Shown: in pieces, positions 1-64,000 of the stretch
Numbering within the stretch: position 1 is the first letter of the stretch
Layout: every line of letters starts with the position of its first letter
Translations under genes and position numbers: made by a program
Source: Senegalimassilia faecalis
GTDB taxonomy: Bacteria > Actinomycetota > Coriobacteriia > Coriobacteriales > Eggerthellaceae
Reading direction: 5' to 3'
NCBI RefSeq assembly: GCF_004135645.1
Contig: NZ_SDPW01000001.1
Coordinates: 2,170,001-2,234,000, forward strand
DNA: 64,000 nt
The notes under the pieces: generated by a model
Databases searched by the model: none
Seen by the model: the letters and a program-made list of their open reading frames with translations, nothing else
What the model was told of the DNA's origin: nothing

Positions 1-1036
1 CGACGAGCACCTTCAGGCCCACGTTCTTGCGCTTGCGCTCCTGCTTGGCCACGCCGCGCGACCACTGCTCAAGCTCTTCGTCGGAAGCGCTGAAGAAACG
101 GTCGTCGGCAGCTGCGGTGTCGTACTGGCCTGCCGCTTCCGGACCGTACGGGTCGGTGTAGTAGTACGGGCTGGGCTGGGCCTGCGTACCGTAAGGGTCC
201 TGCTCGGCGTACATGCCCGAACCGTCAGCCGGCACATCGATGCCCGACGTGTCCGCCGCGCCCGCCGCTGCGGGTGCCGCACCGGAAACAGGCGCCATGA
301 CCTGCGTGATCTCGGACGTGCCCTGGGCAACGGCCGCAATGGCGCGCTGGTAGTCAACGCTGGCGGAATCGGACAGGAAGTACGTCTTGTCGGCGATGGA
401 CTGCTCGAAGGCGTTCACGGCCTTCTGCATCTGGCCCGTGGCCACATAGGCCTGGCCCAGGTTCGCGTACAGGCGGTTATGCATGGTGGGCTGCATGTCG
501 AACTGCAGCGCGCTTTCGTACGATGCCACGGCGTCGGCCGGACGGTTGAGCGCCATGAAGCACACGCCCAGGTTCAGCAGCGCCTTCGTGGGATCGGGGT
601 TGGCCTCGTCGAGCGCCGCGTTGCGGAACGCCATGCCGGCCTCGGCGGACTTGCCCATTTTCAGCAGCGCATTGCCCATGCCCGTGTAAGCCTTATACGA
701 CGAATCGTACTTGGCGTCGGACACGGCGGCCTCGAAGTTCTGCACGGCGTTTTCGTAGTCGTGCAGCGCCGCATAAGCCATGCCCAGGTTGTAGTGCACC
801 GCGCCGCGCGCATCGTAAGCCTCGTCGGCGATAGCCTGCGTATACGACTGGATAGCCTCGTTCGGCGCCTTCAGCTTCACAAGGCAGTTGCCGATCTGGT
901 GGTGCAGCTGGCCCGCCTCACCAGGGGCGACAGGGTTCGCTGCATCCTGCAAGCACTGCTGGTACGCCTCAAGCGCGCCTTGATAATCCTTCTGCGCGTA
1001 GGCGCTTCGGGCTTGCTGGAATAGCTGATTGTTCAT
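1..1036 (-). CDS. Tetratricopeptide-repeat protein (3' end outside window)
   Basis: Start ATG at 1036, preceded by GAAGGATCC as ribosome site; the frame stays open to base 1, so about 345 residues are visible and the C-terminus is missing. Residues 1 to about 235 form repeated TPR helix pairs, with typical fragments such as HYNLGMAYAALHDYENA, LLNLGVCFMALNRPADA and YANLGQAYVATGQMQKA. An Ala/Gly/Pro/Tyr-rich linker follows, then a basic stretch KQERKRKNVGLKVLV that looks like the approach to a membrane helix. TPRs are protein-binding scaffolds, so a membrane-anchored scaffold is likely, but no partner can be named. It lies 47 bp downstream of the cyclophilin gene on the same strand and may share its transcript. 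Confidence 0.85.
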   Translation of the reverse strand, partial: MNNQLFQQARSAYAQKDYQGALEAYQQCLQDAANPVAPGEAGQLHHQIGNCLVKLKAPNEAIQSYTQAIADEAYDARGAVHYNLGMAYAALHDYENAVQNFEAAVSDAKYDSSYKAYTGMGNALLKMGKSAEAGMAFRNAALDEANPDPTKALLNLGVCFMALNRPADAVASYESALQFDMQPTMHNRLYANLGQAYVATGQMQKAVNAFEQSIADKTYFLSDSASVDYQRAIAAVAQGTSEITQVMAPVSGAAPAAAGAADTSGIDVPADGSGMYAEQDPYGTQAQPSPYYYTDPYGPEAAGQYDTAAADDRFFSASDEELEQWSRGVAKQERKRKNVGLKVLV

Positions 1037-1083
1037 CTGGATCCTTCGTTATCTCGACCGAATGCACGTACAAGGTGCGGCCG

Positions 1084-1617
1084 CTATTCGGCGGCATTCT
1101 CGATTTCGATGCCTTCGATCACATCGCCCACGCGCAGCTGCGCGATGACGTCTTTGCCCTCAATGGTCTGGCCGAACACAGTGTAGCCGGAGTCGAGCAT
1201 GGGCTGCGCGCCCAGGCACAGGTAGAACTGAGAGCCGGCCGAATCGGGGTTCTGGCTGCGAGCCATGGCCAGCGCGGCGTCGGCGTGATGGTTGTTCGGG
1301 TTCGTGGTGTACTCCTGCTTGATGCAGTAGCCCGGGCCGCCCGTGCCCAGGCCGGCGAACGGGTTGCCCGCCTTCGCGATGACTTCCTCAGGCGTGAGGT
1401 CGCGCGTGTTCGGGCAGCCGCCCTGGATGACGAAGCCGGGGACGTAGCGGTGGAACTTCAGGTTGTCGTAGAAGCCCTTCTGAGCCAGCTCAACGAAGTT
1501 GCCCACGTGGATGGGGGCGTCCTTACCCGCCAGCTGCACGCGGATGGTGCCCTTCGAGGTTTTGATGACGGCGATTTCCTCGCCCGTCGGCTGATATGCG
1601 GGAGTGTACAGTGCCAT
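1084..1617 (-). CDS. Cyclophilin-type peptidyl-prolyl cis-trans isomerase
   Basis: Catalyses cis-trans isomerisation of X-Pro bonds. The 177-residue product has no signal peptide and is probably cytoplasmic. Cyclophilin signatures: a start of core TSKGTIRVQL, the active-site region FYDNLKFHRYVPGFVIQGG (Arg and Phe/Gln of the family), AMARSQNPDSAGSQFYL and the closing VFGQTIEGKDVI. ATG 1617 is preferred to upstream in-frame codons because AAGGGG sits 8 bases before it and homologous sequence begins there. Stop is TAG. Ordinary length for a single-domain bacterial cyclophilin. Confidence 0.93.
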   Translation of the reverse strand: MALYTPAYQPTGEEIAVIKTSKGTIRVQLAGKDAPIHVGNFVELAQKGFYDNLKFHRYVPGFVIQGGCPNTRDLTPEEVIAKAGNPFAGLGTGGPGYCIKQEYTTNPNNHHADAALAMARSQNPDSAGSQFYLCLGAQPMLDSGYTVFGQTIEGKDVIAQLRVGDVIEGIEIENAAE

Positions 1618-1928
1618 GAGGCTTCCCCTTTCTTGCTTGGCGCGCGCCGGCATGCGCCGACCCGCTTTCGCGAAAACGCCCGCGCGAGGGCGGGCGTACG
1701 GTAACTAATTTCACACGACATTCAGTGTAGCAGCTTGGCATGCGCAGGTGCGCAAACCTGAAAACGCCGACGCGGAAAAACCGTAGAACCCACAAACCGA
1801 GCCGGTCAGCGAAAGAAGGCCACAGCGGCGACGCGGGCGGCGTAAGCGAGCGCGAAGGCCCCCGACAGCGCAAGCGTACGCCAAGCTGCCAAACGGAGCT
1901 GCGGCACAAGCGAACGCGCAGAAAGCGT

Positions 1929-2065
1929 GCAGGATTTCGAACTTTCCGGGCCTTTCTTCTTCGTTTTCGAGCCGAATTGGGACGTTTGGTACAAGATTTC
2001 GAACTTTCTGAATCCGCTTGCACCCCAACACTCACGCGCAAGCTACGGAAAGTTCGAAATCCTGC
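1929..2065. repeat. Three copies of the GATTTCGAACTTTCC motif
   Basis: Copies at 1929-1947 (+), 1991-2014 (+) and 2046-2065 (inverted) share the core GATTTCGAACTTTC. A fourth distant copy lies at 6482-6501 and five full-length copies lie at 15473-15700. No transposase gene accompanies them. The surrounding 1.7-2.0 kb shows no convincing gene. Confidence 0.7.
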
Positions 2066-2135
2066 ACCTTTCGTCGCGCGAAGTGAAGAAGCGGCGAATG
2101 AATGCAGCCGTTAGCAGCAAACAAGTTCTACATGA
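2025..2135. repeat. Direct repeat A bounding an island (matches 6461-6583)
   Basis: About 110 bp beginning CCAACACTCACGCGCAAG and continuing through GAAAGTTCGAAATCCTGCAC and GAAGAA-CGGCGAATG matches 6461-6583 nearly base for base apart from an 8-12 bp gap. On the minus strand its far end encodes THVELVCC-stop apart from one residue (T-R-H-V-E-L-V), mirroring the TYHVELV...C-stop end of the rlmD-like gene. This is what an integration event at the 3' end of rlmD would leave. Confidence 0.75.
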
Positions 2136-2547
2136 CGCGTCCCACCTCGGAGGCCATCGGCATTGTCAAGCAGCGCTTCGCCCGACAATGCGGGCGAAGT
2201 ACCTGAACGTCACGCTTGCAACGACACGCTAGTGCCTCGAGTCCCTGTTGGAGATCATGTGAGCCTCTTCATCATCTTGTGGAGCTGCGGACGTCCCTGG
2301 ACATCCTTGTCCGACGCGCACGCCGTGAGCCTCGGCAGGCCCCTCAAACCTAAAGCGCTAAACGGCTATCAGCTCGTCCCGCTCAACCTGCAGCTTGGTC
2401 TAGACGCATATGTAGATCACGCGCCTAGCAAGCCCTACCTCCTTCACCATCACCGCCTCTCGCATATGAGCGTTCTAACGATTTCGCAGGCACAGAAAAC
2501 GGCCTTTTCCCCTTGTGGGGGATTGCCCGAGTCGGGACCGACGCGAA
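2136..2547. other. Intergenic stretch with no recognisable gene
   Basis: About 410 bp between repeat A and the stop of the metallophosphoesterase gene. I see no ribosome site plus open frame, no terminator and no repeat here. It probably belongs to the degenerate island. Confidence 0.5.
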
Positions 2548-5094
2548 TCACTTACTCGCGTCGAGCACCTTGGGCTTCATCCGTGATAAGGCATCACCCC
2601 ACGGCTTCGGCAGGGACTTGTCTGCATAGGCTGCGAGCGTTGCATCGAGGGTCTTCGTCACCCAGCGACCACCTCCTCGCACCAGCCTCCTCAGCGCCAG
2701 CACCGTAACTCTCATCCGCCTGCCGTCCTCGCTGAGCGCAGTAATAACCTCACCGAGGTCATCCTCAACGATGAGGTGTTCCGTGCCGAACTCGTCGACA
2801 AACGCACGACCGAGCATCGACCTCTTCCTGCGCGGAGTACTCTCGTCGTCGACCTCAGCCAAACGCGGATCGAAGTCACGCAGCACGTGTCCCGAGAACA
2901 GCCGTTGCAAAGGTGCGACGTTGCGGGACAGCTTGTAGGCTCCATGCTTGAGGTCGACCTTTATCATCTCGGCTCGCTCGAGAGCCTCAATGCCCTCGGC
3001 GTCCACCGGGGCCAGCATCCCCAACGGGGACGGCGCAAGCACGTCGACATCGTACTTTGCAAGCGCGGCATCGCATCTCTCCTCGACGCTCGCCGCGACG
3101 AGCTCGTTACCGTACAAGAGACATCCCTGTTTCACGCTCTCGAGCAGCTTCGGGAAGGACGCAAGCTGGTCGACCAACCCATACGAAGGCGAAGAGTAGA
3201 ACGCCAGCGAGCCGTCGGCGGGATTCACCATGATGTGGTGATCGAAATTCACGTCCACGATGAGACCGTGGATAGTTCCATAGAATCCAAGCCGCTTCAG
3301 CTCGCGCGAGACCTGCTCTTGCCTCTCCCGCAGCGGCTCAAGCGCGGCGAGGTACTTGGCCACGACGATGTCGAAGTTGTCGCAGACCCAATCAATGCTC
3401 CCACTCAGGGCGACCTTCTTCGTCTTACCGCCGTTGGCGATAGAGATGCCCTTGTCGCTCACGAGGAAGAACCCGTAGTAGCCATACGACTTGATAACGT
3501 ACATCTCGTTCTTCTTGCAGCTTTTGCGAATCATTTTGCCCGTGCCCACGTACTCGCCGATGAACCGGTAGAAACTGGAGTACTCGGCGGGCGTCGTCGG
3601 GTAGCAGCCGTCTACAAGATCGGCATAGGGGTTTCTCACGCAGCCTGCAGTAGCCGTCCTGAAGCGCATGTCCCGCTCGGGATCGAAGCCACCCCTCTTG
3701 TGGCAGCCAACCTGATTGTCGGCGTAAAGAATCACATTCTCTTTCCTAACGTACCTGTTCTGATGCGTGTGCCCCGAGAAGTAGACAGCATCCCTGTCAA
3801 GGCGCCCGAGGCAGCCCTCCACGGGGTAGTGTGTGGCACATACAAAGCATTTATCCGTCTCACGCGCATGCTCACGCGCTGCCTCGTAACCCGCCACGAA
3901 GAGTCGACTCTGCTCAGCCTCGTACGCCCTCGCACGGGCCTTGGCCGCCTCAAGATCGTCCTCAGCGCCGGGTACACCCTGCTTGACCTTCACGAAGAGC
4001 TCGCGGTCGACCATCATCGCGTCGCAGCACACGAGATTACCCGCGTTGTAGCATTCGTTGAGCACCGCGAAGCCCGTCCCGCCATAGATGACGCATCTGT
4101 CATCCTCCACGTACTCGTTCTGCAGGACGGTGTAGCCCATGGGCTCGAGCCTCTCCTTGTAAAACGCGACAGCGGAGTCGACGTCGGGGAAACCGACATA
4201 TTCGTGATTGCCGAGAATCACGATTCCAAGATGTTCATGCGGACGATAGTGTCCGCCCTTCTGCATGTTGCACCAGTTATCGTACCTCCGTATCAAATAC
4301 GTCCTGAAGCCACGCGAATCGTACGGACGTTCAGTCTCGGTGAACGCCATATGGGACTCGAACCTCTCGTCTTCGAGCCGGCGCTCGAGATCAGCCTTGA
4401 CAAACTCAAGCCGGCACACCTCGTCCTTGGCGGCTGCGGCGTCCAGAATCCTCTCTCTCGCGGAGTATGGCAGCCCATCCTTTTGCTCACGCTTCTTATA
4501 GTAGTCGCTCGCGAGGTACGCCTTGATGCGATCAGCGTTGCCCTTCGGTGCAATGACGCGATTGTAGCTCAAGTACTCGTCAACCTTGGCCTTTAGCCGC
4601 TTGAACTCGGCCTCCTTCGCTGCAATATGCCCGTCAAGACTCTTGAGACTGCGCTCGGCGTTCAACCGCCAGCGCATCGACTTGCGGCCGTATCCGTATT
4701 TTTTCGCCAGTTCGGCCCTGAATCGTCGGTATTCGCGGTACATCACGTTCAGCCGATAACGCCTGTAGAACTCGACGGTCACCTCCTTGTCGGACGAGAC
4801 ATCGCCCAAGAAAAATGACTTCGGCGCAATCCAGCCACGATGCAAGACGAACTTCGGTTCGGCGTGGGATTCCGCAAGGGTCCCCGCCGCCCCGTTGATG
4901 GCCTTGCGCAGGTCTTCACCGTAATACTTCACATGATGCAGCAGGTGCACGTCCGAAATATATTCGATATCGATTGCATCCCCACAATCCTTCGCGCCGC
5001 CGTAGTACGACAGCGGCTCGTATTCGGCGCTCTGCGCAGCAAGATCGAAGACAGAACCGCTTGCGGCCAGTTCGGTCTGCTCATCCACGGCCAT
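2548..5094 (-). CDS. Large calcineurin-like metallophosphoesterase
   Basis: 848 residues from ATG 5094 (GAGAGGTGG upstream). All five metal-ligand blocks of the calcineurin-like phosphoesterase fold are present in order: SDVHL (about residue 50), LGDVSS (about 90), GNHEYVG (about 295), ATHYP (about 415) and SGHTHQNR (about 435). The long segment between the second and third blocks (about 100-290) is basic and predicted helical/coiled-coil. About 400 residues after the GHTH block have no motif I recognise. The substrate is unknown; members cut phosphoesters in nucleic acids, nucleotides or proteins. It is the only intact gene in an island bounded by direct repeats and carrying a decayed ParA-like gene, so mobile cargo (possibly defence) is a reasonable inference, not shown. 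Confidence 0.8.
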   Translation of the reverse strand: MAVDEQTELAASGSVFDLAAQSAEYEPLSYYGGAKDCGDAIDIEYISDVHLLHHVKYYGEDLRKAINGAAGTLAESHAEPKFVLHRGWIAPKSFFLGDVSSDKEVTVEFYRRYRLNVMYREYRRFRAELAKKYGYGRKSMRWRLNAERSLKSLDGHIAAKEAEFKRLKAKVDEYLSYNRVIAPKGNADRIKAYLASDYYKKREQKDGLPYSARERILDAAAAKDEVCRLEFVKADLERRLEDERFESHMAFTETERPYDSRGFRTYLIRRYDNWCNMQKGGHYRPHEHLGIVILGNHEYVGFPDVDSAVAFYKERLEPMGYTVLQNEYVEDDRCVIYGGTGFAVLNECYNAGNLVCCDAMMVDRELFVKVKQGVPGAEDDLEAAKARARAYEAEQSRLFVAGYEAAREHARETDKCFVCATHYPVEGCLGRLDRDAVYFSGHTHQNRYVRKENVILYADNQVGCHKRGGFDPERDMRFRTATAGCVRNPYADLVDGCYPTTPAEYSSFYRFIGEYVGTGKMIRKSCKKNEMYVIKSYGYYGFFLVSDKGISIANGGKTKKVALSGSIDWVCDNFDIVVAKYLAALEPLRERQEQVSRELKRLGFYGTIHGLIVDVNFDHHIMVNPADGSLAFYSSPSYGLVDQLASFPKLLESVKQGCLLYGNELVAASVEERCDAALAKYDVDVLAPSPLGMLAPVDAEGIEALERAEMIKVDLKHGAYKLSRNVAPLQRLFSGHVLRDFDPRLAEVDDESTPRRKRSMLGRAFVDEFGTEHLIVEDDLGEVITALSEDGRRMRVTVLALRRLVRGGGRWVTKTLDATLAAYADKSLPKPWGDALSRMKPKVLDASK

Positions 5095-5105
5095 GCCACC
5101 ACCTC

Positions 5106-5468
5106 TCAATCATGTCTTGCCATGCTACTACTCGGGCGCATCGGTGCGGACCAGCTTGCCGTCCTCTGCCTTGTACGGGCCGGGGATGGCATGCGCCCGC
5201 GCGTGCAGGTCGTGCCGACTACGTACGACCCACTCACGGGGTTCTCGCCGACGAACAGCATCGGCGCCGCGTGCTCGAGGTTGTAGATGTAGGCGACTAT
5301 CGCGGGCATCTCGGAGAGCTCACAGTCAATCTCGGCGGTGAGTTTGGCCACCACATCGTAAATCGGCAGCGTCCAACCCTCGTGACGATGTCCGTCAATG
5401 AACGACTTGGCGGCCGTGTGGCCTACGTCACGCCCCGCCAGGTCGCCCGTCCACATGATGCCGCCCAT
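5106..5468 (-). CDS. Small island gene or gene fragment, function unknown
   Basis: An open frame of 120 codons ends 12 bp before the metallophosphoesterase start. The first 80 residues (MGGIMWTGDLAGRD..., DGHRHEGWTLPIYDVVA, EMPAIVAYIYNLEHAAP) look like real protein; the tail is Arg/Ser-rich and may be an out-of-frame run-on. Immediately upstream in another frame (about 5470-5580) lies AAIIHEWVCQNLEEGWEDE, which could be the earlier part of the same gene after a frameshift. I do not recognise the family. Confidence 0.4.
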   Translation of the reverse strand: MGGIMWTGDLAGRDVGHTAAKSFIDGHRHEGWTLPIYDVVAKLTAEIDCELSEMPAIVAYIYNLEHAAPMLFVGENPVSGSYVVGTTCTRGRMPSPARTRQRTASWSAPMRPSSSMARHD

Positions 5469-5529
5469 GGGGGGATTGGCCCTTCAGATATCCCTTGCTC
5501 ATCTTCCCATCCCTCCTCTAGGTTCTGGC

Positions 5530-6187
5530 ACACCCACTCGTGGATTATCGCCGCTATCGTGATTTCACGATAGGCCGACATCGGCTTGAGCGCCCGCTTG
5601 TCGGCCACGGTCAGCAACAGCAGCAGTGCCGCGCCGTCGCCTATCGTTGGCCGACGACAAGCAGACGGCCCGTTCGATCTTTTGCTCCTCGGCCGCACAG
5701 CCGATGGCATGTTTCTCGAGCATATTCGCCGCAGCATTGCCTCTTTTTTATAAATCAACCAGTCGCCCTGTTTCACTCGAGCACGAGCACCGTCGCCTCG
5801 CGCTCGGCGTCGGCCACCCCATGCCACCTTGGCGGCCTCGCCGCGCCTGTCGATGTCGATCACCGACACGCCGGCATCCCCTGCAAACGTCTCGAAATGC
5901 GACAGCATGACGGCCACCTCACCAGCTATTCATCGCATGGGCAATCCCCGCCCATTAGCAGCGGCCGCGCAACATCCACGCACGAGAGGCTCAGCGAGAG
6001 CGCCGGACACATCGACCATGCAACCTCTGCCCCGTCCACCTCACGCGTCGTGTGCAGCGTGCTGTCCTAGCCGTCGAGACGGTAGAAACTCGTGAATATC
6101 CAAGCGCTCGAGCGAGAGCGCTATCTCGTCAACAGCAAGCGACTTGTCCACGCCGCCCTTCTAGTTGCGCACAAAGATTGCCCTCAT
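5530..6187 (-). pseudogene. Broken ParA-like ATPase of a plasmid or integrative element
   Basis: Minus-strand translation from ATG 6187 gives MRAIFVRN-stop-KGGVDKSLAVDEIALSLERL, a P-loop of the deviant Walker A type (KGGVGKS) with G changed to D and an in-frame TAG at 6161-6163. After a shift of frame it continues FYRLDG-stop-DSTLHTTREVDGAEVAW, then VAVMLSHFETFAGDAGVSVIDID, resembling the later part of ParA/MinD proteins of conjugative elements. At least two stops and several frameshifts make it non-functional. Exact ends are uncertain. Its presence argues that the 2.1-6.5 kb island came from a plasmid or ICE. Confidence 0.6.
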
Positions 6188-6460
6188 TGGAGCGTCACCA
6201 TTCGTTACGCAATTTAATCAATTATAGGAACCGAGCTCCTCGGACTCAATGCCCGTTTACGACCTCTAGCTTATCTTTTTCAGAACCGTCTTTCAGCCCA
6301 CAGCCAGACATCAAACAGGCTTATTGTCTAGGCGAAGGTTCAACACAATCTGCGATTGCGCATATAAAATCGTCAGAAGAAGCCAACACGAGGAAAGCGG
6401 GATGGCCGCGTCCGCGTCCCAACGAAATCCTACAACAATTGTGGCAGTTTCCAGCAAATC

Positions 6461-6583
6461 CCAACACTCACGCGCAAGTTACGGAAAGTTCGAAATCCTG
6501 CACCTTTCGCCGTGCGAAGCGAAGAAACGGCGAATGGAAGCGCTCTCTAGCAGCGAACGAAGCAGCTGACGAGTTCTACGTGG
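6461..6583. repeat. Direct repeat B at the 3' end of the rlmD-like gene
   Basis: Partner of the repeat at 2025-2135. It covers the last coding bases and stop of the rlmD-like gene plus about 90 bp downstream, including one copy of the GAAAGTTCGAAATCCTGC motif. The two repeats enclose 4.4 kb. Confidence 0.75.
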
Positions 6584-7887
6584 TACGTTTGCGGAAACAG
6601 GTCGACGGGTTGCACGCGCTCGAGGCGGTAGCCCACGTCCTCGAAACGGCGCACGTCGCGCGCCCACGTGGCGGGGTTGCAGCTGACGTACACCACGCGG
6701 CTGGGGCGGGCGGCGGCGATGTCGGCCGGCACGCCGTCGGCAAGGCCGGCGCGCGGCGGGTCCACCACCAACGCGTCCAGGCCGCCCAGCTGGGGCAACT
6801 CGCGCGCGGCGTCGCCGCCGATGACGTCGATGTCCACGCTGTTCTCATCGGCGTTGCGGCGCAGGTCGCGCACGGAAGACGCCGCCGACTCCACGGCAAT
6901 CACGTCCGCACCGGCGCGCGCCAGTGCCACGCCGAACGTGCCGCAGCCCGCGTACAGGTCGGCCACCAGCATGCCGTCAAGGCCGGCGGGGCCCGCATCG
7001 CCGATGCTGCCGCCCAGCGCCAAAACGGCCTGCTCAACCAGCTTCTCCGCCTGGGCCGTGTTCACCTGGAAAAACGACGGCGCGTGCGCCACGTAGCGCG
7101 CACCGCAAAGCTGCTCGGTCCAGATTCCCTTGCCGTCAAGCACTTCCAGGCCCTTGATTTTGCGCGCCTTACCCGGATCGGCGATGACGCGCACCACGCT
7201 GGTGGCCTTCAGCGAGCTTTTCAGCATCTTGGCCGCGGCCGCGCGCGGAAAGCCCGACGGGCGCGTCCACAGCGCAACCTCCGTCTCGCGAGTGCGCACG
7301 CTGGTGCGCACGCCCACGCGGAAGATGCCCAGATCGTCGCTGCCCTGCAAAAAGCGCAGCGCACCGCGCAGGGCCTTCGGCGCCTTCGCGATGGCGTCAT
7401 GCGCCAAGGGGCAAGCCAGCGCCTGCTGCACGTTCGGGTCGCCTTCCTGATGGAACCCCAGGTTAAACGTGCCTTTCGCATCCCACTGCGCGCCGAGTTC
7501 TATCTTGTTGCGATACCCCCACTGGCGTTTGGAGGGCAAGCACGACGCCACCAGCTCGTCCGCGCGCTCCCCGAAACCGCCCGTGCGCGAAAGCGCGGCC
7601 ACCACGTTGGCGCGCTTGGCCTCAAGCTGCGCATCGTAGGCAAGGTGCTGCCACGGGGCGGCACCCAACGCCGCGGGCTCGGCCCACTTCGGCGCCACGC
7701 GCGCCGCGCCCGGCTGCTCGATTTTGCCGATGCGTGCGCGGGCGAACGACGGCTTTTCCTCCACCACGTCGATGCTTGCCACGTCTCCCGGCGCGCCGCC
7801 TTCGACGAACACCGTTTTGCCGCTTGCCAGGTGGCCAACCGCCTCGGCACCGTAGCCCATGCGTTCGATCGTGATGATTTCGGACAT
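6547..7887 (-). CDS. rlmD: 23S rRNA (uracil-C5)-methyltransferase, RumA/RlmD family
   Basis: 446-residue SAM-dependent RNA m5U methyltransferase. An N-terminal TRAM-like beta domain (about 1-60, EIITIERMGYGAEAVGHL) is followed by the catalytic fold: FFQVNTAQAEKLV, the SAM loop DLYAGCGTFGVALA, the DPPRAGL motif and VVYVSCNPATWARD with the nucleophilic Cys. The family includes RlmD, RlmCD and TrmA-like enzymes; the exact target uridine cannot be read from the sequence. The four-Cys iron-sulfur motif of E. coli RlmD is not evident, so the symbol is given at family level. Stop TAG at 6547 lies inside direct repeat B. Start ATG 7887 has a weak ribosome site. Confidence 0.85.
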   Translation of the reverse strand: MSEIITIERMGYGAEAVGHLASGKTVFVEGGAPGDVASIDVVEEKPSFARARIGKIEQPGAARVAPKWAEPAALGAAPWQHLAYDAQLEAKRANVVAALSRTGGFGERADELVASCLPSKRQWGYRNKIELGAQWDAKGTFNLGFHQEGDPNVQQALACPLAHDAIAKAPKALRGALRFLQGSDDLGIFRVGVRTSVRTRETEVALWTRPSGFPRAAAAKMLKSSLKATSVVRVIADPGKARKIKGLEVLDGKGIWTEQLCGARYVAHAPSFFQVNTAQAEKLVEQAVLALGGSIGDAGPAGLDGMLVADLYAGCGTFGVALARAGADVIAVESAASSVRDLRRNADENSVDIDVIGGDAARELPQLGGLDALVVDPPRAGLADGVPADIAAARPSRVVYVSCNPATWARDVRRFEDVGYRLERVQPVDLFPQTYHVELVSCFVRC

Positions 7888-7911
7888 GCGTTCACACTCA
7901 ATTCTTTTGGG

Positions 7912-7938
7912 TTGATTTTGCCCATGTTGGCGTATAAT
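7912..7938 (+). promoter_or_regulatory. Promoter for tRNA-Arg
   Basis: TTGATT at 7912 and a perfect TATAAT at 7933-7938, spacer 15 bp, ending 10 bp before the mature tRNA. It lies just upstream of the divergent rlmD-like start. Confidence 0.55.
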
Positions 7939-7948
7939 TCTTGCACAT

Positions 7949-8025
7949 GCCCTAGTAGCTCAGTTGGATAGAGCGTCTGCCTCCGGAGCAGAAGGCCACA
8001 GGTTCGAACCCTGCCTAGGGCACCA
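7949..8025 (+). tRNA. tRNA-Arg (anticodon CCG)
   Basis: A 77-nt cloverleaf including an encoded CCA end. Acceptor strands GCCCTAG and CTAGGGC pair perfectly, the D-arm contains AGCTCAGTTGGATAGAGC, the anticodon loop is CTCCGGA within TCTGC/GCAGA, and the T-arm has GGTTCGAACCC. It reads codon CGG. Confidence 0.97.
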
Positions 8026-8037
8026 TTTGCATTGTAC

Positions 8038-8074
8038 CGAACCCGCCCGACACCTTGTCAGGCGGGTTCGTTTC
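8038..8074 (+). terminator. Terminator after tRNA-Arg
   Basis: A perfect 10-bp stem CGAACCCGCC / GGCGGGTTCG with a 13-base loop, followed by TTTCG, begins 12 bp after the tRNA. The next 235 bp hold no gene, only another inverted repeat (CTTTCGCGGC ... GCCGCGAAAG, 8230-8270). Confidence 0.75.
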
Positions 8075-8309
8075 GTTTACGGGAATTCCGCAGCCGCGCC
8101 GCCGCGGTGTGCGACAAGGCCTTCGCGAAGAGCGCAAATACGGGGCGGCCACGTTCAAGCCTTCGCCCCGCAGAGGCGGGATGGCCTTCGAAAAGCATCG
8201 CCTGCTCGCCACGCGACCCGCCAGCCGCCTTTCGCGGCATGCCGCGCGCCCCGCCGGCCTGCCGCGAAAGCAACGCCAGCGCGACCCGCTAGCGGCCCAT
8301 CGCGCCGCG

Positions 8310-8711
8310 CTATGCGGCCTGCGCGTCGCCGCCGTCGAGGAAAATCTTGCGCGTCACGAAGTTCCACACCATAACAACCGCCGTGGCGAAGATCTTCGTA
8401 ATAAGGTAGTGCACGCCAAGCAGCTCCACGCCGGCCCACATGCAACCGTTGTTGATAAGCAGTCCGATGACCGACAGCACCACGAATATGACGAACTCGC
8501 GCGTGCGGCTCATGCCCTCTTTGTGCGTGAACACGTAGCGCATGGAGGCGCAGTAGTTGAAAATCACGGAAACCGTGAACGAAATAGTGGCGCTGACCAG
8601 GTAATTTACCCCGAACAGTTCCGTGAGCACCACCAGCAGGCCGTAGTCGATGACAAACGCGATGACGCCGACGACGCCGAATTTCATGAACTGCGCGATA
8701 AGCTTCTTCAC
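8310..8711 (-). CDS. GtrA-family membrane protein
   Basis: 133 residues, four predicted membrane helices (about 12-34, 40-60, 75-95, 102-122), with the family start VKKLIAQFMKFGVVGVIAF. GTG 8711 is chosen over upstream codons because AAAGGA lies 8-9 bases before it and the conserved domain starts right there. GtrA-like proteins help move or modify polyprenyl-phosphate-linked sugars in the envelope. It is divergent from a GT2 polyprenyl-phosphate sugar transferase, its classic partner, sharing the 290-bp spacer 8712-9001. Confidence 0.9.
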   Translation of the reverse strand: MKKLIAQFMKFGVVGVIAFVIDYGLLVVLTELFGVNYLVSATISFTVSVIFNYCASMRYVFTHKEGMSRTREFVIFVVLSVIGLLINNGCMWAGVELLGVHYLITKIFATAVVMVWNFVTRKIFLDGGDAQAA

Positions 8712-9001
8712 GCGAAAATCCTTTCGAAAGATACAGCCAGGCATGCGGCCCGGCAGCCGGCAGGGGCGCGCGTCACAAGCGCGAGGGCGCAAAACCGGCC
8801 AATGCATAACCGCTCGATTATCGCACCGCGCGGGCGCGCCGCACAACAAACCCCGCAACATGCACGCATATCCTGCGGAAACGAACACATATCTCTAGCG
8901 CAGCAGGGCGGATTCGAGTAGCATGACGAATATCTTTGTGCACCTGACTTGTTGCATCGGGCGAAGGCTCGAGGCGCTTACCAATTAAGAAGGAGCAATC
9001 G

Positions 9002-9979
9002 GTGACTTCAGACATCGAAGCCGTACGCCGCGGGTGCGGCGTGGCCGTCATCATACCCTGCTACAACGAGGCCGTCACCATCGGCAAGGTGGTCGACGAC
9101 TTCCGCCGCGTCATGCCCGAGGCCGACGTGTACGTGTACGACAACAACTCGTCGGACGGCACGGGCGACATCGCGCGGGCGCACGGCGCCACCGTGAAGG
9201 TGGAGCGGCGCCAGGGCAAGGGCAACGTCGTGCGCCAGATGATGCGCGACATCGACGCCGACTACTACCTCATGGTGGACGGCGACGACACCTACCCCGC
9301 CGAGGCCGGCCCCGACCTGGTGGCGCCGCTGGCCGCCGACGAGGCCGACATGGTGGTGGGCGACCGCCTGTCCAACGGCACGTACGGCGAGGAGAACGAC
9401 CGCGCGTTCCACGGCTTCGGCAACGACCTGGTGCGCTTCCTCATCAAGGCCATCTACGGGTTCGAGTTTTCCGACGTCATGACGGGCTACCGCGCCTACA
9501 ACAAGGTGTTCGCCAAGACCATGCCGGTGCTGTCCCCCGGCTTCGAGATCGAGACGGAGCTGTCCATCCACGCGGTGGACAAGCGCTGGCGCATCGCCGA
9601 GGTGCCCATCGACTACCGCGACCGCCCCGAGGGCAGCGAGTCGAAGCTGTCCACGTTCTCGGACGGCTTCAAGGTGCTCATGATGATCCTGTCGCTGTTC
9701 AAGGACTACAAGCCGCTGGCGCTGTTCTCCTGGGTGGCGCTGCTGTTCGTGGCTCTGGGCCTGATCGCCGGCGTCCCGGTTATCGCGCAGTTCGCCGCCA
9801 CGGGCTTGGTGCCCCGGCTGCCAAGCGCCCTTCTGGCCGTGGGCCTGGTGTTCGTGGGCCTGCTGGCATTCACGTGCGGGCTCATCCTGGACACGGTGGT
9901 CAAGGGCGCGCGCAAGCAATACGAGATTCAGGTCACCGAAGCTTACGAGCGCTACGGTTGCTGCGACAAGGCAGAATAA
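9002..9979 (+). CDS. GT2 glycosyltransferase, DPM1-like, with C-terminal membrane helices
   Basis: 325 residues from GTG 9002 (AAGGAG 8 bases upstream). GT-A fold motifs: AVIIPCYNEAVTIG at the N-terminus, YDNNSSDGTGDIA, the metal-binding MVDGDDTYPAE, and GYRAYNKVFAK. After about residue 235 two hydrophobic helices (LALFSWVALLFVALGLIAG; LLAVGLVFVGLLAFTCGLI) anchor it to the membrane. Such enzymes load a hexose onto undecaprenyl phosphate for envelope or protein glycosylation. Pairing with GtrA supports the role; sugar and acceptor are unknown. Confidence 0.9.
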   Translation: MTSDIEAVRRGCGVAVIIPCYNEAVTIGKVVDDFRRVMPEADVYVYDNNSSDGTGDIARAHGATVKVERRQGKGNVVRQMMRDIDADYYLMVDGDDTYPAEAGPDLVAPLAADEADMVVGDRLSNGTYGEENDRAFHGFGNDLVRFLIKAIYGFEFSDVMTGYRAYNKVFAKTMPVLSPGFEIETELSIHAVDKRWRIAEVPIDYRDRPEGSESKLSTFSDGFKVLMMILSLFKDYKPLALFSWVALLFVALGLIAGVPVIAQFAATGLVPRLPSALLAVGLVFVGLLAFTCGLILDTVVKGARKQYEIQVTEAYERYGCCDKAE

Positions 9980-9993
9980 GGTATCATTACCGC

Positions 9994-10074
9994 AGCAGCG
10001 CGTCTTAAGGAAAGGTCCTTCACATCTAGGCCGTGTGATACTAGGGTGCTTTCCCTTAGGCGCGCTGCTTTTTT
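9994..10074 (+). ncRNA. Candidate small structured RNA (or elaborate terminator)
   Basis: A TTGCTG (9958) and TATCAT (9982-9987) pair with 18-bp spacing predicts a start near 9994. The first stem strand GCAGCGCG (9995) pairs perfectly with CGCGCTGC (10061-10068), which is followed by six T. Inside, CTTAAGG pairs with CCTTAGG, AAAG with CTTT, and TCACA/TGTGA forms an apical hairpin. It may be an independent RNA of about 80 nt or just the terminator of the GT2 gene. It lacks the SRP-RNA GGAAG...AGC tetraloop motif. Confidence 0.5.
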
Positions 10075-10208
10075 GACGCAAGCCGGCATCAGCTGTGCAT
10101 CCTTCGGCAACTTATGAAGGAATTGTGGCCCGCCGAAGTGGAGTCTTGCGCACCTTCTGGGATTTTGACATACTAATCAAGCTGCTTTTCGACACGGAAG
10201 CGCACTTC

Positions 10209-10283
10209 GTCCCCATAGTCTAGAGGTTAGGACGCGGCCCTTTCAAGGCTGAGACACGAGTTCGATTCTCGTTGGGGGCACCA
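10209..10283 (+). tRNA. tRNA-Glu (anticodon TTC)
   Basis: A 75-nt cloverleaf with encoded CCA. GTCCCCA pairs with TGGGGGC, the D-arm is AGTCTAGAGGTTAGGAC, the anticodon loop CTTTCAA carries TTC, and the T-arm has GAGTTCGATTCTC. Confidence 0.97.
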
Positions 10284-10295
10284 TTCGAACGCTAA

Positions 10296-10322
10296 GGGTC
10301 GGTCGAGCACCGGCCCTTTTTT
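10296..10322 (+). terminator. Terminator after tRNA-Glu
   Basis: Stem GGGTCGGT / ACCGGCCC around CGAGC, then six T. A second small hairpin, GAAGCCGG TTTT CCGGCTTT-like, follows at 10331-10352. Confidence 0.75.
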
Positions 10323-10421
10323 CTTTTCCAGAAGCCGGTTTTCGCCGGCTTTTCCTATACCGAGGGAAAGGTTCCCGCCATCACTGACGTCATCGCAACC
10401 GCCGATCAACCTGAAGCCGAG

Positions 10422-11699
10422 CGCCCGCTTGTGCTGGTCATGCACGCGTCGGTTGGTTCGGGCCATCGCAGCGCGGCGAACGCGATCGCGCAGGCGTTCG
10501 AGCTCATGCGCGACGAGCAGGCCGCCGAGCCCGCCGAAAGTGCCCAGCAACCCGACGTGCCGCACATTCCCGAAAACCTTGAAGTAAAGGTGCTCGACAT
10601 CCTGGATTTCGGGCGTATCGTGTTCGACGGCGATAAAACCGCTTCCATGTTCACGGGTCCTACGCGCCCCGTCTATGATTTGACCTGGCGTTATACGTTT
10701 ACCGGCCGTCTTTTATGGGGCGGCGGCACCGTGTGGGCGCACATTATGTACCCCAAGTTCGTGGAATACGTGCGCAATCGCCCGCCAGCGGCCATCGTGT
10801 GCACGCACATCACCGCCGCCAACGTGGCCGTGTCCGCGCGCATGCTTACCGGCCAGCACTACCCCATCGTGTGCGTGCCCACCGATTACGAAACCGAGGG
10901 CCTGTGGCCACACCTGTCAAGCGACCTGTTCTGCGTGGCAACCGAAAGCATGGCCGAGACGCTGCGCCCGCGCAAGGTGCCCGAAAAGCGCATCCGTATC
11001 ACGGGCATCCCCACGCGCGACGATTTCCGCCGCACGTACGACCGCGCCGAAACACGGCAGCGCCTGGACCTTCCGCAGGACAAGCGCATCGTGCTGGCGC
11101 TGGCCGGTGCGTACCTTCCGCGCCCGTATGTGCACTTCCGCAACGCGTTGGACAATCTGCTGCCGTTTCTGCACACGCTAGGACATTCGCTGCATTTCGT
11201 GTTCGTTGCCGGAAACGACCGTGAATACGCCGAGCACCTGCGCACTCAATGCGCCGAGCTGGGCATTTCCGACAACGTCACCGTGCTTGAATACGTGGAG
11301 GGCATGGCAGCGCTCATGGCCGCATCGGATCTGGTCATTTGCAAGTCGGGCGGGCTTACCGTCACGGAATGCCTGTGCGCACAGGTGCCCATGATCTTGC
11401 TGGGCAAGGCTTACGGGCAGGAAAAAGCGAACGTGCGCATGCTCACGTCGCTAGGCGCCGCCATGCACGTCACCACGTGGCGCGAGCTGCTTGACGCGCT
11501 GCGGCACGTGGCGAACAACCCCGACAGCGTGCGGGCCATGCTGGTCAACGGTAGCTTCCTGCGCCGGCCGAACGCCGCGCGCGATATCGCTGCCGCCACG
11601 CTTTCGCTGGCCGACGCGCCCAAAGACGAATCAGACCCGCTGTACAAAAAGCATTTTCTCCACTTCTACTGGGGAAAGAAACCCGCGCACGTCCGCTAA
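10422..11699 (+). CDS. MGDG-synthase/UgtP-type glycosyltransferase (GT28-like)
   Basis: Transfers sugar to diacylglycerol-type lipid acceptors, by family. Start of fold LVMHASVGSGHRSAANAIAQ matches the N-terminal acceptor domain (MGDG_synth). The second Rossmann domain has FVFVAGND, VLEYVEGMAALMAASDLVICKSGG (UDP-sugar site with KSGG) and ILLGKAYGQE. GTG 10422 is the only standard codon that keeps the first beta strand, but it has a poor ribosome site. The only good one (GAGGGAAAGG, 10362-10371) points to codon ATC at 10380, in frame. ATG 10431 would cut into the strand. Stop TAA. It precedes the helicase gene by 33 bp, probably one operon. Confidence 0.85.
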   Translation, partial: RPLVLVMHASVGSGHRSAANAIAQAFELMRDEQAAEPAESAQQPDVPHIPENLEVKVLDILDFGRIVFDGDKTASMFTGPTRPVYDLTWRYTFTGRLLWGGGTVWAHIMYPKFVEYVRNRPPAAIVCTHITAANVAVSARMLTGQHYPIVCVPTDYETEGLWPHLSSDLFCVATESMAETLRPRKVPEKRIRITGIPTRDDFRRTYDRAETRQRLDLPQDKRIVLALAGAYLPRPYVHFRNALDNLLPFLHTLGHSLHFVFVAGNDREYAEHLRTQCAELGISDNVTVLEYVEGMAALMAASDLVICKSGGLTVTECLCAQVPMILLGKAYGQEKANVRMLTSLGAAMHVTTWRELLDALRHVANNPDSVRAMLVNGSFLRRPNAARDIAAATLSLADAPKDESDPLYKKHFLHFYWGKKPAHVR

Positions 11700-11732
11700 A
11701 GCGTGCGCACCTCAGAAAGGAACGAACCATAT

Positions 11733-13316
11733 ATGTCGCATTTCGACGAACTTGGCCTGTCCGGCCAGGCGCTGCAAGCTGTGGCCGAGCTGGGATACGC
11801 CAACCCTACGCCCGTGCAGCAGCAGGCTATCCCCTACGTGCTTGAGGGGCGCGACCTTATTGCCGCCGCGAAAACGGGCACGGGCAAAACGGCCGCGTTC
11901 TCGCTGCCGTCCATGGACAAGCTGGGGCACGCGAAGGGCAACAAGGGGCCGCTGATGCTGGTGGTCACGCCCACGCGCGAGCTTGCCGAGCAGATCGGCG
12001 AGGTGTGCGGCACCATCGCGCACCACACGCATCACCGCATCCTCACCGTGGTGGGCGGCGTGTCGTACAACCCGCAGATTCAGGCGCTGGGACGCGGCGT
12101 GGACATCCTTATTGCCACGCCGGGGCGCCTGGTTGACCTGATGGAGCAGGGCGCCGCGCACCTGTCCAACGTTGAGGTGTTGGTGCTTGACGAGGCCGAC
12201 CGCATGCTTGACATGGGCTTTTGGCCCGCCATGAAGAAGATCATCGGCGCTACGCCCTCAAGCCGCCAAACGCTTTTGTTCTCGGCCACCATCGACCACA
12301 CCATCATGAAAACGGCCGGCAAGCTGCTGCGCAACCCCGCCATGGTGGAGATCGCGCACAAGGGAGAGACGGCCGACACCGTTGAGCAGTACGTCATGCA
12401 CGTACAGCAAGCGGTGAAGCCCGCGCTGCTGAAGGGGCTGCTGAAAGAACGCGGGCATCGCCGCGTCATCGTGTTCTGCCGCACGCGCAGCCGCGCTGAC
12501 GCCACGTGCCGCCGCCTGAAGAAGGTGGGCTACCACGTGGAGGCCATCCACTCCAGCCGCAGCCAGAACCAGCGTCGCCGCGCACTCGAGAACTTCGCCA
12601 ACGGCCAAACCGACGTGCTGGTTGCCACCGACGTGCTGGCGCGCGGCATCGACGTGGAAGAGGTGGAGTACGTGGTGAACTACGACCTGCCCACCGTGCC
12701 CGAAGACTACGTGCACCGCATCGGGCGCACGGGCCGCGCGGGAGCCACGGGTTTCGCCGTGTCGTTCGTCAGCCCCGAAACCGCCGACGCGCTGCGCGAC
12801 ATCCAGAAGCTGGTGAAGCGCGAGATTCCCGAACTTGAACTTGAGGATTTCGACATGCACGAGGCCGAGATGGAGGCTGCCGCGAAGGCGCAGCAGGCCG
12901 AGGCACGTCGCGACCCCGAGATTCAGCAGGCGAAGAAGGAAGAGGCCGCGCGCAAGCGCAAGAAGGCGCGCGCCCGCGAGGCGGCGGCCGCGGTGGAGGA
13001 TGCGCGCAGCAACCGCAAGAGCGCGCATAACAACCACAGCGGCAAGAAACACGCCGACAAGCCCGCCAGCGGCACGGCGAAAGCCAGCAAGAAGCACGCG
13101 AACGCGCAGAACGCGCCTGCAGCAAAGCCCGCGAAGGCGAAGCGCCCCGCGAAGGGCGGCGCTGGCGAAGCGGCGCGCAAGGGCGGCGCGAGCAAGAACG
13201 CAGCCGGCAAGGCCAAGAGCGCGCCGAAGCGCGCGGCGGCCGCGCCTGCCGGCGATTTCCGCCCCGGACGCGCACATCGCGCCGCCGTAGCCAGCCAGCG
13301 CAGCAGGCGCCGCTAG
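11733..13316 (+). CDS. DEAD-box ATP-dependent RNA helicase
   Basis: 527 residues; ATG 11733 has AGAAAGGAA upstream and begins the conserved Q-motif region FDELGLSGQALQAV. Motifs in order: Q motif PTPVQQQAIP, I AAKTGTGKT, Ia PTRELAEQ, Ib TPGRL, II DEAD, III SAT, IV VFCRTRSRA, V TDVLARGIDV, VI HRIGRTGRAG. The last about 150 residues are a Lys/Ala/Arg-rich low-complexity tail typical of RhlE-like actinobacterial helicases and probably bind RNA. Likely roles are ribosome assembly or mRNA decay; the substrate is not determinable. Confidence 0.95.
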   Translation: MSHFDELGLSGQALQAVAELGYANPTPVQQQAIPYVLEGRDLIAAAKTGTGKTAAFSLPSMDKLGHAKGNKGPLMLVVTPTRELAEQIGEVCGTIAHHTHHRILTVVGGVSYNPQIQALGRGVDILIATPGRLVDLMEQGAAHLSNVEVLVLDEADRMLDMGFWPAMKKIIGATPSSRQTLLFSATIDHTIMKTAGKLLRNPAMVEIAHKGETADTVEQYVMHVQQAVKPALLKGLLKERGHRRVIVFCRTRSRADATCRRLKKVGYHVEAIHSSRSQNQRRRALENFANGQTDVLVATDVLARGIDVEEVEYVVNYDLPTVPEDYVHRIGRTGRAGATGFAVSFVSPETADALRDIQKLVKREIPELELEDFDMHEAEMEAAAKAQQAEARRDPEIQQAKKEEAARKRKKARAREAAAAVEDARSNRKSAHNNHSGKKHADKPASGTAKASKKHANAQNAPAAKPAKAKRPAKGGAGEAARKGGASKNAAGKAKSAPKRAAAAPAGDFRPGRAHRAAVASQRSRRR

Positions 13317-13403
13317 CAGTTGGTATCGCGCCGATAAGGGATATGGCACAAGCGCGGTGCCAAACAACCGCTAAAGTATTGCTGTCTTAGGAGGGAGGAC
13401 AGC

Positions 13404-13736
13404 ATGCGCATAGCGGTAGCTAGCCAAGGGCTTGATGTTGCCTCGAAGGTTTTGCGCTGCGCCAGCTACATGTGCTATCGCGTGGATCGCGGCATGATCG
13501 TTGATTGTCAGAACATGCCGAACCTGTCGCTTCCGCCCGCCCAGCTTGCAACGCTTATGAAAGACCTCGGCGTCACGGTTATGCTTGCGCAAACCGTCGA
13601 GCCGAGCGCGCGAGCAGCGCTTGAGCAAGCGGGAATCGAGGTGGAGGCAGGTTCCACGGGAACAGCATCCGGAGCGGCACGCACGTACTTAGCGCACACG
13701 CTGGCCGGCCGCGACGAGGAGTTGGAGGCCTCGTAA
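13404..13736 (+). CDS. NifX/NifB-C-like (dinitrogenase FeMo-cofactor family) protein
   Basis: 110 residues from ATG 13404, very strong AGGAGGGAGG 6 bases upstream. MRIAVASQGLDVASKVLRCA, the middle ATLMKDLGVTVMLAQTVEPSA and AGIEVEAGSTGTA follow the NifX/NafY/NifB-C fold, which binds iron-sulfur or FeMo cofactor precursors. No nitrogenase genes are present, so a generic metal-cluster carrier role is more likely. A lone Cys pair (Cys20, Cys24) is notable. Confidence 0.8.
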   Translation: MRIAVASQGLDVASKVLRCASYMCYRVDRGMIVDCQNMPNLSLPPAQLATLMKDLGVTVMLAQTVEPSARAALEQAGIEVEAGSTGTASGAARTYLAHTLAGRDEELEAS

Positions 13737-13776
13737 AAGGGCAACGCGGCACGCCAAGCAAAGCGGCAACACATGA

Positions 13777-13801
13777 GAAAGCGCCACCAAGGCGCTTTTT
13801 T
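13777..13801 (+). terminator. Terminator after the NifX-like gene
   Basis: AAAGCGCC-ACCAA-GGCGCTTTTTT, an 8-bp stem with a T tract. Confidence 0.8.
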
Positions 13802-13848
13802 CATGCCCGCATTCGCAGGCGCGCAAAGCTGCTCCCCGAACGCAAAAA

Positions 13849-13876
13849 GACCCCGCCCGGTTTCCCGGACGGGGTC
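13849..13876 (-). terminator. Terminator of the infC-rpmI-rplT operon
   Basis: On the minus strand GACCCCGTCCGG, a 4-base loop and CCGGGCGGGGTC are followed by TTTTTG. It lies 23 bp after the rplT stop. Confidence 0.85.
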
Positions 13877-13899
13877 GTGAGTTTCGCAAGCGTTAAAGC

Positions 13900-14253
13900 T
13901 TACAGGGCCTTCTTGGCAACCTCGACGATGGCGGTGAAAGCCGCGGGATCGTTGATGGCCATGTCGGACAGCACCTTGCGGTCGAGCTCGATGCCAGCCT
14001 TCTTCAGACCATTCATGAAGGAGGAGTAGCTCATGCCGTTCAGACGAGCACCGGCGTTGATGCGGGTGATCCACAGACGACGGATCGCGCGCTTCTTGTT
14101 GCGACGGTCACGGTACTGGTACTGCAGCGAGTGCTGCACCTGCTCTTTGGCAGCGGTGTAGGAACGGGACTTCGCGCCGTAGTAACCCTTTGCACGGTTG
14201 AGGACGGTGCGACGCTTCTTCTTGGCGTTAACTGCACGCTTAATACGAGCCAT
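13900..14253 (-). CDS. rplT: 50S ribosomal protein L20
   Basis: 117 residues, full length. Begins [18 protein letters not shown] with the basic extension that threads into 23S rRNA, and contains [19 protein letters not shown] and [19 protein letters not shown]. Third gene of infC-rpmI-rplT, 23 bp after rpmI. In other bacteria L20 binds its own leader RNA; the structured leader at 15058-15213 fits that kind of control. Stop TAA. Confidence 0.98.
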
Positions 14254-14276
14254 TGATTATCACTGCTCCTTATTGA

Positions 14277-14474
14277 CTAGCGACGGCCGAGGTTGCGGGC
14301 CACGACACGACGGTCAGCGGCAGCCAGCTCGGTCTCGTGACGGAAATTACGCTTACGCTTCTGAGACTTCTTCGTCAGAATGTGGCTCTTGTAAGCCTTA
14401 GCGCGCATGATCTTGCCGGAACCGGTAACGCGGAAGCGCTTAGCCGTACCGCGATGGGTCTTCATCTTAGGCAT
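14277..14474 (-). CDS. rpmI: 50S ribosomal protein L35
   Basis: 65 residues. [20 protein letters not shown] and [20 protein letters not shown] are diagnostic. ATG 14474 overlaps the end of infC by 8 bp, indicating translational coupling. Stop TAG. Confidence 0.98.
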
Positions 14475-15057
14475 TGCCTTGGTCCTTTCCTTCGTCTTTC
14501 TTATCGTTTGCTTTCTTTTTCTTCGCCGCCATGCTTGCGGGAAGCGGGGCGATGAGCATGTGCATGTTGCGGCCTTCCATCTTCGGCTGGCTTTCGATGA
14601 CCGCAATGTCTTTGAGGTCGTCGGCCAGGCGCTCCAGAATGGTCAGGCCCTGTTCCGGGTGCGCCATTTCGCGGCCGCGGAACATGATGGTGATCTTGAC
14701 CTTGTTGCCCGCGGAGAGGAAGCGAAGCACGTGCTTCTTCTTCGTGGTGTAGTCCCCGATGTCGATTTTCGGGCGGAACTTCATTTCCTTGGTCTCGATC
14801 TTGCTTTGGTTCTTGCGAGCCTGCTTCGCCTTGATGGCTTGATCGTACTTGAACTTGCCGTAATCCATGATGCGGCACACGGGCGGTTCCGCATTCGGGG
14901 CGATTTCCACAAGGTCAAGCCCCTGGTCGTCAGCAACGCGCTGCGCCTGGGCAACCGGGTAGATACCCAATTGCGTACCGTCGAACCCGATCAGGCGGCA
15001 CTCGCGCACCGTGATCTGTTCGTTGAGCCTAGGCTCCTGAGCAGCTATCGCACTCAC
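14467..15057 (-). CDS. infC: Translation initiation factor IF-3
   Basis: IF-3 prevents premature 50S joining and proofreads start codons. N-domain [21 protein letters not shown], interdomain helix [15 protein letters not shown], and C-domain [14 protein letters not shown] and [20 protein letters not shown] are all present. GTG 15057 is preferred (196 residues), with AAGGA about 7-10 bases upstream. An in-frame ATG at 15072 is the alternative; it would put the ribosome site inside the gene. The Lys-rich C-terminal tail ([17 protein letters not shown]) is longer than usual. Stop TAA. Confidence 0.95.
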
Positions 15058-15087
15058 CTTCCTTCCTTGCATGCGATTGCATGGCAT

Positions 15088-15117
15088 AAAAAAACCCACA
15101 GCTTAAAAGCGTGCGGG
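15088..15117 (-). terminator. Attenuator terminator in the infC leader
   Basis: On the minus strand CCCGCACGCTTTTAAGC ... GTGGG folds into CCCGCA-GCTT/AAGC-TGTGGG and is followed by seven T, ending 31 bp before GTG 15057. A second copy of GCTTTTAAGC sits upstream at 15161-15171, between the arms of an AGTTCGG/CCGAACT hairpin (15130-15178). The arrangement suggests alternative pairing. By analogy with IF3/L20 leaders it likely senses L20 or translation. Confidence 0.7.
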
Positions 15118-15219
15118 CAGTATGAACTATCCGAGTTCGGTATTCATAGAACCCATCAGCAGCTTAAAAGCGCCGAACTAGGTGGGAGGCACATGCCCCC
15201 GCTTGTTAACAGCCCGTTC

Positions 15220-15247
15220 ATTATAGCGCGAACCGCCCAACGCGCAA
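15220..15247 (-). promoter_or_regulatory. Promoter of infC-rpmI-rplT
   Basis: TTGCGC (15242-15247) and a perfect TATAAT (15220-15225) with 16 bp between them. The predicted leader is about 155 nt long. Confidence 0.75.
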
Positions 15248-15398
15248 GAGTGAATTTTTCCTTGCGCGCCAGCGTCCACAAGGCGGACACATGCCGGCAC
15301 CCATCCGCCATCGAGTGCTGAGGGGGTCCTGACTGCAGCGCAATGTTTCGGCGCTAGACGCGTTTTCGGTTGATTTCTTTCCGTTTTAGACACATTTT

Positions 15399-15700
15399 TG
15401 GCATCTTACTTTCCGAGTTAGACACAAACCCCAGGTCATAAGCGTGGCGAGAGGAGCGCGTTTTAGACGCGTGGCACGTTTTGGGACTTTCCGAGCCTTC
15501 GTACATTTCGCGGCGATTTTTTGGCACGATTTCGAACTTTCCGAATGTTGCCACATTGCGAATTCGCCGCAGAGGGCCACGTGGGGCACGATTTCGAACT
15601 TTCCGAATCTAGCGAAGTTGCAAGAGATTCGGAAAGTTCCGTTTCGTGCCAAAACGGAACGCTTTAGCAACCGAAGGCTCGGAAAGTTCGAAATCGTGCC
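15399..15700. repeat. Cluster of 25-bp GGCACGATTTCGAACTTTCC repeats
   Basis: Five 25-bp units, each starting GGCACG and ending ACTTTCCGA(A/G)(T/C)C or close to it: 15473-15497 (+), 15523-15547 (+), 15585-15609 (+), 15626-15650 (-) and 15676-15700 (-). A decayed copy lies at 15399-15417. Spacers are 15-37 bp and unrelated. Opposite-facing copies can pair into long hairpins. No gene lies between 15248 and 16020; downstream at 15720-15890 there are only degenerate GGCAAGGCGAGCGGC-like repeats. Confidence 0.8.
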
Positions 15701-15973
15701 GCAACCGGGCGAGAAACGGCGAGCGGCGAGCCATCGATAGCCGGCAAGGCGGAAGAGAGGCAAGTAGGGGCGGCAACTAGCCGGGCGGGAGATAGCGGGC
15801 GGCAAGCTGCTAGCGACCGGCAAGGCGAGCGGCAGCCAGAGGCACACCGCGGACGACCAACAACCGAAAAGCAACGGACAACGTAGCGACCCTAGCGGTT
15901 AGCCAGCCAAGCGGGCGAACGGCATTTCCTATGGTTCGCGGGAATTCATTTGCGAAATCTGCCGATTGGACGG

Positions 15974-16002
15974 TTGCGCTTGTTTGTGGGGCGTACTACA
16001 CT
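15974..16002 (+). promoter_or_regulatory. Promoter of the riboflavin-transporter operon
   Basis: TTGCGC (15974) and TACACT (15997-16002), spacer 17 bp, about 18 bp before the riboswitch aptamer. Confidence 0.7.
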
Positions 16003-16020
16003 AGCGCCAATGAATTCTGT

Positions 16021-16190
16021 TTCAGGGCGAGGCGCAAATCCTCACTGGCGGTAACCAGAAGCGCCTGTTTGCGGCATGCAAGCGGCGGGCTGGAAGTCCG
16101 CGACCCTGTGCGTTGCAGGCAGCTGTACACGCAAGGCTGACCCGGTGCGAATCCGGGACCAACGGTGACAGTCCGGATGGAAGAGGCAGA
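16021..16190 (+). ncRNA. FMN riboswitch (RFN element)
   Basis: Recognisable conserved blocks are AGGGCGAGGCGCAAATCCTC, ACTGGCGGTAACCAG, GGCTGACCCGGTGCGAATCC, GGACCAACGGTGACAGTCC and GGATGGAAGAGGCAGAG. This is the six-stem aptamer that binds flavin mononucleotide. With the terminator at 16246-16286 it should switch off riboflavin uptake when FMN is plentiful. Confidence 0.93.
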
Positions 16191-16245
16191 GTTCGCGATG
16201 CGCATCGCGCGGCCGGCGGCCGCGGCGATTTCACGTTGAGCGAAT

Positions 16246-16286
16246 ACAAGCCCGTATGGAAGGAATTCATACGGGCTTGTTCTTTT
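16246..16286 (+). terminator. Expression-platform terminator of the FMN riboswitch
   Basis: A perfect 13-bp stem ACAAGCCCGTATG / CATACGGGCTTGT with a 9-base loop, then TCTTTT. It sits 57 bp before the ribU start. Confidence 0.88.
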
Positions 16287-16342
16287 CCGCGAAGCAAAGG
16301 GCATCCCCGCCAGGACGCGCTTCGCAGAAAAGAGGCTTCACC

Positions 16343-16930
16343 ATGTCGCAGGTAACCACCGCCGGAGCAATCAAGAACACGAACCGCTGGTCAACTCGCC
16401 AGCTGGTTACCATGGCGCTGATGTGCGCCATCGCCGCGCTGTTCTCGTTCGTGCAAATTCCCATCCTGCCCGCCGCGCCGTTTCTGACGTACGACCCCTC
16501 GCTCATGCCCGCCATGGTGTGCGGCTTCGCGTTCGGGCCGGGCGCCGGCTTTGCCGTGGGCGCCGTGGCCGCCGTCATCCACGGCCTGATCTTGGGCGAA
16601 TGGGTGGGCAGCCTGATGAACATCTGCGCCACGCTGTTCTTCGTGGTGCCCGCCGCCGCCATCTACGCGCGCAAGCACACGTTCGCCGGCGCAATCGCGG
16701 GCCTGCTGGTGGGCTGCGTCATTGCCACCGCGGGCGCCGTGCTGACGAACCTGACCATCGGCGTGTGGTTCTGGTACGGCAGCGCCGACGCCATCATGCC
16801 GCTGATGCTTCCCGCCGTGGTGCCGTTCAACCTTATTAAGACCGTGCTGAACTCCGCGCTGACACTAGTGGTGTACAAGGCCATCTCCAACTTGATCACC
16901 CCGAAGAAAGACCAGGTGAAGGGCCGCTAA
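16343..16930 (+). CDS. ribU: ECF transporter riboflavin-binding S component RibU
   Basis: 195 residues, about six membrane helices. Riboflavin S-component signs: LVTMALMCAIAALFSFVQIP, the loop FLTYDPSLMPAMVCGFAFGP and FNLIKTVLNSALTLVVYK. ATG 16343 has AGAGG about 9 bases upstream. The FMN riboswitch directly in front fixes the substrate as riboflavin with good confidence. It feeds the energising module encoded next. Stop TAA. Confidence 0.94.
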   Translation: MSQVTTAGAIKNTNRWSTRQLVTMALMCAIAALFSFVQIPILPAAPFLTYDPSLMPAMVCGFAFGPGAGFAVGAVAAVIHGLILGEWVGSLMNICATLFFVVPAAAIYARKHTFAGAIAGLLVGCVIATAGAVLTNLTIGVWFWYGSADAIMPLMLPAVVPFNLIKTVLNSALTLVVYKAISNLITPKKDQVKGR

Positions 16931-16992
16931 GGCTTTGCGTGCCCGCCGCGCCCTACTTCCCGCAGCACGAAAGGATTCGGTGACCTGCCGAA

Positions 16993-19272
16993 ATGATTGA
17001 TATCGACAACGTTCGCTTCACGTATGATGGCGTGCATTTCGCGCTTGACGGCGTGAGCGCGCACGTGGAAACCGGCGAGTTTTTGTGCATCCTGGGCGGC
17101 AACGGATCGGGCAAGTCGACGCTAGCGAAGCACCTGAACGCGCTGCTGGTGCCCGACGAAGGGCGTGTGATGGTAGACGGCATGGATACCGCCGACGCCG
17201 AGTGCACGTATGCGGTGCGCAAAACGTGCGGCATGGTGTTTCAAAACCCCGACGATCAGCTGGTGGCGTCGCTGGTGGAAGACGACGTGGCCTTCGGCCC
17301 CGAAAACCTGGGTATCCCCACGCCTGAGCTGCGCGAACGCGTGACGCAGGCGCTTGAGGACGTGGGGCTTTCCGGCTTTGAGCGCCACGAGACGCACGCG
17401 CTGTCCGGCGGACAGAAGCAGCGCGTGGCCATTGCCGGCGTGCTGGCCATGAATCCGTCGGTGCTGGTGCTTGACGAGGCGTCGGCTATGCTGGACCCGC
17501 GCGGGCGCGCGGGCCTGATGCGCGTATGCCACGAGCTGCATGAGCGCGGCATGACCATCGTCATGATCACGCACTTCATGGAAGAGGCGGCGCAGGCCGA
17601 CCGCGTCATCGTGATGGAGCGCGGGCACGTGGCGCTTGAGGGCACGCCCGACGAAGTGCTTTTGCAGGCCGATGCGCTTGATCATTTGAACCTGGACGTG
17701 CCGTTCGCGGCGCGGCTTTCGCTTGACGCGCGCCGCGCGGGCGTGAACGTGGCACCGACGGTGAATGCCGACGAGCTGGCTCAGCGCGTGCTGGCGCTAG
17801 CGGGCGCGGGCGCACAGGTCACTGCTGCGGCGAATGGCGCTTCCGCCCCCGCAGCCCAGCCGGTTGCTGCGGCGGAAGACCCGCAAGAAGGTGCCGGGAG
17901 TTCGCAAGCGGAAGGCGCAAGCGGCAACGGCAGCAACGCCTTGCCCACCCAAGAAGCTGCGACGCGAACGCCTGCGAGCTTTTCCGCTTCCGCAGGCATA
18001 GACGCCACGGGCTCGCAGACGGGCAGCGAAAACGACAACGGCGACCTCTTCCCCACTTGCAGCGATGTGGCCGGCAAGCTGGTATCTGCTGCTGCGTCGG
18101 GCGACGCCGGGGCCGTCAGCGCTGGCACCGGCACGCCGCTCATCGAGTTTTGCGACGTGTCGTTCACGTACGATGCCGCCGAGGCCAAGCGCCAGCGCAA
18201 GCGCGGCGGGCAGCAAGCGAAGCGCCAGGCGAAATGGGGCAACGCACCCGACAGCCTGTGGGCCATCCGCAACGTGTCTTTCGCCGTGCATCAGGGCGAG
18301 TTTTTGGGCATCGCCGGGCACACGGGCAGCGGCAAGTCCACCATCATCCAGCACATGAACGGCATCCTGAAGCCCACGTCGGGACAGGTGCTGGTTATGG
18401 GCGCCGACATTTCCGACAAGCGCTGCGAGGCCAGCCTGCGCGGCAGCATCGGCGTGGTGTTCCAGTATCCCGAGCACCAGCTGTTCGCCGAGACCGTGTA
18501 CAAGGACGTGGCGTTCGGGCCGCGCAACCTGGGGCTGAAGGACAACGAGGTGGATGCGCGCGTGCGCGAGTCGCTTGAGCGCGTGGGGCTGGCGTTTGAC
18601 GAGGTGGCCGAGAAGAGTCCGTTCGAGCTGTCGGGCGGCCAGCAGCGCCGCGTGGCGTTCGCGGGCGTTTTGGCCATGAACCCGCGCGTGCTGGTGCTTG
18701 ACGAGCCGGCCGCGGGGCTGGACCCGGCAAGCCGCACGTCGTTTCTGGGCATGATTTCGCGCCTGCACCAGCAGGGGCTGACCGTGGTGATGGTGTCGCA
18801 CAGCATGGACGACCTGGCGCGCATGTGCGACCGCGTGGCCATTATGAACGAGGGCCAGCTGCTGGGCATCGGGGCGCCTGACCAGCTGTTTTTGCGCGCG
18901 GCCGAGCTGAAGCGCGTGGGGTTGGGCACCACCGAGGCGCAGGCGTTCGCAAGCGCGCTGGCCGCGGGCGGCATGGCCGTTGAGGCCGGCAAGCTGTACA
19001 ACGAGCAGGATTTGGTGGACCTGCTGGCGCGCGCGTGCAGCAGCGAAGAGGCAGGAGCGAATGGCTGTGCGGGCGTAGCGGCGGGCAGCGCCACGGACGA
19101 TGCGGCATCCGTGGCGGCGGGCGGCGCTACGGGCACCGCGAGCGCTGCACCCGAGGCCTCTTCGCCGGCCGCTTCGGGCAATCCCGCTGCAAACAAAAGT
19201 ACCTCGGCAGCTTCCGACAACGCCGAGCTTGCAGCAGCCGACGCGGGTTCTTGCGAAAGCACAGGTGAGTAG
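16993..19272 (+). CDS. Fused ECF-transporter ATPase (EcfA1-EcfA2 in one chain)
   Basis: 759 residues carrying two complete ABC ATPase domains, normally two genes. Domain 1 (about 1-255): Walker A GGNGSGKST, signature LSGGQKQRVAIAG, Walker B VLVLDEASAMLDP, H-loop ITHFMEEA. Domain 2 (about 375-650): GHTGSGKST, LSGGQQRRVAFAG, VLVLDEPAAGLDP, VSHSMDDL. They are joined by an Ala/Ser/Gly-rich linker of about 120 residues, and a second low-complexity tail closes the protein. It should supply ATP energy to RibU with EcfT and perhaps to other S components. Start ATG 16993; stop TAG, 2 bp before ecfT. Confidence 0.93.
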   Translation: MIDIDNVRFTYDGVHFALDGVSAHVETGEFLCILGGNGSGKSTLAKHLNALLVPDEGRVMVDGMDTADAECTYAVRKTCGMVFQNPDDQLVASLVEDDVAFGPENLGIPTPELRERVTQALEDVGLSGFERHETHALSGGQKQRVAIAGVLAMNPSVLVLDEASAMLDPRGRAGLMRVCHELHERGMTIVMITHFMEEAAQADRVIVMERGHVALEGTPDEVLLQADALDHLNLDVPFAARLSLDARRAGVNVAPTVNADELAQRVLALAGAGAQVTAAANGASAPAAQPVAAAEDPQEGAGSSQAEGASGNGSNALPTQEAATRTPASFSASAGIDATGSQTGSENDNGDLFPTCSDVAGKLVSAAASGDAGAVSAGTGTPLIEFCDVSFTYDAAEAKRQRKRGGQQAKRQAKWGNAPDSLWAIRNVSFAVHQGEFLGIAGHTGSGKSTIIQHMNGILKPTSGQVLVMGADISDKRCEASLRGSIGVVFQYPEHQLFAETVYKDVAFGPRNLGLKDNEVDARVRESLERVGLAFDEVAEKSPFELSGGQQRRVAFAGVLAMNPRVLVLDEPAAGLDPASRTSFLGMISRLHQQGLTVVMVSHSMDDLARMCDRVAIMNEGQLLGIGAPDQLFLRAAELKRVGLGTTEAQAFASALAAGGMAVEAGKLYNEQDLVDLLARACSSEEAGANGCAGVAAGSATDDAASVAAGGATGTASAAPEASSPAASGNPAANKSTSAASDNAELAAADAGSCESTGE

Positions 19273-19274
19273 CT

Positions 19275-20075
19275 ATGAACGCGGGATTTTCCTTCGGTAG
19301 CTACATCCCGGGGCAAAGCTGTGTGCATCGACTTGACCCGCGCACGAAGCTGGTGCTGGGATGCGTGTTCATCGTGGTGCTGCTGTGTTCGCAATCGGTG
19401 ATGACGCTGGCCATTTGCGCGGCGTTCGTGGCCGCGGCGTACGGGCTGGCGCAGATTCCGCCGAGCAAGGCCGTGGCGTCCGTGGCGCCGCTTATGGCCA
19501 TTGTGGTGATTGTGGCGCTGCTGAACCTGTTCGTTACGCAGGGTGGTGAAGTGCTTGTTGAACTGGGATTTCTTCGCATCAGCGAAGCGGGTGTGTACAC
19601 GTGCTTGTTCATGGGCGCGCGCCTGACCATCATGATGCTGGGCATGAGCCTTATCACGCTTACCACCATGACCATCGATCTGACCGAGGCGTTCGAGCGC
19701 CTGCTTTCGCCGTTTGCGCGCTTCGGTCTGCCGGCGCACGAGCTGGGCATGATCATGGGCATCGCGCTGCGGTTCATGCCGCAGTTCGCCAACGAACTGG
19801 TGACGGTGTACCACGCGCAGGTCAGTCGCGGCGCGAAGCTGTCGAACAGCCCTGTCAAAGGCGTGCGCATGCTGTCGTCGCTGATGGTGCCGCTGTTCAC
19901 CAGCGTGTTTCGCCACGCGGAAACGCTGTCGGCGGCCATGGACGCGCGTTGCTATCACGGCGGCGAGGGGCGCACGCACCTGCATCCGCTGCACTTCGCC
20001 CCGCGCGACGGCGTAGCAGCAGCGGCCGTAGCGCTGCTGGCCTGCTGCGTGGCGGCGGTGAACGTGTTGTTGTAA
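19275..20075 (+). CDS. ecfT: ECF transporter transmembrane protein EcfT
   Basis: 266 residues with about five helices. LDPRTKLVLGCVFIVVLL is the family start. The coupling-helix region contains FMPQFANELVTVYHAQVSRG and VPLFTSVFRHAETLSAAMDARCY, whose Ala-Arg motifs dock onto the ATPases. ATG 19275 follows the ATPase stop by two bases, so translation is coupled. Completes the ribU-ecfAA'-ecfT operon. Stop TAA. Confidence 0.94.
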   Translation: MNAGFSFGSYIPGQSCVHRLDPRTKLVLGCVFIVVLLCSQSVMTLAICAAFVAAAYGLAQIPPSKAVASVAPLMAIVVIVALLNLFVTQGGEVLVELGFLRISEAGVYTCLFMGARLTIMMLGMSLITLTTMTIDLTEAFERLLSPFARFGLPAHELGMIMGIALRFMPQFANELVTVYHAQVSRGAKLSNSPVKGVRMLSSLMVPLFTSVFRHAETLSAAMDARCYHGGEGRTHLHPLHFAPRDGVAAAAVALLACCVAAVNVLL

Positions 20076-20135
20076 GGGCGCAAGAGCGTCCAATTGCCCT
20101 CTCTCAGCGAAAGAGCGCGTTACGAATGTCGCTGA

Positions 20136-20303
20136 GTTGTTGCAGGTTTCCGGAGTTATGCGAAGGAATCGACTTACAACTCCCCACGAATTCTTCGAAA
20201 AGCCCTGGAAACGAGCAGCAAAACCTGTATTTAAGGCGCCAACGTTGCAGGTTTTCGGGGCTATGCGGAAGCGTTGCTTCGCACAACCCAGAAAACCTGC
20301 AAC
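20136..20303. repeat. Two related long hairpins (GCAGGTTTTCGGGGCTATGCG type)
   Basis: 20244-20303 folds into a hairpin with a 28-bp imperfect stem: GTTGCAGGTTTTCGGGG on the left, CCCAGAAAACCTGCAAC on the right, loop GTT. 20136-20229 is a more decayed relative (GTTGCAGGTTTCCGGAG ... CCCTGGAAACGAGC). They lie between ecfT and the PPOX gene, a 310-bp gap without a gene. Confidence 0.65.
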
Positions 20304-20385
20304 AAAGCCCCTGCTTTTACAACGCGCCAGGAAGGAACCGAGCGCCGCAAGGTGCTTCGCATCAAACACGAGCAAAGGAGAAACG

Positions 20386-20796
20386 ATGACCGGGAACGAG
20401 ACCATTCTGCAGTATCTGACGAGCGTGCCCGCGTGGTACCTGGCCACCAGTGAGGGCGACCAGCCGCATGTGCGCCCGTTCAGCTTCGCCGCCGAGCAGG
20501 ACGGCAAGATTTGGTTCGTCACCGCCACCACCAAAGACGTGTGGCGCGAGCTTGAAGCCAACCAGAAGTTCGAGGCCACGGCATGGTGGCCGGGCCACGG
20601 CTGGCTGATTCTGCGCGGCAAGGCCGGCCTTGAGGACAAGGCGAACGCCGACATGCGCTACGCAGGCTACGCGCACCTGTGCAGCCTGGGCGAAAGCTAC
20701 GACGGCCCGGACGATCCCACACTGGTGTTCTTCAGCGTCGAGGAACCCGAAGCCTGGATCTGCAACCACGAGGAATGGAAGCCGCTCGAGCTGTAG
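20386..20796 (+). CDS. Pyridoxamine-5'-phosphate-oxidase-like flavin-binding protein
   Basis: 136 residues; ATG 20386 with AAAGGAG upstream. Split-barrel FMN fold: YLTSVPAWYLATSEGDQPHVRPF, KIWFVTATTKDVWRELEAN, WLILRGKAGLEDK, then a C-terminal PEAWICNHEEW. Small PPOX-fold proteins bind FMN, F420 or haem; substrate unknown. Monocistronic, between hairpins and a strong terminator. Stop TAG. Confidence 0.85.
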   Translation: MTGNETILQYLTSVPAWYLATSEGDQPHVRPFSFAAEQDGKIWFVTATTKDVWRELEANQKFEATAWWPGHGWLILRGKAGLEDKANADMRYAGYAHLCSLGESYDGPDDPTLVFFSVEEPEAWICNHEEWKPLEL

Positions 20797-20804
20797 CGGG
20801 TGGA

Positions 20805-20844
20805 GAAAGGCGGCCGTGCTCTCTAGAGAGCACGGCCGCCTTTC
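20805..20844. terminator. Bidirectional terminator
   Basis: A perfect 40-bp palindrome, GAAAGGCGGCCGTGCTCTCT and its complement. It ends the PPOX gene and, read on the minus strand, the DUF1292-like gene. Confidence 0.8.
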
Positions 20845-20860
20845 GCATATGCCCGAACGC

Positions 20861-21181
20861 TTATTCGAAGTCGTAGAGATCTTTGGCTGCTTCGCGGAAG
20901 TCTTCATAGACTTCGCGGGCAATGGCCTCGTCTTCTACCAGTTCAAACGCGGCGGGCTGGCCGTCTTCGTCAAGCTCCGTGACCTCAAGCGGGATAATCT
21001 CACCCGACGAGCAGGCGGGCGTGTCCTCCGTCACCGGGAAGAAAAAGCCGTATCGACGACCCTCGTGCAGAATAAGACCCAGAAACTCAAGCTCTACCAG
21101 CTCGCCTTTCTCGTCCTGGAACGTCAGCGTGATGCCCTCTTCCGTAGGCGGGCAAAAATTCGGGGCGCTTCCTTGACGCAT
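20861..21181 (-). CDS. DUF1292-like acidic protein
   Basis: 106 residues, strongly acidic. GITLTFQDEKGELVELEFLG, YGFFFPVTED, IIPLEVTELDEDG and FELVEDEAIAREVYEDFRE match the DUF1292 pattern found in Firmicutes and Coriobacteriia, for which no function is established. ATG 21181 has AAGGAG upstream. Single gene, stop TAA. Confidence 0.8.
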   Translation of the reverse strand: MRQGSAPNFCPPTEEGITLTFQDEKGELVELEFLGLILHEGRRYGFFFPVTEDTPACSSGEIIPLEVTELDEDGQPAAFELVEDEAIAREVYEDFREAAKDLYDFE

Positions 21182-21418
21182 AACAACTCCTTCTTATCGG
21201 CCGCAAGGTGCACCCTGGGCCAAATCAAACCTCAACACATGGCGCAATACGCGCAGTAGCAGCGTATCACATCACCTATACGCATGTTGTTTACATGCCC
21301 GATAGCGACCGGTAATCCTCGGAACTAAAAATATCTATGAGAAAGCACCCTCAGCGTTCCGGCGACAAGCAGCAACGCATGGTTGCACATTCCGGCTTCC
21401 GGCAATGTAAACTGAATC

Positions 21419-21560
21419 AAAAATCGCTCATGTATGTGATTTAATGGCGACAGTCCGACAGCCTTTAATTATTCGCATCGCAGTGACCTGGGCAAATGCT
21501 CTTGCTATCATGTCATCAACTTGCTGCTACTGAGTTAAATCACATACATGAGCGCTTTTT
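21419..21560. repeat. Inverted-repeat element, copy 1 (142 bp)
   Basis: Left arm at 21419-21444 and right arm at 21535-21560 share TCGCTCATGTATGTGATTT, inverted. The centre carries TGACCTGGG (21484-21492), the complement of CCCAGGTCA found centrally in the other copies. No flanking duplication is seen. It lies upstream of the DUF1292-like gene and downstream of the secDF terminator. The rest of 21182-21667 holds no gene. Confidence 0.9.
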
Positions 21561-21607
21561 CAACTTGCAGACTTGCTGAATGAGAAACATTCGTAGCGCA
21601 AACGTAG

Positions 21608-21644
21608 AAAAAGAGCCTCAATCGGCTCGATTGAGGCTCTTTTT
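21608..21644 (-). terminator. Terminator of the secDF gene
   Basis: AAAAAGAGCCTCAATC-GGCTC-GATTGAGGCTCTTTTT: a 14-bp stem with A/T tracts on both sides, 24 bp beyond the stop. Confidence 0.85.
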
Positions 21645-21667
21645 GGTAATGGCGGGTTGCTTAAACG

Positions 21668-24307
21668 CTAGCCTTGCACTTTCTTGTGCTTCTTTTTGTT
21701 CTTGGAACCGCCGTGATTGGCCGGCTTGGTTGCGGGCGTTTGCGCGGAAGCGGTAGCGGGCTGCTGGGCAGCTGCGTTTGCGCTCGTGTTCGCGCTTGCG
21801 GCCTGCGTATCAACAGCGGCACCTGCGGTAACACCGGCGGCCGGCGCGCTTGCGCCTGCGGTTGCCGTGGCAGCAGCGGCTTGCGGCAGGCGGTTCAGGA
21901 ACCAGCGCTGGATTTCCGTACCGTATTTCTTCTGCAGCTTCGCGAACTTCGGCTCGCGCGTCTTCCACATCACGTAGATGGGCGTGGCGATGGCGTACGA
22001 CGAGTAGCAACCGCACACCAGGCCCACCGTCATGGCCAGCGCGAAGTCGCGCAGTGTCTCGCCGCCGAAGATGAGCATGGCCACAACCGGGATTAGCGAG
22101 GTGATGGACGTGTTAAGCGAGCGCACGAGCACCTCGTTGACGGAGTGGTTTGCCATGGTGGCGAACGTGCACTTCGGCGCCTCGGCCTTCATGTTCTCGT
22201 TGATGCGGTGGAACACCACCACGGTGTCGTACAGCGAGTAACCCAGGATAGTCAGCAGCGCGGCGATGGTATTCGGCGTGACCTCGCGGCCCACCAGCAC
22301 GTACACGCCCAGCACGATGACCAGGTCGTGCAGCAGAGCGATAACAGCCGACACGCCCATCTTCGGATCGCGGAAGCGGAACGAGATGTAGGCGATGATC
22401 AACAGCAGCGACACGAAGAACGCGATGCAGGAGCTTTGGATGACACTGGTGCCCCAGTCGGGACCGATGGTGGTCACCTCGAAGCTTTCGCTATCCCAGC
22501 CAAACTGGTCGGCAACCTGGTTGGCAGCCGTGGCAGCGCTTTCCGCCGACGTGTCGGTGGTGCGCACCAGGAAGCCGGCCTGGCCGTCGGAGTTCGTGGT
22601 CTGCACCACGGCGTCGGGCTCGCCCGCAGCGTCAAACGCGGAGCGCACCTGCTCGGTGGTGACATCGTTGCCGCCCTGGTGGAACGTCACGGACGTGCCG
22701 CCGACGAACTCGATGCCGAAGTTCACGCCGCGGATGCCCACAAGCGCAACCACAACCACGATGGCGCACGCGGCCACGGTCAGGAAGATCTTGCGGTAAC
22801 CCAGCAGGTTGATATCAAGCTTGATGAAGCGGCCCTTCACGTCCTTGCGCGACGCGGCGGGCTTCTCACCCTGGAAGTACGGCGCGGCCTGCTCGCAGTC
22901 CTTCACGCCCCAGAAGCCGGGGTGGCGCGCGATGGACTTCGGCGCCAGAAGGCGGATGATGGGGGCCTTGAACAGCAGCATCATGACGATGTCGCACACG
23001 ATGCCCAGCGCCAGCGTCAGGCCGAATCCCTTGACGGAGGCCGATGCCAGGAAGAACAGCGTGAGGGCGGAAACCAGCGTGACCAGATCGGCATCGATGG
23101 ACGTGAGGATGCCGTGGCGCACGCCGGTGATGGACGCGGCGCGCACGCTGCGGCCCATGCGGATTTCCTCGCGGAAGCGCTCAAGCGTAAGGATTGACGA
23201 GTCGGCGGCCATGCCGATGGTCAGCACGACGCCGGCGATGCCGGCCATGGACAGGCTGAACAGGCCGAAGTGGGAAAGCAGCGCCAGAATGCCCAGGTAC
23301 AGCACGGCGAACACGGCCATAGCGGCCGCAGTGAGGATGCCGAGGCCCTGGTAGAACACCAGCAGGTACAGCATAACCAGCGCCAGGCCGATGGCGGCAA
23401 CCAGCACGCCGGACGTCAACGCGTCCTGGCCGAGCGTGGGGCCAACTACCTGGGACTGCGCGTACTCGAAGCTGACGGGCAGCGAGCCGGACTCGAGCAC
23501 CGTCTCCATGGCGGACGCCTCGTCCTTGTCGTAGCCGCCGGTAATGGACACCTGGCCGCCGGTGATTTCGGACTGCACGGCCGGTGCGGACTGCACTTCG
23601 CCGTCCAGGATGATGACGATCTTGCCCTTCGAGCTGGCCAGCTCCTTCGTGGCGTCGGCGAACGCCTTCGTGCCCTCGGAATCAAGCGTGACGTTGACGG
23701 AGTAGTCGGTGCCCGTTTCGGACGCGCGGCCGATGTCGACCTTCGTGATGTTGTTGCCCGTGATGAGCGGCGTGTACGTGCCCTCGTCGACCTTCAGGTG
23801 CTCGACGGTGCCCGACGGCAGCGTGTTGCCGAAGTCGTCAGTGATGGTGCCGTTCGTGCCGTACTGGCCGTTCTCGATCTTGGTCTTCACGTCGGAATCG
23901 GTGAACGAATCCAGGCGTGCGAACTCAAGCTTGCCGGTTTTGCCGATGGTGGACAGCGCCGTTTCGGTGTCGGACAGGCCGGGGATTTGCACGAGGATTT
24001 GATCGGTGCCCTGCAGCTGCACAACGGCCTCGGACGCGCCGAGGGCGTTCACGCGCTGCTCGATGATAGCGCGGGATTTCTCCATGTCGTCGGTGGAAAC
24101 CGTGCCGCCGTCCGTGCTTTTCGCCGACAGCACCACCGACAGCCCGCCCTGGATGTCCAGGCCCTGGTTGATCTTTTCCTGCGGCGGGGTGAACATGAAG
24201 ATGGACCCGATCACCAAGATGGTGGTTGCCACCAGAAGCCAAACGTTGCGGCGGTTGACGTTGCCGCCCTTCTTCTTTTTGGCTTTGGCGTTTTGCAGTT
24301 GCGCCAT
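21668..24307 (-). CDS. secDF: Fused protein-export membrane protein SecD-SecF
   Basis: 879 residues from ATG 24307 (AGGAGAAG upstream). SecD half: first helix VWLLVATTILVIGSIFMF, GLDIQGGLSVVLSAK, P1 domain, then six helices including GMAADSSILTLERFREE. SecF half begins YRKIFLTVAACAIVVVVA with GVNFGIEFVGGTSV and GYSLYDTVVVFHRINEN. SecDF uses the proton motive force to help SecYEG move proteins outward. SecD and SecF are separate in E. coli and fused in Bacillus and here. The C-terminus is an Ala/Lys-rich extension of about 70 residues. Stop TAG. Confidence 0.96.
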   Translation of the reverse strand: MAQLQNAKAKKKKGGNVNRRNVWLLVATTILVIGSIFMFTPPQEKINQGLDIQGGLSVVLSAKSTDGGTVSTDDMEKSRAIIEQRVNALGASEAVVQLQGTDQILVQIPGLSDTETALSTIGKTGKLEFARLDSFTDSDVKTKIENGQYGTNGTITDDFGNTLPSGTVEHLKVDEGTYTPLITGNNITKVDIGRASETGTDYSVNVTLDSEGTKAFADATKELASSKGKIVIILDGEVQSAPAVQSEITGGQVSITGGYDKDEASAMETVLESGSLPVSFEYAQSQVVGPTLGQDALTSGVLVAAIGLALVMLYLLVFYQGLGILTAAAMAVFAVLYLGILALLSHFGLFSLSMAGIAGVVLTIGMAADSSILTLERFREEIRMGRSVRAASITGVRHGILTSIDADLVTLVSALTLFFLASASVKGFGLTLALGIVCDIVMMLLFKAPIIRLLAPKSIARHPGFWGVKDCEQAAPYFQGEKPAASRKDVKGRFIKLDINLLGYRKIFLTVAACAIVVVVALVGIRGVNFGIEFVGGTSVTFHQGGNDVTTEQVRSAFDAAGEPDAVVQTTNSDGQAGFLVRTTDTSAESAATAANQVADQFGWDSESFEVTTIGPDWGTSVIQSSCIAFFVSLLLIIAYISFRFRDPKMGVSAVIALLHDLVIVLGVYVLVGREVTPNTIAALLTILGYSLYDTVVVFHRINENMKAEAPKCTFATMANHSVNEVLVRSLNTSITSLIPVVAMLIFGGETLRDFALAMTVGLVCGCYSSYAIATPIYVMWKTREPKFAKLQKKYGTEIQRWFLNRLPQAAAATATAGASAPAAGVTAGAAVDTQAASANTSANAAAQQPATASAQTPATKPANHGGSKNKKKHKKVQG

Positions 24308-24547
24308 GCGTACTTCTCCTAGCCTTGCGAACCTGCAGACGACGGCACCGTGCCGCCGATCTTTGCGATAGCGCAGCCGCCGCAAGCGCGACGACGCGAA
24401 GCTATCGCGATTTGCACATTAACTCTCCTATTGTCCCACACCCGGGAATAATGTGGAAGGAAATTAGGTAACAGATTGCAAATGTTACATATGGTTGACT
24501 GCTTTGCGAATTGCCGCTTCAACGCACACCCTTCCGAATCACCGCGC

Positions 24548-25246
24548 TCATTTTGCGTCCTCGGCAAGCCAGGTGGCGAGGGTTTTAGGGCTGACGTGCA
24601 GCTGGCGGGCTGCTTCGGCACGCGTGATCGTGCCGGCGAGGCAGCTTTGCCGCAGGCGAGCATACGCGCACGGACGGGGCTTCTTCGGGCGGCCGAAGCG
24701 CACGCCGCGGGCACGCGCCGCCGCGATGCCCTCGCTTTGCCGCTGCTTGATGTTCTCGCGTTCCACCTGCGCCACGTAGCTGAGCAGCTGCAACACGATG
24801 TCGGCGATAAGCGCGCTGGTCACGTCGCCTTCGCGCTGGCGCGTGTCGAGCAACGGCATGTCGAGCACCACCACGGCCGCGCCGCGCACCTTCACGATGC
24901 GACGCCATTCTTCCTGGATTTCCTCGTAGTTGCGGCCGAAGCGGTCGATGGACTTCACTATCAGCACATCGCCGGGCGCCAGCGAGCCGGTGAGTTGGCG
25001 CCACGCGGGGCGTTCGAAGTCTTTGCCGCTGGCCTTGTCGGCGAAGATGCGCTCGGACGGCACGCCGAATTGCCGCAGCGCATCAAGCTGACGCGCCAGG
25101 TTTTGGTCGCGCGCGCTGACGCGCGCATAGCCGTATAGCGTGCCGGCTGGCGCGGCGCCGCCGAGAGATTGCGAGGCCGAATAGGTACCGTCGGAAGCAG
25201 GCTTCGTCTGATTTGCAAGCTGGTTCGATTTTGCTGCGTTCGCCAT
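24548..25246 (-). CDS. Serine recombinase (resolvase/invertase family)
   Basis: 232 residues; ATG 25246 with GGAAAGG. After a polar N-terminal tail of about 40 residues comes the catalytic domain: GYARVSARDQNLARQ (nucleophilic Ser in ARVS), KASGKDFERPAW, DVLIVKSIDRFGRN, and the E-helix LLSYVAQVERENIKQRQSEG, then a helix-turn-helix ITRAEAARQLHVSPKTLATW. Size matches small Tn3-resolvase/Gin-Hin-type enzymes that act on short inverted or direct sites. No transposase or cognate site is obvious next to it. It might act on the inverted repeats elsewhere in the window, which is speculation. Stop TGA, one of few here. Confidence 0.92.
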   Translation of the reverse strand: MANAAKSNQLANQTKPASDGTYSASQSLGGAAPAGTLYGYARVSARDQNLARQLDALRQFGVPSERIFADKASGKDFERPAWRQLTGSLAPGDVLIVKSIDRFGRNYEEIQEEWRRIVKVRGAAVVVLDMPLLDTRQREGDVTSALIADIVLQLLSYVAQVERENIKQRQSEGIAAARARGVRFGRPKKPRPCAYARLRQSCLAGTITRAEAARQLHVSPKTLATWLAEDAK

Positions 25247-25401
25247 GTTTGCGCCTTTCCTCGAAACGAAAATGGCGGCTTTCGGTGCGCAAAAGCCGCG
25301 TTCGGGGAAAGCGTAAAGAGGAGTTTCACGCTCAACGTGCAATTTGTGCACGCTTTTCGCTTCTGAACAGCAAAATCCGAGGCGCAGGAGGAAGAGCAAA
25401 C

Positions 25402-25428
25402 AAAAAGGGCCGGGTTGCAGCCTGGCCC
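25402..25428 (-). terminator. Terminator-like hairpin upstream of the recombinase
   Basis: On the minus strand GGGCCAGG-CTGCAA-CCCGGCCC followed by TTTTTG. A transcript from 25550-25730 could end here; the stretch 25429-25629 has further hairpins (TTGCGCGTCGTAAGCCGCGCAA at 25513-25534 region) but no reading frame I believe. A short regulatory RNA or leader is possible. Confidence 0.5.
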
Positions 25429-25629
25429 TAAACTAACCATCAGCGCCGCCCGCCACCTCTAACGCCTTACCCAGGATTAAGAGACGGGCCTTGCCGATGT
25501 TTGCATTCTCCCTTGCGCGGCTTACGACGCGCAAGGTCGCACGCGTAACGAATTGATTACGCCGTCCAGCTCGGCATTCGCAAACGGCACGCCGTCAACG
25601 CACGGCCCGTTTCGCCAGCTCCAACAACA

Positions 25630-25662
25630 AAGCGGGGAAGGAGGCGCGCCCCTTCCCCGCTT
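25630..25662 (-). terminator. Terminator of the alanine racemase gene
   Basis: A perfect 12-bp stem AAGCGGGGAAGG / CCTTCCCCGCTT with a 9-base loop, followed on the minus strand by TGTTGTTGG. Confidence 0.7.
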
Positions 25663-25732
25663 CTCTTGCAAACCGCCATTGAACTCGACAGATTCGCTCT
25701 GCAACATCTCACCGACGCTTTCGGCGCCTCGC

Positions 25733-27202
25733 CTACACGTAGTAGCGCGGCATGCGATGGGCGAAGGCGATGCACAGCTCGTGCGGGATGGTGCCGAGCG
25801 TGTCGCACATCTCCTCGATGGTGACCATGGCGTCGCCCTGCTGGCCGACGATGAGCACCTCGTCGCCCACCTGCGGGTCGATGCGGCGGCGGCGCGCGTA
25901 GCTGCGCAGGTCAACCTCGAACATGCACTGGTCCATGCAGATGTTGCCCACCTGGCGGCAGCGCACGCCGTCCACCAGGAAGTCGGTGCGGCCGGACAGC
26001 CCGCGACGCAAGCCGTCGCCGTAGCCCACCGGCACGGTGCAGATTTTCACGCTGCCGGGGCTGCGGTAGTTCAGCCCGTAGCTGACGCCTTCGCTCATGG
26101 GCACCAGACGCGTATCGGTGATGCGCGCGTGCACGCTCATGGCCGGCTTCAGCTCGATAAGCGGCGTGGTTTCGGGGCACGGCTGATAGCCGTACAGGCC
26201 GATGCCCAGGCGCACCATGTCGAAGCGCACGTCGGGGTAGCGGATGGCTGCCGCAGAATTCGCGCAGTGCACGATACCGGGGTTGATGCCGGCGGCGCGC
26301 AGGGCCTCGATGGCCTCAATGTAGCGCTTCGCCTGGATCTGGAAGTCAAGCGTTTCGGGGCAGTCGGCCGTGGCGAAGTGCGTGAATACGCCTTCGAGCT
26401 CAAGCGCGCGGTGGAAGCCCACCTGGTGCATGAACGTGACAACCTCGTCCCAACGCACGCCGATGCGGTTCATGCCCGTGTTCACGGCAAGATGGAACGG
26501 CGCGCGCAGGCCCATGGAGTCGGCGGCCTCGGCGTATTTGATGGCGAACTCCGACGAGTAGACCGCCGGCATGATCTTGTACGCAAGCAACAGCGGGATA
26601 GCGCTTGCCGGCGGCTCGGCCAGCATAAGGATTGGCGCGTTGACCAGACCTTCGCGCAGCTGAATGCCCTCGTCGACCGTGGCAACGCCCAGGTAGTCGG
26701 CGCCGGAGTTCAGCGCCGTCTTCGCCACGCGCACCGCGCCGTGGCCGTACGCGTCGGCCTTCACGACCGCCATCATGTGGCGGCCCGAGCCGATCATCTT
26801 CTTCACGGCCGAGGCGTTGTGGCGGATGGCGTTCAAGTCGATTTCCAGCCACGCCCAGCGGCGGTCCTTCTCGGGGATGGTTGCCAGCTTTTCGGGGTCG
26901 AACTCCACGTGGCCCTCCGCGGCGTCAACGGCGGCGGCGTAGGCGGCAGCGGCTTCCTCGTGGTCACGGTTGTATTGGAACGCGCCGCGCACCTCGTTGG
27001 CCGCGTCGGCAGCTGCCTCACGATCGGTCAGGTAGCTGTTCGCGCCGCGGCGAGGCGCGGGCTGGACGGGCGCGGGACGACCGGCATGGGCGGCGCGCTG
27101 CGCCTCGCGCTCGCGAATGGCGTCCGCGGCGCTTTCCGTGCCCGGCTGCTTGCGGAACGCGAAGCCGGTGAATCCGTTGGGGAGCTCTGTGTTGTCTGCC
27201 AT
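25733..27202 (-). CDS. alr: Alanine racemase with N-terminal extension
   Basis: Interconverts L- and D-alanine with PLP for peptidoglycan. Racemase core from about residue 115: WLEIDLNAIRHNASAVKK, PLP-lysine motif MAVVKADAYGHGAV, VNTGMNRIGVRWDEV, HCANSAAAIRYPDVRFDMVR, catalytic Tyr region SEGVSYGLNYRSPG, and the final AHRMPRYYV. At 489 residues it is about 110 longer than usual. The extra N-terminus (FAFRKQPGTESAADAIRERE, RREGANSYLTDREAAADA-like) is charged and has no fold I recognise. ATG 27202; stop TAG. Confidence 0.94.
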   Translation of the reverse strand: MADNTELPNGFTGFAFRKQPGTESAADAIREREAQRAAHAGRPAPVQPAPRRGANSYLTDREAAADAANEVRGAFQYNRDHEEAAAAYAAAVDAAEGHVEFDPEKLATIPEKDRRWAWLEIDLNAIRHNASAVKKMIGSGRHMMAVVKADAYGHGAVRVAKTALNSGADYLGVATVDEGIQLREGLVNAPILMLAEPPASAIPLLLAYKIMPAVYSSEFAIKYAEAADSMGLRAPFHLAVNTGMNRIGVRWDEVVTFMHQVGFHRALELEGVFTHFATADCPETLDFQIQAKRYIEAIEALRAAGINPGIVHCANSAAAIRYPDVRFDMVRLGIGLYGYQPCPETTPLIELKPAMSVHARITDTRLVPMSEGVSYGLNYRSPGSVKICTVPVGYGDGLRRGLSGRTDFLVDGVRCRQVGNICMDQCMFEVDLRSYARRRRIDPQVGDEVLIVGQQGDAMVTIEEMCDTLGTIPHELCIAFAHRMPRYYV

Positions 27203-27787
27203 GTTCTATACCCTCTTGAACCTTTTCGATATCCCCCGAAGCGCGATGCAGAAAAAGCCGATCAAGCCGCACAGGGCGTTTGAACAGGGCTGCTACCTGC
27301 GATTATGGAACGCGTTGGCCGGCTTGTGGCCGCGGCGTGCCGCGCGCTTGGGCGATTTCCCATTTGAGCGCACACCAGTATAGCACTGGCAAGCCGCCGC
27401 ACCCGGGCCGCAAACGATTGGCACAAAAGCGCTAACGCACGCAAACGGGCCGTCCAAGGTTCGGCCAAGCACTGGGCAAGCCGGCTGCAACGGCGCCCGA
27501 CGGCAATTGAGACCTGCAGCAAATTTTGCAGTCAGAAGCGCAGGAGGGCGCCCGGACGACCCGTCCGCACCTCCCCAGCTTCAGCAACCCCGCCTTCGCC
27601 GCAAAGTGCAAGCGAAAAGTCGAAGCAACAGTGCACGCGGGCGGACCGTCGAACCTAACAGCGACCTTGCGTTTGCAAGCGAAGGCCGCGGAATTCGCCC
27701 ATTGGTGTTATGGTGGAACCCAACAATTGCGCGCAGGCTGTCGAGCATTTTGCGCGCCGGCTGAGGTCACACGGAACGGAGAACGCC
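27203..27787. other. 585-bp spacer between divergent genes
   Basis: Lies between the starts of alr (minus) and the zinc-ribbon gene (plus). It must hold both promoters, but I find no convincing -35/-10 pair and no gene. Confidence 0.4.
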
Positions 27788-28483
27788 ATGCACTGCCCCA
27801 ACTGCGGAAACGACAACATTGCCGAAGCGAAATTCTGCACGAACTGCGGCACGCCGCTTGCTGCCGCAGCGAGCGCGGCGGGCGCGGCGCAAGCCGATGG
27901 CGCGCCAACGGCGCCGGCAGCCTACCAACAGGAAGGCAACGCGGCGAGCGTGGACGCGGACACCCCTAGCCCGGCAGCAGGAGCAGCGCCGCAAGCCGAT
28001 TATCAGCAGCAACAGCCCTACGCTGCGCCAAAATACGCATCGCCGGGGTTTGCCGCTGCCAGCCAGTCCGCTGCCGAGCAAAACGCTGGCGCATATGGGA
28101 CGTCCACGCCGGGGTGCGGTTCGCCCAACGGCGCGGCGCCTGGTCAACCGACTTCGCCATACGCAGGCGCAGCGCAACAACCGGGATATTCGTACGGGGC
28201 ACCTGCGCAGCCCGGCAGCTATGCGCCCGCCAGCGCGCCGGTGTACGTTGTTGACGACTCCGACAAGACGCTGCGCATGGTTGCCTTCGTGTTCTGCCTG
28301 ATCAGCACCCTTATTTCCGCCCTTGCAATCCTGCCGCTCATTTGGATGATTCCCATGACCGTGCACTGTTGGGGTATCTACAAAGGCACGAAGCCTAACA
28401 CCGTGCTGTTCGGCGTGTGCACGCTTATCTTCTGCAGCCTGGTCAGCGGCATCCTGCTGCTGATTTCCAACAAGGACCAGTAA
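27788..28483 (+). CDS. Zinc-ribbon membrane protein
   Basis: 231 residues. The N-terminus MHCPNCGNDNIAEAKFCTNCG is a CxxC...CxxC zinc ribbon. Residues about 25-165 are an Ala/Pro/Gln/Tyr-rich disordered region, then two membrane helices (LRMVAFVFCLISTLISALAI; LFGVCTLIFCSLVSGILLLI) with WMIPMTVHCWGIYKG between. Domain order resembles small membrane zinc-ribbon proteins widespread in Actinomycetota, without known function. ATG 27788 is chosen because the zinc ribbon begins there. Stop TAA. Confidence 0.8.
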   Translation: MHCPNCGNDNIAEAKFCTNCGTPLAAAASAAGAAQADGAPTAPAAYQQEGNAASVDADTPSPAAGAAPQADYQQQQPYAAPKYASPGFAAASQSAAEQNAGAYGTSTPGCGSPNGAAPGQPTSPYAGAAQQPGYSYGAPAQPGSYAPASAPVYVVDDSDKTLRMVAFVFCLISTLISALAILPLIWMIPMTVHCWGIYKGTKPNTVLFGVCTLIFCSLVSGILLLISNKDQ

Positions 28484-28506
28484 GCGGAAAGAGGATACCT
28501 TCTCGA

Positions 28507-28566
28507 CGCGTTCAGCTTCTCGAAAAGATAGCCACTCTTTGCCATTTTCCCGAAAAGCTGAACGCG
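28507..28566. repeat. Inverted repeat after the zinc-ribbon gene
   Basis: CGCGTTCAGCTTCTCGAAAA and its near-complement ending CGAAAAGCTGAACGCG, with an AT-rich loop. It may terminate the zinc-ribbon gene. The rest of the 480-bp gap 28484-28963 holds a second hairpin (GAAGGGGGCG ... CGCCCCTTC, 28785-28820) and no gene. Confidence 0.6.
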
Positions 28567-28963
28567 CGCGATGATGCCATCGGCGTTTTTGCACGATTTT
28601 GTTTCCCCCGCTCATGAGCGCGTAGAGGTAATATAGCGTTCATTACACAGATAGCTTCGTTTATTCCATCACAGGTGGTGTATCGAGGAGCAGACGAGCG
28701 ATTGATTTTCAACTTCTCGGATTTTTGCCCAACAATGGACGATTTCGCGCGATTCTGAATGCGAATCAACGGCACAAATACCACGAAGGGGGCGCCGCGC
28801 ATGTGCGACGCCCCTTCGAACTTGCTTACTTACTGACCACGCGACACCTTGCAAACGCGCGCGGCGCCTTGTGAGCACATGCGGCGAATCTCGAGCACAC
28901 ATGCCCAACGCTTGCACCACCGCACGCCTCAAACCACCATCGATAATCAGCAGGTAGCACGGC

Positions 28964-29461
28964 TTAGTGGCCGCCGCCGGCCATCATCTTGACAGCGTGC
29001 GGCAGGGCTGCCACGATGCCGTCCCAGTTCTCGCGCGCGGCTTTCTCGCTGCCCGGCAGGTTCACCACCAGGTGCGTTCCGCGCTGCATGCACAGCGCGC
29101 GCGACAGCATGGCGAACGGCGTGATGGCCAGGCTGTGGGCGCGCATGGCCTCGGCGATGCCAGGCACGTTGCGGTCGCACACGGCCTGCGTGGCCTCGGG
29201 CGTGACGTCGCGCAGCGAAAGGCCGCTGCCGCCGCACGTCAGCACGATGTCGGCGTCGATTTCGTCGCACGCTTCCACGATGGCAGCGCTGATCTGCGAC
29301 ACCTCGTCCTTCACCACCACGTGGCTTTTGCACTCCCAGCCGTTGTTGGCGATAAGCTGCTCAAGCGCCGCGCCGGCCGTGTCCTGCTTCATGCCGCGCG
29401 TGTCCGAGCACGTGATAATGGCGAACGTCAGCGGCGCTGCCTCATGATTGTGTTCGTGCAT
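28964..29461 (-). CDS. moaB: MoaB/MogA-type molybdenum cofactor biosynthesis protein
   Basis: 165 residues from ATG 29461 (AAAGGAGAAG upstream); an in-frame upstream Met lacks a site. Adenylates molybdopterin before molybdate insertion. Motifs: FAIITCSDTRGMKQDTAG, the nucleotide/molybdopterin-binding VLTCGGSGLSLRDVTPEAT, and RGTHLVVNLPGSEKAARENW. The N-terminus MHEHNHEAA is unusually His-rich. MoaB and MogA are hard to separate by sequence. It is followed upstream by moeA on the same strand, consistent with the molybdoenzyme operons nearby. Stop TAA. Confidence 0.92.
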   Translation of the reverse strand: MHEHNHEAAPLTFAIITCSDTRGMKQDTAGAALEQLIANNGWECKSHVVVKDEVSQISAAIVEACDEIDADIVLTCGGSGLSLRDVTPEATQAVCDRNVPGIAEAMRAHSLAITPFAMLSRALCMQRGTHLVVNLPGSEKAARENWDGIVAALPHAVKMMAGGGH

Positions 29462-29634
29462 GTGCTTCTCCTTTTGATAATGGGGAAAGACCAGCCAACC
29501 AGGCAAGGCAGACACGGAAGAAGTCGAACGTCAACCACGTTCGTGCCGCCAGCTTGTTCAGCTGGCCTCAAGATGCAAATCCGCCGCTTGGCAAGCGGGC
29601 GAAAACTCGCACACCAAGCGGCGTAAAACACCAG

Positions 29635-30891
29635 CTAAATGGCCACGTCTTCGCTGACGTCGAGCAGGATGCACTCGATTTCGCTGCCGGCGGTGCGGCC
29701 CTCGAAGCCCTCGGGCATGATGGCCAGACAATTGCTGCGCTGGATGACGCCGAACAAACCCGAGCTTTGGTTCTTCGCCGGCTCCACCACGTAAGCGCCG
29801 TCGGCGTCTTTCGTGAGCGTGGCGCGCAGGTAGATGCGGCGCGGGTCCTTCTTCTTCGTGTCGCGCGAAAGGCGCGCCATCACGCGCGGGCGCGCCAAGT
29901 TCGTGTAACCCTGCATCTTGCGCAGCGCCGGGCGGATGAGCATCTCGAACCCGCAGTAGGCCGCCGCGGGATTGCCGGGCAGGCCGAACACGGGCGTGCC
30001 GTTGACCAGGCCAAACGTTTGCGCTTTGCCCGGGCGCATGTTCACAAGCGTCATGAACAGCTGGCCGGTTTGCTCGACGCAGGGCTTGATGAAGTCGAAG
30101 TCGCCGTTCGACGCGCCGCCGCTGGTGACCACGAAGTCGTACTCGGCCGTTGCCGCCACCACCGCGGCCTTCAGCGCTTCAAGCGAGTCCTCCACGATGG
30201 GCAGCAGCGTGGGGATGGCGCCGGCCGCGCGAGCGGACGCCGACAGGGCATAGCCGTTCGAGTTGCGGATTTTGCCGGCGGTGGGCACCTCGGTGGGCGG
30301 CACCAGCTCGCTGCCGATGGAGATGATGGCCACGCGCGGGCGGCGCGGAACCGGCACCTCCGACACGCCGCAGCTGGCCAAAAAGCCCACGCCAGCAGCA
30401 TTGATGACCTCGCCCGCGTGTACAACGGCCTCGCCGGCGCGCGCTTCCTCGCCCGCCTCGCGCACGTTGTTGCGCAGCTTCACAGGGGCGTCGAACGCCA
30501 CGCGGCTGCCGGGGCGGCCGTCGCCTTCGACGTTGCGCACGATCTCGTACTTCACCACGGAATCGGCCGCGGCAGGCAGCGGCGCGCCGGTCATGATGCG
30601 CACGCACGCGCCGTCGGGGATTTCGCCGTCGAACGTGTCGCCCGCGGCAACTTCCGCGATAACGTCCAGCTCAACGGGGGTTTCCGGGCTGGCACCTTCC
30701 AGCTGCGCCGCGCGCACGGCGAACCCGTCCATAGCAGAGTGGGCAAACGGCGAGATATCGATATCGCTTTGCAGGTCGGTTGCCGCAACGCGACCCGCCG
30801 CGTCCAAAACCGGCACCGTTTCCGCAGGCAGCTGCGAAACGTGCGACAAAACCAGGTCGCGCGCTTGCTCGACCGAGATCATCTCCGGCAT
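29635..30891 (-). CDS. moeA: Molybdopterin molybdenumtransferase MoeA
   Basis: 418 residues; ATG 30891 with AAAGGAA. Inserts molybdate into adenylated molybdopterin. SPFAHSAMDGFAVRA, RIMTGAPLPAAADSVV, SIGSELVPPTEVPTAGKIRN, VVTSGGASNGDFDF, FGLPGNPAAAYCGFE and the C-terminal domain IV ending LLDVSEDVAI are all MoeA hallmarks. It is 170 bp upstream of moaB. A GCCGCTTGG/CCAAGCGGC hairpin lies just after its stop (29580-29622). Stop TAG. Confidence 0.96.
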   Translation of the reverse strand: MPEMISVEQARDLVLSHVSQLPAETVPVLDAAGRVAATDLQSDIDISPFAHSAMDGFAVRAAQLEGASPETPVELDVIAEVAAGDTFDGEIPDGACVRIMTGAPLPAAADSVVKYEIVRNVEGDGRPGSRVAFDAPVKLRNNVREAGEEARAGEAVVHAGEVINAAGVGFLASCGVSEVPVPRRPRVAIISIGSELVPPTEVPTAGKIRNSNGYALSASARAAGAIPTLLPIVEDSLEALKAAVVAATAEYDFVVTSGGASNGDFDFIKPCVEQTGQLFMTLVNMRPGKAQTFGLVNGTPVFGLPGNPAAAYCGFEMLIRPALRKMQGYTNLARPRVMARLSRDTKKKDPRRIYLRATLTKDADGAYVVEPAKNQSSGLFGVIQRSNCLAIMPEGFEGRTAGSEIECILLDVSEDVAI

Positions 30892-30990
30892 GACATTCCT
30901 TTCGAAAGCATTCAACAGTCCGCCCCGCATTATACCGCTTGCCGAATATAACGGCGCGCAAAGCATACCGAGAGTTGAAAAGTGCGACGT

Positions 30991-32256
30991 CTACTTCCCC
31001 GCCAGCATGCGGCAGGCCCATTGGGCAGCTACCATGCTGCCTTTGACCAGCACCGATTCGTCGATGGTGTAGTGGCAGCTGTGCTGCGGGTGCTCGGCGC
31101 CCACTGCGGGGTTGCGCGTGCCCACGAAGCAGAACACGCCGGGCACCAAGCGCAGGTACTCGCTGAAGTCCTCGCCGGAAAGCGTGCCGCGGTAGTCGGC
31201 CACGCCTTCGGCGCCGAGCGTGTCGAGCACGGCCTGGCGCGCCACCTCGGCGCACGCCGGATCGTTGGCAAGGCCGGCGTTACCCGGCTCGAACGCGAAC
31301 GTGGCCTTCGCGCCAAGCGCGTGCGCGCTGCGGCTGACGATATGCTCAAGGCGGTCGGGCACCTCGGCGCGCATCTGCTCGGACCACGTGCGCACCGTGC
31401 CCGTGAGCGTGGCGTGGCCGGCCATGACGTTGCGCGCCTCGCCGCCGTGGAACTCGCCCACGGTGACCACCACGGGTTCGAACGGCGAAACATCGCGGCT
31501 GACCAGCACTTGCAGCGCCATGACCATCTCGGCGCCCACCACCACGGCGTCGACGCCCTTGTGCGGCATGGAGCCGTGCGCGCTGACGCCCTCTATCTCA
31601 ATGTGGAACCAGTCGGTGTTCGCCATGCGCTGCCCGGGCGCGCACGACACGGTGCCGGCGGGCACTTCGCTCCAGATGTGCGCGCCGTAGATGGCGTCGA
31701 CGCCCTCGAGCGCGCCGGCTTCGATCATGGAAAGCGCGCCGATGGAGATTTCCTCGGCCGGCTGGAAGATGATGCGCACTTCGCCGACAAGCTGATCGGC
31801 AACGTCGCGCAGGATGCGCACGGCGCCGAGCATCATGGCCATGTGCGCATCGTGGCCGCACGCGTGCATGACGCCGGGGTTTTCGGACGCGAACGCCGCG
31901 CCCGTGTCCTCGGTGACGGGCAGCGCGTCCATATCGGCGCGCAGGGCCACGCGGTGCGCCGGGGTGCCGTCGGAGCCGTACGCGCCGGGCGCCGTGCCGC
32001 GGATGGTGGCGATTATGCCGTGGTTTTCAAGGCACGTGTGCTCAATGCCCAGGTCAGAAAGCTGTTTGCTCAGCAGCTGCTGCGTGTTTTCCTCGTTGCC
32101 CGACGTTTCGGGGAAGCGGTGGAACAGCCGGCGCGCGGCGATGACGTCGGCCTCGGCCGCGGCGCCAAGGGCGCGCACCTGCTGGACGGTCTTCGTTCCC
32201 GCAGCGGTTTCGTACGCCTGCGAGAATGCGGGACAAGCGGTGATGACGGCGGTCAT
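30991..32256 (-). CDS. M20-family amidohydrolase
   Basis: 421 residues, ATG 32256 (AAAGGAGCG). Metal-dependent hydrolase of N-acyl amino acids or aminobenzoyl-glutamate/hippurate type (M20D). Motifs: LFHRFPETSGNEENTQQ, HACGHDAHMAMML, FQPAEEISIGALSMIEAGAL, the dimerisation domain with VSAHGSMPHKGVDAVVVGAE, and GTLSGEDFSEYLRLVPGVFC. No signal peptide, so cytoplasmic. The natural substrate is not determinable. Single gene. Stop TAG. Confidence 0.92.
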   Translation of the reverse strand: MTAVITACPAFSQAYETAAGTKTVQQVRALGAAAEADVIAARRLFHRFPETSGNEENTQQLLSKQLSDLGIEHTCLENHGIIATIRGTAPGAYGSDGTPAHRVALRADMDALPVTEDTGAAFASENPGVMHACGHDAHMAMMLGAVRILRDVADQLVGEVRIIFQPAEEISIGALSMIEAGALEGVDAIYGAHIWSEVPAGTVSCAPGQRMANTDWFHIEIEGVSAHGSMPHKGVDAVVVGAEMVMALQVLVSRDVSPFEPVVVTVGEFHGGEARNVMAGHATLTGTVRTWSEQMRAEVPDRLEHIVSRSAHALGAKATFAFEPGNAGLANDPACAEVARQAVLDTLGAEGVADYRGTLSGEDFSEYLRLVPGVFCFVGTRNPAVGAEHPQHSCHYTIDESVLVKGSMVAAQWACRMLAGK

Positions 32257-32372
32257 GGCGCTCCTTTCGACGGGGCGGGTTGGCGAAGTGCGTTTCGGTA
32301 TTGGCTGCGTAGCGTACCACACGCATGTTGCCAGCGTGAGGCGCGCCGAAAAAATGCAAACTGCGCAGGTAC

Positions 32373-32876
32373 CTATTTCTCCAGTTCCTTCAGCATGGCG
32401 GCAATGTGGTGCTGCGCCAGCTCGAATTCGCCGCGCGCCGCCAGGGCCTTCACGATTTGCACCTGGTTGCGCAAGTCGTGGCGCAGCCGTGCCGGGCGCT
32501 CCATCTTCTCCACCGTTTCCTGATATTCGGCAAGATAGGCGTCAAGCTGGCTGCGCAGCGCGCGGGCGCGGTCGGCGTGGCGCGTGCTGATGATGGCGAC
32601 GAGCACCAGCCCGTCCACCGCAAGGCACAGCACCGCAAGCGCCACGCACGCCCACGACAGGTTCCAGTCGGCGCCGCAATAGCGCACCACCACCCAACAG
32701 CACAGAAACAGCAGCACGACCTGCAACAGCGGGAACAGGCCGAACGCCCAGTATTGCGACACCGCGCGGCGGCGCTGCCGCACGGCAACCACGGCAGCAA
32801 GCGCAAGCGCTGCCGCCAACGCTATAAAGCCCGAAACAATGGCAAACGCGGACGCGCCGGCAATTGCCCCGATCAC
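32373..32876 (-). CDS. AgrC/Spo0B-like membrane protein with H-box but no ATPase domain
   Basis: 167 residues. GTG 32876 overlaps the TGA of the preceding kinase gene (GTGA), with AAGGAGG 9 bases upstream. Three or four membrane helices fill residues 1-95, then a helical stretch AYLAEYQETVEKMERPA leads to RLRHDLRNQVQIVKALAARG, a textbook phospho-accepting H-box of AgrC/LytS-type kinases and Spo0B, and a second dimer helix. The chain ends there: N, D and G boxes are absent. Its neighbour has those boxes but lacks the His. A phosphotransfer subunit working with that neighbour and the LytTR regulator is the simplest reading. Stop TAG. Confidence 0.8.
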   Translation of the reverse strand: MIGAIAGASAFAIVSGFIALAAALALAAVVAVRQRRRAVSQYWAFGLFPLLQVVLLFLCCWVVVRYCGADWNLSWACVALAVLCLAVDGLVLVAIISTRHADRARALRSQLDAYLAEYQETVEKMERPARLRHDLRNQVQIVKALAARGEFELAQHHIAAMLKELEK

Positions 32877-33988
32877 AGCGCATCGCCTCCTTCGGTATGC
32901 AAAATGACGCGCACATGGTAGCGGCCCCGTTCGTTTTGGACTATGACCTGGCCATCGTGGCGCTCGGCGATGTTGTTCACAATACCGCGGCCCCATCCGT
33001 GCAGCGCGTGCACGTTGGGAACAGCAGGCGAAGCCGGCACGGAAGCGGAGGCCGCGTCGGCCGGGACTTCGCCGTTTGCGGCACGGCGAGCGTTCGCGCG
33101 GTGCGGCGAACTTGCGGTTTCGGGCTTTTCGCCAGCGACAGAGGCTGCGAGAGAGCAATCTTTGCCGCTGGATTTCACCGCAGGCGCACCCGCAGGCGCG
33201 GGGATGTCGTGCGCGGAATCATCGGATGCGCAGCTGTTCTCCACGTCCACCACGAAATAGCGGCCCCATATGCGAGCCGCCACGCTGACGTAGCGCTGAT
33301 CAGGCGCAACGAGACGGCACGCCGTCAACGCGTTATCGATAAGGTTTGAAAACACCGCACAGATCTCGGCACTGGGCAAGGCCAGGTCAAGCGGTATGTT
33401 TAGCTGCGCCACAAACCGCACACCAAGTTCGCGCGCATCGGCCAGTTTCAAGCGCACAAGCGCATCGATTGCCGGATGGGCGCAATAGCGAGCCCGCGAA
33501 CCACCGGCAGCGTTGATCGCCCGGTCGAGGTTTTCCCCGGCTTCCGCCGCACGGCGTTCGCGCAAATCCGCCTCGGCCGCGTACAACTGCTCGCGAACAC
33601 GCTGGCCGATGCGGTCAGCTTCTTCGCCTTCATGCGCGGAGCGCTCACGCAAAAACTTTTGCGTGGTCAGCTCATCCTCCAATTCGCGCACCTGCTCGGC
33701 GGCTTGCGCGCGAAAGCATGCATCGCGCAAACCCTGAAACAGCAGCATATCGACAGGCCCGCACGCGATGCCCACGACGGCAATCACCGCCACCGGCGCG
33801 GACGGCGCCGCATAGGCCGCAGCGGCGCCCAGCGCGAACAGCACCAAGCACAGCTGGCTTGTGGGAAACAACAAGCTGAGCAGGCGGCGCCACCAAACAA
33901 CACCGTGCAGCTTGCGCTGGCAAAACGCCGCAATGACCAGCAGATATACAGTTAGGCAGATAGCGATGAGAAGCGCCGGGGAAAGCAC
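32873..33988 (-). CDS. GHKL-ATPase sensor kinase lacking the H-box histidine
   Basis: 371 residues. About three N-terminal helices (LLIAICLTVYLLVIAAF and two more, residues 2-85), a coiled coil (95-165), then a GHKL ATPase: YCAHPAIDALVRLKLADARE, N-box CAVFSNLIDNALTAC, D-box-like YFVVDVENS and G-box HGWGRGIVNNIAERHDGQVIV. In AgrC-type kinases a RHDxxNH box should precede the N-box; here the equivalent helix reads ADRIGQRVREQLYAAEADLR with no His. An Ala/Ser/Pro-rich insert of about 75 residues interrupts the ATPase domain. Middle gene of the operon: 12 bp after the regulator, overlapping the H-box protein. Stop TGA. Confidence 0.85.
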   Translation of the reverse strand: MLSPALLIAICLTVYLLVIAAFCQRKLHGVVWWRRLLSLLFPTSQLCLVLFALGAAAAYAAPSAPVAVIAVVGIACGPVDMLLFQGLRDACFRAQAAEQVRELEDELTTQKFLRERSAHEGEEADRIGQRVREQLYAAEADLRERRAAEAGENLDRAINAAGGSRARYCAHPAIDALVRLKLADARELGVRFVAQLNIPLDLALPSAEICAVFSNLIDNALTACRLVAPDQRYVSVAARIWGRYFVVDVENSCASDDSAHDIPAPAGAPAVKSSGKDCSLAASVAGEKPETASSPHRANARRAANGEVPADAASASVPASPAVPNVHALHGWGRGIVNNIAERHDGQVIVQNERGRYHVRVILHTEGGDAL

Positions 33989-34000
33989 GGACCGCCCCTG

Positions 34001-34726
34001 CTATTGGGCGTTCAGCCCAACGTAGCGGTAAAACAGGTCGCGAATGACCTTGCGCTGGCGCTGGCTGACCGGCACCTCGACGCCCGAGCGTAGAAGCACG
34101 CTGGCCGTGCGCAACTCGGAAATGTGCGCCATGTTCACGATGTAGCTTTTATGGCACTGCACGAAATCGTCGGGCAGCATGTCGATCATCTGGCCAAGCG
34201 TGGCGTAGGTTTCAAGCACTTCGCCGGGCGCGGCGTACAGCCGCACCTTGCGGCGGTCGCTTTCGATGTACTCGATTTCGGCAGGGTTGAGCATGGTGAC
34301 CGCGCCGCCGTGCTGAATGGCAACGGGCGTGTAATCCGTTCCCTGCAGGTTTTTCAGCGCCTTGTCGATAGCCGCGTTGAAATCCGCCTGCTTGATGGGT
34401 TTGAGCAGGAAATACGCATGCTCGGTTTCGTAAACGGGCGTGCAGTACTCGATGTGGCCGGAGATATAGACGACCTGCGTGCCGCTACCGGCCGGGAAAT
34501 GACGTCGCACCAAATCGATGCCGGTAGGCTTGCCGTCACCTAAGCTGATGTCGCACAGGAACACGTCGATATGGTCACCGGAAGCGATAAGTGCCTCAAG
34601 GGTAGCAATACTTGAAATGATGTCGACATTCAAACAATCGGCCCCGGGATACTGAGCCAGCATGTCGCGAAGAACATCCTGATATTCGATGTTGTCTTCC
34701 AACGCAAGAAGATGAAACGTTCCCAC
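34001..34726 (-). CDS. LytTR-family response regulator
   Basis: 241 residues from GTG 34726, with GGAGC 8 bases upstream; longer in-frame starts lack sites and homology. Receiver domain: FHLLALEDNIEYQDVLRDML, phospho-acceptor region DVFLCDISLGDGKPTG, TQVVYISGHIEY and the switch Lys in YFLLKPI. The LytTR DNA-binding domain has EIEYIESDRRKVRLY, YATLGQMIDMLPDDFVQCHKSYIVNM. Such regulators bind direct repeats of about 9 bp; none is certain nearby. First gene of the three-gene signalling operon. Its targets are unknown. Stop TAG. Confidence 0.93.
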   Translation of the reverse strand: MGTFHLLALEDNIEYQDVLRDMLAQYPGADCLNVDIISSIATLEALIASGDHIDVFLCDISLGDGKPTGIDLVRRHFPAGSGTQVVYISGHIEYCTPVYETEHAYFLLKPIKQADFNAAIDKALKNLQGTDYTPVAIQHGGAVTMLNPAEIEYIESDRRKVRLYAAPGEVLETYATLGQMIDMLPDDFVQCHKSYIVNMAHISELRTASVLLRSGVEVPVSQRQRKVIRDLFYRYVGLNAQ

Positions 34727-35061
34727 CGATTTGCTCCCTGTTTTAGTCCCAAGCACGGGTCTTTTCGAATTGCCCGCACGTTCCTTTGTCCTAGGTCGAA
34801 GTATACGACAGTTAAATTGAGACCCCCCCCCCGCAATCTTCCAATCGGTAAAAAACTCCTGATAGACGACTTGAACGCAGCGTTTTTTGTAGTGAGCGAA
34901 AATACGTTCAGCAAAATTGTCACCTAATGCAAAATGCATGATTTCACGAAGAGGCCTTGCAAGGCGAGCGCGCAACCTACACGCCAAGCGACAATACGAA
35001 CAGGTGGTGCTTGTGGTGTGAATATCGCCGGCAGGGCACGGACGGCGGTGAGCGGCATCTC
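34727..35061. other. Spacer between the signalling operon and the flippase gene
   Basis: Contains an unusual run of ten C (34831-34840) and AT-rich stretches that could hold the regulator promoter. No gene recognised. Confidence 0.4.
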
Positions 35062-35067
35062 TATAAT
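35062..35067 (+). promoter_or_regulatory. -10 box for a probably leaderless flippase mRNA
   Basis: A perfect TATAAT ends 7 bases before ATG 35075, so the transcript would begin at or next to the start codon, leaving no room for a ribosome site. The -35 is weak. Confidence 0.5.
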
Positions 35068-35074
35068 ACGTGGG

Positions 35075-37435
35075 ATGAACAATTTCGAACATACCGAGCC
35101 CTCCGCACAGGGCAAGCACGGCACGCAGCGGCCCGATTTGCAACGCGTGCGCGTTGATGCGCCGCGAAGCCCCTACCGCAACACGCCCCGCAGCGCGGCA
35201 CAGCACGCCAGCGCGCAGCAGGTAGCGCAACCCGCTGCCCAGCAGGCCACGACCCCGCTTCCCGGGCGTCACGCCGCGCAACCTACGGCGGCCATGCCCG
35301 GCCGCCACACCGCGCAAGGCGCGCGCAACGCGCAGCCCACGGCGGCCATCCCAGGTCAGCAGCCCACGGCGGCGCTTCCGGCCGATAGCACGCAGGCCAT
35401 GCCCGATGGAAAACGCAAACGAGGCCGCGGACGCAAAAGCCGCCGCGGCGACGCGCCGCGCAAGAAAAGCTTCCTTAGCCGCCAGGTTGAAGCCTGGTGC
35501 ACCCGCGTGCTTGGCGCCGTGAACGACGGCGGCTTGGCTGAGCAGGAAGCCGAATACGCCTCGGGCCGCACCACGCGCGACTTCGCGTGGAACACCATCG
35601 GCGTGGGGCTGTGGGGCTGCGTGTTCCCCGTGCTCACCATCGTGGTCACGCAGCTGGCCGGCGCCGAGCAGGCCGGCATGTTCTCGCTGGCCTTCGTCAC
35701 CGCGCTGCTGCTCATGTTCGTGGGCAACTACGGCATGCGCAATTTCCAGGCTTCCGACCTCGACGAGGAATACTCGTTCGCCGACTATCAGGCCAACCGC
35801 GTGCTGACGTGCGCCATCATGCTGGTGGCGGGGCTGACGTACTGCAACATCCGCGGGTACACCGACCAGATGTGGCTTATGAGCCTGGGCGTGTACCTTT
35901 ATAAGATGGTAGACGCGCTTGCCGACGTGTACGAGGGGCGCCTGCAGCAGAAGGACAAGCTGTACCTGGCGGGCATGTCGCAGGCCTTCCGTTCGGCCGC
36001 CGCGCTTATCGGGTTTACGTTTGCCCTGCTCATCACGCGGAACGTGGGCGTGTCAAGCATCGTGATGGCCGTGGTGGCCGCCGCCACGTTCGTGGTGTTC
36101 ACGTTCCCGCTGGCAAAGCTTGAGACGCCGAAATCGCGCCGCGTGAACGTCAAGCGCGTGGTGAACCTGCTGGTGCAGTGCTTCCCGCTGTTCGTGGCGC
36201 TGTTCATGTACAACCTTATCGACAACATGCCGAAGTTCGTGATGGAAGGCGCGCTGTCCTACGACAACCAGCTGTATTACAACGCGCTGTATTTTCCCGC
36301 GCACGCCATTTTGCTGACCAGCGGCTTTATCTACAAGCCCATGCTGCTGAAGATGGCCAACGCGTGGGCCGACCCCGCCAAGCGCAAGAAGTTCGACCTG
36401 ATCATCGTGGTGATGTTCGTGGTGATCGTGGGCATCACGGCGGCCATGGCCGGCATCATGGGATGGTTCGGCCTGACCATCATGAGCTTTTTGTACGGCA
36501 TCGATTTCGAACCGTATCGCGGCCTGTGCTTCGTCATGCTGGCGGCCGGCGGCGTTACGGCCGGCATCGAGTTTCTGTACCAGGTCATCACCGTGCTGCG
36601 CCGCCAGCGCGCCGTGACGAAGCTGTACCTGATCACGTTTGGGTTCAGCCTGCTCGTGCCCATTTTGCTGGTGAACTTCACCGGGTTGCCGGGCGCGGTT
36701 ATCGGGTACCTCATTGTCATGTGCATCCTGCTGGTGCTGCTGGTCAGCGAATACGCGTCCATCCGCATGGACCTGCGCCGGAAGTTGACGGGCAAGTCGG
36801 CGCCTGACGCCGAGATGCCGAAGGCCAGCCGTTCGTTCCGCGGGAAGGCTGCGGAAGCTAGCGCGGGTAGCGCACCGGTTGCGACCGCAGCGGCTGGCGA
36901 ACCTGCCGGCAGCACAGCGGCTGGCACGCCGGCAGCAGGCGGCGTGGCAGCGGTCGGAGCGCATGCCACGCCCACGGCGGGAAGCGCGCCTGCAGCCGGA
37001 GGCGCACCCGCAAGCGCGCAGGCGCCGCAGCAAAGGCAACGCGACGGGCAGACGGCAACGCAGGCAGCGAACCGTCTGCAACCCGGCGCGTACGCCGATT
37101 CGCCTATTGCCTGGTCAGCGGGCGAAAGCGTCACCATGCTGGCCGAACCCGAGTCGCCGCGCGCGCCGCGCCCAAGCGAGGTGCGCGCCGAACGCGAGCA
37201 TCGCGAAGCCGTGAAGGCGCGCTGGACGGAAGCGGGCAAGGAACGCACGGCCAAGCGCCGCGAAGCCACGCGCGCAGGAGCGCACGCGAGCGGCGCTGCA
37301 TCGGCCAGCAGCAGCGCCGACGCTAGCGCCGACGTAACCGCTAGCGAGGCGCCGAAAGCCGGCCGCCACGCCACCACGCCCGAAGTGGCTCCCAGCTTCG
37401 GCAAACGCGGCAAGCACGAAAAAGACGACAACTAG
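35075..37435 (+). CDS. Polysaccharide/oligosaccharide flippase-like membrane protein (MOP superfamily)
   Basis: 786 residues. Residues about 1-125 are polar, with PGRH/QPTAA repeats; about 12-14 helices follow (from FAWNTIGVGLWGCVFPVLTI to YLIVMCILLVLLVSEYASI), then a 190-residue Ala/Arg-rich cytoplasmic tail. Features such as GVYLYKMVDALADVYEGRLQ and MLAAGGVTAGIEFLYQVITVLRRQ fit the Wzx/lipopolysaccharide-exporter branch. It probably flips a lipid-linked glycan. Start choice is discussed under the -10 box; upstream in-frame ATG 34934 would place the promoter inside the gene. Stop TAG. Confidence 0.8.
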   Translation: MNNFEHTEPSAQGKHGTQRPDLQRVRVDAPRSPYRNTPRSAAQHASAQQVAQPAAQQATTPLPGRHAAQPTAAMPGRHTAQGARNAQPTAAIPGQQPTAALPADSTQAMPDGKRKRGRGRKSRRGDAPRKKSFLSRQVEAWCTRVLGAVNDGGLAEQEAEYASGRTTRDFAWNTIGVGLWGCVFPVLTIVVTQLAGAEQAGMFSLAFVTALLLMFVGNYGMRNFQASDLDEEYSFADYQANRVLTCAIMLVAGLTYCNIRGYTDQMWLMSLGVYLYKMVDALADVYEGRLQQKDKLYLAGMSQAFRSAAALIGFTFALLITRNVGVSSIVMAVVAAATFVVFTFPLAKLETPKSRRVNVKRVVNLLVQCFPLFVALFMYNLIDNMPKFVMEGALSYDNQLYYNALYFPAHAILLTSGFIYKPMLLKMANAWADPAKRKKFDLIIVVMFVVIVGITAAMAGIMGWFGLTIMSFLYGIDFEPYRGLCFVMLAAGGVTAGIEFLYQVITVLRRQRAVTKLYLITFGFSLLVPILLVNFTGLPGAVIGYLIVMCILLVLLVSEYASIRMDLRRKLTGKSAPDAEMPKASRSFRGKAAEASAGSAPVATAAAGEPAGSTAAGTPAAGGVAAVGAHATPTAGSAPAAGGAPASAQAPQQRQRDGQTATQAANRLQPGAYADSPIAWSAGESVTMLAEPESPRAPRPSEVRAEREHREAVKARWTEAGKERTAKRREATRAGAHASGAASASSSADASADVTASEAPKAGRHATTPEVAPSFGKRGKHEKDDN

Positions 37436-37438
37436 CAA

Positions 37439-37462
37439 GATGCCCCGTCCGTTCGGGGCATC
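37439..37462 (+). terminator. Terminator of the flippase gene
   Basis: GATGCCCCG-TCCGTT-CGGGGCATC followed by TTCGTTTT, 3 bp after the stop. Confidence 0.85.
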
Positions 37463-37560
37463 TTCGTTTTAAGAAGGCATCGGCGGCCGCTCACTCGGGC
37501 GATTCTTCCGCAACCCCTGCCAACCGGCGTTTGACCAGCATTTTCACCCAGCAAGGTTTT

Positions 37561-37818
37561 TCAAGCGCGAGTGCTACTCCAGCAGCCAGCGGGGTTTTCC
37601 AGGTAGCGGTAGGCGCACACTTTCGTGCCGGGAATCTGCTCGTCCGCCAAACCGGCGGGAAGAGCGTCGCGATAACGGTTGCGCGTCCAGCCAACCATTT
37701 GCAAACGGCGCAGCATCGAAAGCGCGCAGGCCAGGTCAAGGGCGGAATCAGGCAATTCGGTAACGCTGCGGTACGAACGCGATGGGTCGGCCGTGCGTTC
37801 AAGCGCAGCGCCCGGCAC
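37561..37818 (-). CDS. Short open frame, possible gene remnant
   Basis: 85 codons; middle part TELPDSALDLACALSMLRRL and GWTRNRYRDALPAGLADEQI look protein-like, but there is no good ribosome site and no family match I recognise. It fills the 460-bp gap between the flippase and the antitoxin, so a remnant of a deleted gene is as likely as a real one. Confidence 0.25.
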   Translation of the reverse strand: MPGAALERTADPSRSYRSVTELPDSALDLACALSMLRRLQMVGWTRNRYRDALPAGLADEQIPGTKVCAYRYLENPAGCWSSTRA

Positions 37819-37867
37819 GAACCGCGTGCACGCGCACGACCAGGAAGTTTACCCGGCGGTTGCCTTA

Positions 37868-37908
37868 TTGCTAGCGCGCTACTTTGCATTGTGCTATACT
37901 GCTAGCAA
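37868..37908 (+). promoter_or_regulatory. Operator/promoter of the RHH-PIN pair
   Basis: Inverted TTGCTAGC (37868) and GCTAGCAA (37901) flank the -10 box TATACT (37895-37900). An autoregulatory site for the ribbon-helix-helix antitoxin is expected here. Confidence 0.55.
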
Positions 37909-37924
37909 CTGAAAGGAGTCCGCT

Positions 37925-38284
37925 ATGGGCGCATCGATGGTGCAAATCAACACGCGCGTTCCCGCCGAGCTAAAAGAACAGGGCGACTTGGCGCTGGCGC
38001 GGGCCGGCTACACACCGGCGCAGGCGGTGCGCGCCCTCTGGGAATACGCCGTCGTGCACATTCACGAACCACAGGCGATTCGCAACGTGCTGCAGGAAGA
38101 GAGCGCGGAGCCTGAAGATCCGACGGCAGTTGAGAGCAATCCATTCACCGAATGGAAAACAGCCGCGCATGCCGCTTTATGCGAAAGAATGGGAATTTCG
38201 ATGAGCACCGGTTCGTCGAATATTCCGTTCGATGAGCTCAAAAAACTTGCGTATCTTGAGCGTTCCGAACGATTGGGGCTGTAA
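37925..38284 (+). CDS. RelB/DinJ-like ribbon-helix-helix antitoxin
   Basis: 119 residues, ATG 37925 with AAAGGAG. MVQINTRVPAELKEQGDLAL followed by YTPAQAVRALWEYAV is the RHH DNA-binding fold. The middle is acidic and the C-terminus SNIPFDELKKLAYLERSERL should wrap the toxin. It overlaps the PIN gene by one base (TAATG), the usual toxin-antitoxin layout. Confidence 0.85.
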   Translation: MGASMVQINTRVPAELKEQGDLALARAGYTPAQAVRALWEYAVVHIHEPQAIRNVLQEESAEPEDPTAVESNPFTEWKTAAHAALCERMGISMSTGSSNIPFDELKKLAYLERSERLGL

Positions 38285-38778
38285 TGGATTCGAATACCAC
38301 CATCCTCGTCGATACCAATGTCTGGCTCGATTACTATGCGCTGAATCGAGCAGGTGGCGCAGAGGCCGCAGAGCTGCTAGGCTTCGCATTCTCGCACGGC
38401 ATCAAACTGCTCTATCAGGCCGACATCATAAAGGACGTGTTTTACCTCGTTTCGGCTACCACAAAGCGAATCGCTCGCGAAGAGAAAGGGGCGCTATCCC
38501 CAAGCGACGCAACGGCGGCAAACGAATTCGCGTGGAGCGCCGTGAATCATATGCGGGAAAATGCGTTCGCCATAAGCATCGGGCAATCCGACGTATGGTA
38601 CGCGGCAAAAATGCGCAGCGTCCATGGCGATTTCGAGGACAACCTTGTACTTGCCGCCGCAGAACGTGCAAACGCAACGTACCTAGTCACGAACGACGAA
38701 CAGCTTATCAAGCACGCCCCCGTCACCGCGCTCACCCCGCACGACGCGCTTGTGTACCTGCGGGCAAAAATGGAATAG
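38284..38778 (+). CDS. PIN-domain ribonuclease toxin (VapC-like)
   Basis: 164 residues. PIN acidic residues: ILVDTNVWLDYY (Asp at the start), KDVFYL, DFEDNLVLAAAERANATYLVTNDEQL. Likely a sequence-specific RNase neutralised by the RHH protein encoded just before; the RHH/PIN pairing is a common mixed type. Stop TAG. Confidence 0.87.
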   Translation: MDSNTTILVDTNVWLDYYALNRAGGAEAAELLGFAFSHGIKLLYQADIIKDVFYLVSATTKRIAREEKGALSPSDATAANEFAWSAVNHMRENAFAISIGQSDVWYAAKMRSVHGDFEDNLVLAAAERANATYLVTNDEQLIKHAPVTALTPHDALVYLRAKME

Positions 38779-38817
38779 CAGCGCTCCAAGGAGGCCCTTG
38801 CTTTCCTTGGAGCGCTG
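38779..38817 (+). terminator. Terminator of the toxin-antitoxin operon
   Basis: A perfect 14-bp stem CAGCGCTCCAAGGA / TCCTTGGAGCGCTG, 2 bases after the PIN stop region. Confidence 0.75.
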
Positions 38818-38831
38818 CTTACAAAAGCGAT

Positions 38832-38943
38832 GGCTCTGTTAGACCAGCATGCAACAACATGAATCAGCCGCCAGGAAGACCGGCCAAGGAGCCCGTTTAC
38901 TTGCGGTTAAGAGTCCACGTGTCAATTGTGGTCTAACAGAGCC
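38832..38943. mobile_element. 112-bp MITE with ISL3-like ends
   Basis: Perfect terminal inverted repeats GGCTCTGTTAGACCA at 38832-38846 and 38929-38943. Flanks are AAAGCGAT on the left and AAAGCGAC on the right, 7 of 8 matching, an 8-bp target duplication as made by ISL3-family transposases, whose ends also start GGCTCT. The interior encodes nothing. Confidence 0.75.
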
Positions 38944-38970
38944 AAAGCGACAGAGCTTTCGCCGGTTTGC

Positions 38971-40077
38971 TTACTTCAGCAGCTTGATGCTGATGGCTTT
39001 TGCGGGGCAGGCTTCCACGCAGGCGCCGCATTTGCTGCATTCGGGAATGCGCATCGTGTGCGGGTCAAGCTGCTCGGGACATGCGTCCACGCACGCGTGG
39101 CAGTCGACGCCGCGGCTACGCAGGCACGTGTCGGCCTTCACGCGCGGGCGCAGCGTGACGTTGAGGTTCGACAGCAGGCTTACCAGCGCACTGATGGGGC
39201 AGATTTTGCTGCACCATTTGCGCAGCACGGTGACTTCCAGAAGCAGGATGATCGGGAAGATGATAAGCGCCCAGGTGGGCTCGTCGAACTGAACCAGGTT
39301 CCACAGGCCGATGATGGTGGCGAACGTCAAACCCACGGGGCAGATGAGGCAAAACACCGGAAAGCCGAACACGACCGCGGAAGCCAGCGTGCCCACCAGC
39401 ACCGCATGGCGACTGTCAAGCTGCACGCCGTCGCGCTTGCCGCCCACCGGCGCCAGCGCTTTGCCGCACGTTGTTGCACCCGGGCAAGCGGAGCACGAAT
39501 GGCTCGGCTTGCTTTTGAAATCGCCCGTCGCTTTCGAACTCTTTTTCTTCGGGCGGAAAAACTTTTGCAGCCAGGGAACGGGGCACATCCAGGCGCAGAA
39601 CGCTTTGCCGACCAGGGCAATCAGCACTACCACCAGCGCAAACAACAACAGCGGGTGCAGCATGACGCCCTTTGCGCCCGCCATGGTTTCCAACGCGCCC
39701 AGCGGGCAGATGGCCGATATCTGCTGGATGCCGAATGCCGACGGCGTGCCGATGCCCACATGGAACGCAAGCCCCACCAGCACAAACGCCACACACGCAA
39801 GCGCCACCCAGCCGCGCGCCGTGCAAAACGGAGACTTCGCGCGGTGATGTTGCTGCGTCTTATCGGTGCGCTGTGAAGGCGAAGAGGGGCCCGCGCTCGC
39901 GTTGCGGGCATCGGCGGCGGCCTCTGCCGCGTTCGCGTTTTGGGCAGCGGTAACGGCCCCAGCTTGTGCGGTCGCATCCGATTGAGGCGAGTTCGGCATA
40001 GCGCTATTTCGCGTTTCGCAAGCTGCATCCGTGCGGCCAGCCGAATTCAGCTGCTCTTCTGTTTCTTCCTTGCTCAT
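38971..40077 (-). CDS. NapH-like membrane polyferredoxin
   Basis: 368 residues: an Ala/Gln-rich N-terminal tail (about 80), four to five helices, and cytoplasmic clusters. Cys motifs: FCAWMCPVPWLQ and FCLICPVGL on the membrane part (CxxxCP type), an extra SCSACPGATTC loop, then two 4Fe-4S ferredoxin motifs CHACVDACPEQLDPHTMRI / CSKCGACVEACPAKAI. NapH-like proteins pass quinol electrons to a periplasmic ferredoxin. It is 3 bp downstream of the NapG-like gene. No napA is in view, so it probably serves another molybdoenzyme. Stop TAA. Confidence 0.88.
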   Translation of the reverse strand: MSKEETEEQLNSAGRTDAACETRNSAMPNSPQSDATAQAGAVTAAQNANAAEAAADARNASAGPSSPSQRTDKTQQHHRAKSPFCTARGWVALACVAFVLVGLAFHVGIGTPSAFGIQQISAICPLGALETMAGAKGVMLHPLLLFALVVVLIALVGKAFCAWMCPVPWLQKFFRPKKKSSKATGDFKSKPSHSCSACPGATTCGKALAPVGGKRDGVQLDSRHAVLVGTLASAVVFGFPVFCLICPVGLTFATIIGLWNLVQFDEPTWALIIFPIILLLEVTVLRKWCSKICPISALVSLLSNLNVTLRPRVKADTCLRSRGVDCHACVDACPEQLDPHTMRIPECSKCGACVEACPAKAISIKLLK

Positions 40078-40080
40078 CGC

Positions 40081-40680
40081 CTAGGCCTCCTTCCCTGCTG
40101 CTCGAACGTTGATGCCGCGATCGGCGCCGCCGGTGAACGTGAGGTAGCTGTTCGACGGGCACGCGTTCTCACATGCGCCGCAGCCGTTGCATTTCGCCTG
40201 GTCAACAATGGGACGGTTCGCGTCATCCATGGTTATGGCGCCGTAGGGGCATGCGCCGGCGCACACTTGGCAACCGCCCTGGATCCACGCGATGCATCGT
40301 TCGCGGTCCACTACCGCCACGCCGATGATCTGCGACGGGTCGTGTGCGCCAACAATGGAGCCCGCCGGGCACACGTCTTCGCACGCGCCGCAAAAGTCGC
40401 ACAGCCCGCGATGGAAATCCATGATGGGAGTACGCCAATTCAGCACGCCGTCCTCAAGCACGCCCGTGCGCAGGCAGCACTGCGGGCAGGCGGTTTCGCA
40501 CCGATTGCATTTCAGGCACGTAGCGCGGAAATGCGCTTCGTCCTGCGCGCCGGGCGGACGCAGCAGCCCACGGTCCTCGCCTTCAAGCGCGTACGCCGCG
40601 CCACCGACCGCGAACATGCTTGCAACCGCGCCCGCCGCCGCAAGCGCACCGCGGCGCGTGATGCTCAGATGATCGCCCAT
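40081..40680 (-). CDS. NapG-like Tat-exported ferredoxin
   Basis: 199 residues from ATG 40680 (AAAGGA 7-8 bases upstream; ATG 40686 is too close to that site). Twin-arginine signal SITRRGALAAAGAVASMFAV. Four 4Fe-4S motifs follow: CLKCNRCETACPQ, CDFCGACEDVCPAG, CQVCAGACPYG (preceded by CIAWIQGG) and CNGCGACENACPS. It should shuttle electrons outside the membrane together with the NapH-like partner. Order on the strand is torD-like, napG-like, napH-like. Stop TAG. Confidence 0.9.
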   Translation of the reverse strand: MGDHLSITRRGALAAAGAVASMFAVGGAAYALEGEDRGLLRPPGAQDEAHFRATCLKCNRCETACPQCCLRTGVLEDGVLNWRTPIMDFHRGLCDFCGACEDVCPAGSIVGAHDPSQIIGVAVVDRERCIAWIQGGCQVCAGACPYGAITMDDANRPIVDQAKCNGCGACENACPSNSYLTFTGGADRGINVRAAGKEA

Positions 40681-40865
40681 GAGCATTCCTTTCTCGTCTT
40701 CGCCGAAAGCCGCGTCCCCATCGCGGCCGTACCTCGCATGCCCCAAGCCTGCCCGAAGGGGCGCGGGCATGAAATAGCGAGGCGTTGACTATTTCGCCAA
40801 ACGCCTCGTCAATAATTAGGTAATTCGCGCAAAAGCGCACGTCAGAGCCTGATAGCAGAAGCCCC

Positions 40866-41621
40866 CTACGCCGCCTTTTCGCCTGCCAGCTCTTGCAGCA
40901 CGTCGAGCTCGTCGGCGATGACGTCGGTTTCCATGTGCACGAAGCCGCGCGTCACCTTCGACACGCCGCGATAGAAGCGCGTTTCCGCCACATCGAGCAC
41001 GGCGTCGCACAGGTCGTCGACCCAGTTCAGCTGGTGCTGCGCATGGAAGTCGGACACCGTTTGCGCCAGGTCGCGCGCGCGGTCGAAATCCGATGCCAGC
41101 AGCGCCGCGTTCGTGCGCTCGATAACCGTGGCCAGAAACTCGAACTCGAACGACGCGTGATCTTCCGGCACGTGCAAATCGGCCTGCGGCTGGATGTGCT
41201 GCTCGCAGTACATTTTGTACACGCCGTCGCGCGCCTCCTGCATCATGAGCCCGAGTTCGCTGGTGAACACGCTTTCGAACGGCGTGGCAGCGAACGTCTC
41301 GTAGTTGCCAGCCGCCAGAAACGTGTGCGCATAATCGCAGGCCAACGCCTGGCGCGTACCAGAATTCGCATGGCGAAGATAGCGGTACATGTCTTCGTAG
41401 CCCTCGGCGATAAGCGCGTTGTCGCCCGCCATGCCGGCGAAATCCATGCCCGCCAGATGATCGACCTGCTGCTGCGTCAGCTCGCGGAAGAACAGTTCGG
41501 CCAGCATGCGGTAATAGGCCGCTCGGCCCGCATTCACCTCGATGAGCTGGGAAATCAGCTCGTCGCGTTCAGATTGCGCCTTCGTTTGCGACGCCTGCGC
41601 CGCTGCTTGGTTTTCGATCAT
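40866..41621 (-). CDS. TorD/DmsD-family molybdoenzyme chaperone
   Basis: 251 residues, all-helical. RAAYYRMLAELFFRELTQQQ near the N-terminus, CDYAHTFLAAGN with FATPFESVFTSELGLMMQEA-type family core, and PEDHASFEFEFLATVIER at the conserved E-P-D-H position. Binds the Tat signal of a molybdoenzyme until cofactor is loaded. It precedes the napG/napH-like genes and follows the broken dms operon, to which it may once have belonged. ATG 41621 with AAAGGTAG. Stop TAG. Confidence 0.9.
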   Translation of the reverse strand: MIENQAAAQASQTKAQSERDELISQLIEVNAGRAAYYRMLAELFFRELTQQQVDHLAGMDFAGMAGDNALIAEGYEDMYRYLRHANSGTRQALACDYAHTFLAAGNYETFAATPFESVFTSELGLMMQEARDGVYKMYCEQHIQPQADLHVPEDHASFEFEFLATVIERTNAALLASDFDRARDLAQTVSDFHAQHQLNWVDDLCDAVLDVAETRFYRGVSKVTRGFVHMETDVIADELDVLQELAGEKAA

Positions 41622-41659
41622 CTTGCTACCTTTCTCGAACAGCGCAGACGTTTACCGCC

Positions 41660-41707
41660 GCGCCATCGCTTTCTCGCGCCATCGCTACCTCGCGCCGTCG
41701 CTTTCTT
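41660..41707. repeat. Three tandem 16-bp repeats
   Basis: GCGCCATCGCTTTCTC, GCGCCATCGCTACCTC and GCGCCGTCGCTTTCTT, end to end, immediately upstream of the torD-like gene's ribosome site region. Confidence 0.7.
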
Positions 41708-41856
41708 TTCGCTTAGCCAGCCGAACTGGGTGACGACGCCGGCGACAAGGACACTACCGGTGTCACCAAAATGAGGGAAACGGCTTTTCGCCGCCTTCGC
41801 TTTGGCGATCCCAACTTCATTTCCTGTCGCCTTTCGCCAGCCAGCAATCGATGCAC

Positions 41857-41915
41857 TCGCGGTTCGCATTCGCCAACGGGAGGGAGAGGAGGGAGTATGC
41901 GAATACGAACCGCGA
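41857..41915. repeat. Hairpin TCGCGGTTCGCATTCGC
   Basis: 17-bp arms with one mismatch around a 25-base G-rich loop. Unknown role. The surrounding gap 41622-42270 (650 bp) otherwise holds the tandem repeats and inverted-repeat copy 2. Confidence 0.6.
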
Positions 41916-42004
41916 AAGCGTCGATGGCCGGCAATCGCAGACAACCGCGGGGCAAGTCGAGGCGCAAATGGGCTCCGTGACGCCCTTTCGCACCAACCGG
42001 CTTC

Positions 42005-42144
42005 AAAAATCGCTCATGTATGTGATTTAACAAGCGCAAGGCAGGAATCAAAAATTTGCCGATAACGTTTCCCCAGTTCAGAATCTTGCTGATTTATTGG
42101 ATACCAGCAACATTGTCAGCAAATCACATACATGAGCGATTTTG
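42005..42144. repeat. Inverted-repeat element, copy 2 (140 bp)
   Basis: Arms 42005-42030 and 42121-42144 share TCGCTCATGTATGTGATTT, identical to copies 1 and 3. The centre has CCCCAGTTCA (42071-42080). It lies 126 bp beyond the stop of the broken dmsC-like gene. Confidence 0.9.
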
Positions 42145-42270
42145 CCTACGCTCGACGGTGGTACCAACCAAACCCGACGCCGAGTGTAGCGCCCGCGTGC
42201 AAGTGCCAGCGCCGCACCCGCCAGCGGGGCGGGAATGCCCGGGTGGGCATTCCCGCATTCCCGCGCTTGG

Positions 42271-43077
42271 TTACAGCACGTTCAGGAACAGGTTCGCGAT
42301 CGGGACCGTGATGAGCCACATGATGCAGCGGTAGCTCACGGCGCCAACGAATGCGCAGGCCACAGAACCGCCCGCCGCAGCCATTAGGCTGCCGGGGTTC
42401 TTGCCCGCAAGCGCGCCGCACACGGCCGGCACCACGCCGGCGCCGATGACGGCAACCGCAAGCAGCGCCCACTGCACGCCGTCGGCGGGACCCGCCCACA
42501 GCACGTAGGCCGCCGCGCCCACGGCGCCCAGCACGCCACCGATCAGCAGCGCGCGGCCGTACGGCGCCACGTCGGCGTCCTTGGCCTTCGCGGCCACGAC
42601 CACCAGGTACGCGGCGATGCCCTCGGGCACGGCCGTCAGCAAGTAGCCGAGCGGCAGCAGCTGGCTGCACCAGTTCGGGCGCGCTTCCATCAGGTACGAC
42701 TCGCCCGCCATGAACGACAGCAGCACGCCGAACACCGCGCCGATGACGGCCACGGCCTTGCGCGCGCCGGCACCGGCCTCGCGCTTGAGCAGCACCAGGT
42801 ACACCACCACGCACACGCACAGGCAGCCAACCAGCAGCGCCTCGGTGAAGATGCCGCTTGTCGGGTGGCTGAGCGCCCCCATGATGCGGTCGGGGTGCGA
42901 CAGGTGCGTCACGGACGCCAGGCCGCCCACCACCGCGATGATCAGCGACACCAACGCCGCGGGGAACGCCGCCGCCTTCGCGCGGCCAAGGAACTCATCG
43001 GCCGCCACGCAGGCGAACATGCAGCCGCCCATGCCGGTCAGGGCTGTGAACAGGACCAGGGATCATTGGATTTCCAT
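42271..43077 (-). pseudogene. DmsC/NrfD-like membrane anchor, nonsense codon at Trp5
   Basis: Translation from ATG 43077 reads MEIQ-stop-SLVLFTALTGMGGC; the TGA (43063-43065) stands where the paralogue at 62333-63211 has W (MELQWPLILFTTL). The remaining 263 codons are open, with about eight helices and the family pieces THLSHPDRIMGAL and FMAGESYLMEARPNW, ending at TAA. Reinitiation at ATG 43032 could give a protein lacking part of the first helix. This subunit normally takes electrons from menaquinol. It directly follows dmsB-like, also broken. Confidence 0.8.
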
Positions 43078-43080
43078 CGT

Positions 43081-43716
43081 TTAGTCCTCCTTCGCGAACC
43101 AGGCCGCGTCTTGCGCGCCGGACGCCGGGGCGATGGCGTCTACGTCATGCCACGTGGCAATCTTCTCGGACAGGATGTAGCGCGTCAGCGGTTTGTTACC
43201 CGCGTCGTGCAGCGTGTGCACGCTGGCCGGGTCGGCGGCCGCCACGGCTTTGGCCACGTCGGACGACGCATCGTCCATGTCGCCGTAGAAGCGGGCGTTC
43301 GCGCAGCACGCCGCCACGCATGCCGGCTCCTGGCCGGCGCTGGTCAGCTGGCCGCACAGCGTGCACTTCTCGACGGCGCGCTCCTTGGCGTTCCACGAAC
43401 GCACGCCGTACGGGCAGGCCATCATGCAGTATTTGCAGCCGATGCACTTCTCCTTGTCCACCAGCACCTTGCCGTCGGCGTCGCGGTAGCTCGCGCCGGT
43501 CGGGCACACGTGCACGCAGGGCGCGTCCTCGCACTGCTAGCACTGCACGGGCCGCCAATACTGCTCCAGGTCGGGGAAGGCCCCGTGCGGGCCGATCTGC
43601 AGCACGCGGTTCCAGTACTCGCCCAAGGCGATGCCGTTCTCGTTCTTGCAGGCCACCTCGCACGCGTGGCAGCCGATGCATTTATCCAGGTCAACAACTA
43701 AGCAATTGCGGCTCAT
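43081..43716 (-). pseudogene. DmsB-like four-cluster ferredoxin with amber codon
   Basis: ATG 43716 overlaps the stop of dmsA-like (ATGA). Translation gives LDKCIGCHACEVACKNEN, then WRPVQC-stop-QCEDAPCVHVCP: TAG at 43537-43539 replaces the Gln of a QCxxC cluster motif. The downstream frame is open (CIGCKYCMMACPYGV, CTLCGQL) to TAA. Normally 211 residues wiring DmsA to DmsC. Codon 60 of 211 is stopped, so no functional subunit is expected without readthrough. Confidence 0.85.
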
Positions 43717-46300
43717 TTGGTGTAAAACGCTCCTCCCGTGTTTTCCGTGGGCTCAGGCATCCAGGGTTCGAAGTCGGTCGGCTCGTACCAGATGCCCTCT
43801 GGGCGCTGCGCCTTGGCAACTTTGACGTGGATGCCGCGCAGGGTGTAGGTGCCGAACTCAGGGTTGAAGTAGCCCGTGTTCTTCGTCAGCACGTTCATGT
43901 TCTCCGTGGTCCAAGACTTGCGGCCATCGGAGCCGTCCTCCAAAAACTCAGGGTTCCAGAAGCGCTCCATGTACACGGTGCCCTCCGCGATGCCCTTCGT
44001 CACGCGCGCCACGGCGAAGATGCCGTCCTTGACGACGCTCTGGCCGTTAGCCGTCAGCTCCTCGCCGGGGGCGAACTCGCTCGGGCCGAACTTCGCGTCC
44101 TTGCCGCCTGCCATGACCGTATCGGTGGGCAGGCCCGTGGTGATGTCGCGGAACACGTCCTTGCCATCGGTGCGCGGGCTCTTGATGTTCACCCAGTCGC
44201 CGTCGACGATGCCGTACTTGCCGGCGTTTTCCGGGCTGATCCACAGCTCGGGCGCCGGGTACAGCTCGCGCAGGTAGGGGTTGTTGCGCAGCGTGCCGTG
44301 ATGGAAGTACGGGATGCGACCCTCAGTCAGGCGCAGCGGGTATTCGTCGCCGTATTCGGACTGGTCCTCGGGCGTGAAGTAGTACGGCATGGGGTTGTAG
44401 TCCACCACCGCGGCGGGCATGTCGAACTTCTCGTTGCCGTGACGGCCCAGGTAGAGCATGGTGTCGGCGTACGGGCCGCACTTCTTCGGGTTGTCCTTGA
44501 TGTCGCGGGCCGCCGTGGAGAAGCCGGTGTAGGTGTTGCCGGCGTCTGCCGAGCCGCCTTCCATACCCGGGTCAACCTTGCCGGCCACGCCGCCGCTGGC
44601 GTTGACCTTGCAGTAGCCGTCGTACTCGGTGCCGCCCCAGTACTCGTCGTCTTCGGCCCACTTCTCGGGGAAGGCGTCCATGGCCTGCTCCATCGTGGTG
44701 ACCTCCGGGTCGCCGCCCTGCTGAGCCACCCAGTCCCAGTACTCGTTGATGGTCTTCCAGTACGCGGGCACCATGGGGCTGCCGATTTTCTCGCCGTCCA
44801 TGCAGGCGGCCATGTTCTCGTCGTACAGGTCGCTTGACGGGTCGGACATGGCTTCGGCGATCTTGCCCCACATCATGATTTCGTCGGCGGCCTCGAACAG
44901 GTTCGTTACCGGCTTTCGCATGAGGTTCACGTTCAGGCGGTTCTGCACGAAGGCGTTCTCCAGCCACTCGCACACGGGGAACACGATGTCGGCGGCCTCG
45001 GTGGTGAAGCTGGTCGGGTACATGTAGCCGTGCACGATGAGGTCGAACTTCGGGAACGCGTCAACCCACGAGCTGGAGTTGCCCAGCGCGGCCATCTTGT
45101 TGCCGGAGCGCTCGATCCACACCTTCGGCTGGTACGGCTCGCCGGTGAGCACGGCGGACAGCACCGTGGGGATGTGGCTGTGCATCCAGCCGCCGAGGCC
45201 CTTGTGCTCGCAGTAGCCCAGGCGCTCCAGGACGGCGTCGTTCGTTTGGAACTGGTACTTCGTGTCGCCGATGAAGCCCGAGGGGAAGATGGTGGATTCC
45301 TTCGACTTCAGGCCCTTCGAGCCAGCGCCGCCCACCTTGTTCGCCGGGCAGCCGGAATGCCACAGGTGCGCCGTCATGCAGTCGAGCGCCGCGGCGCCGA
45401 TGGCGGCCTGCGCCGAACCCGGGTACATGTCGGTGGCCACGCCCAGCGAGATGCCGCCGTGCGCGCTCGAGCAGTACAGCTCGATGGCCTCGATGATCTT
45501 CTCCTTCTTGCAGCCGGTGATCTCGGCCACGGTGTCAAGGTCGAAGTCGGCGCAGCGGTCCTTGTAAGCCTGGAACGCCGTCTTGCACGTGATGATGGAG
45601 CCGTCGGCCAGCGTGACGTCCACGGTGCCGAACAGCTGCGGGTGATACGTGCCGTCGTTGTCCGGACCCAGAGCGAAGGCCTTCGCGACCTGGCCTTTTT
45701 CTGTGTCGAAGTACACGTAGCCCTCGTTGTCGGCGTTCACGTCGTCAAACACTGCCGACGCGCGCAAAAGCTGACCGTCCTTCGTGATGTTCTCGGCAAC
45801 CGGCGGAAGGCTGACGTTGTCACGCGGGTCAACCAAGAACGGCAGGTTCGTCCACTGCTCGCAGAACGTCTCGTAGCCGGGGATCTTCTCGTACAGCTTG
45901 TTCTCGATGATGTAGTGCATCCAACCGAGCATCATGGGCATGTCGGTGCCGGGCTTGATGGGCAGCCACACGTCGGCCTTCGACGCGTCGGCCGTGAAGC
46001 GCGGGTCCACGACGACGGTCTTGCAGCCGTTGTCGCGCAGCTCGGCCACGCAACGGCCGGACGTCGAAGGCGAATGCCACGCCGGACCGGTGCCCCAGAT
46101 GACATAGACTTCCGTCAGTCCGCCGTACTTGGCCGGCTTGTACAGCTCCGAGCAGCCGGAGTCGGCGATGGACGTGTCGCCGATGCCATTGACCAGCGGC
46201 ATGGTGAAGTTACGCGGCAGGTAGCACTGCGCGCAACCGGGCTCGAACACGTTGCCCGCGCCCCAGAAGTTGCGGAAGCGCGGCGGGCATAGCGCGGGCA
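43713..46300 (-). pseudogene. DmsA-like molybdopterin oxidoreductase lacking its N-terminus
   Basis: The open part (845 codons from GTG 46250) is a molybdo-bis(MGD) oxidoreductase of the DMSO reductase superfamily: NVFEPGCAQCYLPRNF, WGTGPAWHSPSTSGR, VVVDPRFTADASKADVWLPI, KPGTDMPMMLGW, and C-terminal VNIKSPRTDGKD. In-frame similarity continues to about 46300 (LPALCPPRFRNFWGAGN), then stops without a start codon. The Tat signal and the N-terminal 4Fe-4S domain expected before it are absent, so a deletion removed the front of the gene. Substrate unknown. First of the dmsA-B-C series, all three damaged. Confidence 0.8.
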
Positions 46301-46400
46301 GGAAGACGAAGCGCGAACAGCTCAGTTGGCAAAAACAAAGTGCGCCCTGCCCTTTTCAACTGAACCCATGCTTCGCAAGGCGTCCCGCGCTTCCCAAGCG

Positions 46401-47303
46401 CTATCGAGCGTTCGCGGTCTGCCGCTTGTGCGCCTCCAGCATCTGCTTGCCTGCGTCGGTTGCAACCCAGGCCCCTCTCCAAACCAACGCCCCGGCCTTG
46501 TCGAGCTTGTCGACGAAGAAGTCGGGCGAAAGCTTGTGATGATCTGCCACGATGTCCTGGGAAAGCCCGGGCGTGGCCTTGAAAAACGCTTCGATTTCAG
46601 GGAATTTGCGCGGTGTGGAGCAGAAGTCCAGCACGGCGAAGTAGGTGTCGCGGCGGTGCGGGCGCAGGGATAGCTGCGCCTCGATGCGGCGCTCGGGAGC
46701 CAGCAGGCGCACGGCCTCGCGGCCCGCGTCGGTGGCTTCGATGCGGTACGTGGCCACCAGGTCGTCGGCCTCGTCGGCGGTAAGGTTCGCCAGCTGCTCG
46801 GCCGTGACGGGGTTGCCCGCCTCGTCGAGCGGCGTTTGAGAAAGGCCGCCGGCGTCGGTGGGCATGCCGATCATGGCGAACGGCGTTTGCATGATGTGGC
46901 TGTACACGAACTCGTCGGTGGCGGCGATGAAGTCTTCGACTTCGGTGAAATCGCGCGGCTGCTCGCAGAACGCCAGCGTTTTGTACAGCGCCTCGCGCAA
47001 CGCGTTTTGCGAGCCGATGCACATGACCACGGCGTTCACGCGATCGGTGAACGTGGGCTCGTCGGGGAGTTCGTAGTCGGGGAGTTCGTAGTCGGCGGGT
47101 TCGGCGCCTTGCGCGATAGCGGCGGGCGTGAGCTCGGCGGCCGGGTCGAGTTGCGCGCCGGCGGCCGACGAGACGGCGGGCTTGTGCGCAGCGAAGCTGT
47201 CGGGCTCGCTTTCGCGCATATCCATAAGGTAGCCGCCTTCGGCATATTTCTCGTAGCTTGCCGGAACTTCGAACTTCGGCAGCGGCTTGTTCTTGATGTT
47301 CAT
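46401..47303 (-). CDS. Protein with internally duplicated helical domain, function unknown
   Basis: 300 residues, no signal peptide. After a polar N-terminal third (with a short repeat ADYELPDYELPDEP) come two related blocks: LYKTLAFCEQPRDFTEVEDFIAAT at about 105-130 and TYFAVLDFCSTPRKFPEIEAF at about 220-242, each followed by a helical segment ending in a turn like PTDAG / ATDAG. The blocks resemble tandem winged-helix domains, but I cannot assign a family. It sits first in the dms series and is divergent from the LuxR regulator, so a regulatory or maturation role for that enzyme is plausible. Stop TAG. Confidence 0.65.
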   Translation of the reverse strand: MNIKNKPLPKFEVPASYEKYAEGGYLMDMRESEPDSFAAHKPAVSSAAGAQLDPAAELTPAAIAQGAEPADYELPDYELPDEPTFTDRVNAVVMCIGSQNALREALYKTLAFCEQPRDFTEVEDFIAATDEFVYSHIMQTPFAMIGMPTDAGGLSQTPLDEAGNPVTAEQLANLTADEADDLVATYRIEATDAGREAVRLLAPERRIEAQLSLRPHRRDTYFAVLDFCSTPRKFPEIEAFFKATPGLSQDIVADHHKLSPDFFVDKLDKAGALVWRGAWVATDAGKQMLEAHKRQTANAR

Positions 47304-47646
47304 GAATGCCCCCTTGCTTGAAGCGGCGCCTTCGCGCGGCGCGCTTGCAAACTGCCGCCCGCAGACCTGCGTCCGCGTGCGCCCTCCTCTATTCCGGTAG
47401 CGGGTACAGGCTCGCAGGCCCGTGTGCGCCGCAAAGGTTTTCGCAATCTCAAGCGCTGTCGTTCGCTTTCAATCGCCTCAACATCGGAACGGCATTTACC
47501 TTACGAATTTTGCAAAAGCCCTGCATAGAAACTAGTTAACTATGTTGCAGCACTCATATGGTCGCTTGTTAACTAATCGAAAATGGACGTGTCGGTTTAG
47601 AATACCGACAGCAAGAAACCCGGCGCAGGGAGAGGCGCCAGGGATA
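47304..47646. promoter_or_regulatory. Divergent control region with AGTTAACTA sites
   Basis: The 586-bp gap before the LuxR gene contains AGTTAACTA at about 47531 and TGTTAACTAA at about 47566, AT-rich and about 35 bp apart, plausible operator sites for the divergent regulator. A further GTTAACT lies upstream of the flavoprotein gene (about 53356). No gene is seen in the gap. Confidence 0.4.
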
Positions 47647-47826
47647 TGACAAGGGGACAGGTCGTTTGTCATATGGCAGGTCGAAAACAGCGCTTGGGGC
47701 CGAGGAAACAGTTTGCCCCAAGCGGAAGTTCGGCTTTCGGCCACACCGCAGCAAGAAGACGAAACAGGGTTGCTAGCAACAGTCTACTGAAGCGAACAAC
47801 ATGACAAACGACCTGTCCCCTTGTCA
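47647..47826. repeat. 180-bp structure bounded by 26-bp inverted REP-like arms
   Basis: TGACAAGGGGACAGGTCGTT at 47647 continues to 47672 and returns inverted and perfect at 47801-47826. Inside is a GCTTGGGGC/GCCCCAAGC hairpin (about 47690-47725). The GACAAGGGGACAGGTC theme is typical of REP sequences moved by RAYT (TnpA-REP) transposases; no such gene is in the window. A related palindrome is at 62041-62075. It ends 64 bp before the LuxR start. Confidence 0.8.
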
Positions 47827-47889
47827 GAAACGTTGCCAACACGTAAGGCGCGGGAGCTTCTCCCCGCCTTGTCCGCAAAGAGGGGGAAT

Positions 47890-49446
47890 ATGGCACAGCG
47901 GGAAAGCGCGGCACAGGAGAGCGTCGGGCGTCAAAACGAGGCGAGCCTGAGTGAGCGATTCTCGAAAGCGCTCGCGTCCATCGATCGGCAGGCGCCGACG
48001 CTTACGTATCTGGGCTTGGGGTGCTGGATCGCGTGGAACACCATCGCGTTTTCCGGGTCGTTCTGGCTGCACGAAACCGACAACAGCAGCATCGCGGAGA
48101 ACCTCATGCTCGTGCACCTGCTGGCCTGCTTCGTCACGCTGGCCGCCGTTGCGCTGTTTTCCGACCGCTGTTCACGCTGGATAGCGAAGAACCGCACCAC
48201 GCTCATCGGCGGCGTGGTTGCATGCGCAGGTACGCTGCTGCTGTGCAACGCGCGCGCTGAAGTCTTCGGCGAGGCATTCCCCCACGCGGGCCTTACCGTG
48301 TTGTTCACCAGCGGCTGCATCCTATCCGGCGCGGGCACCACCATGCTGTTTCTGTGCGCCGCGGCGCTGTTCGGCACGCTTGCGCCGCATCGCGCCCTGT
48401 ATCGCCTGGCCGAGTGCACGCTATTCTCCATTGCAGTGTACTTCGTGCTGAACGGCTGCCCGCAACCAATTGCTGTGGCGGGATTCGTTGTGCTGCCGTT
48501 GCTGGGCGCGGGGCTGTTCTGCATCCGCCAGCGCGACGTGCGCGGCGAAAAGCAGGTGCTTTCCACGCCCGTGAAGCTGACGCGCAAGTTTTGGGTGCTG
48601 CTGCTTTCCATCGGGCTGTGCTCAACGGCGCTTGAGCTCATTCGCGCCTACGTGTTGATCAGCGCGCCGCCGTATTTCTCCATCGGCGCGAACGTCACCT
48701 CGCAGCTTATCGAGATTCCCCTGATGGCAGGCATCATGGCGGCCATTCTGCTCACGAAGTCGCGCCGCGACGGGTTCGCGAAACTGTATTCGGTTGCCGC
48801 ATGCGCGCTGACGGTGCTGATCGTATGCATTGCCATGTTCTCGCTGAACACACCCGCCATAGCCGCCGGCGCCTGGGTGGTGTGCACGTGCTACAACATG
48901 GTGGTGTGGGCCATGCTGTACTATCTGGTGTACCAGTGGCGCGCCGGGGCGCTGCGCATCATGGCGCTTGGCAATGCCGCGCTGTCCGGCGGCACGCTGG
49001 TGGCCAGCCTGTTGGCCATGGCGTATCAGGCGTCGCACATTTCCGACAGCGCCATGCGTATCATCATCGCCGTCATCGGCCTTGCGGTGCTGGTAGACGT
49101 GCTGTTCGTATTCTCCGAGAAGCAAATCAACGGCATGCTGCTGCCCGTCGACGAGGGCAGCGAGGACGCAACAGCAGGCGAAGGCGGCGCGCAAGGCGCG
49201 GCCAAGCAGCCCGGCAAATGGAAGCTTGCCTGCGAAGAAGTGGCGAAGGGCGCCGGACTTTCCGTCCGCGAAACCGAGGTGTTCCTAAGCCTTGCCCGCG
49301 GCCGCACCGCGCAAGAAATCGCTGAGCGCGAGGTGGTGTCAATTTACACCGTACGCGCCCACACGCGCTCGATCTACGCGAAACTAGATGTTCACAGCAA
49401 GAAAGAACTCACCGCCCTGGTGCAAAAGCACGTTGACGAGGGGTAG
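47890..49446 (+). CDS. LuxR-type regulator with about 12 membrane helices
   Basis: 518 residues; ATG 47890 with AGGGGG close upstream. Helices run from residue about 40 (LTYLGLGCWIAWNTIAFSGS) to about 415, MFS-like in pattern, followed by a linker and a C-terminal LuxR helix-turn-helix: LSVRETEVFLSLARGRTAQE, ISIYTVRAHTRSIYAKLDVH-like recognition helix with VSIYTVRAHTRSIY. This membrane-regulator architecture is abundant next to respiratory operons in Eggerthellaceae, where it is thought to sense the substrate. Its likely target is the divergent operon starting at 47303. Stop TAG. Confidence 0.88.
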   Translation: MAQRESAAQESVGRQNEASLSERFSKALASIDRQAPTLTYLGLGCWIAWNTIAFSGSFWLHETDNSSIAENLMLVHLLACFVTLAAVALFSDRCSRWIAKNRTTLIGGVVACAGTLLLCNARAEVFGEAFPHAGLTVLFTSGCILSGAGTTMLFLCAAALFGTLAPHRALYRLAECTLFSIAVYFVLNGCPQPIAVAGFVVLPLLGAGLFCIRQRDVRGEKQVLSTPVKLTRKFWVLLLSIGLCSTALELIRAYVLISAPPYFSIGANVTSQLIEIPLMAGIMAAILLTKSRRDGFAKLYSVAACALTVLIVCIAMFSLNTPAIAAGAWVVCTCYNMVVWAMLYYLVYQWRAGALRIMALGNAALSGGTLVASLLAMAYQASHISDSAMRIIIAVIGLAVLVDVLFVFSEKQINGMLLPVDEGSEDATAGEGGAQGAAKQPGKWKLACEEVAKGAGLSVRETEVFLSLARGRTAQEIAEREVVSIYTVRAHTRSIYAKLDVHSKKELTALVQKHVDEG

Positions 49447-49480
49447 AGCTACGATTTCCATAGGCCATAGCAGCTAAGTA

Positions 49481-50416
49481 TTAGCGACCGCCCTTTGTTG
49501 ACAAGAAGCTCATGGCCAAAGCCACCATCGCCTCTTTCTCTTTAGGCTGAGATTCAGCAATCATGATAGTCAAGGCAACGAGCGCGCCATCGGAGATGCA
49601 CTTCGTCCCATTCGCAAATAGGGCGCCATTGACATGAAGGAAATAGAGAAACAAAGCTGCCGCAATACGCTTATTCCCATCATGGAAAGAATGATTTTTC
49701 ACAATAAAGTATAGAAGGTTTGACGCTTTCTCTTCCAGACTCGGATAGAGCTCTCGACCATCAAAACTTTGGTATATTGCAGCAATACTCGACTTGAACG
49801 ACTCGTCCTTTTCAGACCCGAATAAATCACTCTCAGCCGAAAACGACATGGAATCAATCAATTTTCGGCATTCTTCATAATTAAGGATATATATCGTTTT
49901 CCGGCCCTTTGGCTTAAGAATTCGCTGGTGATCATAGTCATCCAGCAGCGTCAGCGCATTCGTATAGGCTTTAACAACCGCCAAGATATCGGTTGATTCA
50001 AGAGACTCAGGGATACGTTCCATCACCTGCACGATTTGACCCAATTGTGCAAGCCGCTTCTTATTCTCTGCATATCCCGTAATGACATACTGCCTCAACA
50101 CCTCGGTTGCCCATCGACGAAACTCCACGCCGCGCTTTGACTTCACGCGGTAGCCGACGGAAATAGCTACATCGAGGTCGTAAAAAGCCACCGGTTTATC
50201 CGATTGTGCAATGTGCAAATAATGCACATTACTTTCCTTATCAAGTTCCCCGTCCTTAAAAATATTGCTGACATGGCGCGATATCACGCTTCGATCTTTT
50301 TCGAAAAGCGAAGCCATCTGATGCTGCGTCAGCCAAACAGTATCCCCATCAAACTCAACATCAAGACGGATTTCCTCATCAGCCGACTCAAATACCACGA
50401 TATCGCCCAGTCTCAA
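49481..50416 (-). CDS. RhuM-like/Fic-domain protein
   Basis: 311 residues. N-terminal RhuM part: VWLTQHQMASLFEKDRSVIS, VAFYDLDVAISVGYRVKSKR, EFRRWATEVLRQYVITGY. C-terminal Fic/Doc part with FIVKNHSFHDGNKRIAAALF, the HxFxDGNKR active site that transfers AMP to target proteins. TTG 50416 is the start (GGAGAAG upstream). AT-richer than its neighbours, with different codon use, so probably acquired. It converges on the LuxR gene with 34 bp between stops. Stop TAA. Confidence 0.88.
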   Translation of the reverse strand: MRLGDIVVFESADEEIRLDVEFDGDTVWLTQHQMASLFEKDRSVISRHVSNIFKDGELDKESNVHYLHIAQSDKPVAFYDLDVAISVGYRVKSKRGVEFRRWATEVLRQYVITGYAENKKRLAQLGQIVQVMERIPESLESTDILAVVKAYTNALTLLDDYDHQRILKPKGRKTIYILNYEECRKLIDSMSFSAESDLFGSEKDESFKSSIAAIYQSFDGRELYPSLEEKASNLLYFIVKNHSFHDGNKRIAAALFLYFLHVNGALFANGTKCISDGALVALTIMIAESQPKEKEAMVALAMSFLSTKGGR

Positions 50417-50449
50417 TCACTTCTCCTCTCCTTATGAAATATTTGTTCT

Positions 50450-50478
50450 ATTATAATCAGTACATACGTTTGTGTCAA
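50450..50478 (-). promoter_or_regulatory. Consensus promoter of the RhuM/Fic gene
   Basis: Perfect TTGACA (50473-50478) and perfect TATAAT (50450-50455), spacer 17 bp. Confidence 0.85.
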
Positions 50479-50551
50479 CCCATATCAAAATACAGCAGCA
50501 AGATTTGCCCAACCACCAGCCAATCTTGTATACCAAGTGAACCCAACGAAA

Positions 50552-50579
50552 AAGCCCCGCCGAGAGCTCGGCGGGGCTT
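50552..50579 (-). terminator. Terminator downstream of the cytochrome gene
   Basis: AAGCCCCGCCGAG-AG-CTCGGCGGGGCTT, a 13-bp stem followed on the minus strand by TTTTTCG. Confidence 0.85.
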
Positions 50580-50667
50580 GAGGAGGGGGTATGGGGTTGG
50601 GGGACGGCGATGCCCTTGCTTTCGAATTCGTTCACGCTCGCGTGGCGCGCATCGCCGGCAGGGTTGG

Positions 50668-51441
50668 TTATTCGCTTACGGCAGCGGGCTCAAGCGCCTC
50701 GGCTTCCTTGTAGCTGACCCAGCCATCGGGGATGGTGGCGTCGCTGTGGCACTTGCTGCAGTACACCGTGGATGCGCGGTGCGCCTTGTGGCACTCGTTG
50801 CAATCGACCTCGCCGTGCTCCTCGACGTGCGGGTTGCGCTTCATGTAGCTCGTCTTCTCGATCAGGTCGTCGCGCGTCATGGCGGAACCGTCGTCGTTGG
50901 CATGGCAACCGGAGTTCAGGCAGAACGCCTCGCTGGCAATGCCGCGAGCCGCCGTCAGATCCGAAAGCGCCTTCTCTTCAGGCACGAAGCGCTCGTCGGT
51001 GGTCTGGACGACCTCGTAGCTGCCCGTCAGCCAGCCGATACCCTCGGTGACCTGCTCGGACATCTGCGGCACGTGACACTGCACGCACGTGATGCCTTCC
51101 TGGGCGTGCACGGGGGCCAGCATGCTCGATGCATCGGCCACCTCGTTGCCCCACTTGTCCGTGGCCGACTCGCCCGGCGTGGCTTCGTACGTGGTCAGAT
51201 AGCCGTCCATGGGCGTGTGGCAGATAGCGTTGCAGAAGCTGGGCTGGTCGTGCCATACCATGAAGCCGGCGCCGGCTACAACCACAACGGCCGCAACCAC
51301 GCCGATGATCACCGGCACCTTGCGGTTTTTGCGCTTGGCCGAAGGGGTGCCTGCGCCAGCGGCTGCAACACCGGCGGCCTGCTGCTCGCCAGCCGTTTCA
51401 CCTGCGGAAACGTTTTCCTCAATCGTGTTGTTCTCGCTCAT
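50668..51441 (-). CDS. NrfH/CymA-type multihaem cytochrome c
   Basis: 257 residues: cytoplasmic tail, one membrane anchor (VPVIIGVVAAVVVVAGAGFM) and an exported haem domain. Five attachment motifs: CNAICH (CX3CH), CVQCH, CLNSGCH (CX4CH), CNECH and CSKCH; two have non-standard spacing. Family members oxidise menaquinol and hand electrons to a partner enzyme, here almost surely the flavoprotein whose stop lies 9 bp upstream. ATG 51441 with GGAGC. Stop TAA. Confidence 0.9.
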   Translation of the reverse strand: MSENNTIEENVSAGETAGEQQAAGVAAAGAGTPSAKRKNRKVPVIIGVVAAVVVVAGAGFMVWHDQPSFCNAICHTPMDGYLTTYEATPGESATDKWGNEVADASSMLAPVHAQEGITCVQCHVPQMSEQVTEGIGWLTGSYEVVQTTDERFVPEEKALSDLTAARGIASEAFCLNSGCHANDDGSAMTRDDLIEKTSYMKRNPHVEEHGEVDCNECHKAHRASTVYCSKCHSDATIPDGWVSYKEAEALEPAAVSE

Positions 51442-51450
51442 GGCAGCTCC

Positions 51451-53235
51451 TTACTTGCCCGCAGCGGCATTCTCGCCGGCAATCTTACCGAACACCATGC
51501 ACATGCCGCACGACAGGCCCTTGAGCGAGATGGGGTACTGCACGTTGAAGCGGCCGCCCTGCGGGGCGCCGGCCACGTACAGGCCCGGGATAACCTCACG
51601 ATCGGTGTTGTACACGTGGCAATCGCTGTCGGACTCAAGGCCGCCCAGGTTCGCCAGCGTCAGGGCAACGCCGCACTCGGCCGCGTAGAACGGGCCGTTT
51701 TCCAGGGCGAACAGGCGCTTAGCTGATTTGCCGAAGTCTTCGTCGAAGCCGGCCTTGCACAGCTCGTTGTAGCGCTCGATGGCGGCCTTGGCCTTCGTGG
51801 CGTCCATGCCGTCGATCTTCGCCAGCAGCTCATTAATGGTGTCGGCCTTCACGCAGCGACCCTCGGACACGGCGGCCTCGATGTCCTCGGGGCAGCGCAC
51901 GTTGATCTTCAGGCCGGCCGGCGTCCAGTCGGGCAGCGGCTCGTCGCGGTAGATGCACGCGATGCCATGCGCAGCCGGGAAGTACTTCAGCTGCTCAGGC
52001 CACGAAGCGTCGAAGAACTGGTACGCCTTGCGCTGCGGCTGCAGCTCCACCTGGTTTTCCAGCTGCTGACCAGGCACGTCTTCGTTCATGAAGCGCTCGC
52101 CGCGCAGGTTCAGCATCAGGAAACCATTGTTGCCGATAACGCCGCGGCCGTCGGAACCGGCGCCGCCGCCCATGTGATGGATCATCGGGGCGTGCCACTG
52201 CTCGATTGCGGCACCTGCCCACACGCCCATCTTGTGACCGTCGCCGATGTTGGTGTAGTTGCCCTGCGCGTCCAGGTCAAGCGACAGAATCTGGTTGCCG
52301 TTCTCTACGCACGCCGGTGCGAAATACTTCATCATGTCCTCGTTGGCCAGGTAATCGCCCGTGCACAGGATGACGCTTTTCGCGTTGATCTTCAGGTACT
52401 TGTTCGCGCTGGTATCCTGCGCGTAAATGCCGGTCACGGAACCGTCGTCGGCCGTGATGAGTTTGACGCCCTTCGTGTTGTAGCGCACTTCGGCGCCCGC
52501 GGCCTCGGCCATCTTCAGGTTGTCGGCCATAGCCGTGGCCAGGCTGGCGAAGCCCACCGACGTCGGGTAGCAGGGCATGTCTTCCTGCGTGTAATCGTAC
52601 TCGTCCAGCATCGGGTAGAAGTACGGGTACAGGTAGTGCGCGCGATTGGCCTCGGGCACTTCCTCGTAAGACTCGGACGCAATGTACATATCCGGGCAAC
52701 CCTGCACGAACCAGTCAAGCGCCTTGCCCGACTCGTCGCAGTAGCGGCTGATGATGCCGAAGTTCGAGTGGTGGCTGCCTTCCTCCATGTGCATGTTCAC
52801 CACCATGTGCTTGTCAAGGAAGCCGTCGCCGCGGCCCCACTTCGCCATGGTTTCGCCACCCAGGATGGCCATATCGCTGGCCACGCTGTTGAGCTGGGCA
52901 GACGCCTCGATTGCGATAACTTTCGCGCCCGCTTCGGCAGCGGCGCGCGTGGCAGGGACGCCCGCAGCGCCCAGGCCCACAACCACAACGTCGGCCTCAA
53001 GCGTTTCGGCAACGTCGCTGTCGGAAATCGAAGGCGCCTCACCCAGCCACGGCATAACGCCCGTGCCGTCGTAGCCGACCGTCTGGCCGTTGGCCGAACC
53101 CGTGCCGGAGCCGGCGCCGCCCGCAACGCCGACCACCTTCGGCGCGCAACCCGTCAGGCCTGCGCCCGCAAGAGCGGCGCTGATGGCGGCCGCGCCCGTC
53201 AGGAAGCCGCGGCGGCTGATTCCCTTGTTGTCCAT
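51451..53235 (-). CDS. Tat-exported FAD-dependent reductase (fumarate-reductase/flavocytochrome family)
   Basis: 594 residues. Twin-arginine signal SRRGFLTGAAAISAALAG ending in a possible lipobox (LTGC), FAD-binding VVVVGLGAAGVPATRAAAEAG, then the fumarate reductase-like cap and C-terminal FAD site GLYVAGAPQGGRFN / YPISLKGLSCGMCMVFGKIA. No haem motifs of its own, so it relies on the cytochrome encoded next. Family members reduce fumarate-like or other unsaturated or hydroxylated organic acceptors; the substrate here is unknown. ATG 53235 with GGGAGGAAC. Stop TAA. Confidence 0.9.
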   Translation of the reverse strand: MDNKGISRRGFLTGAAAISAALAGAGLTGCAPKVVGVAGGAGSGTGSANGQTVGYDGTGVMPWLGEAPSISDSDVAETLEADVVVVGLGAAGVPATRAAAEAGAKVIAIEASAQLNSVASDMAILGGETMAKWGRGDGFLDKHMVVNMHMEEGSHHSNFGIISRYCDESGKALDWFVQGCPDMYIASESYEEVPEANRAHYLYPYFYPMLDEYDYTQEDMPCYPTSVGFASLATAMADNLKMAEAAGAEVRYNTKGVKLITADDGSVTGIYAQDTSANKYLKINAKSVILCTGDYLANEDMMKYFAPACVENGNQILSLDLDAQGNYTNIGDGHKMGVWAGAAIEQWHAPMIHHMGGGAGSDGRGVIGNNGFLMLNLRGERFMNEDVPGQQLENQVELQPQRKAYQFFDASWPEQLKYFPAAHGIACIYRDEPLPDWTPAGLKINVRCPEDIEAAVSEGRCVKADTINELLAKIDGMDATKAKAAIERYNELCKAGFDEDFGKSAKRLFALENGPFYAAECGVALTLANLGGLESDSDCHVYNTDREVIPGLYVAGAPQGGRFNVQYPISLKGLSCGMCMVFGKIAGENAAAGK

Positions 53236-53296
53236 GCTGTTCCTCCCGTAAGGTCAAAAGATGCCGGGTTTGACCCTGCCCGGCCTTGCGAGGGAA

Positions 53297-53302
53297 AGTA
53301 TA
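53297..53302 (-). promoter_or_regulatory. -10 box upstream of the flavoprotein gene
   Basis: TATACT on the minus strand, with TTTTGC 17 bp further upstream (or TTGCGC at 15 bp). AAAAAGTTAACTTCTTC near 53356 is a symmetrical candidate operator for the adjacent TetR protein. Confidence 0.45.
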
Positions 53303-53450
53303 GAAAGCCCGCAAGCGGCGCAAAATTGACGGTGAGCGCTTTTCGTATGGGAAGAAGTTAACTTTTTCATCGAATGGTAAAGCTATTTATGCTTGAAAAA
53401 GAATAATACGGACAACTTCTGGCAATTTGCGGAACGGGAGAAGACGAACG

Positions 53451-53981
53451 CTACTGAAAATACTTCGCAATCCCGGCCGGGATGCACAGCGAAATCAATT
53501 CGACCAGCTGCTCGTTAGAGAAGTCCATGCCCTGATCGAACCAATGGCGCGTACAACCGGCGCAACCCTTCGAGAAAAAGTCCAGACAAAAGCCCACGGC
53601 GCCTTCATCCGGCGCGCCGCACACGCGCACGCGCTTTCCATAAGCATCGCGCAGCGCGTGGTGCATCACGCGGTACAAGCTGTTCACGTCTTGCGAGGTG
53701 AACCCGTTGCGCAAAAACGTTTTGCGCTGGCGGCACCGCGTCAGGAAATCAAGGTAGCATTCGCCAAACGGCGCAAGCGTGGTCATACGGTCGAACTGCT
53801 GGGAGAACATGTCGCGGAAGCAATACTCCATCAGGTCATACTTATCAGTGAAGTGATGGTAAAACGTCTGCTTGCTCACGCCTGCCAAGGCAACGATCTC
53901 GGAAACGCGCACCTGATCAAGCGGCTTTTGCTCCATAAGCTGCTCAAGCGCGCCGGCAAGCTGCCGCTTCGATTCCGCCAT
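53451..53981 (-). CDS. TetR-family regulator (DhaS-like)
   Basis: 176 residues, ATG 53981 (AAAGGGG). The helix-turn-helix VRVSEIVALAGVSKQTFYHHFTDKYDLMEYCF is in the typical place; shown parts fit the TetR_N and DhaS-type C-terminal domain. Located immediately upstream of the flavoprotein/cytochrome pair on the same strand, so it probably controls that pair. Cys-rich C-terminal half (CGAP, GFCLDFFSKGCAGCTR) might sense redox state. Stop TAG. Confidence 0.88.
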   Translation of the reverse strand: MAESKRQLAGALEQLMEQKPLDQVRVSEIVALAGVSKQTFYHHFTDKYDLMEYCFRDMFSQQFDRMTTLAPFGECYLDFLTRCRQRKTFLRNGFTSQDVNSLYRVMHHALRDAYGKRVRVCGAPDEGAVGFCLDFFSKGCAGCTRHWFDQGMDFSNEQLVELISLCIPAGIAKYFQ

Positions 53982-54291
53982 GTTCGCCCCTTTCGTTAGA
54001 CCGCACTCCAACGCGCATAGCATAGCGCAAACCAGCCAGGTTCAATGTAACGGAAAGATTTCGAAGCGGCTCGCTTTTTCAAGAACAAGAAAAGCCGAAA
54101 CAAGACAATCCCAGCAGGCCATCGCGCCCCTTTAGTAGCACGCAATGGCGGGTAGGTAGAGGGACCGAGGCGCAAAACGGATTCGCCAAAATAAGAGACG
54201 GCGGATACGGAGCGAACCCACCAAACGAAAGGACCCTTATCCCCTACCCCACTTTGGCAACATCAGCCCTACCCAGCGCAGCAGAAAAGCT

Positions 54292-54317
54292 GCCGCGCCA
54301 CCATCCAGCAGCGCGGC
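54292..54317 (-). terminator. Terminator of the alcohol dehydrogenase gene
   Basis: On the minus strand GCCGCGC ... GCGCGGC then AGCTTTTC. The rest of 53982-54340 shows no gene. Confidence 0.6.
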
Positions 54318-54340
54318 ACTCGATACCGAAGCGTCAGACC

Positions 54341-55504
54341 TTACGCCATGATCTTGCGGAACAGCTCGACCACCTGGTCGTGATCTGCCTCGCGCGGGTT
54401 GCCCGGGAAGCAAGCATCGGCCATGGCGTCGCTTGCCAGCTGATCAAGATCTTCGGCAACCAAACCTGCACACGTATGGGGAATCTCCACGTCGGCAGAC
54501 AGCTGACGCACTGCCGCAATGGCGGCATCGGCAGCCTCTTCCGCGCTCATGCCCGCAACGTCGACGCCCATCGCGCGCGCCACATCAGCCAAACGCTCGG
54601 CAGCAACCGGCTTGTTGAATTCCATAGCAACCGGCAGAAGCATTGCGCACGCCACGCCATGTGGCGTGTCGTAGTGCGCGGACAGCGTATGAGCCATAGC
54701 GTGATCGATGCCCAAGCCCACGTTCGAGAAGCCCATGCCAGCCACATACTGGCCAAGCGCCATGCCTTCACGACCCTCACCAGGCTTACCGCTTTTCGCC
54801 TCAGCGTATGCCGCACGCAGATTCTTCGAAATCAGCTCAATGGCCTTCAAATGGAACATGTCGGACAGCTCCCACGCGCCTTGCGTGGTATAGCCCTCGA
54901 TGGCATGCGTCAGCGCGTCCATGCCCGTAGCAGCAGTAAGGCCCGCAGGCATAGACGCCATCATGTCGGGGTCCACAACGGCCACATCGGGGATGTCGTT
55001 CACATCAACGCACACGAACTTGCGCACCTTTTCCGGGTCGGTTATGACGTAGTTGATGGTAACCTCGGCCGCCGTGCCTGCCGTGGTGGGAACGGCAATG
55101 GTAAACGTGGCATGATTCTTCGTGTCGGCCACGCCCTCAAGGGAAACAACGTCGGCAAATTCTGGATTCTCAACAATGATGCCGATGCCCTTCGCCGTGT
55201 CCATGGCCGAACCGCCGCCAACGGCCACGATCATGTCTGCACCCGAAGCCTTGAACGCATCCACGCCGTCCTGCACGTTTTTAATGGTAGGGTTGGGTTT
55301 GATCTGGTCATACAGCGCCCACGGAATGCCTGCGGCGTCAAGCTTATCCGTGACTTTGCCCACCACGCCGAATTTCACCAGGTCAGGATCAGAGCACACG
55401 AAGGCTTTTGCGAGCCCGCGACGCTGAATCTCCCCGGGAATCTCCCCGATTGCACCAGCACCATGATACGAGATGTTATTCAGCACGAAACGATTGACCG
55501 CCAT
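54341..55504 (-). CDS. Iron-containing alcohol dehydrogenase (FucO-like)
   Basis: 387 residues; ATG 55504 with AAGGGGGG. Group III Fe-ADH: RFVLNNISYHGAGAIGEIPG, KPNPTIKNVQDGVDAFKASG, NAD loop VAVGGGSAMDTAKGI, PTTAGTAAEVT, and metal ligands in DALTHAIEGY, GLGIDHAMAHTLSAHYDTPH. Closest in pattern to lactaldehyde reductase/1,2-propanediol dehydrogenase FucO, but homologues use many short aldehydes. It is single, with no microcompartment genes nearby. Stop TAA. Confidence 0.92.
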   Translation of the reverse strand: MAVNRFVLNNISYHGAGAIGEIPGEIQRRGLAKAFVCSDPDLVKFGVVGKVTDKLDAAGIPWALYDQIKPNPTIKNVQDGVDAFKASGADMIVAVGGGSAMDTAKGIGIIVENPEFADVVSLEGVADTKNHATFTIAVPTTAGTAAEVTINYVITDPEKVRKFVCVDVNDIPDVAVVDPDMMASMPAGLTAATGMDALTHAIEGYTTQGAWELSDMFHLKAIELISKNLRAAYAEAKSGKPGEGREGMALGQYVAGMGFSNVGLGIDHAMAHTLSAHYDTPHGVACAMLLPVAMEFNKPVAAERLADVARAMGVDVAGMSAEEAADAAIAAVRQLSADVEIPHTCAGLVAEDLDQLASDAMADACFPGNPREADHDQVVELFRKIMA

Positions 55505-56130
55505 AGCGGCACCCCCCTTTTTCTCGGCAGGCCAGCAGCGTTCCCTTTGCCAAGCCTGCACCTACAAGATAATTCCCAGTGTAACGCTGCCCACCGCCGC
55601 TCGCCCCCAAAATTGCCACGCTCACGGCTACAATTAGGTTACAAGAGCTTTCGCAGCAAACAACGAAGCGTCGAGATTTGAACAGATAGGGCAGACAAAG
55701 GTAGCGAAAGGAGACGGCCACCAAACGACCTGAAAACCCGCCCTAGATAAAAGTGCATCGCCCAGCCAAAGCCACTGGCCTTCCAGCTCTTCCATTTGCT
55801 TTAGGACGATACTACTACATTTTAACAGATTAATCGAACATTCGTGCGATTATTTGTGCTATACTTCCAATTGTCGAGCCAATGGGGGCGCGGCCGTATT
55901 TGCTAGCAAGCGGCCGTCCATGCGCAATCGCCTTACCACGCCCTCAAGATCCTCTTCAAATTGCAGAGCTGTATTTGCGAAACGGTGTCTCCGCCTTGGG
56001 ACCTTGCGCCCAGTTGCCATACCCCTTGGCAAGCTAGCCGCGAAGCGACAACTCCCCTAGCGAAGTACATCCTCGCTACCGCGGAGCCTTGGCTTCAACG
56101 CGTCTCGCAGATTCGCAGCTCTTGCAGAAC
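55505..56130. other. Long spacer before the HigBA-like pair
   Basis: About 625 bp. Contains TATACT at 55859-55864 and two loosely repeated GCAGAGCTGTAT / GCAGAACTGTAT segments (about 55965 and 56125). No gene recognised. Confidence 0.4.
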
Positions 56131-56150
56131 TGTATCCGATTAGATACACT
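56131..56150 (+). promoter_or_regulatory. Operator/promoter of the HigBA-like pair
   Basis: TGTATC-CGATTA-GATACA palindrome (56131-56148) overlaps a -10 box TACACT (56145), whose -35 TTGCAG lies 17 bp upstream at 56122. Autorepression by the antitoxin is expected. Confidence 0.5.
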
Positions 56151-56163
56151 TGAGGAGGAGCTC

Positions 56164-56475
56164 ATGGAAGTTGTACCTAGTAAACGATTCAAGAAATGGC
56201 TTCTAAAATTACGAGACGCAGAGGCAAGGAACCTCATTTCATTTCGAATTCAAACCATTGCACGGCTTGGCACCCTTGTCGGGGATTGGAAATCAATTGA
56301 GGGAAAGATATTCGAGCTCCGTTTTCATCGGGGACCAGGCTATCGCGTCTACGGGGCGATAGAAGATGACACGTTTTTGATTCTTGCCGCCAAAGGAGCG
56401 AAAGCAACGCAAACAAGAGATATTGCTCTTGCAAAAAAGCTCGTGCGCGAATGGGAGGATGAGCAGAATGTCTAG
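56164..56475 (+). CDS. RelE/HigB-type toxin (phage-derived Gp49-like family)
   Basis: 103 residues; ATG 56164 with GAGGAGGAG. WLLKLRDAEARNLISFRIQT, GTLVGDWKSIEGKIFELRFH, GPGYRVYGAIEDDTFLILAA and KGAKATQTRDIALAKKLVRE follow the addiction-module killer family (RelE/HigB fold mRNA interferase). The antitoxin gene overlaps its stop by 8 bases. Toxin-first order is typical of higBA. Stop TAG. Confidence 0.88.
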   Translation: MEVVPSKRFKKWLLKLRDAEARNLISFRIQTIARLGTLVGDWKSIEGKIFELRFHRGPGYRVYGAIEDDTFLILAAKGAKATQTRDIALAKKLVREWEDEQNV

Positions 56476-56752
56476 CAAATTCACCAAATGGGATGTTAGC
56501 GATTATCTCAAGACCGAAGAGGATTACGCCCATTATCTAAATGCCGCCATCGAGGAAGGCGACCCCGACCTGCTGCAAATGGCTATTGGCGACATCGCGC
56601 GCGCTAAGGGGATGACCAGCGTAGCGGAAGACGCGGGACTTGGACGCGAAAGCCTTTACAAAGCCCTGCGCGCCGAAGCGAATCCTTCGTTCAAGACTAT
56701 CGCGAAGGTGGCGAAAGCTTTGGGGTTGAAAATTACATTTGTGCCGGCATAA
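56468..56752 (+). CDS. HigA-like addiction-module antitoxin
   Basis: 94 residues. MSSKFTKWDVSDYLKTEEDY, GDPDLLQMAIGDIARAKGMT, then a helix-turn-helix SVAEDAGLGRESLYKALRAE and FKTIAKVAKALGLKITF. Matches the antitoxin paired with the Gp49-like toxin. ATG 56468 overlaps the toxin stop. Stop TAA. Confidence 0.88.
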   Translation: MSSKFTKWDVSDYLKTEEDYAHYLNAAIEEGDPDLLQMAIGDIARAKGMTSVAEDAGLGRESLYKALRAEANPSFKTIAKVAKALGLKITFVPA

Positions 56753-56920
56753 GACAATTTCCCGGCATAACGCCAAGGCCGGCAGCACCACGCCGCCGGC
56801 CTCAGTCTTCAAGTTCCGTTGTCGGTTCTGGATCTGCTCATCAGCCATTCTTTCGATGGGCAGCCCTTATGCAGATCGTCACAGCAGGACCTTAAGCCCC
56901 TAACATCAACCATTAGAAAG

Positions 56921-57601
56921 CTACTTCTGCAGCTCGTTCAGCTGGCCGTTTTCCACCTTATAGGTAGTGCCGTCGATGCTGACGTTCCAGCCGTTCGGAA
57001 CGCTGGAATACGTGGCATCAAGATGACACTGCGTGCAGTAGAACTCGCTGGTTTCGTGCACCTTATGGCAATTGCCGCAAGCCACAACGCCGTGCTGACT
57101 CCAGTCATGCGGGTCGAATTCCTTGTCAGCCGTAGCAGCAGTCAAATCGTCAACCGTGTTGATGCCGTCATGGCAGCCGATGCGCAGGCAAAACTCGGCC
57201 GTAGCGAACTCACCCGAACGGCTTTCCAGCATCTGCGAGGACGAATCGAAGTTGTAGCTGCCAGAAACCCAGCTCATGCCTTCGGTCACCTGCTCGTCGA
57301 TTTTCGCTTCGTGGCAGCTCAGGCGGTTCATGTCGGCATCGGCGCCATGGTATGCCGCCAGCATAGCGCTGCTGCCGCCATCTACCGGGCCGGCCTCGAA
57401 ATCGGAAACGTACTTGCTCATGGGCGTATGGCACACGGTGCCGCAGAAACTGGGGCTGTTGTGTCACGCGAACATGCCGCACCCCGCCACAATAACTACC
57501 GCCACCACAACCGCAATCACGATGCGCTTACGGTTCATTCCACCTTTGTTCAGAGAGGAGCCCTGCATAGAAGCGTCCGTTTTCCCTGTATTCTCGCTCA
57601 T
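56921..57601 (-). pseudogene. NrfH/CymA-type cytochrome, nonsense codon and lost haem cysteine
   Basis: From ATG 57601 (AAAGGG upstream) translation is MSENTGKTDASMQGSSLNKG, then an anchor RIVIAVVVAVVIVAGCGMFA, then TGA at 57464-57466 where the intact relative at 50668-51441 has Trp (MVWHDQPSFC). The rest is open: FCGTVCH, CLRIGCH, CGNCH and CTQCH remain. The second motif reads RLSCH instead of CVQCH, so one haem cysteine is gone. Two independent lesions support loss of function. A homologue of the intact cytochrome, once paired with a flavoprotein. Confidence 0.85.
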
Positions 57602-58349
57602 ATTCGACACCCTTTACTTTCCCGCCAGCGCACGGCCGGTCGCCCATGCGGCCGCCGGAATTCACGTGGTAGTCGAACTCGTCTTCGCCGCCCTCGTACG
57701 CTGCCAGGTTGGCCTCGTAGCACAGGTTCGGGTCGGGCGTGTGGTTCGTGATAGTGGTGCGCTCCACGTAGTACACGCCGTAATCGGCCGAGTAGCACAG
57801 GTTCAGCGTGCGCACGCCGTTCATGTTCACGTTGTGGAACTCGGCGGTGGTGCCGTCGGCGAACGTGACCTGCATCAGGTAGTTCTTCGGCATGCTGATG
57901 GTCTTGCCCGCCTGGTTCGTGTACGTGCGCTCGCCGTAATCGTAGACGAACGCCCAACCGGCGGACTGGCCGTCGGACAGCGTGCCCGAAAGCTGTTTGC
58001 CCGGATACGACGAGGTGTCCGACGTGCGGAACGTGAACTCCTTCACGTCCTTGCCCAGGCTGTTCGTCACCACGATGGGCGACACGTCGCCCGACGCGCT
58101 GCCGATCTGCGCGGAAAGGCCCTGCGCCTCGGCCACGGTGTCGGCGTTTTGATGCGAAATGCTCAACGTGTAGCGCATCGCCTGCACGGTGCAGTCGTTG
58201 CGCGCGTCAACTTGGTTGGTGTACGCGCTGTTGCCCAGCGTGGTCGGCGCGTAGCTGGTGTCGGCGGCAATGGCCGCGCCGGCGCCCATGCTCACCGCCA
58301 ACGCAGCAGCAACGGTTGCACCCGCAACCGCTTTTCCCTTCTTGCTCAT
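57528..58349 (-). CDS. Exported protein of unknown function, C-terminus altered by a deletion
   Basis: 273 codons from ATG 58349 (GGAGGG upstream). A clear Sec signal, KGKAVAGATVAAALAVSMGA ending AIAA|DTS. The mature part (MRYTLSISHQNADTVAEAQG, VKEFTFRTSDTSSYPGKQLS, SADYGVYYVERTTITNHTPD) matches no family I know; fragments suggest beta structure. After about residue 233 (DYHVNSGG) the frame runs across a flavoprotein remnant in the wrong register and into the cytochrome pseudogene, so the native C-terminus has been lost. Stop TAA. Confidence 0.6.
   Translation of the reverse strand: MSKKGKAVAGATVAAALAVSMGAGAAIAADTSYAPTTLGNSAYTNQVDARNDCTVQAMRYTLSISHQNADTVAEAQGLSAQIGSASGDVSPIVVTNSLGKDVKEFTFRTSDTSSYPGKQLSGTLSDGQSAGWAFVYDYGERTYTNQAGKTISMPKNYLMQVTFADGTTAEFHNVNMNGVRTLNLCYSADYGVYYVERTTITNHTPDPNLCYEANLAAYEGGEDEFDYHVNSGGRMGDRPCAGGKVKGVEYEREYRENGRFYAGLLSEQRWNEP
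57614..57655 (-). pseudogene. Last 13 codons of a vanished flavoprotein gene
   Basis: In the +1 register relative to the exported-protein frame, the minus strand reads AAAWATGRALAGK-stop (TAA 57614-57616), the standard end of exported flavoprotein reductases (compare GKIAGENAAAGK at 51451). It is 12 bp before the cytochrome start, exactly where the flavoprotein partner gene should end. Confidence 0.6.
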
Positions 58350-58696
58350 GCACCCTCCTTTTCAAATTACAGTCCCTACTTGCCTACGGCAATCAGGAAC
58401 GGGTCGCGGTGACTGACGCACCGCTCCCAATCAGGGTCTGAACATGCCAGAGGGCATGTTCACCCTTTTCAAGTAACGGCTTTATGCCTCGAATGCCGGC
58501 CGCGCGCAAAACCCTTTGGGGAAGGAGGATCGCAACGGTGCGTTGGCTTTCCGCAGCCAGCGTTCTTGCAGGCCATCCTAGCCCGCGCCGGCGCGCAAAG
58601 CTATCGCACAAATTCACTTATTTTGACGTTTTACCTGATGAAAGGGTTGCGAGTTCCAATCGTAGCGCCCCGCCGCCCACCGAAACCCGCGAGACC
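58350..58696. other. Spacer with a TGAACATGCC hairpin
   Basis: Contains a perfect 10-bp inverted repeat TGAACATGCC / GGCATGTTCA (58439-58462), possibly an operator or leader hairpin of the exported-protein gene. No gene seen. Confidence 0.5.
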
Positions 58697-59355
58697 CTAC
58701 GCGCCAGCGGGTGCGGCGGGCAGTTCGTCTACGTGCAGCTCAGCGGCGGCTTTCACTAGCGCGTTCACGCCGCCGCCCACCGTGGCGGTGGCCAGCTTCG
58801 ACAGATATTCCAGCGGCAGCTCGGAATCAAGCGCCACCCACTGGCTGAACAGGCCCAAGATGCCCGAGCTAAAATATGCCACGAACACCTCGAGGTACGG
58901 CCCAAGCGCTTTCGCCAGGCCCAACGAGTCCCGCTCCGCAAGAGCCTTCGCGAACATCGGGCGCATTTGCACGATAAGCGAAGGCAAGTCGACATGGCGC
59001 AGCACGTCGCTGTTGCGGCTGAAGTTCGCCAGCAGCGACGCACCCAGAGCCTCGTACAGCTTCGCCTCGTTCGTGCCACCCGGGTTTTTTCGCAGCGCTT
59101 CCTCAAGCTGGTCCACCACGTAGCGGCATTCTTCTTGCAAAAGCTCGCTGATCAGGTCTTCTATGGCGTGTAGTGCAGGTAGAACGTTTTGCGGTTGCGG
59201 TTGGCGCGCTGCGCGATTTCCGTCACCGTGATCTGCGACAGGTCCTTCTCGCTCAGAAGCTCGCGAAACGCCGCGCGTATGGCCTCGCGGCTGCGCTTCG
59301 ACCGGCGGTCGATTTTCTTCCTTTCCGCAGCCTGCGCACGAACGACACTCTCCAT
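58697..59355 (-). pseudogene. TetR-family regulator with a frameshift
   Basis: The N-terminal part from ATG 59355 has the helix-turn-helix ITVTEIAQRANRNRKTFYLHY and stops at TAG 59161. The remainder, IEDLISELLQEECRYVVDQL onward to GGGVNALVKAAAELHV, is open in the next frame. One missing base near 59165 explains both. If joined, about 218 residues, normal for TetR. It diverges from the broken radical-SAM gene and probably regulated it. Confidence 0.8.
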
Positions 59356-59505
59356 TCCTCGCCCTCCCGATCGTCCCCTTAATTTCTACTAACGAGGATT
59401 AAGCCTCATTGTGGCGTAGTTGCAATTGTTTTATTCCGCATACGTCAGATACTGAACAGCGTGTAGTACCTGCTGCACAACCTGTTCAGAATTCAGGTGA
59501 GGAAC

Positions 59506-59843
59506 ATGAGAGCAACAGACCAGCTCAAGCGCGCGGCGCTTATGAAAACGATGGACTACCTGCTCGAGGACCCCGAGCACAACGTCACCACCATCATGGA
59601 CATGCTTGACAAAGTGGCGCCGGCGCGCACTGCACTGACCTGCAGGAACAGGAGAGCGCCGAGCATCTGTGCGGCAAGTGCCGCACCTTCGCCGACGAGT
59701 GGGCGCCGGTGGCCGAGCGCATGTGGAACAACCCCGCCGACCCGCGCCGGCCCTACCGCGCCGACATCACCGCGAACATGGCCGACACCGACAAAGAAAA
59801 GCTCACCATCCAAGGCCGCACGTTCGAGAAGATGACGGAATAG
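59506..59843 (+). pseudogene. Radical-SAM protein with large internal deletion
   Basis: ATG 59506 (GAGGAAC upstream) starts QLKRAALMKTMDYLLEDPEH and MDMLDKVAP, the usual opening of a family of anaerobe radical-SAM proteins. At about 59620 the frame changes to DLQEQESAEHLCGKCRTFAD, EWAPVAERMWNNPADPRRPY and ends IQGRTFEKMTE-stop, the usual ending of the same family. The central domain with the CxxxCxxC cluster (about 1 kb) is missing. Family assignment is from memory of such proteins. Confidence 0.6.
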
Positions 59844-60272
59844 AACGCGCCCGCCACACGCCCGCCATGCCCTCGCCGTCGACGCCAATGGCGAGGGCAA
59901 CGCAAAACCAGCGGGGGCACGCGCCTCGCCAGCAACCGAGAAAACGAAATCCTTTCATTTTCTCGGCTATTTCTCAACATCCTAAAATCGATTTTCGTTT
60001 CGTCGAATTCGGCGTGAAATGTAAATGGCATTTCAGTTCCCAAGCGAATATGCCGGAAAACCCAACCCTCTCTACCAAGCGTAGGTTGCCGGAAGCTGTG
60101 CTTGGCCGCACAATGCTCTTTGTCAACAAGCAGTGAGACAAGCTGCCGCGCAAAACTTCCGTTAGTTTGTGTTTTAACGCAAACCAGCCAAATATCAAAC
60201 AAACCTGGACCTTCATTTTCCCAGGTCAAACGTTTGTACTGCATTTAGCTACCCAAAGCAATCCCAGCATCA

Positions 60273-60317
60273 TTTCACTCCCAAAAGTCAAACGAAATTA
60301 AAGTTTTGGGAGTGAAA
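60273..60317. repeat. Perfect 14-bp inverted repeat
   Basis: TTTCACTCCCAAAA (60273-60286) and TTTTGGGAGTGAAA (60304-60317), loop 17 bases. A bidirectional terminator or an element end. A smaller hairpin CCGAGAAAA ... TTTTCTCGG lies at about 59936-59967. The gap 59844-60460 has no gene. Confidence 0.65.
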
Positions 60318-60467
60318 CGATGAGGGTATTTTGCACACGTGCCGTTCGCAGCGCGACTGCCGCTGCGGGCGTTCTCGCACCTGCCGTCAAATCCCATGGC
60401 GTTGCTGTGAATTCCTTGGCGCGTTGGCGCGGCCGGCCGGCGCCCGCCGTATGCTCGCATGCCATGG

Positions 60468-60858
60468 GACCGGGGTGTTTTTGGTGCCGCAATTTCTGTA
60501 CGACCCGCTGAACATCGTCGGCCAAGCAGCCGTGCCCCTGATCCTGTGCGCGTTCGGCATGTCGCTGCGCGGCGCTCGCCCACTTGCCAGCCGCGAAGGT
60601 CGCCAGGCCACCTTCACGGCAGCCGCGCTGAAGAACGCGTTCATGCCAGCGGTGGCGTTTGCCCTGGCCAGCGCCATGGGATTCACCGGCCACGACCTGT
60701 ACGCGTGCGTCGTGCTGGCCGCGCTGCCCTCCGCGCAAAACGTCTTCAACTACGCCGCGCGCTACAACGCCGGCACCACGTTCGCCCGCGACGGCGTACT
60801 GCTATCCACCATCTGCTCGCCAGTGTGCATCCTCGCGATCGCCCTGTTGCTGAGCTAG
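60468..60858 (+). pseudogene. C-terminal remnant of an AEC-family transporter
   Basis: About 130 residues: VFLVPQFLYDPLNIVGQAAV, PLILCAFGMSLRGA, AALKNAFMPAVAFALASAMG, CVVLAALPSAQNVFNYAARY, LLSTICSPVCILAIALLLS, matching the last four to five helices of auxin-efflux-carrier (malonate/malate) permeases of about 310 residues. The N-terminal half is absent and no ribosome site precedes. Stop TAG. Confidence 0.75.
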
Positions 60859-60942
60859 GAAGAGCGAACCGGCGACCGGCACCAGCGAAACCGCACGACG
60901 GCCGCCACGTCTAACGCTGGCACGCCCAGCACCGCCCACACC

Positions 60943-61084
60943 CAAACTCGCTCGAGTTTGGGGACTTGTTAGGCCGCCAACACGCACCCCCTCTATGCAC
61001 ACCACTCTGAACTGGGAAAACATGCGACCGTCATCCGCAAGGAACCACACCACCAACGTTAAGTCCCAAACTCGAGCGAGTTTG
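60943..61084. repeat. Inverted-repeat element, copy 4, variant arms (142 bp)
   Basis: Arms CAAACTCGCTCGAGTTTG followed by GGGGACTT (60943-60967) and its complement with one G fewer (61061-61084). Total length and central core TGAACTGGG (61008-61016) match copies 1-3. The arm aligns with theirs (AAA-TCGCTC--GT-TG-G-A-TT), and its differences are matched in the opposite arm. Confidence 0.75.
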
Positions 61085-61147
61085 CGCAACGAGGAACGAC
61101 CCCGTTGCTGCACGATGCCAGAACCGCCCGCCACCTCTGTCGCACCC

Positions 61148-61288
61148 AAAAATCGCTCATGTATGTGATTTAACTCGGTTAGGTGAAGTACAAGCTCCAG
61201 TCCTATTTACATAACCCCAGGTCAAAAGGTTGCGTGTCAAACGGCTACTCAACCGATTGCCAACAAATCACATACATGAGCGACTTTT
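61148..61288. repeat. Inverted-repeat element, copy 3 (141 bp)
   Basis: Arms 61148-61173 and 61265-61288 with TCGCTCATGTATGTGATTT. Central core CCCCAGGTCA at 61214-61223. Starts 63 bp after copy 4. Confidence 0.9.
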
Positions 61289-61345
61289 CGCAGCAAGCGC
61301 GCGTTTCGCGGCACCGTGCGCCAGCCACGCCAAGCGTCAAGAGCG

Positions 61346-61544
61346 CGAAACGGCCCCTTCAGCTGAGGGGCTTTCCTGTTTGCTTGTCGAACAATCCGGT
61401 GGACGCTCGATGCGTTACGAACTTGTCAACGTTCGTCCAGACCAAACGCCTGCTGCTCGCCGCAGAACGCAAAACGGCCCCTTCCGCTTGGAGACATCCT
61501 GTTTGCAAGGGGGTTAGGGGAAGGAAGTCTCCAAGCGGAAGGGG
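61346..61544. repeat. Pair of AAACGGCCCCTTC hairpins
   Basis: Two direct copies of AAACGGCCCCTTC-GCT ... TCCTGTTTGC start at about 61346 and 61472. The first folds as GCCCCT-TCAGCTG-AGGGGC; the second pairs CCCCTTCCGCTTGGAGAC (61478-61495) perfectly with 61527-61544. No gene between 61289 and 62332. That gap also holds a GGGCGGAG/CTCCGCCC terminator-like hairpin (61862-61883). Confidence 0.65.
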
Positions 61545-62040
61545 GCACCATAGGTGGTGGGCCGGAAGATGCGAAGGAACCCGGCGAGCCGGGCCTGGTT
61601 TTCAAGAAACCGGCGCGCCGCCGGAATCGCGAAACGGCCGATCAGCCGCCTGTTTCCGGCCAACCTAACAAGAGGACAGGGCGGTTTCAAGCGGTCATCG
61701 CAACATCGATCAATGGCAGATGGCCTGCAATGGGATGCGACAGCAAAACCAGGTACGAGGCGATAACGGCCGTCAGGGACGGATGTTCCCTCCGCCGGGC
61801 CGCCGCAAGGACTGGCGTCAGTGAGCAACGGGGGTTGCCCGCCAGCCGCCGCTTTCCGTAGGGCGGAGCGAAAACTCCGCCCCTTCTAGGCAGCGCCCGA
61901 AGAGCGCGTCACCATCTTCCAGGGAGCGTGGACGACTTAATATGGTGTCGCGCCTCGCGCTCTCTTGCTGGGACCGAGCTCTCGCTCGGCCCTACGAGGA
62001 GCGAGCAGCAGGAGCCGGGCAGCAAAATCCAATCGTCTGC

Positions 62041-62075
62041 GAGTGGGACAAAGGGACTGTCCCTTTGTCCCACTC
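62041..62075. repeat. 35-bp perfect REP-like palindrome
   Basis: GAGTGGGACAAAGGGAC-T-GTCCCTTTGTCCCACTC. Same GGGACA theme as the arms at 47647-47826. Confidence 0.8.
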
Positions 62076-62332
62076 CTCGCTCCCTTTTGCGGGCCGGACG
62101 TCGCCATCGGGGATTCCGAAGAGTCAGCGAGGGTGCCCGAGGTGCCCAGGTTGCCCTGCCGAACGCGCCGGCGGCGTGTTCGATTCCTGCCTACGCGCCC
62201 GAGCGGGCGCGCCCAGCTCAGCTGGGATCGGCATTGGCCTTTCGGCCATGCCCGCGAAGCTGAAGGACAAGATGGGGCGCATCGGGCGGCCGCAGCGTCG
62301 GCCCCGTCCGCCGGCCGGCAGACCGGCGGAAC

Positions 62333-63211
62333 TCAGTAGAACATGAACACGCTCAGGCCCATGTTGTAGAAGGCCACGCGCAGGCAGATGGCGCCGACGA
62401 CGCCTGCCACCACGGCCACGGCGCCGAACGCCTTCCAAACCGCCGCGTCGCCCTTCTTGCGGGCAAGCACGCAGCACACCAGCGGCACCAGCGCGCCCAC
62501 AACCACGGCACCCAGCCACAGAAGCGGCGCCTGTCCGGCCGCCGTCGCGGCCGCATTCGCCATCTCCTTCGTGGGCACAGTGGGGTCGAAATAATACCCC
62601 ACCTGCGTAAACGCGCCGCCGCCCATCTGGATAACGGCCGCATACGCCGCCGTGCACGCGGCGCCCACGGCGGAACCCACCACAGCCGGCAGGCCGCACA
62701 CGTCAACCGCGTCGCCCTTCGCGGCCAGCACCACGGCGCACGTGGCGGGCCCCAAAATGCACGCGGCGCCCACGATCGACAGCACCTCAAGCACGCTATT
62801 CCACACCGGGCGCGCCGCCATCATGTACGAATGCGCGCACACCGCGGCCAGCACCACCGAAATCGCGATGGCAACCCACGCCATCCACTTCGGCACGGTG
62901 CCGCCGTCGGCCGACTTGCGCGCCATGGCGAAAAACGCCACGGCCACCACCACGAACACGACGATCGCGATCAGCTCCTGCGTAATGCCGCTGGTCAAGT
63001 GCCCGAAACCGTTGAAGATGCGCTCCCAATGCTGCAGGTGGAAGAACACCGCCACGCCGGACGCCGCCAGAAGCACGCAGCTCAAAACCGTCAGCAGCTG
63101 CTGCGACTTCTTGCCCGCGCCCGCAAGCGCCAGCACGCCCTGGCAGCCGAACACGCCGGCCGACCAGGCCACCAGCGTGGTGAACAAAATCAAAGGCCAT
63201 TGCAATTCCAT
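62333..63211 (-). CDS. dmsC: DmsC/NrfD-like membrane anchor subunit
   Basis: 292 residues, about eight helices, starting MELQWPLILFTTLVAWSAGV. ATG 63211 has GGAAGG 9-10 bases upstream; a Met three codons earlier is less likely. Family features: HLQHWERIFNGFGHLTSGIT, MMAARPVWNSVLEVLSIVGA. It oxidises menaquinol for the neighbouring DmsB-like subunit. Intact counterpart of the broken gene at 42271-43077. Stop TGA. Confidence 0.88.
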   Translation of the reverse strand: MELQWPLILFTTLVAWSAGVFGCQGVLALAGAGKKSQQLLTVLSCVLLAASGVAVFFHLQHWERIFNGFGHLTSGITQELIAIVVFVVVAVAFFAMARKSADGGTVPKWMAWVAIAISVVLAAVCAHSYMMAARPVWNSVLEVLSIVGAACILGPATCAVVLAAKGDAVDVCGLPAVVGSAVGAACTAAYAAVIQMGGGAFTQVGYYFDPTVPTKEMANAAATAAGQAPLLWLGAVVVGALVPLVCCVLARKKGDAAVWKAFGAVAVVAGVVGAICLRVAFYNMGLSVFMFY

Positions 63212-63212
63212 G

Positions 63213-63377
63213 CTACTCACCTTCCTTCACAGGCACCGCGGCGCGGGCGGCCGGCCCGCACCCGGCCGCGCAGGCGGCAACTGCCGCGTCGCCCGCGCAA
63301 GCCTTGGTGCCACTTTCCAGGCGCGCGCCCGCCCCCGCCGCGCGGGAAAGCGGAACAATCACGCCAGTCACCGTCAT
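63213..63377 (-). CDS. 54-residue small protein nested between dmsB and dmsC
   Basis: ATG 63377 overlaps the TGA of dmsB (ATGA) and its TAG 63213-63215 ends one base before the dmsC ATG, so the frame exactly fills the gap with coupled junctions at both ends. Sequence starts MTVTGVIVPLSRAAGAGARL and has three Cys in ACAG...ACAAGCGPAA. No signal peptide or helix is certain. The ribosome site for dmsC lies in its last codons. No family recognised; coding status is inferred from position. Confidence 0.5.
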   Translation of the reverse strand: MTVTGVIVPLSRAAGAGARLESGTKACAGDAAVAACAAGCGPAARAAVPVKEGE

Positions 63378-64000
63378 TCCTGTCCCTGCCACTGCTCGTT
63401 GCGCAGGATGTACACGAACCCGGGGTCGTTGCCCACGTTCGGCAGGTGATACACCTCAGAGTCCTTGTACGGCTTCACCGGGTAGTCGCACCCCTCGCCC
63501 GTCGCATCGCCCAAGCGGATGCGCGACTTGACCTGCGCGTCGTAGGACTTGTCGCCCTCAAGCGGCGCGCCGGGCGCCTCGAAGCTCTCGATGCCCTTCT
63601 CCAGGTCGCCGAAGAAACGCGCACGCCCGCCGCACTGGCTGACGCACTGCGGCAGCTCGCCTTGGGCCACCTTCTGCTCGCACAGCGTGCACTTCTCCAC
63701 CACGCGCTCTTCCTCGTTCAGATAGCGAACGCCATAAGGGCAGGCCATCGCACAGAACTGGCAGCCGATGCACTTCGACTTGTCGATCTGTACGGTGCCG
63801 TCGGCAAGCACGTGGCTGGCCTCGGTGGGGCACACCTGCACGCACGCGGGGTTCTTGCAGTGCTGGCACTGCACCGTCAGGAAGTACGTGTACACGTCGG
63901 GCCACTGGCCGCCTTCCTGGCGCGGGTTCGGGCCGATGCGCAGCACCTTGTTCCAGTAGCTGCCGATAGGCACGTTGTTCACAACCTTGCAGCTGATGGA
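63374..64000 (-). CDS. dmsB: DmsB-like four-cluster ferredoxin subunit (5' end outside window)
   Basis: 209 codons visible; the frame is open at 64000 and begins mid-motif (SISCKVVNNVPIG), so the start and first cluster Cys lie beyond. Cluster motifs: CQHCKNPACVQVCPTEA, CIGCQFCAMACPYGV, CTLCEQKVAQGELPQCVSQC. A C-terminal extension (about 60 residues) ends EVYHLPNVGNDPGFVYILRN. Conducts electrons from DmsC to a DmsA-type catalytic subunit presumably encoded next. Unlike the paralogue at 43081, this copy has no internal stop. Stop TGA. Confidence 0.92.
   Translation of the reverse strand, partial: SISCKVVNNVPIGSYWNKVLRIGPNPRQEGGQWPDVYTYFLTVQCQHCKNPACVQVCPTEASHVLADGTVQIDKSKCIGCQFCAMACPYGVRYLNEEERVVEKCTLCEQKVAQGELPQCVSQCGGRARFFGDLEKGIESFEAPGAPLEGDKSYDAQVKSRIRLGDATGEGCDYPVKPYKDSEVYHLPNVGNDPGFVYILRNEQWQGQE

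What the first reader, a model, noticed from the sequence alone, without database searches (positions are those of the whole stretch)
60943..61084. A fourth copy whose two arms changed together
This element has the same total length (142 bp) and the same centred core (TGAACTGGG), but arms built on AACTCGCTCGAGTTTG. Aligned with copies 1-3 the arm keeps TCGCTC and the GT-TG-G-A-TT pattern, and each difference on the left is mirrored on the right. Coordinated change of both arms points to selection on pairing (RNA stem or DNA cruciform) or to co-evolution with a protein that reads both ends.
Basis: partly seen in the sequence, partly recalled or inferred. Interest (0 to 1): 0.7.

Follow-up and report, generated by a model that had tools for sequence, protein, structure and literature searches.

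The report
Dispersed mini-elements with type-specific paired ends
The 142-base inverted repeat is one of at least 33 small, apparently mobile, non-coding elements in this bacterium (family Eggerthellaceae), each with matched ends at a fixed distance around a 15-base centre that recurs across the family; the "co-changed" arms are the signature of a separate element type, not of paired compensating mutations.

Summary
The inverted repeat at 60943-61084 is real (20/20 bp arms, centred core). It is not a lone fourth variant. It is one of 7 full copies (plus 2 halves) of arm type A; copies 1-3 belong to arm type B (25 genome copies). Each B copy has near-invariant arms, an arm gap of 92-94 bp, a central TGAMCWGGGNAAAYG-like core and an almost unrelated interior. 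A same-genus genome carries three further arm types on the same plan. Across the family the core occurs in 59/95 genomes (reversed-pattern control 0), and about half of the sites examined outside the genus lie inside inverted repeats with unrelated arms. Within types, arm changes are mostly one-sided (80, against 25 identical on both sides, 14.5 expected by chance), so selection on base pairing is not supported. Copy positions differ between the two species (0 of 8 informative loci shared) and some interiors are recognisably copied, so the family is dispersed and probably mobile. No RAYT-type transposase was found. Best reading: a REPIN/Correia-like miniature element whose ends are read in trans by an unknown protein. 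Armless cores form a cross-genus promoter footprint between molybdoenzyme and LuxR-type genes, so the core is probably a host regulator's site.

The parts
60943..61084 (.). Type A element (the finding): inverted arms 60943-60962 and 61065-61084, continuing to 60967 / 61061 with one extra base on the left
   Evidence: type A pattern search; geometry
61008..61022 (+). Central core TGAACTGGGAAAACA of the type A element
61148..61288 (.). Type B element, 63 bp to the right of the type A element (heterotypic pair)
61210..61224 (-). Core TGACCTGGGGTTATG of that type B element
60151..60308 (.). Degenerate type D element; arms CAAAACTTCCGTTAGTTTGTGTTTTAA / CAAAACTTTAATTTCGTTTGACTTTT; not called by the automatic scan, recognised by eye
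60214..60228 (-). Core TGACCTGGGAAAATG of the type D element
42006..42143 (.). Type B element (core TGAACTGGGGAAACG, minus strand, 42066-42080)
21419..21560 (.). Type B element (core TGACCTGGGCAAATG, plus strand, 21484-21498)

Best explanation
The element is a non-coding, dispersed miniature element of the REPIN / Correia (MITE-like) kind. Shown: two inverted end sites, fixed spacing, a conserved asymmetric central site, intergenic placement, species-specific positions, several arm types with the same plan. Inferred: a trans-acting end-binding protein (a transposase not yet identified, or a domesticated one) binds both ends and copies the unit to new intergenic sites. Because the same protein must read both ends, a type has one end sequence on both sides; a new type arises as a new lineage with its own reader variant, which looks like 'coordinated change' when one copy of type A is compared with type B. 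The interior is free to drift except for its length, the GTA/TAC triplets about 18 bp inside each arm, and the core, which probably binds a host regulator.
For: 25 B copies with nearly invariant arms and an arm gap of 92 (15 copies), 93 (9) or 94 (1), while interiors average 38% identity. Closest interiors are 54/74 identical, above every column-shuffled maximum (46), so copies descend from one another; in that pair the arms are identical (0/54 against 20/74 changes, Fisher 7e-6). All 25 B copies are intergenic: 13 tandem, 7 convergent, 2 divergent, 3 not called. 0 of 8 informative loci are shared between the two same-genus genomes. The same plan with arms E, F, H in that genome. Within-type changes mostly one-sided. 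Neighbouring genes are ordinary and of no common family.
Against: No RAYT/IS200 transposase (PF01797) in the genome; other transposase families were not searched. No longer element with B ends was seen: all B arms found pair at the standard spacing except one odd site. No target-site duplication, although copies may be too old. Insertion boundaries could not be read because intergenic DNA of the two species is too diverged. Rigid spacing and arm conservation in old copies suggest host-level selection rather than a decaying mobile element. One pair locus (A+B in the window, H+E in G002) shares a neighbouring gene. F arms show an excess of matched changes (11 against 4.5 expected).
Confidence: 0.58

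Rival explanations
1. Host nucleoprotein module: a protein bound at both arms, about 11 helical turns apart, closes a DNA loop around a regulator or bending protein at the core, for regulation or nucleoid folding; dispersal is secondary.
For: Mirrored arm spacing 115-117 bp = 10.95-11.14 turns in B and E (H 117-118, F 113-114; A more variable, 114-120), with hardly any length change despite diverged interiors. Arms conserved in every copy, unlike decaying MITEs. The core occurs without arms as a promoter footprint conserved over three genera.
Against: Few elements lie in divergent promoter regions (2 of 22) and 7 lie between convergent genes; spacing differs in other genera; positions are not shared between species.
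Confidence: 0.2
2. RNA stem-loop: transcripts of the element fold into a long hairpin with the core in the loop and act on mRNA stability, as reported for Correia and ERIC hairpins.
For: Both strands fold far better than shuffles (z -4.3 to -7.6), as any such inverted repeat must. Often between genes in the same direction.
Against: Arm changes within types mostly one-sided; no left-right pairing beyond the arms; core in both orientations in similar numbers; no Rfam family.
Confidence: 0.1
3. Invertible DNA (phase-variable switch): the segment between the arms is flipped by a recombinase.
For: Inverted arms around an asymmetric centre; core in either orientation.
Against: Many copies are not upstream of any gene; neighbours of no common family and no recombinase among the families shown. 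The whole genome was not searched for recombinases and no read data are held.
Confidence: 0.07
4. Ordinary MITE of a known insertion-sequence family whose transposase is present but unrecognised here; nothing beyond decay of interiors.
For: Terminal inverted repeats, small size, dispersal.
Against: Old copies should lose arms as fast as interiors, but arms are conserved; no element with distant B ends; the A and B arm patterns searched are absent from the viral contig collection.
Confidence: 0.05

Closest known systems
REPINs (inverted REP doublets mobilised by RAYT transposases; PMC3116915) and REP dimers (PMC3733652)
   Same: Two inverted conserved ends, variable spacer, intergenic, several end types in one genome; some published REP dimers have spacers of similar length but different sequence; the type A arm is itself palindromic (CCCAAACTCG-CT-CGAGTTTGGG)
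   Different: No RAYT (PF01797) in the genome; no GTAG or CGTC tag at the end of the palindrome; a conserved asymmetric core sits in the middle; B arms almost never occur singly; not all arm types are self-palindromic
Correia repeat enclosed elements / NEMIS of Neisseria (PMC2649163)
   Same: About 105-157 bp, terminal inverted repeats, directional conserved core, an internal host-protein (IHF) site in the longer forms, variant end sequences
   Different: Correia elements have a conserved core sequence throughout; here only ends, spacing, a GTA/TAC triplet and the 15-bp core are kept; sequences unrelated
ERIC repeats of enterobacteria (PMC2267715)
   Same: About 127 bp, intergenic, can form one long stem-loop
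   Different: Different sequence; here complementarity is confined to the ends
10-12-TM LuxR regulators of Eggerthella lenta (PMC9734109)
   Same: Several armless cores lie between genes for a molybdenum oxidoreductase and a membrane LuxR (GerE) regulator
   Different: The passages of that paper that were searched give no binding motif; the link of the core to these regulators is an inference

Membership tests
REPIN / REP doublet | Two conserved ends in inverted orientation with variable spacer, dispersed in intergenic DNA | tested here: met
REPIN / REP doublet | Associated RAYT (Y1) transposase gene in the genome | tested here: not met
   PF01797: 0 matches in the own genome, control rings in 5 of 14 named genomes
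REPIN / REP doublet | GTAG or CGTC tetranucleotide tag directly at one end of the palindrome | tested here: not met
   No such tag at the arm ends; a GTA triplet occurs about 18 bp inside the arms
MITE | Terminal inverted repeats, no coding capacity, evidence of dispersal | tested here: met
MITE | Target-site duplication | tested here: not met
   No flanking direct repeat above chance in 24 B copies; age may have erased it
MITE | Autonomous partner with the same ends | tested here: inconclusive
   No widely separated B arms in the genome; transposase genes at large were not searched
Correia element | Sequence similarity of ends and core to Correia repeats | tested here: not met
   Ends and core differ by eye from those quoted from PMC2649163
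Structured RNA | Compensatory base-pair changes in the stem | tested here: not met
   80 one-sided against 25 matched changes, 14.5 expected; no interior pairing
Known RNA family (Rfam 15) | Match at gathering score | tested here: not met
Inverton | Both orientations seen at one locus within a population | not testable with these tools
   No read data and no close strain held

The most novel reading that the evidence does not exclude
A family-wide system in Eggerthellaceae in which a host regulator's binding site is packaged between two end-binding sites, in this genus at a constant spacing of about 11 helical turns, and spread as a unit by a mobility protein of an unknown kind, with new end types replacing old ones in each species while the central site stays the same.
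Probability: 0.18. Interest if true: 0.75.

Novelty: new variant of a known kind. Interest (0 to 1): 0.5.

Why it matters
If right, this is a transposase-orphan relative of REPINs in Eggerthellaceae with an unusual feature: the end sequences turn over between species and genera, whereas a 15-bp central site is found in 27 of 42 genera of the family and also occurs as a promoter footprint beside respiratory enzyme genes. That makes two questions directly testable: which protein reads and spreads the ends, and which regulator binds the core. The literature library searched gave no description of the motif, the arms or such elements in this group.

Tried and rejected
Target-site duplications: none above chance. 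Left-right pairing of interiors: none (observed complementarity below the cross-copy mean). RAYT/IS200 transposase: none. Rfam: none. Common neighbouring gene family: none. Viral contigs with A- or B-type arms: none. Inside-out short arm pairs: only one B site in the genome and none of E type in G002. The idea that all arms are 22-bp self-palindromes: only B and H weakly (p about 0.02), A only in another register, C, D, E, F not. Armless cores prefer divergent promoters: only a weak trend (5/12 against 3/16, p 0.23; 0.046 when pooled with the B copies), not relied on. Orientation of cores along the chromosome: no clear bias by eye. Error noted: some stretches were turned round by mistake (1097409 and the minus-strand hits); corrected from then on, tallies unaffected.

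Full report
What was checked. The inverted repeat at 60943-61084 is in the sequence as described: arms of 20/20 complementary bases, 142 bp in all, TGAACTGGG at 61008-61016 in the middle. The genome is a 2.75 Mb assembly (62% GC in the window) whose same-genus relative G002 is Eggerthellaceae bacterium UBA5906; the family name for the window rests on that kinship.

It is one of a family. The B arm TCGCTCATGTATGTGATTT has 51 matches in the genome with up to 3 mismatches, 0 for the reversed control, and all but one pair up at a fixed distance, giving 25 elements. The A arm of this finding gives 7 full elements (core positions 508633, 836743, 873816, 948879, 1099110, 1857787, 2231008) and two halves (1986295, 2118486). 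Single elements of types C (2541896) and D (window 60151-60308, degenerate) were also found. In G002 the three H elements each have an E element, or an E-like arm and core cut by an assembly gap, beside them, so heterotypic pairing recurs in the second species.

Anatomy. Read along the core, an element is: arm; GYTG or similar; GTA about 18 bp inside; core TGAMCWGGGNAAAYG; TAC about 18 bp before the other arm; TTAA or similar; arm. The arm-to-arm gap is 92-94 bp in all 25 B, 92-93 in all 17 E, 88-89 in all 10 F and 92-93 in the 3 H copies examined; A varies from 90 to 96. Interiors average 38% identity among B copies, yet a clade of four (1857913, 2300378, 2305040, 1098910) holds pairs more alike than any column-shuffled set, up to 54/74. 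In the closest pair the arms have no change in 54 positions against 20 in 74 interior positions (Fisher 7e-6). So copies arise by copying, after which the ends and the spacing are kept and the rest drifts.

Do the arms covary? Between types, yes by definition. Within types, mostly not: counts of one-sided / identical two-sided departures from the type consensus are B 11/1, A 15/1 (plus 2 two-sided but different), E 28/10, F 22/11, H 4/2. The 25 identical two-sided changes compare with 14.5 expected if arms varied independently, 8.2 of them in E. F has a moderate excess, as sub-lineages would give. Interiors show no left-right complementarity beyond cross-copy controls. The hairpin folds well on both strands, which any such inverted repeat does. 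Selection on pairing is therefore not supported; constancy of each arm towards its own type consensus is.

Placement and mobility. All 25 B copies are between predicted genes: 13 tandem, 7 convergent, 2 divergent, 3 not called (simple codon-score gene calls). Where genes on both sides have neighbouring counterparts in the other species, the element is absent there: 966779, 1098856+1099110, 1857787+1857971 and 1943260 are empty in G002, and G002 C31:8385, C122:4539, C181:62030 and C75:3794 are empty here. The window pair is an exception of sorts: G002 has an H+E pair beside the counterpart of the same gene (62333-63220, DmsC-like), but on the other side of a short conserved stretch (61479-61546) and with a different gene on the far side. 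Neighbouring genes are ordinary housekeeping and transport genes. No target duplication was found and no Y1 transposase.

Across the family. TGAMCTGGGRAAAYG without mismatch occurs in 59 of 95 genomes and 27 of 42 genera of the family, the reversed pattern in none. Of 62 core sites from other genomes examined (almost all other genera; two G001 sites of the same genus and a few from other families of the order included), 53% lie inside an inverted repeat scoring 12 or more, against 1.3% of control positions in the same loci. The arms are unrelated in sequence from genus to genus and often within a genome (L169: 33/33 bases; L102: 22/22), and their distance from the core varies there.

What the core may be. 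Three armless cores in three genera (L085 of this genome, L273, L287) align as one footprint, TGAMCTGGG.AAACG followed after about 17 bases by TTATGTGACACG, in the divergent region between a molybdopterin oxidoreductase gene and the same type of membrane regulator gene; the GerE domain is confirmed in L295 (this genome) and L297, not in the L298 frame tested. A second such region holds an armless core in both this genome (2237183) and G002 (C145:9208), and a third is in G022. Membrane LuxR regulators paired with such enzymes are known from Eggerthella lenta (PMC9734109), but the passages found there name no binding motif. Other armless cores lie near transport and catabolic genes. The core is thus probably a host regulator's binding site; which regulator is open.

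Judgement. The anatomy and behaviour match REPINs and Correia elements most closely, but two defining features of REPINs (RAYT, terminal tag) were tested and not met, so it is filed as a new variant of the miniature-element kind and not as a REPIN. Inferred and not shown: that a protein reads the arms, that it mobilises the unit, and that the core binds a regulator in these elements. The spacing of about 11 turns (115-117 bp at 10.5 bp per turn) resembles looped operator pairs such as gal of Escherichia coli (from general knowledge, not tested).

Noticed in passing
L038 / L272 (G000:C1:2623517-2623663): Inside-out short pairs of both arm types side by side: AAATCACATAC..GTATGTGATTT and AAGTCCCAAACTCGA..TCGAGTTTGGGACTT, each 64 bp in all, between a cation-efflux-like gene and a uracil-DNA-glycosylase-like gene (names by eye); the only B-type site of this layout in the genome.
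   Followed up: partly
L085, L273, L287; L210 and L200; L105/L296: Armless cores between divergent molybdopterin oxidoreductase and membrane regulator genes (GerE confirmed in several), with a conserved TTATGTGACACG downstream in three genera: a candidate operator for a regulator of anaerobic respiration genes.
   Followed up: partly
window 15385-15700 and 1927-2067: A second kind of repeat with long inverted arms (GGCACGATTTCGAACTTTCCGAAT; GTGCAGGATTTCGAACTTTCCG); a core-like CCCCAGGTCA lies at about 15430; arms resemble TTTCTGGC..TTCGAAATTCCGAGG of genome G006.
   Followed up: no
window 47647-47826: 180-bp inverted repeat with 26-bp arms TGACAAGGGGACAGGTCGTTTGTCAT; similar text near 1857k and 1992k in the same genome.
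   Followed up: no
window 38831-38944: 114-bp inverted repeat with 16-bp arms TGGCTCTGTTAGACCA.
   Followed up: no
G000:C1:2239286 and 785036; G002:C145 about 11135: Genes that are neighbours across an element in G002 lie at two distant places here, each beside a B element: a possible rearrangement breakpoint at these elements.
   Followed up: no
G000:C1:1755154 and 2711078: Two B copies identical inside and in the flanks shown, with the same distances to neighbouring genes: probably a duplicated segment.
   Followed up: no
L265 (G000:C1:2112290, 2120316-2120474): Another arm type, AAACCATCGCGAAGTGCGTAGGTTGA, around degenerate cores, three hits within about 8 kb.
   Followed up: no
window 16014-16192: FMN riboswitch (Rfam RF00050, 89.3 bits).
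   Followed up: no
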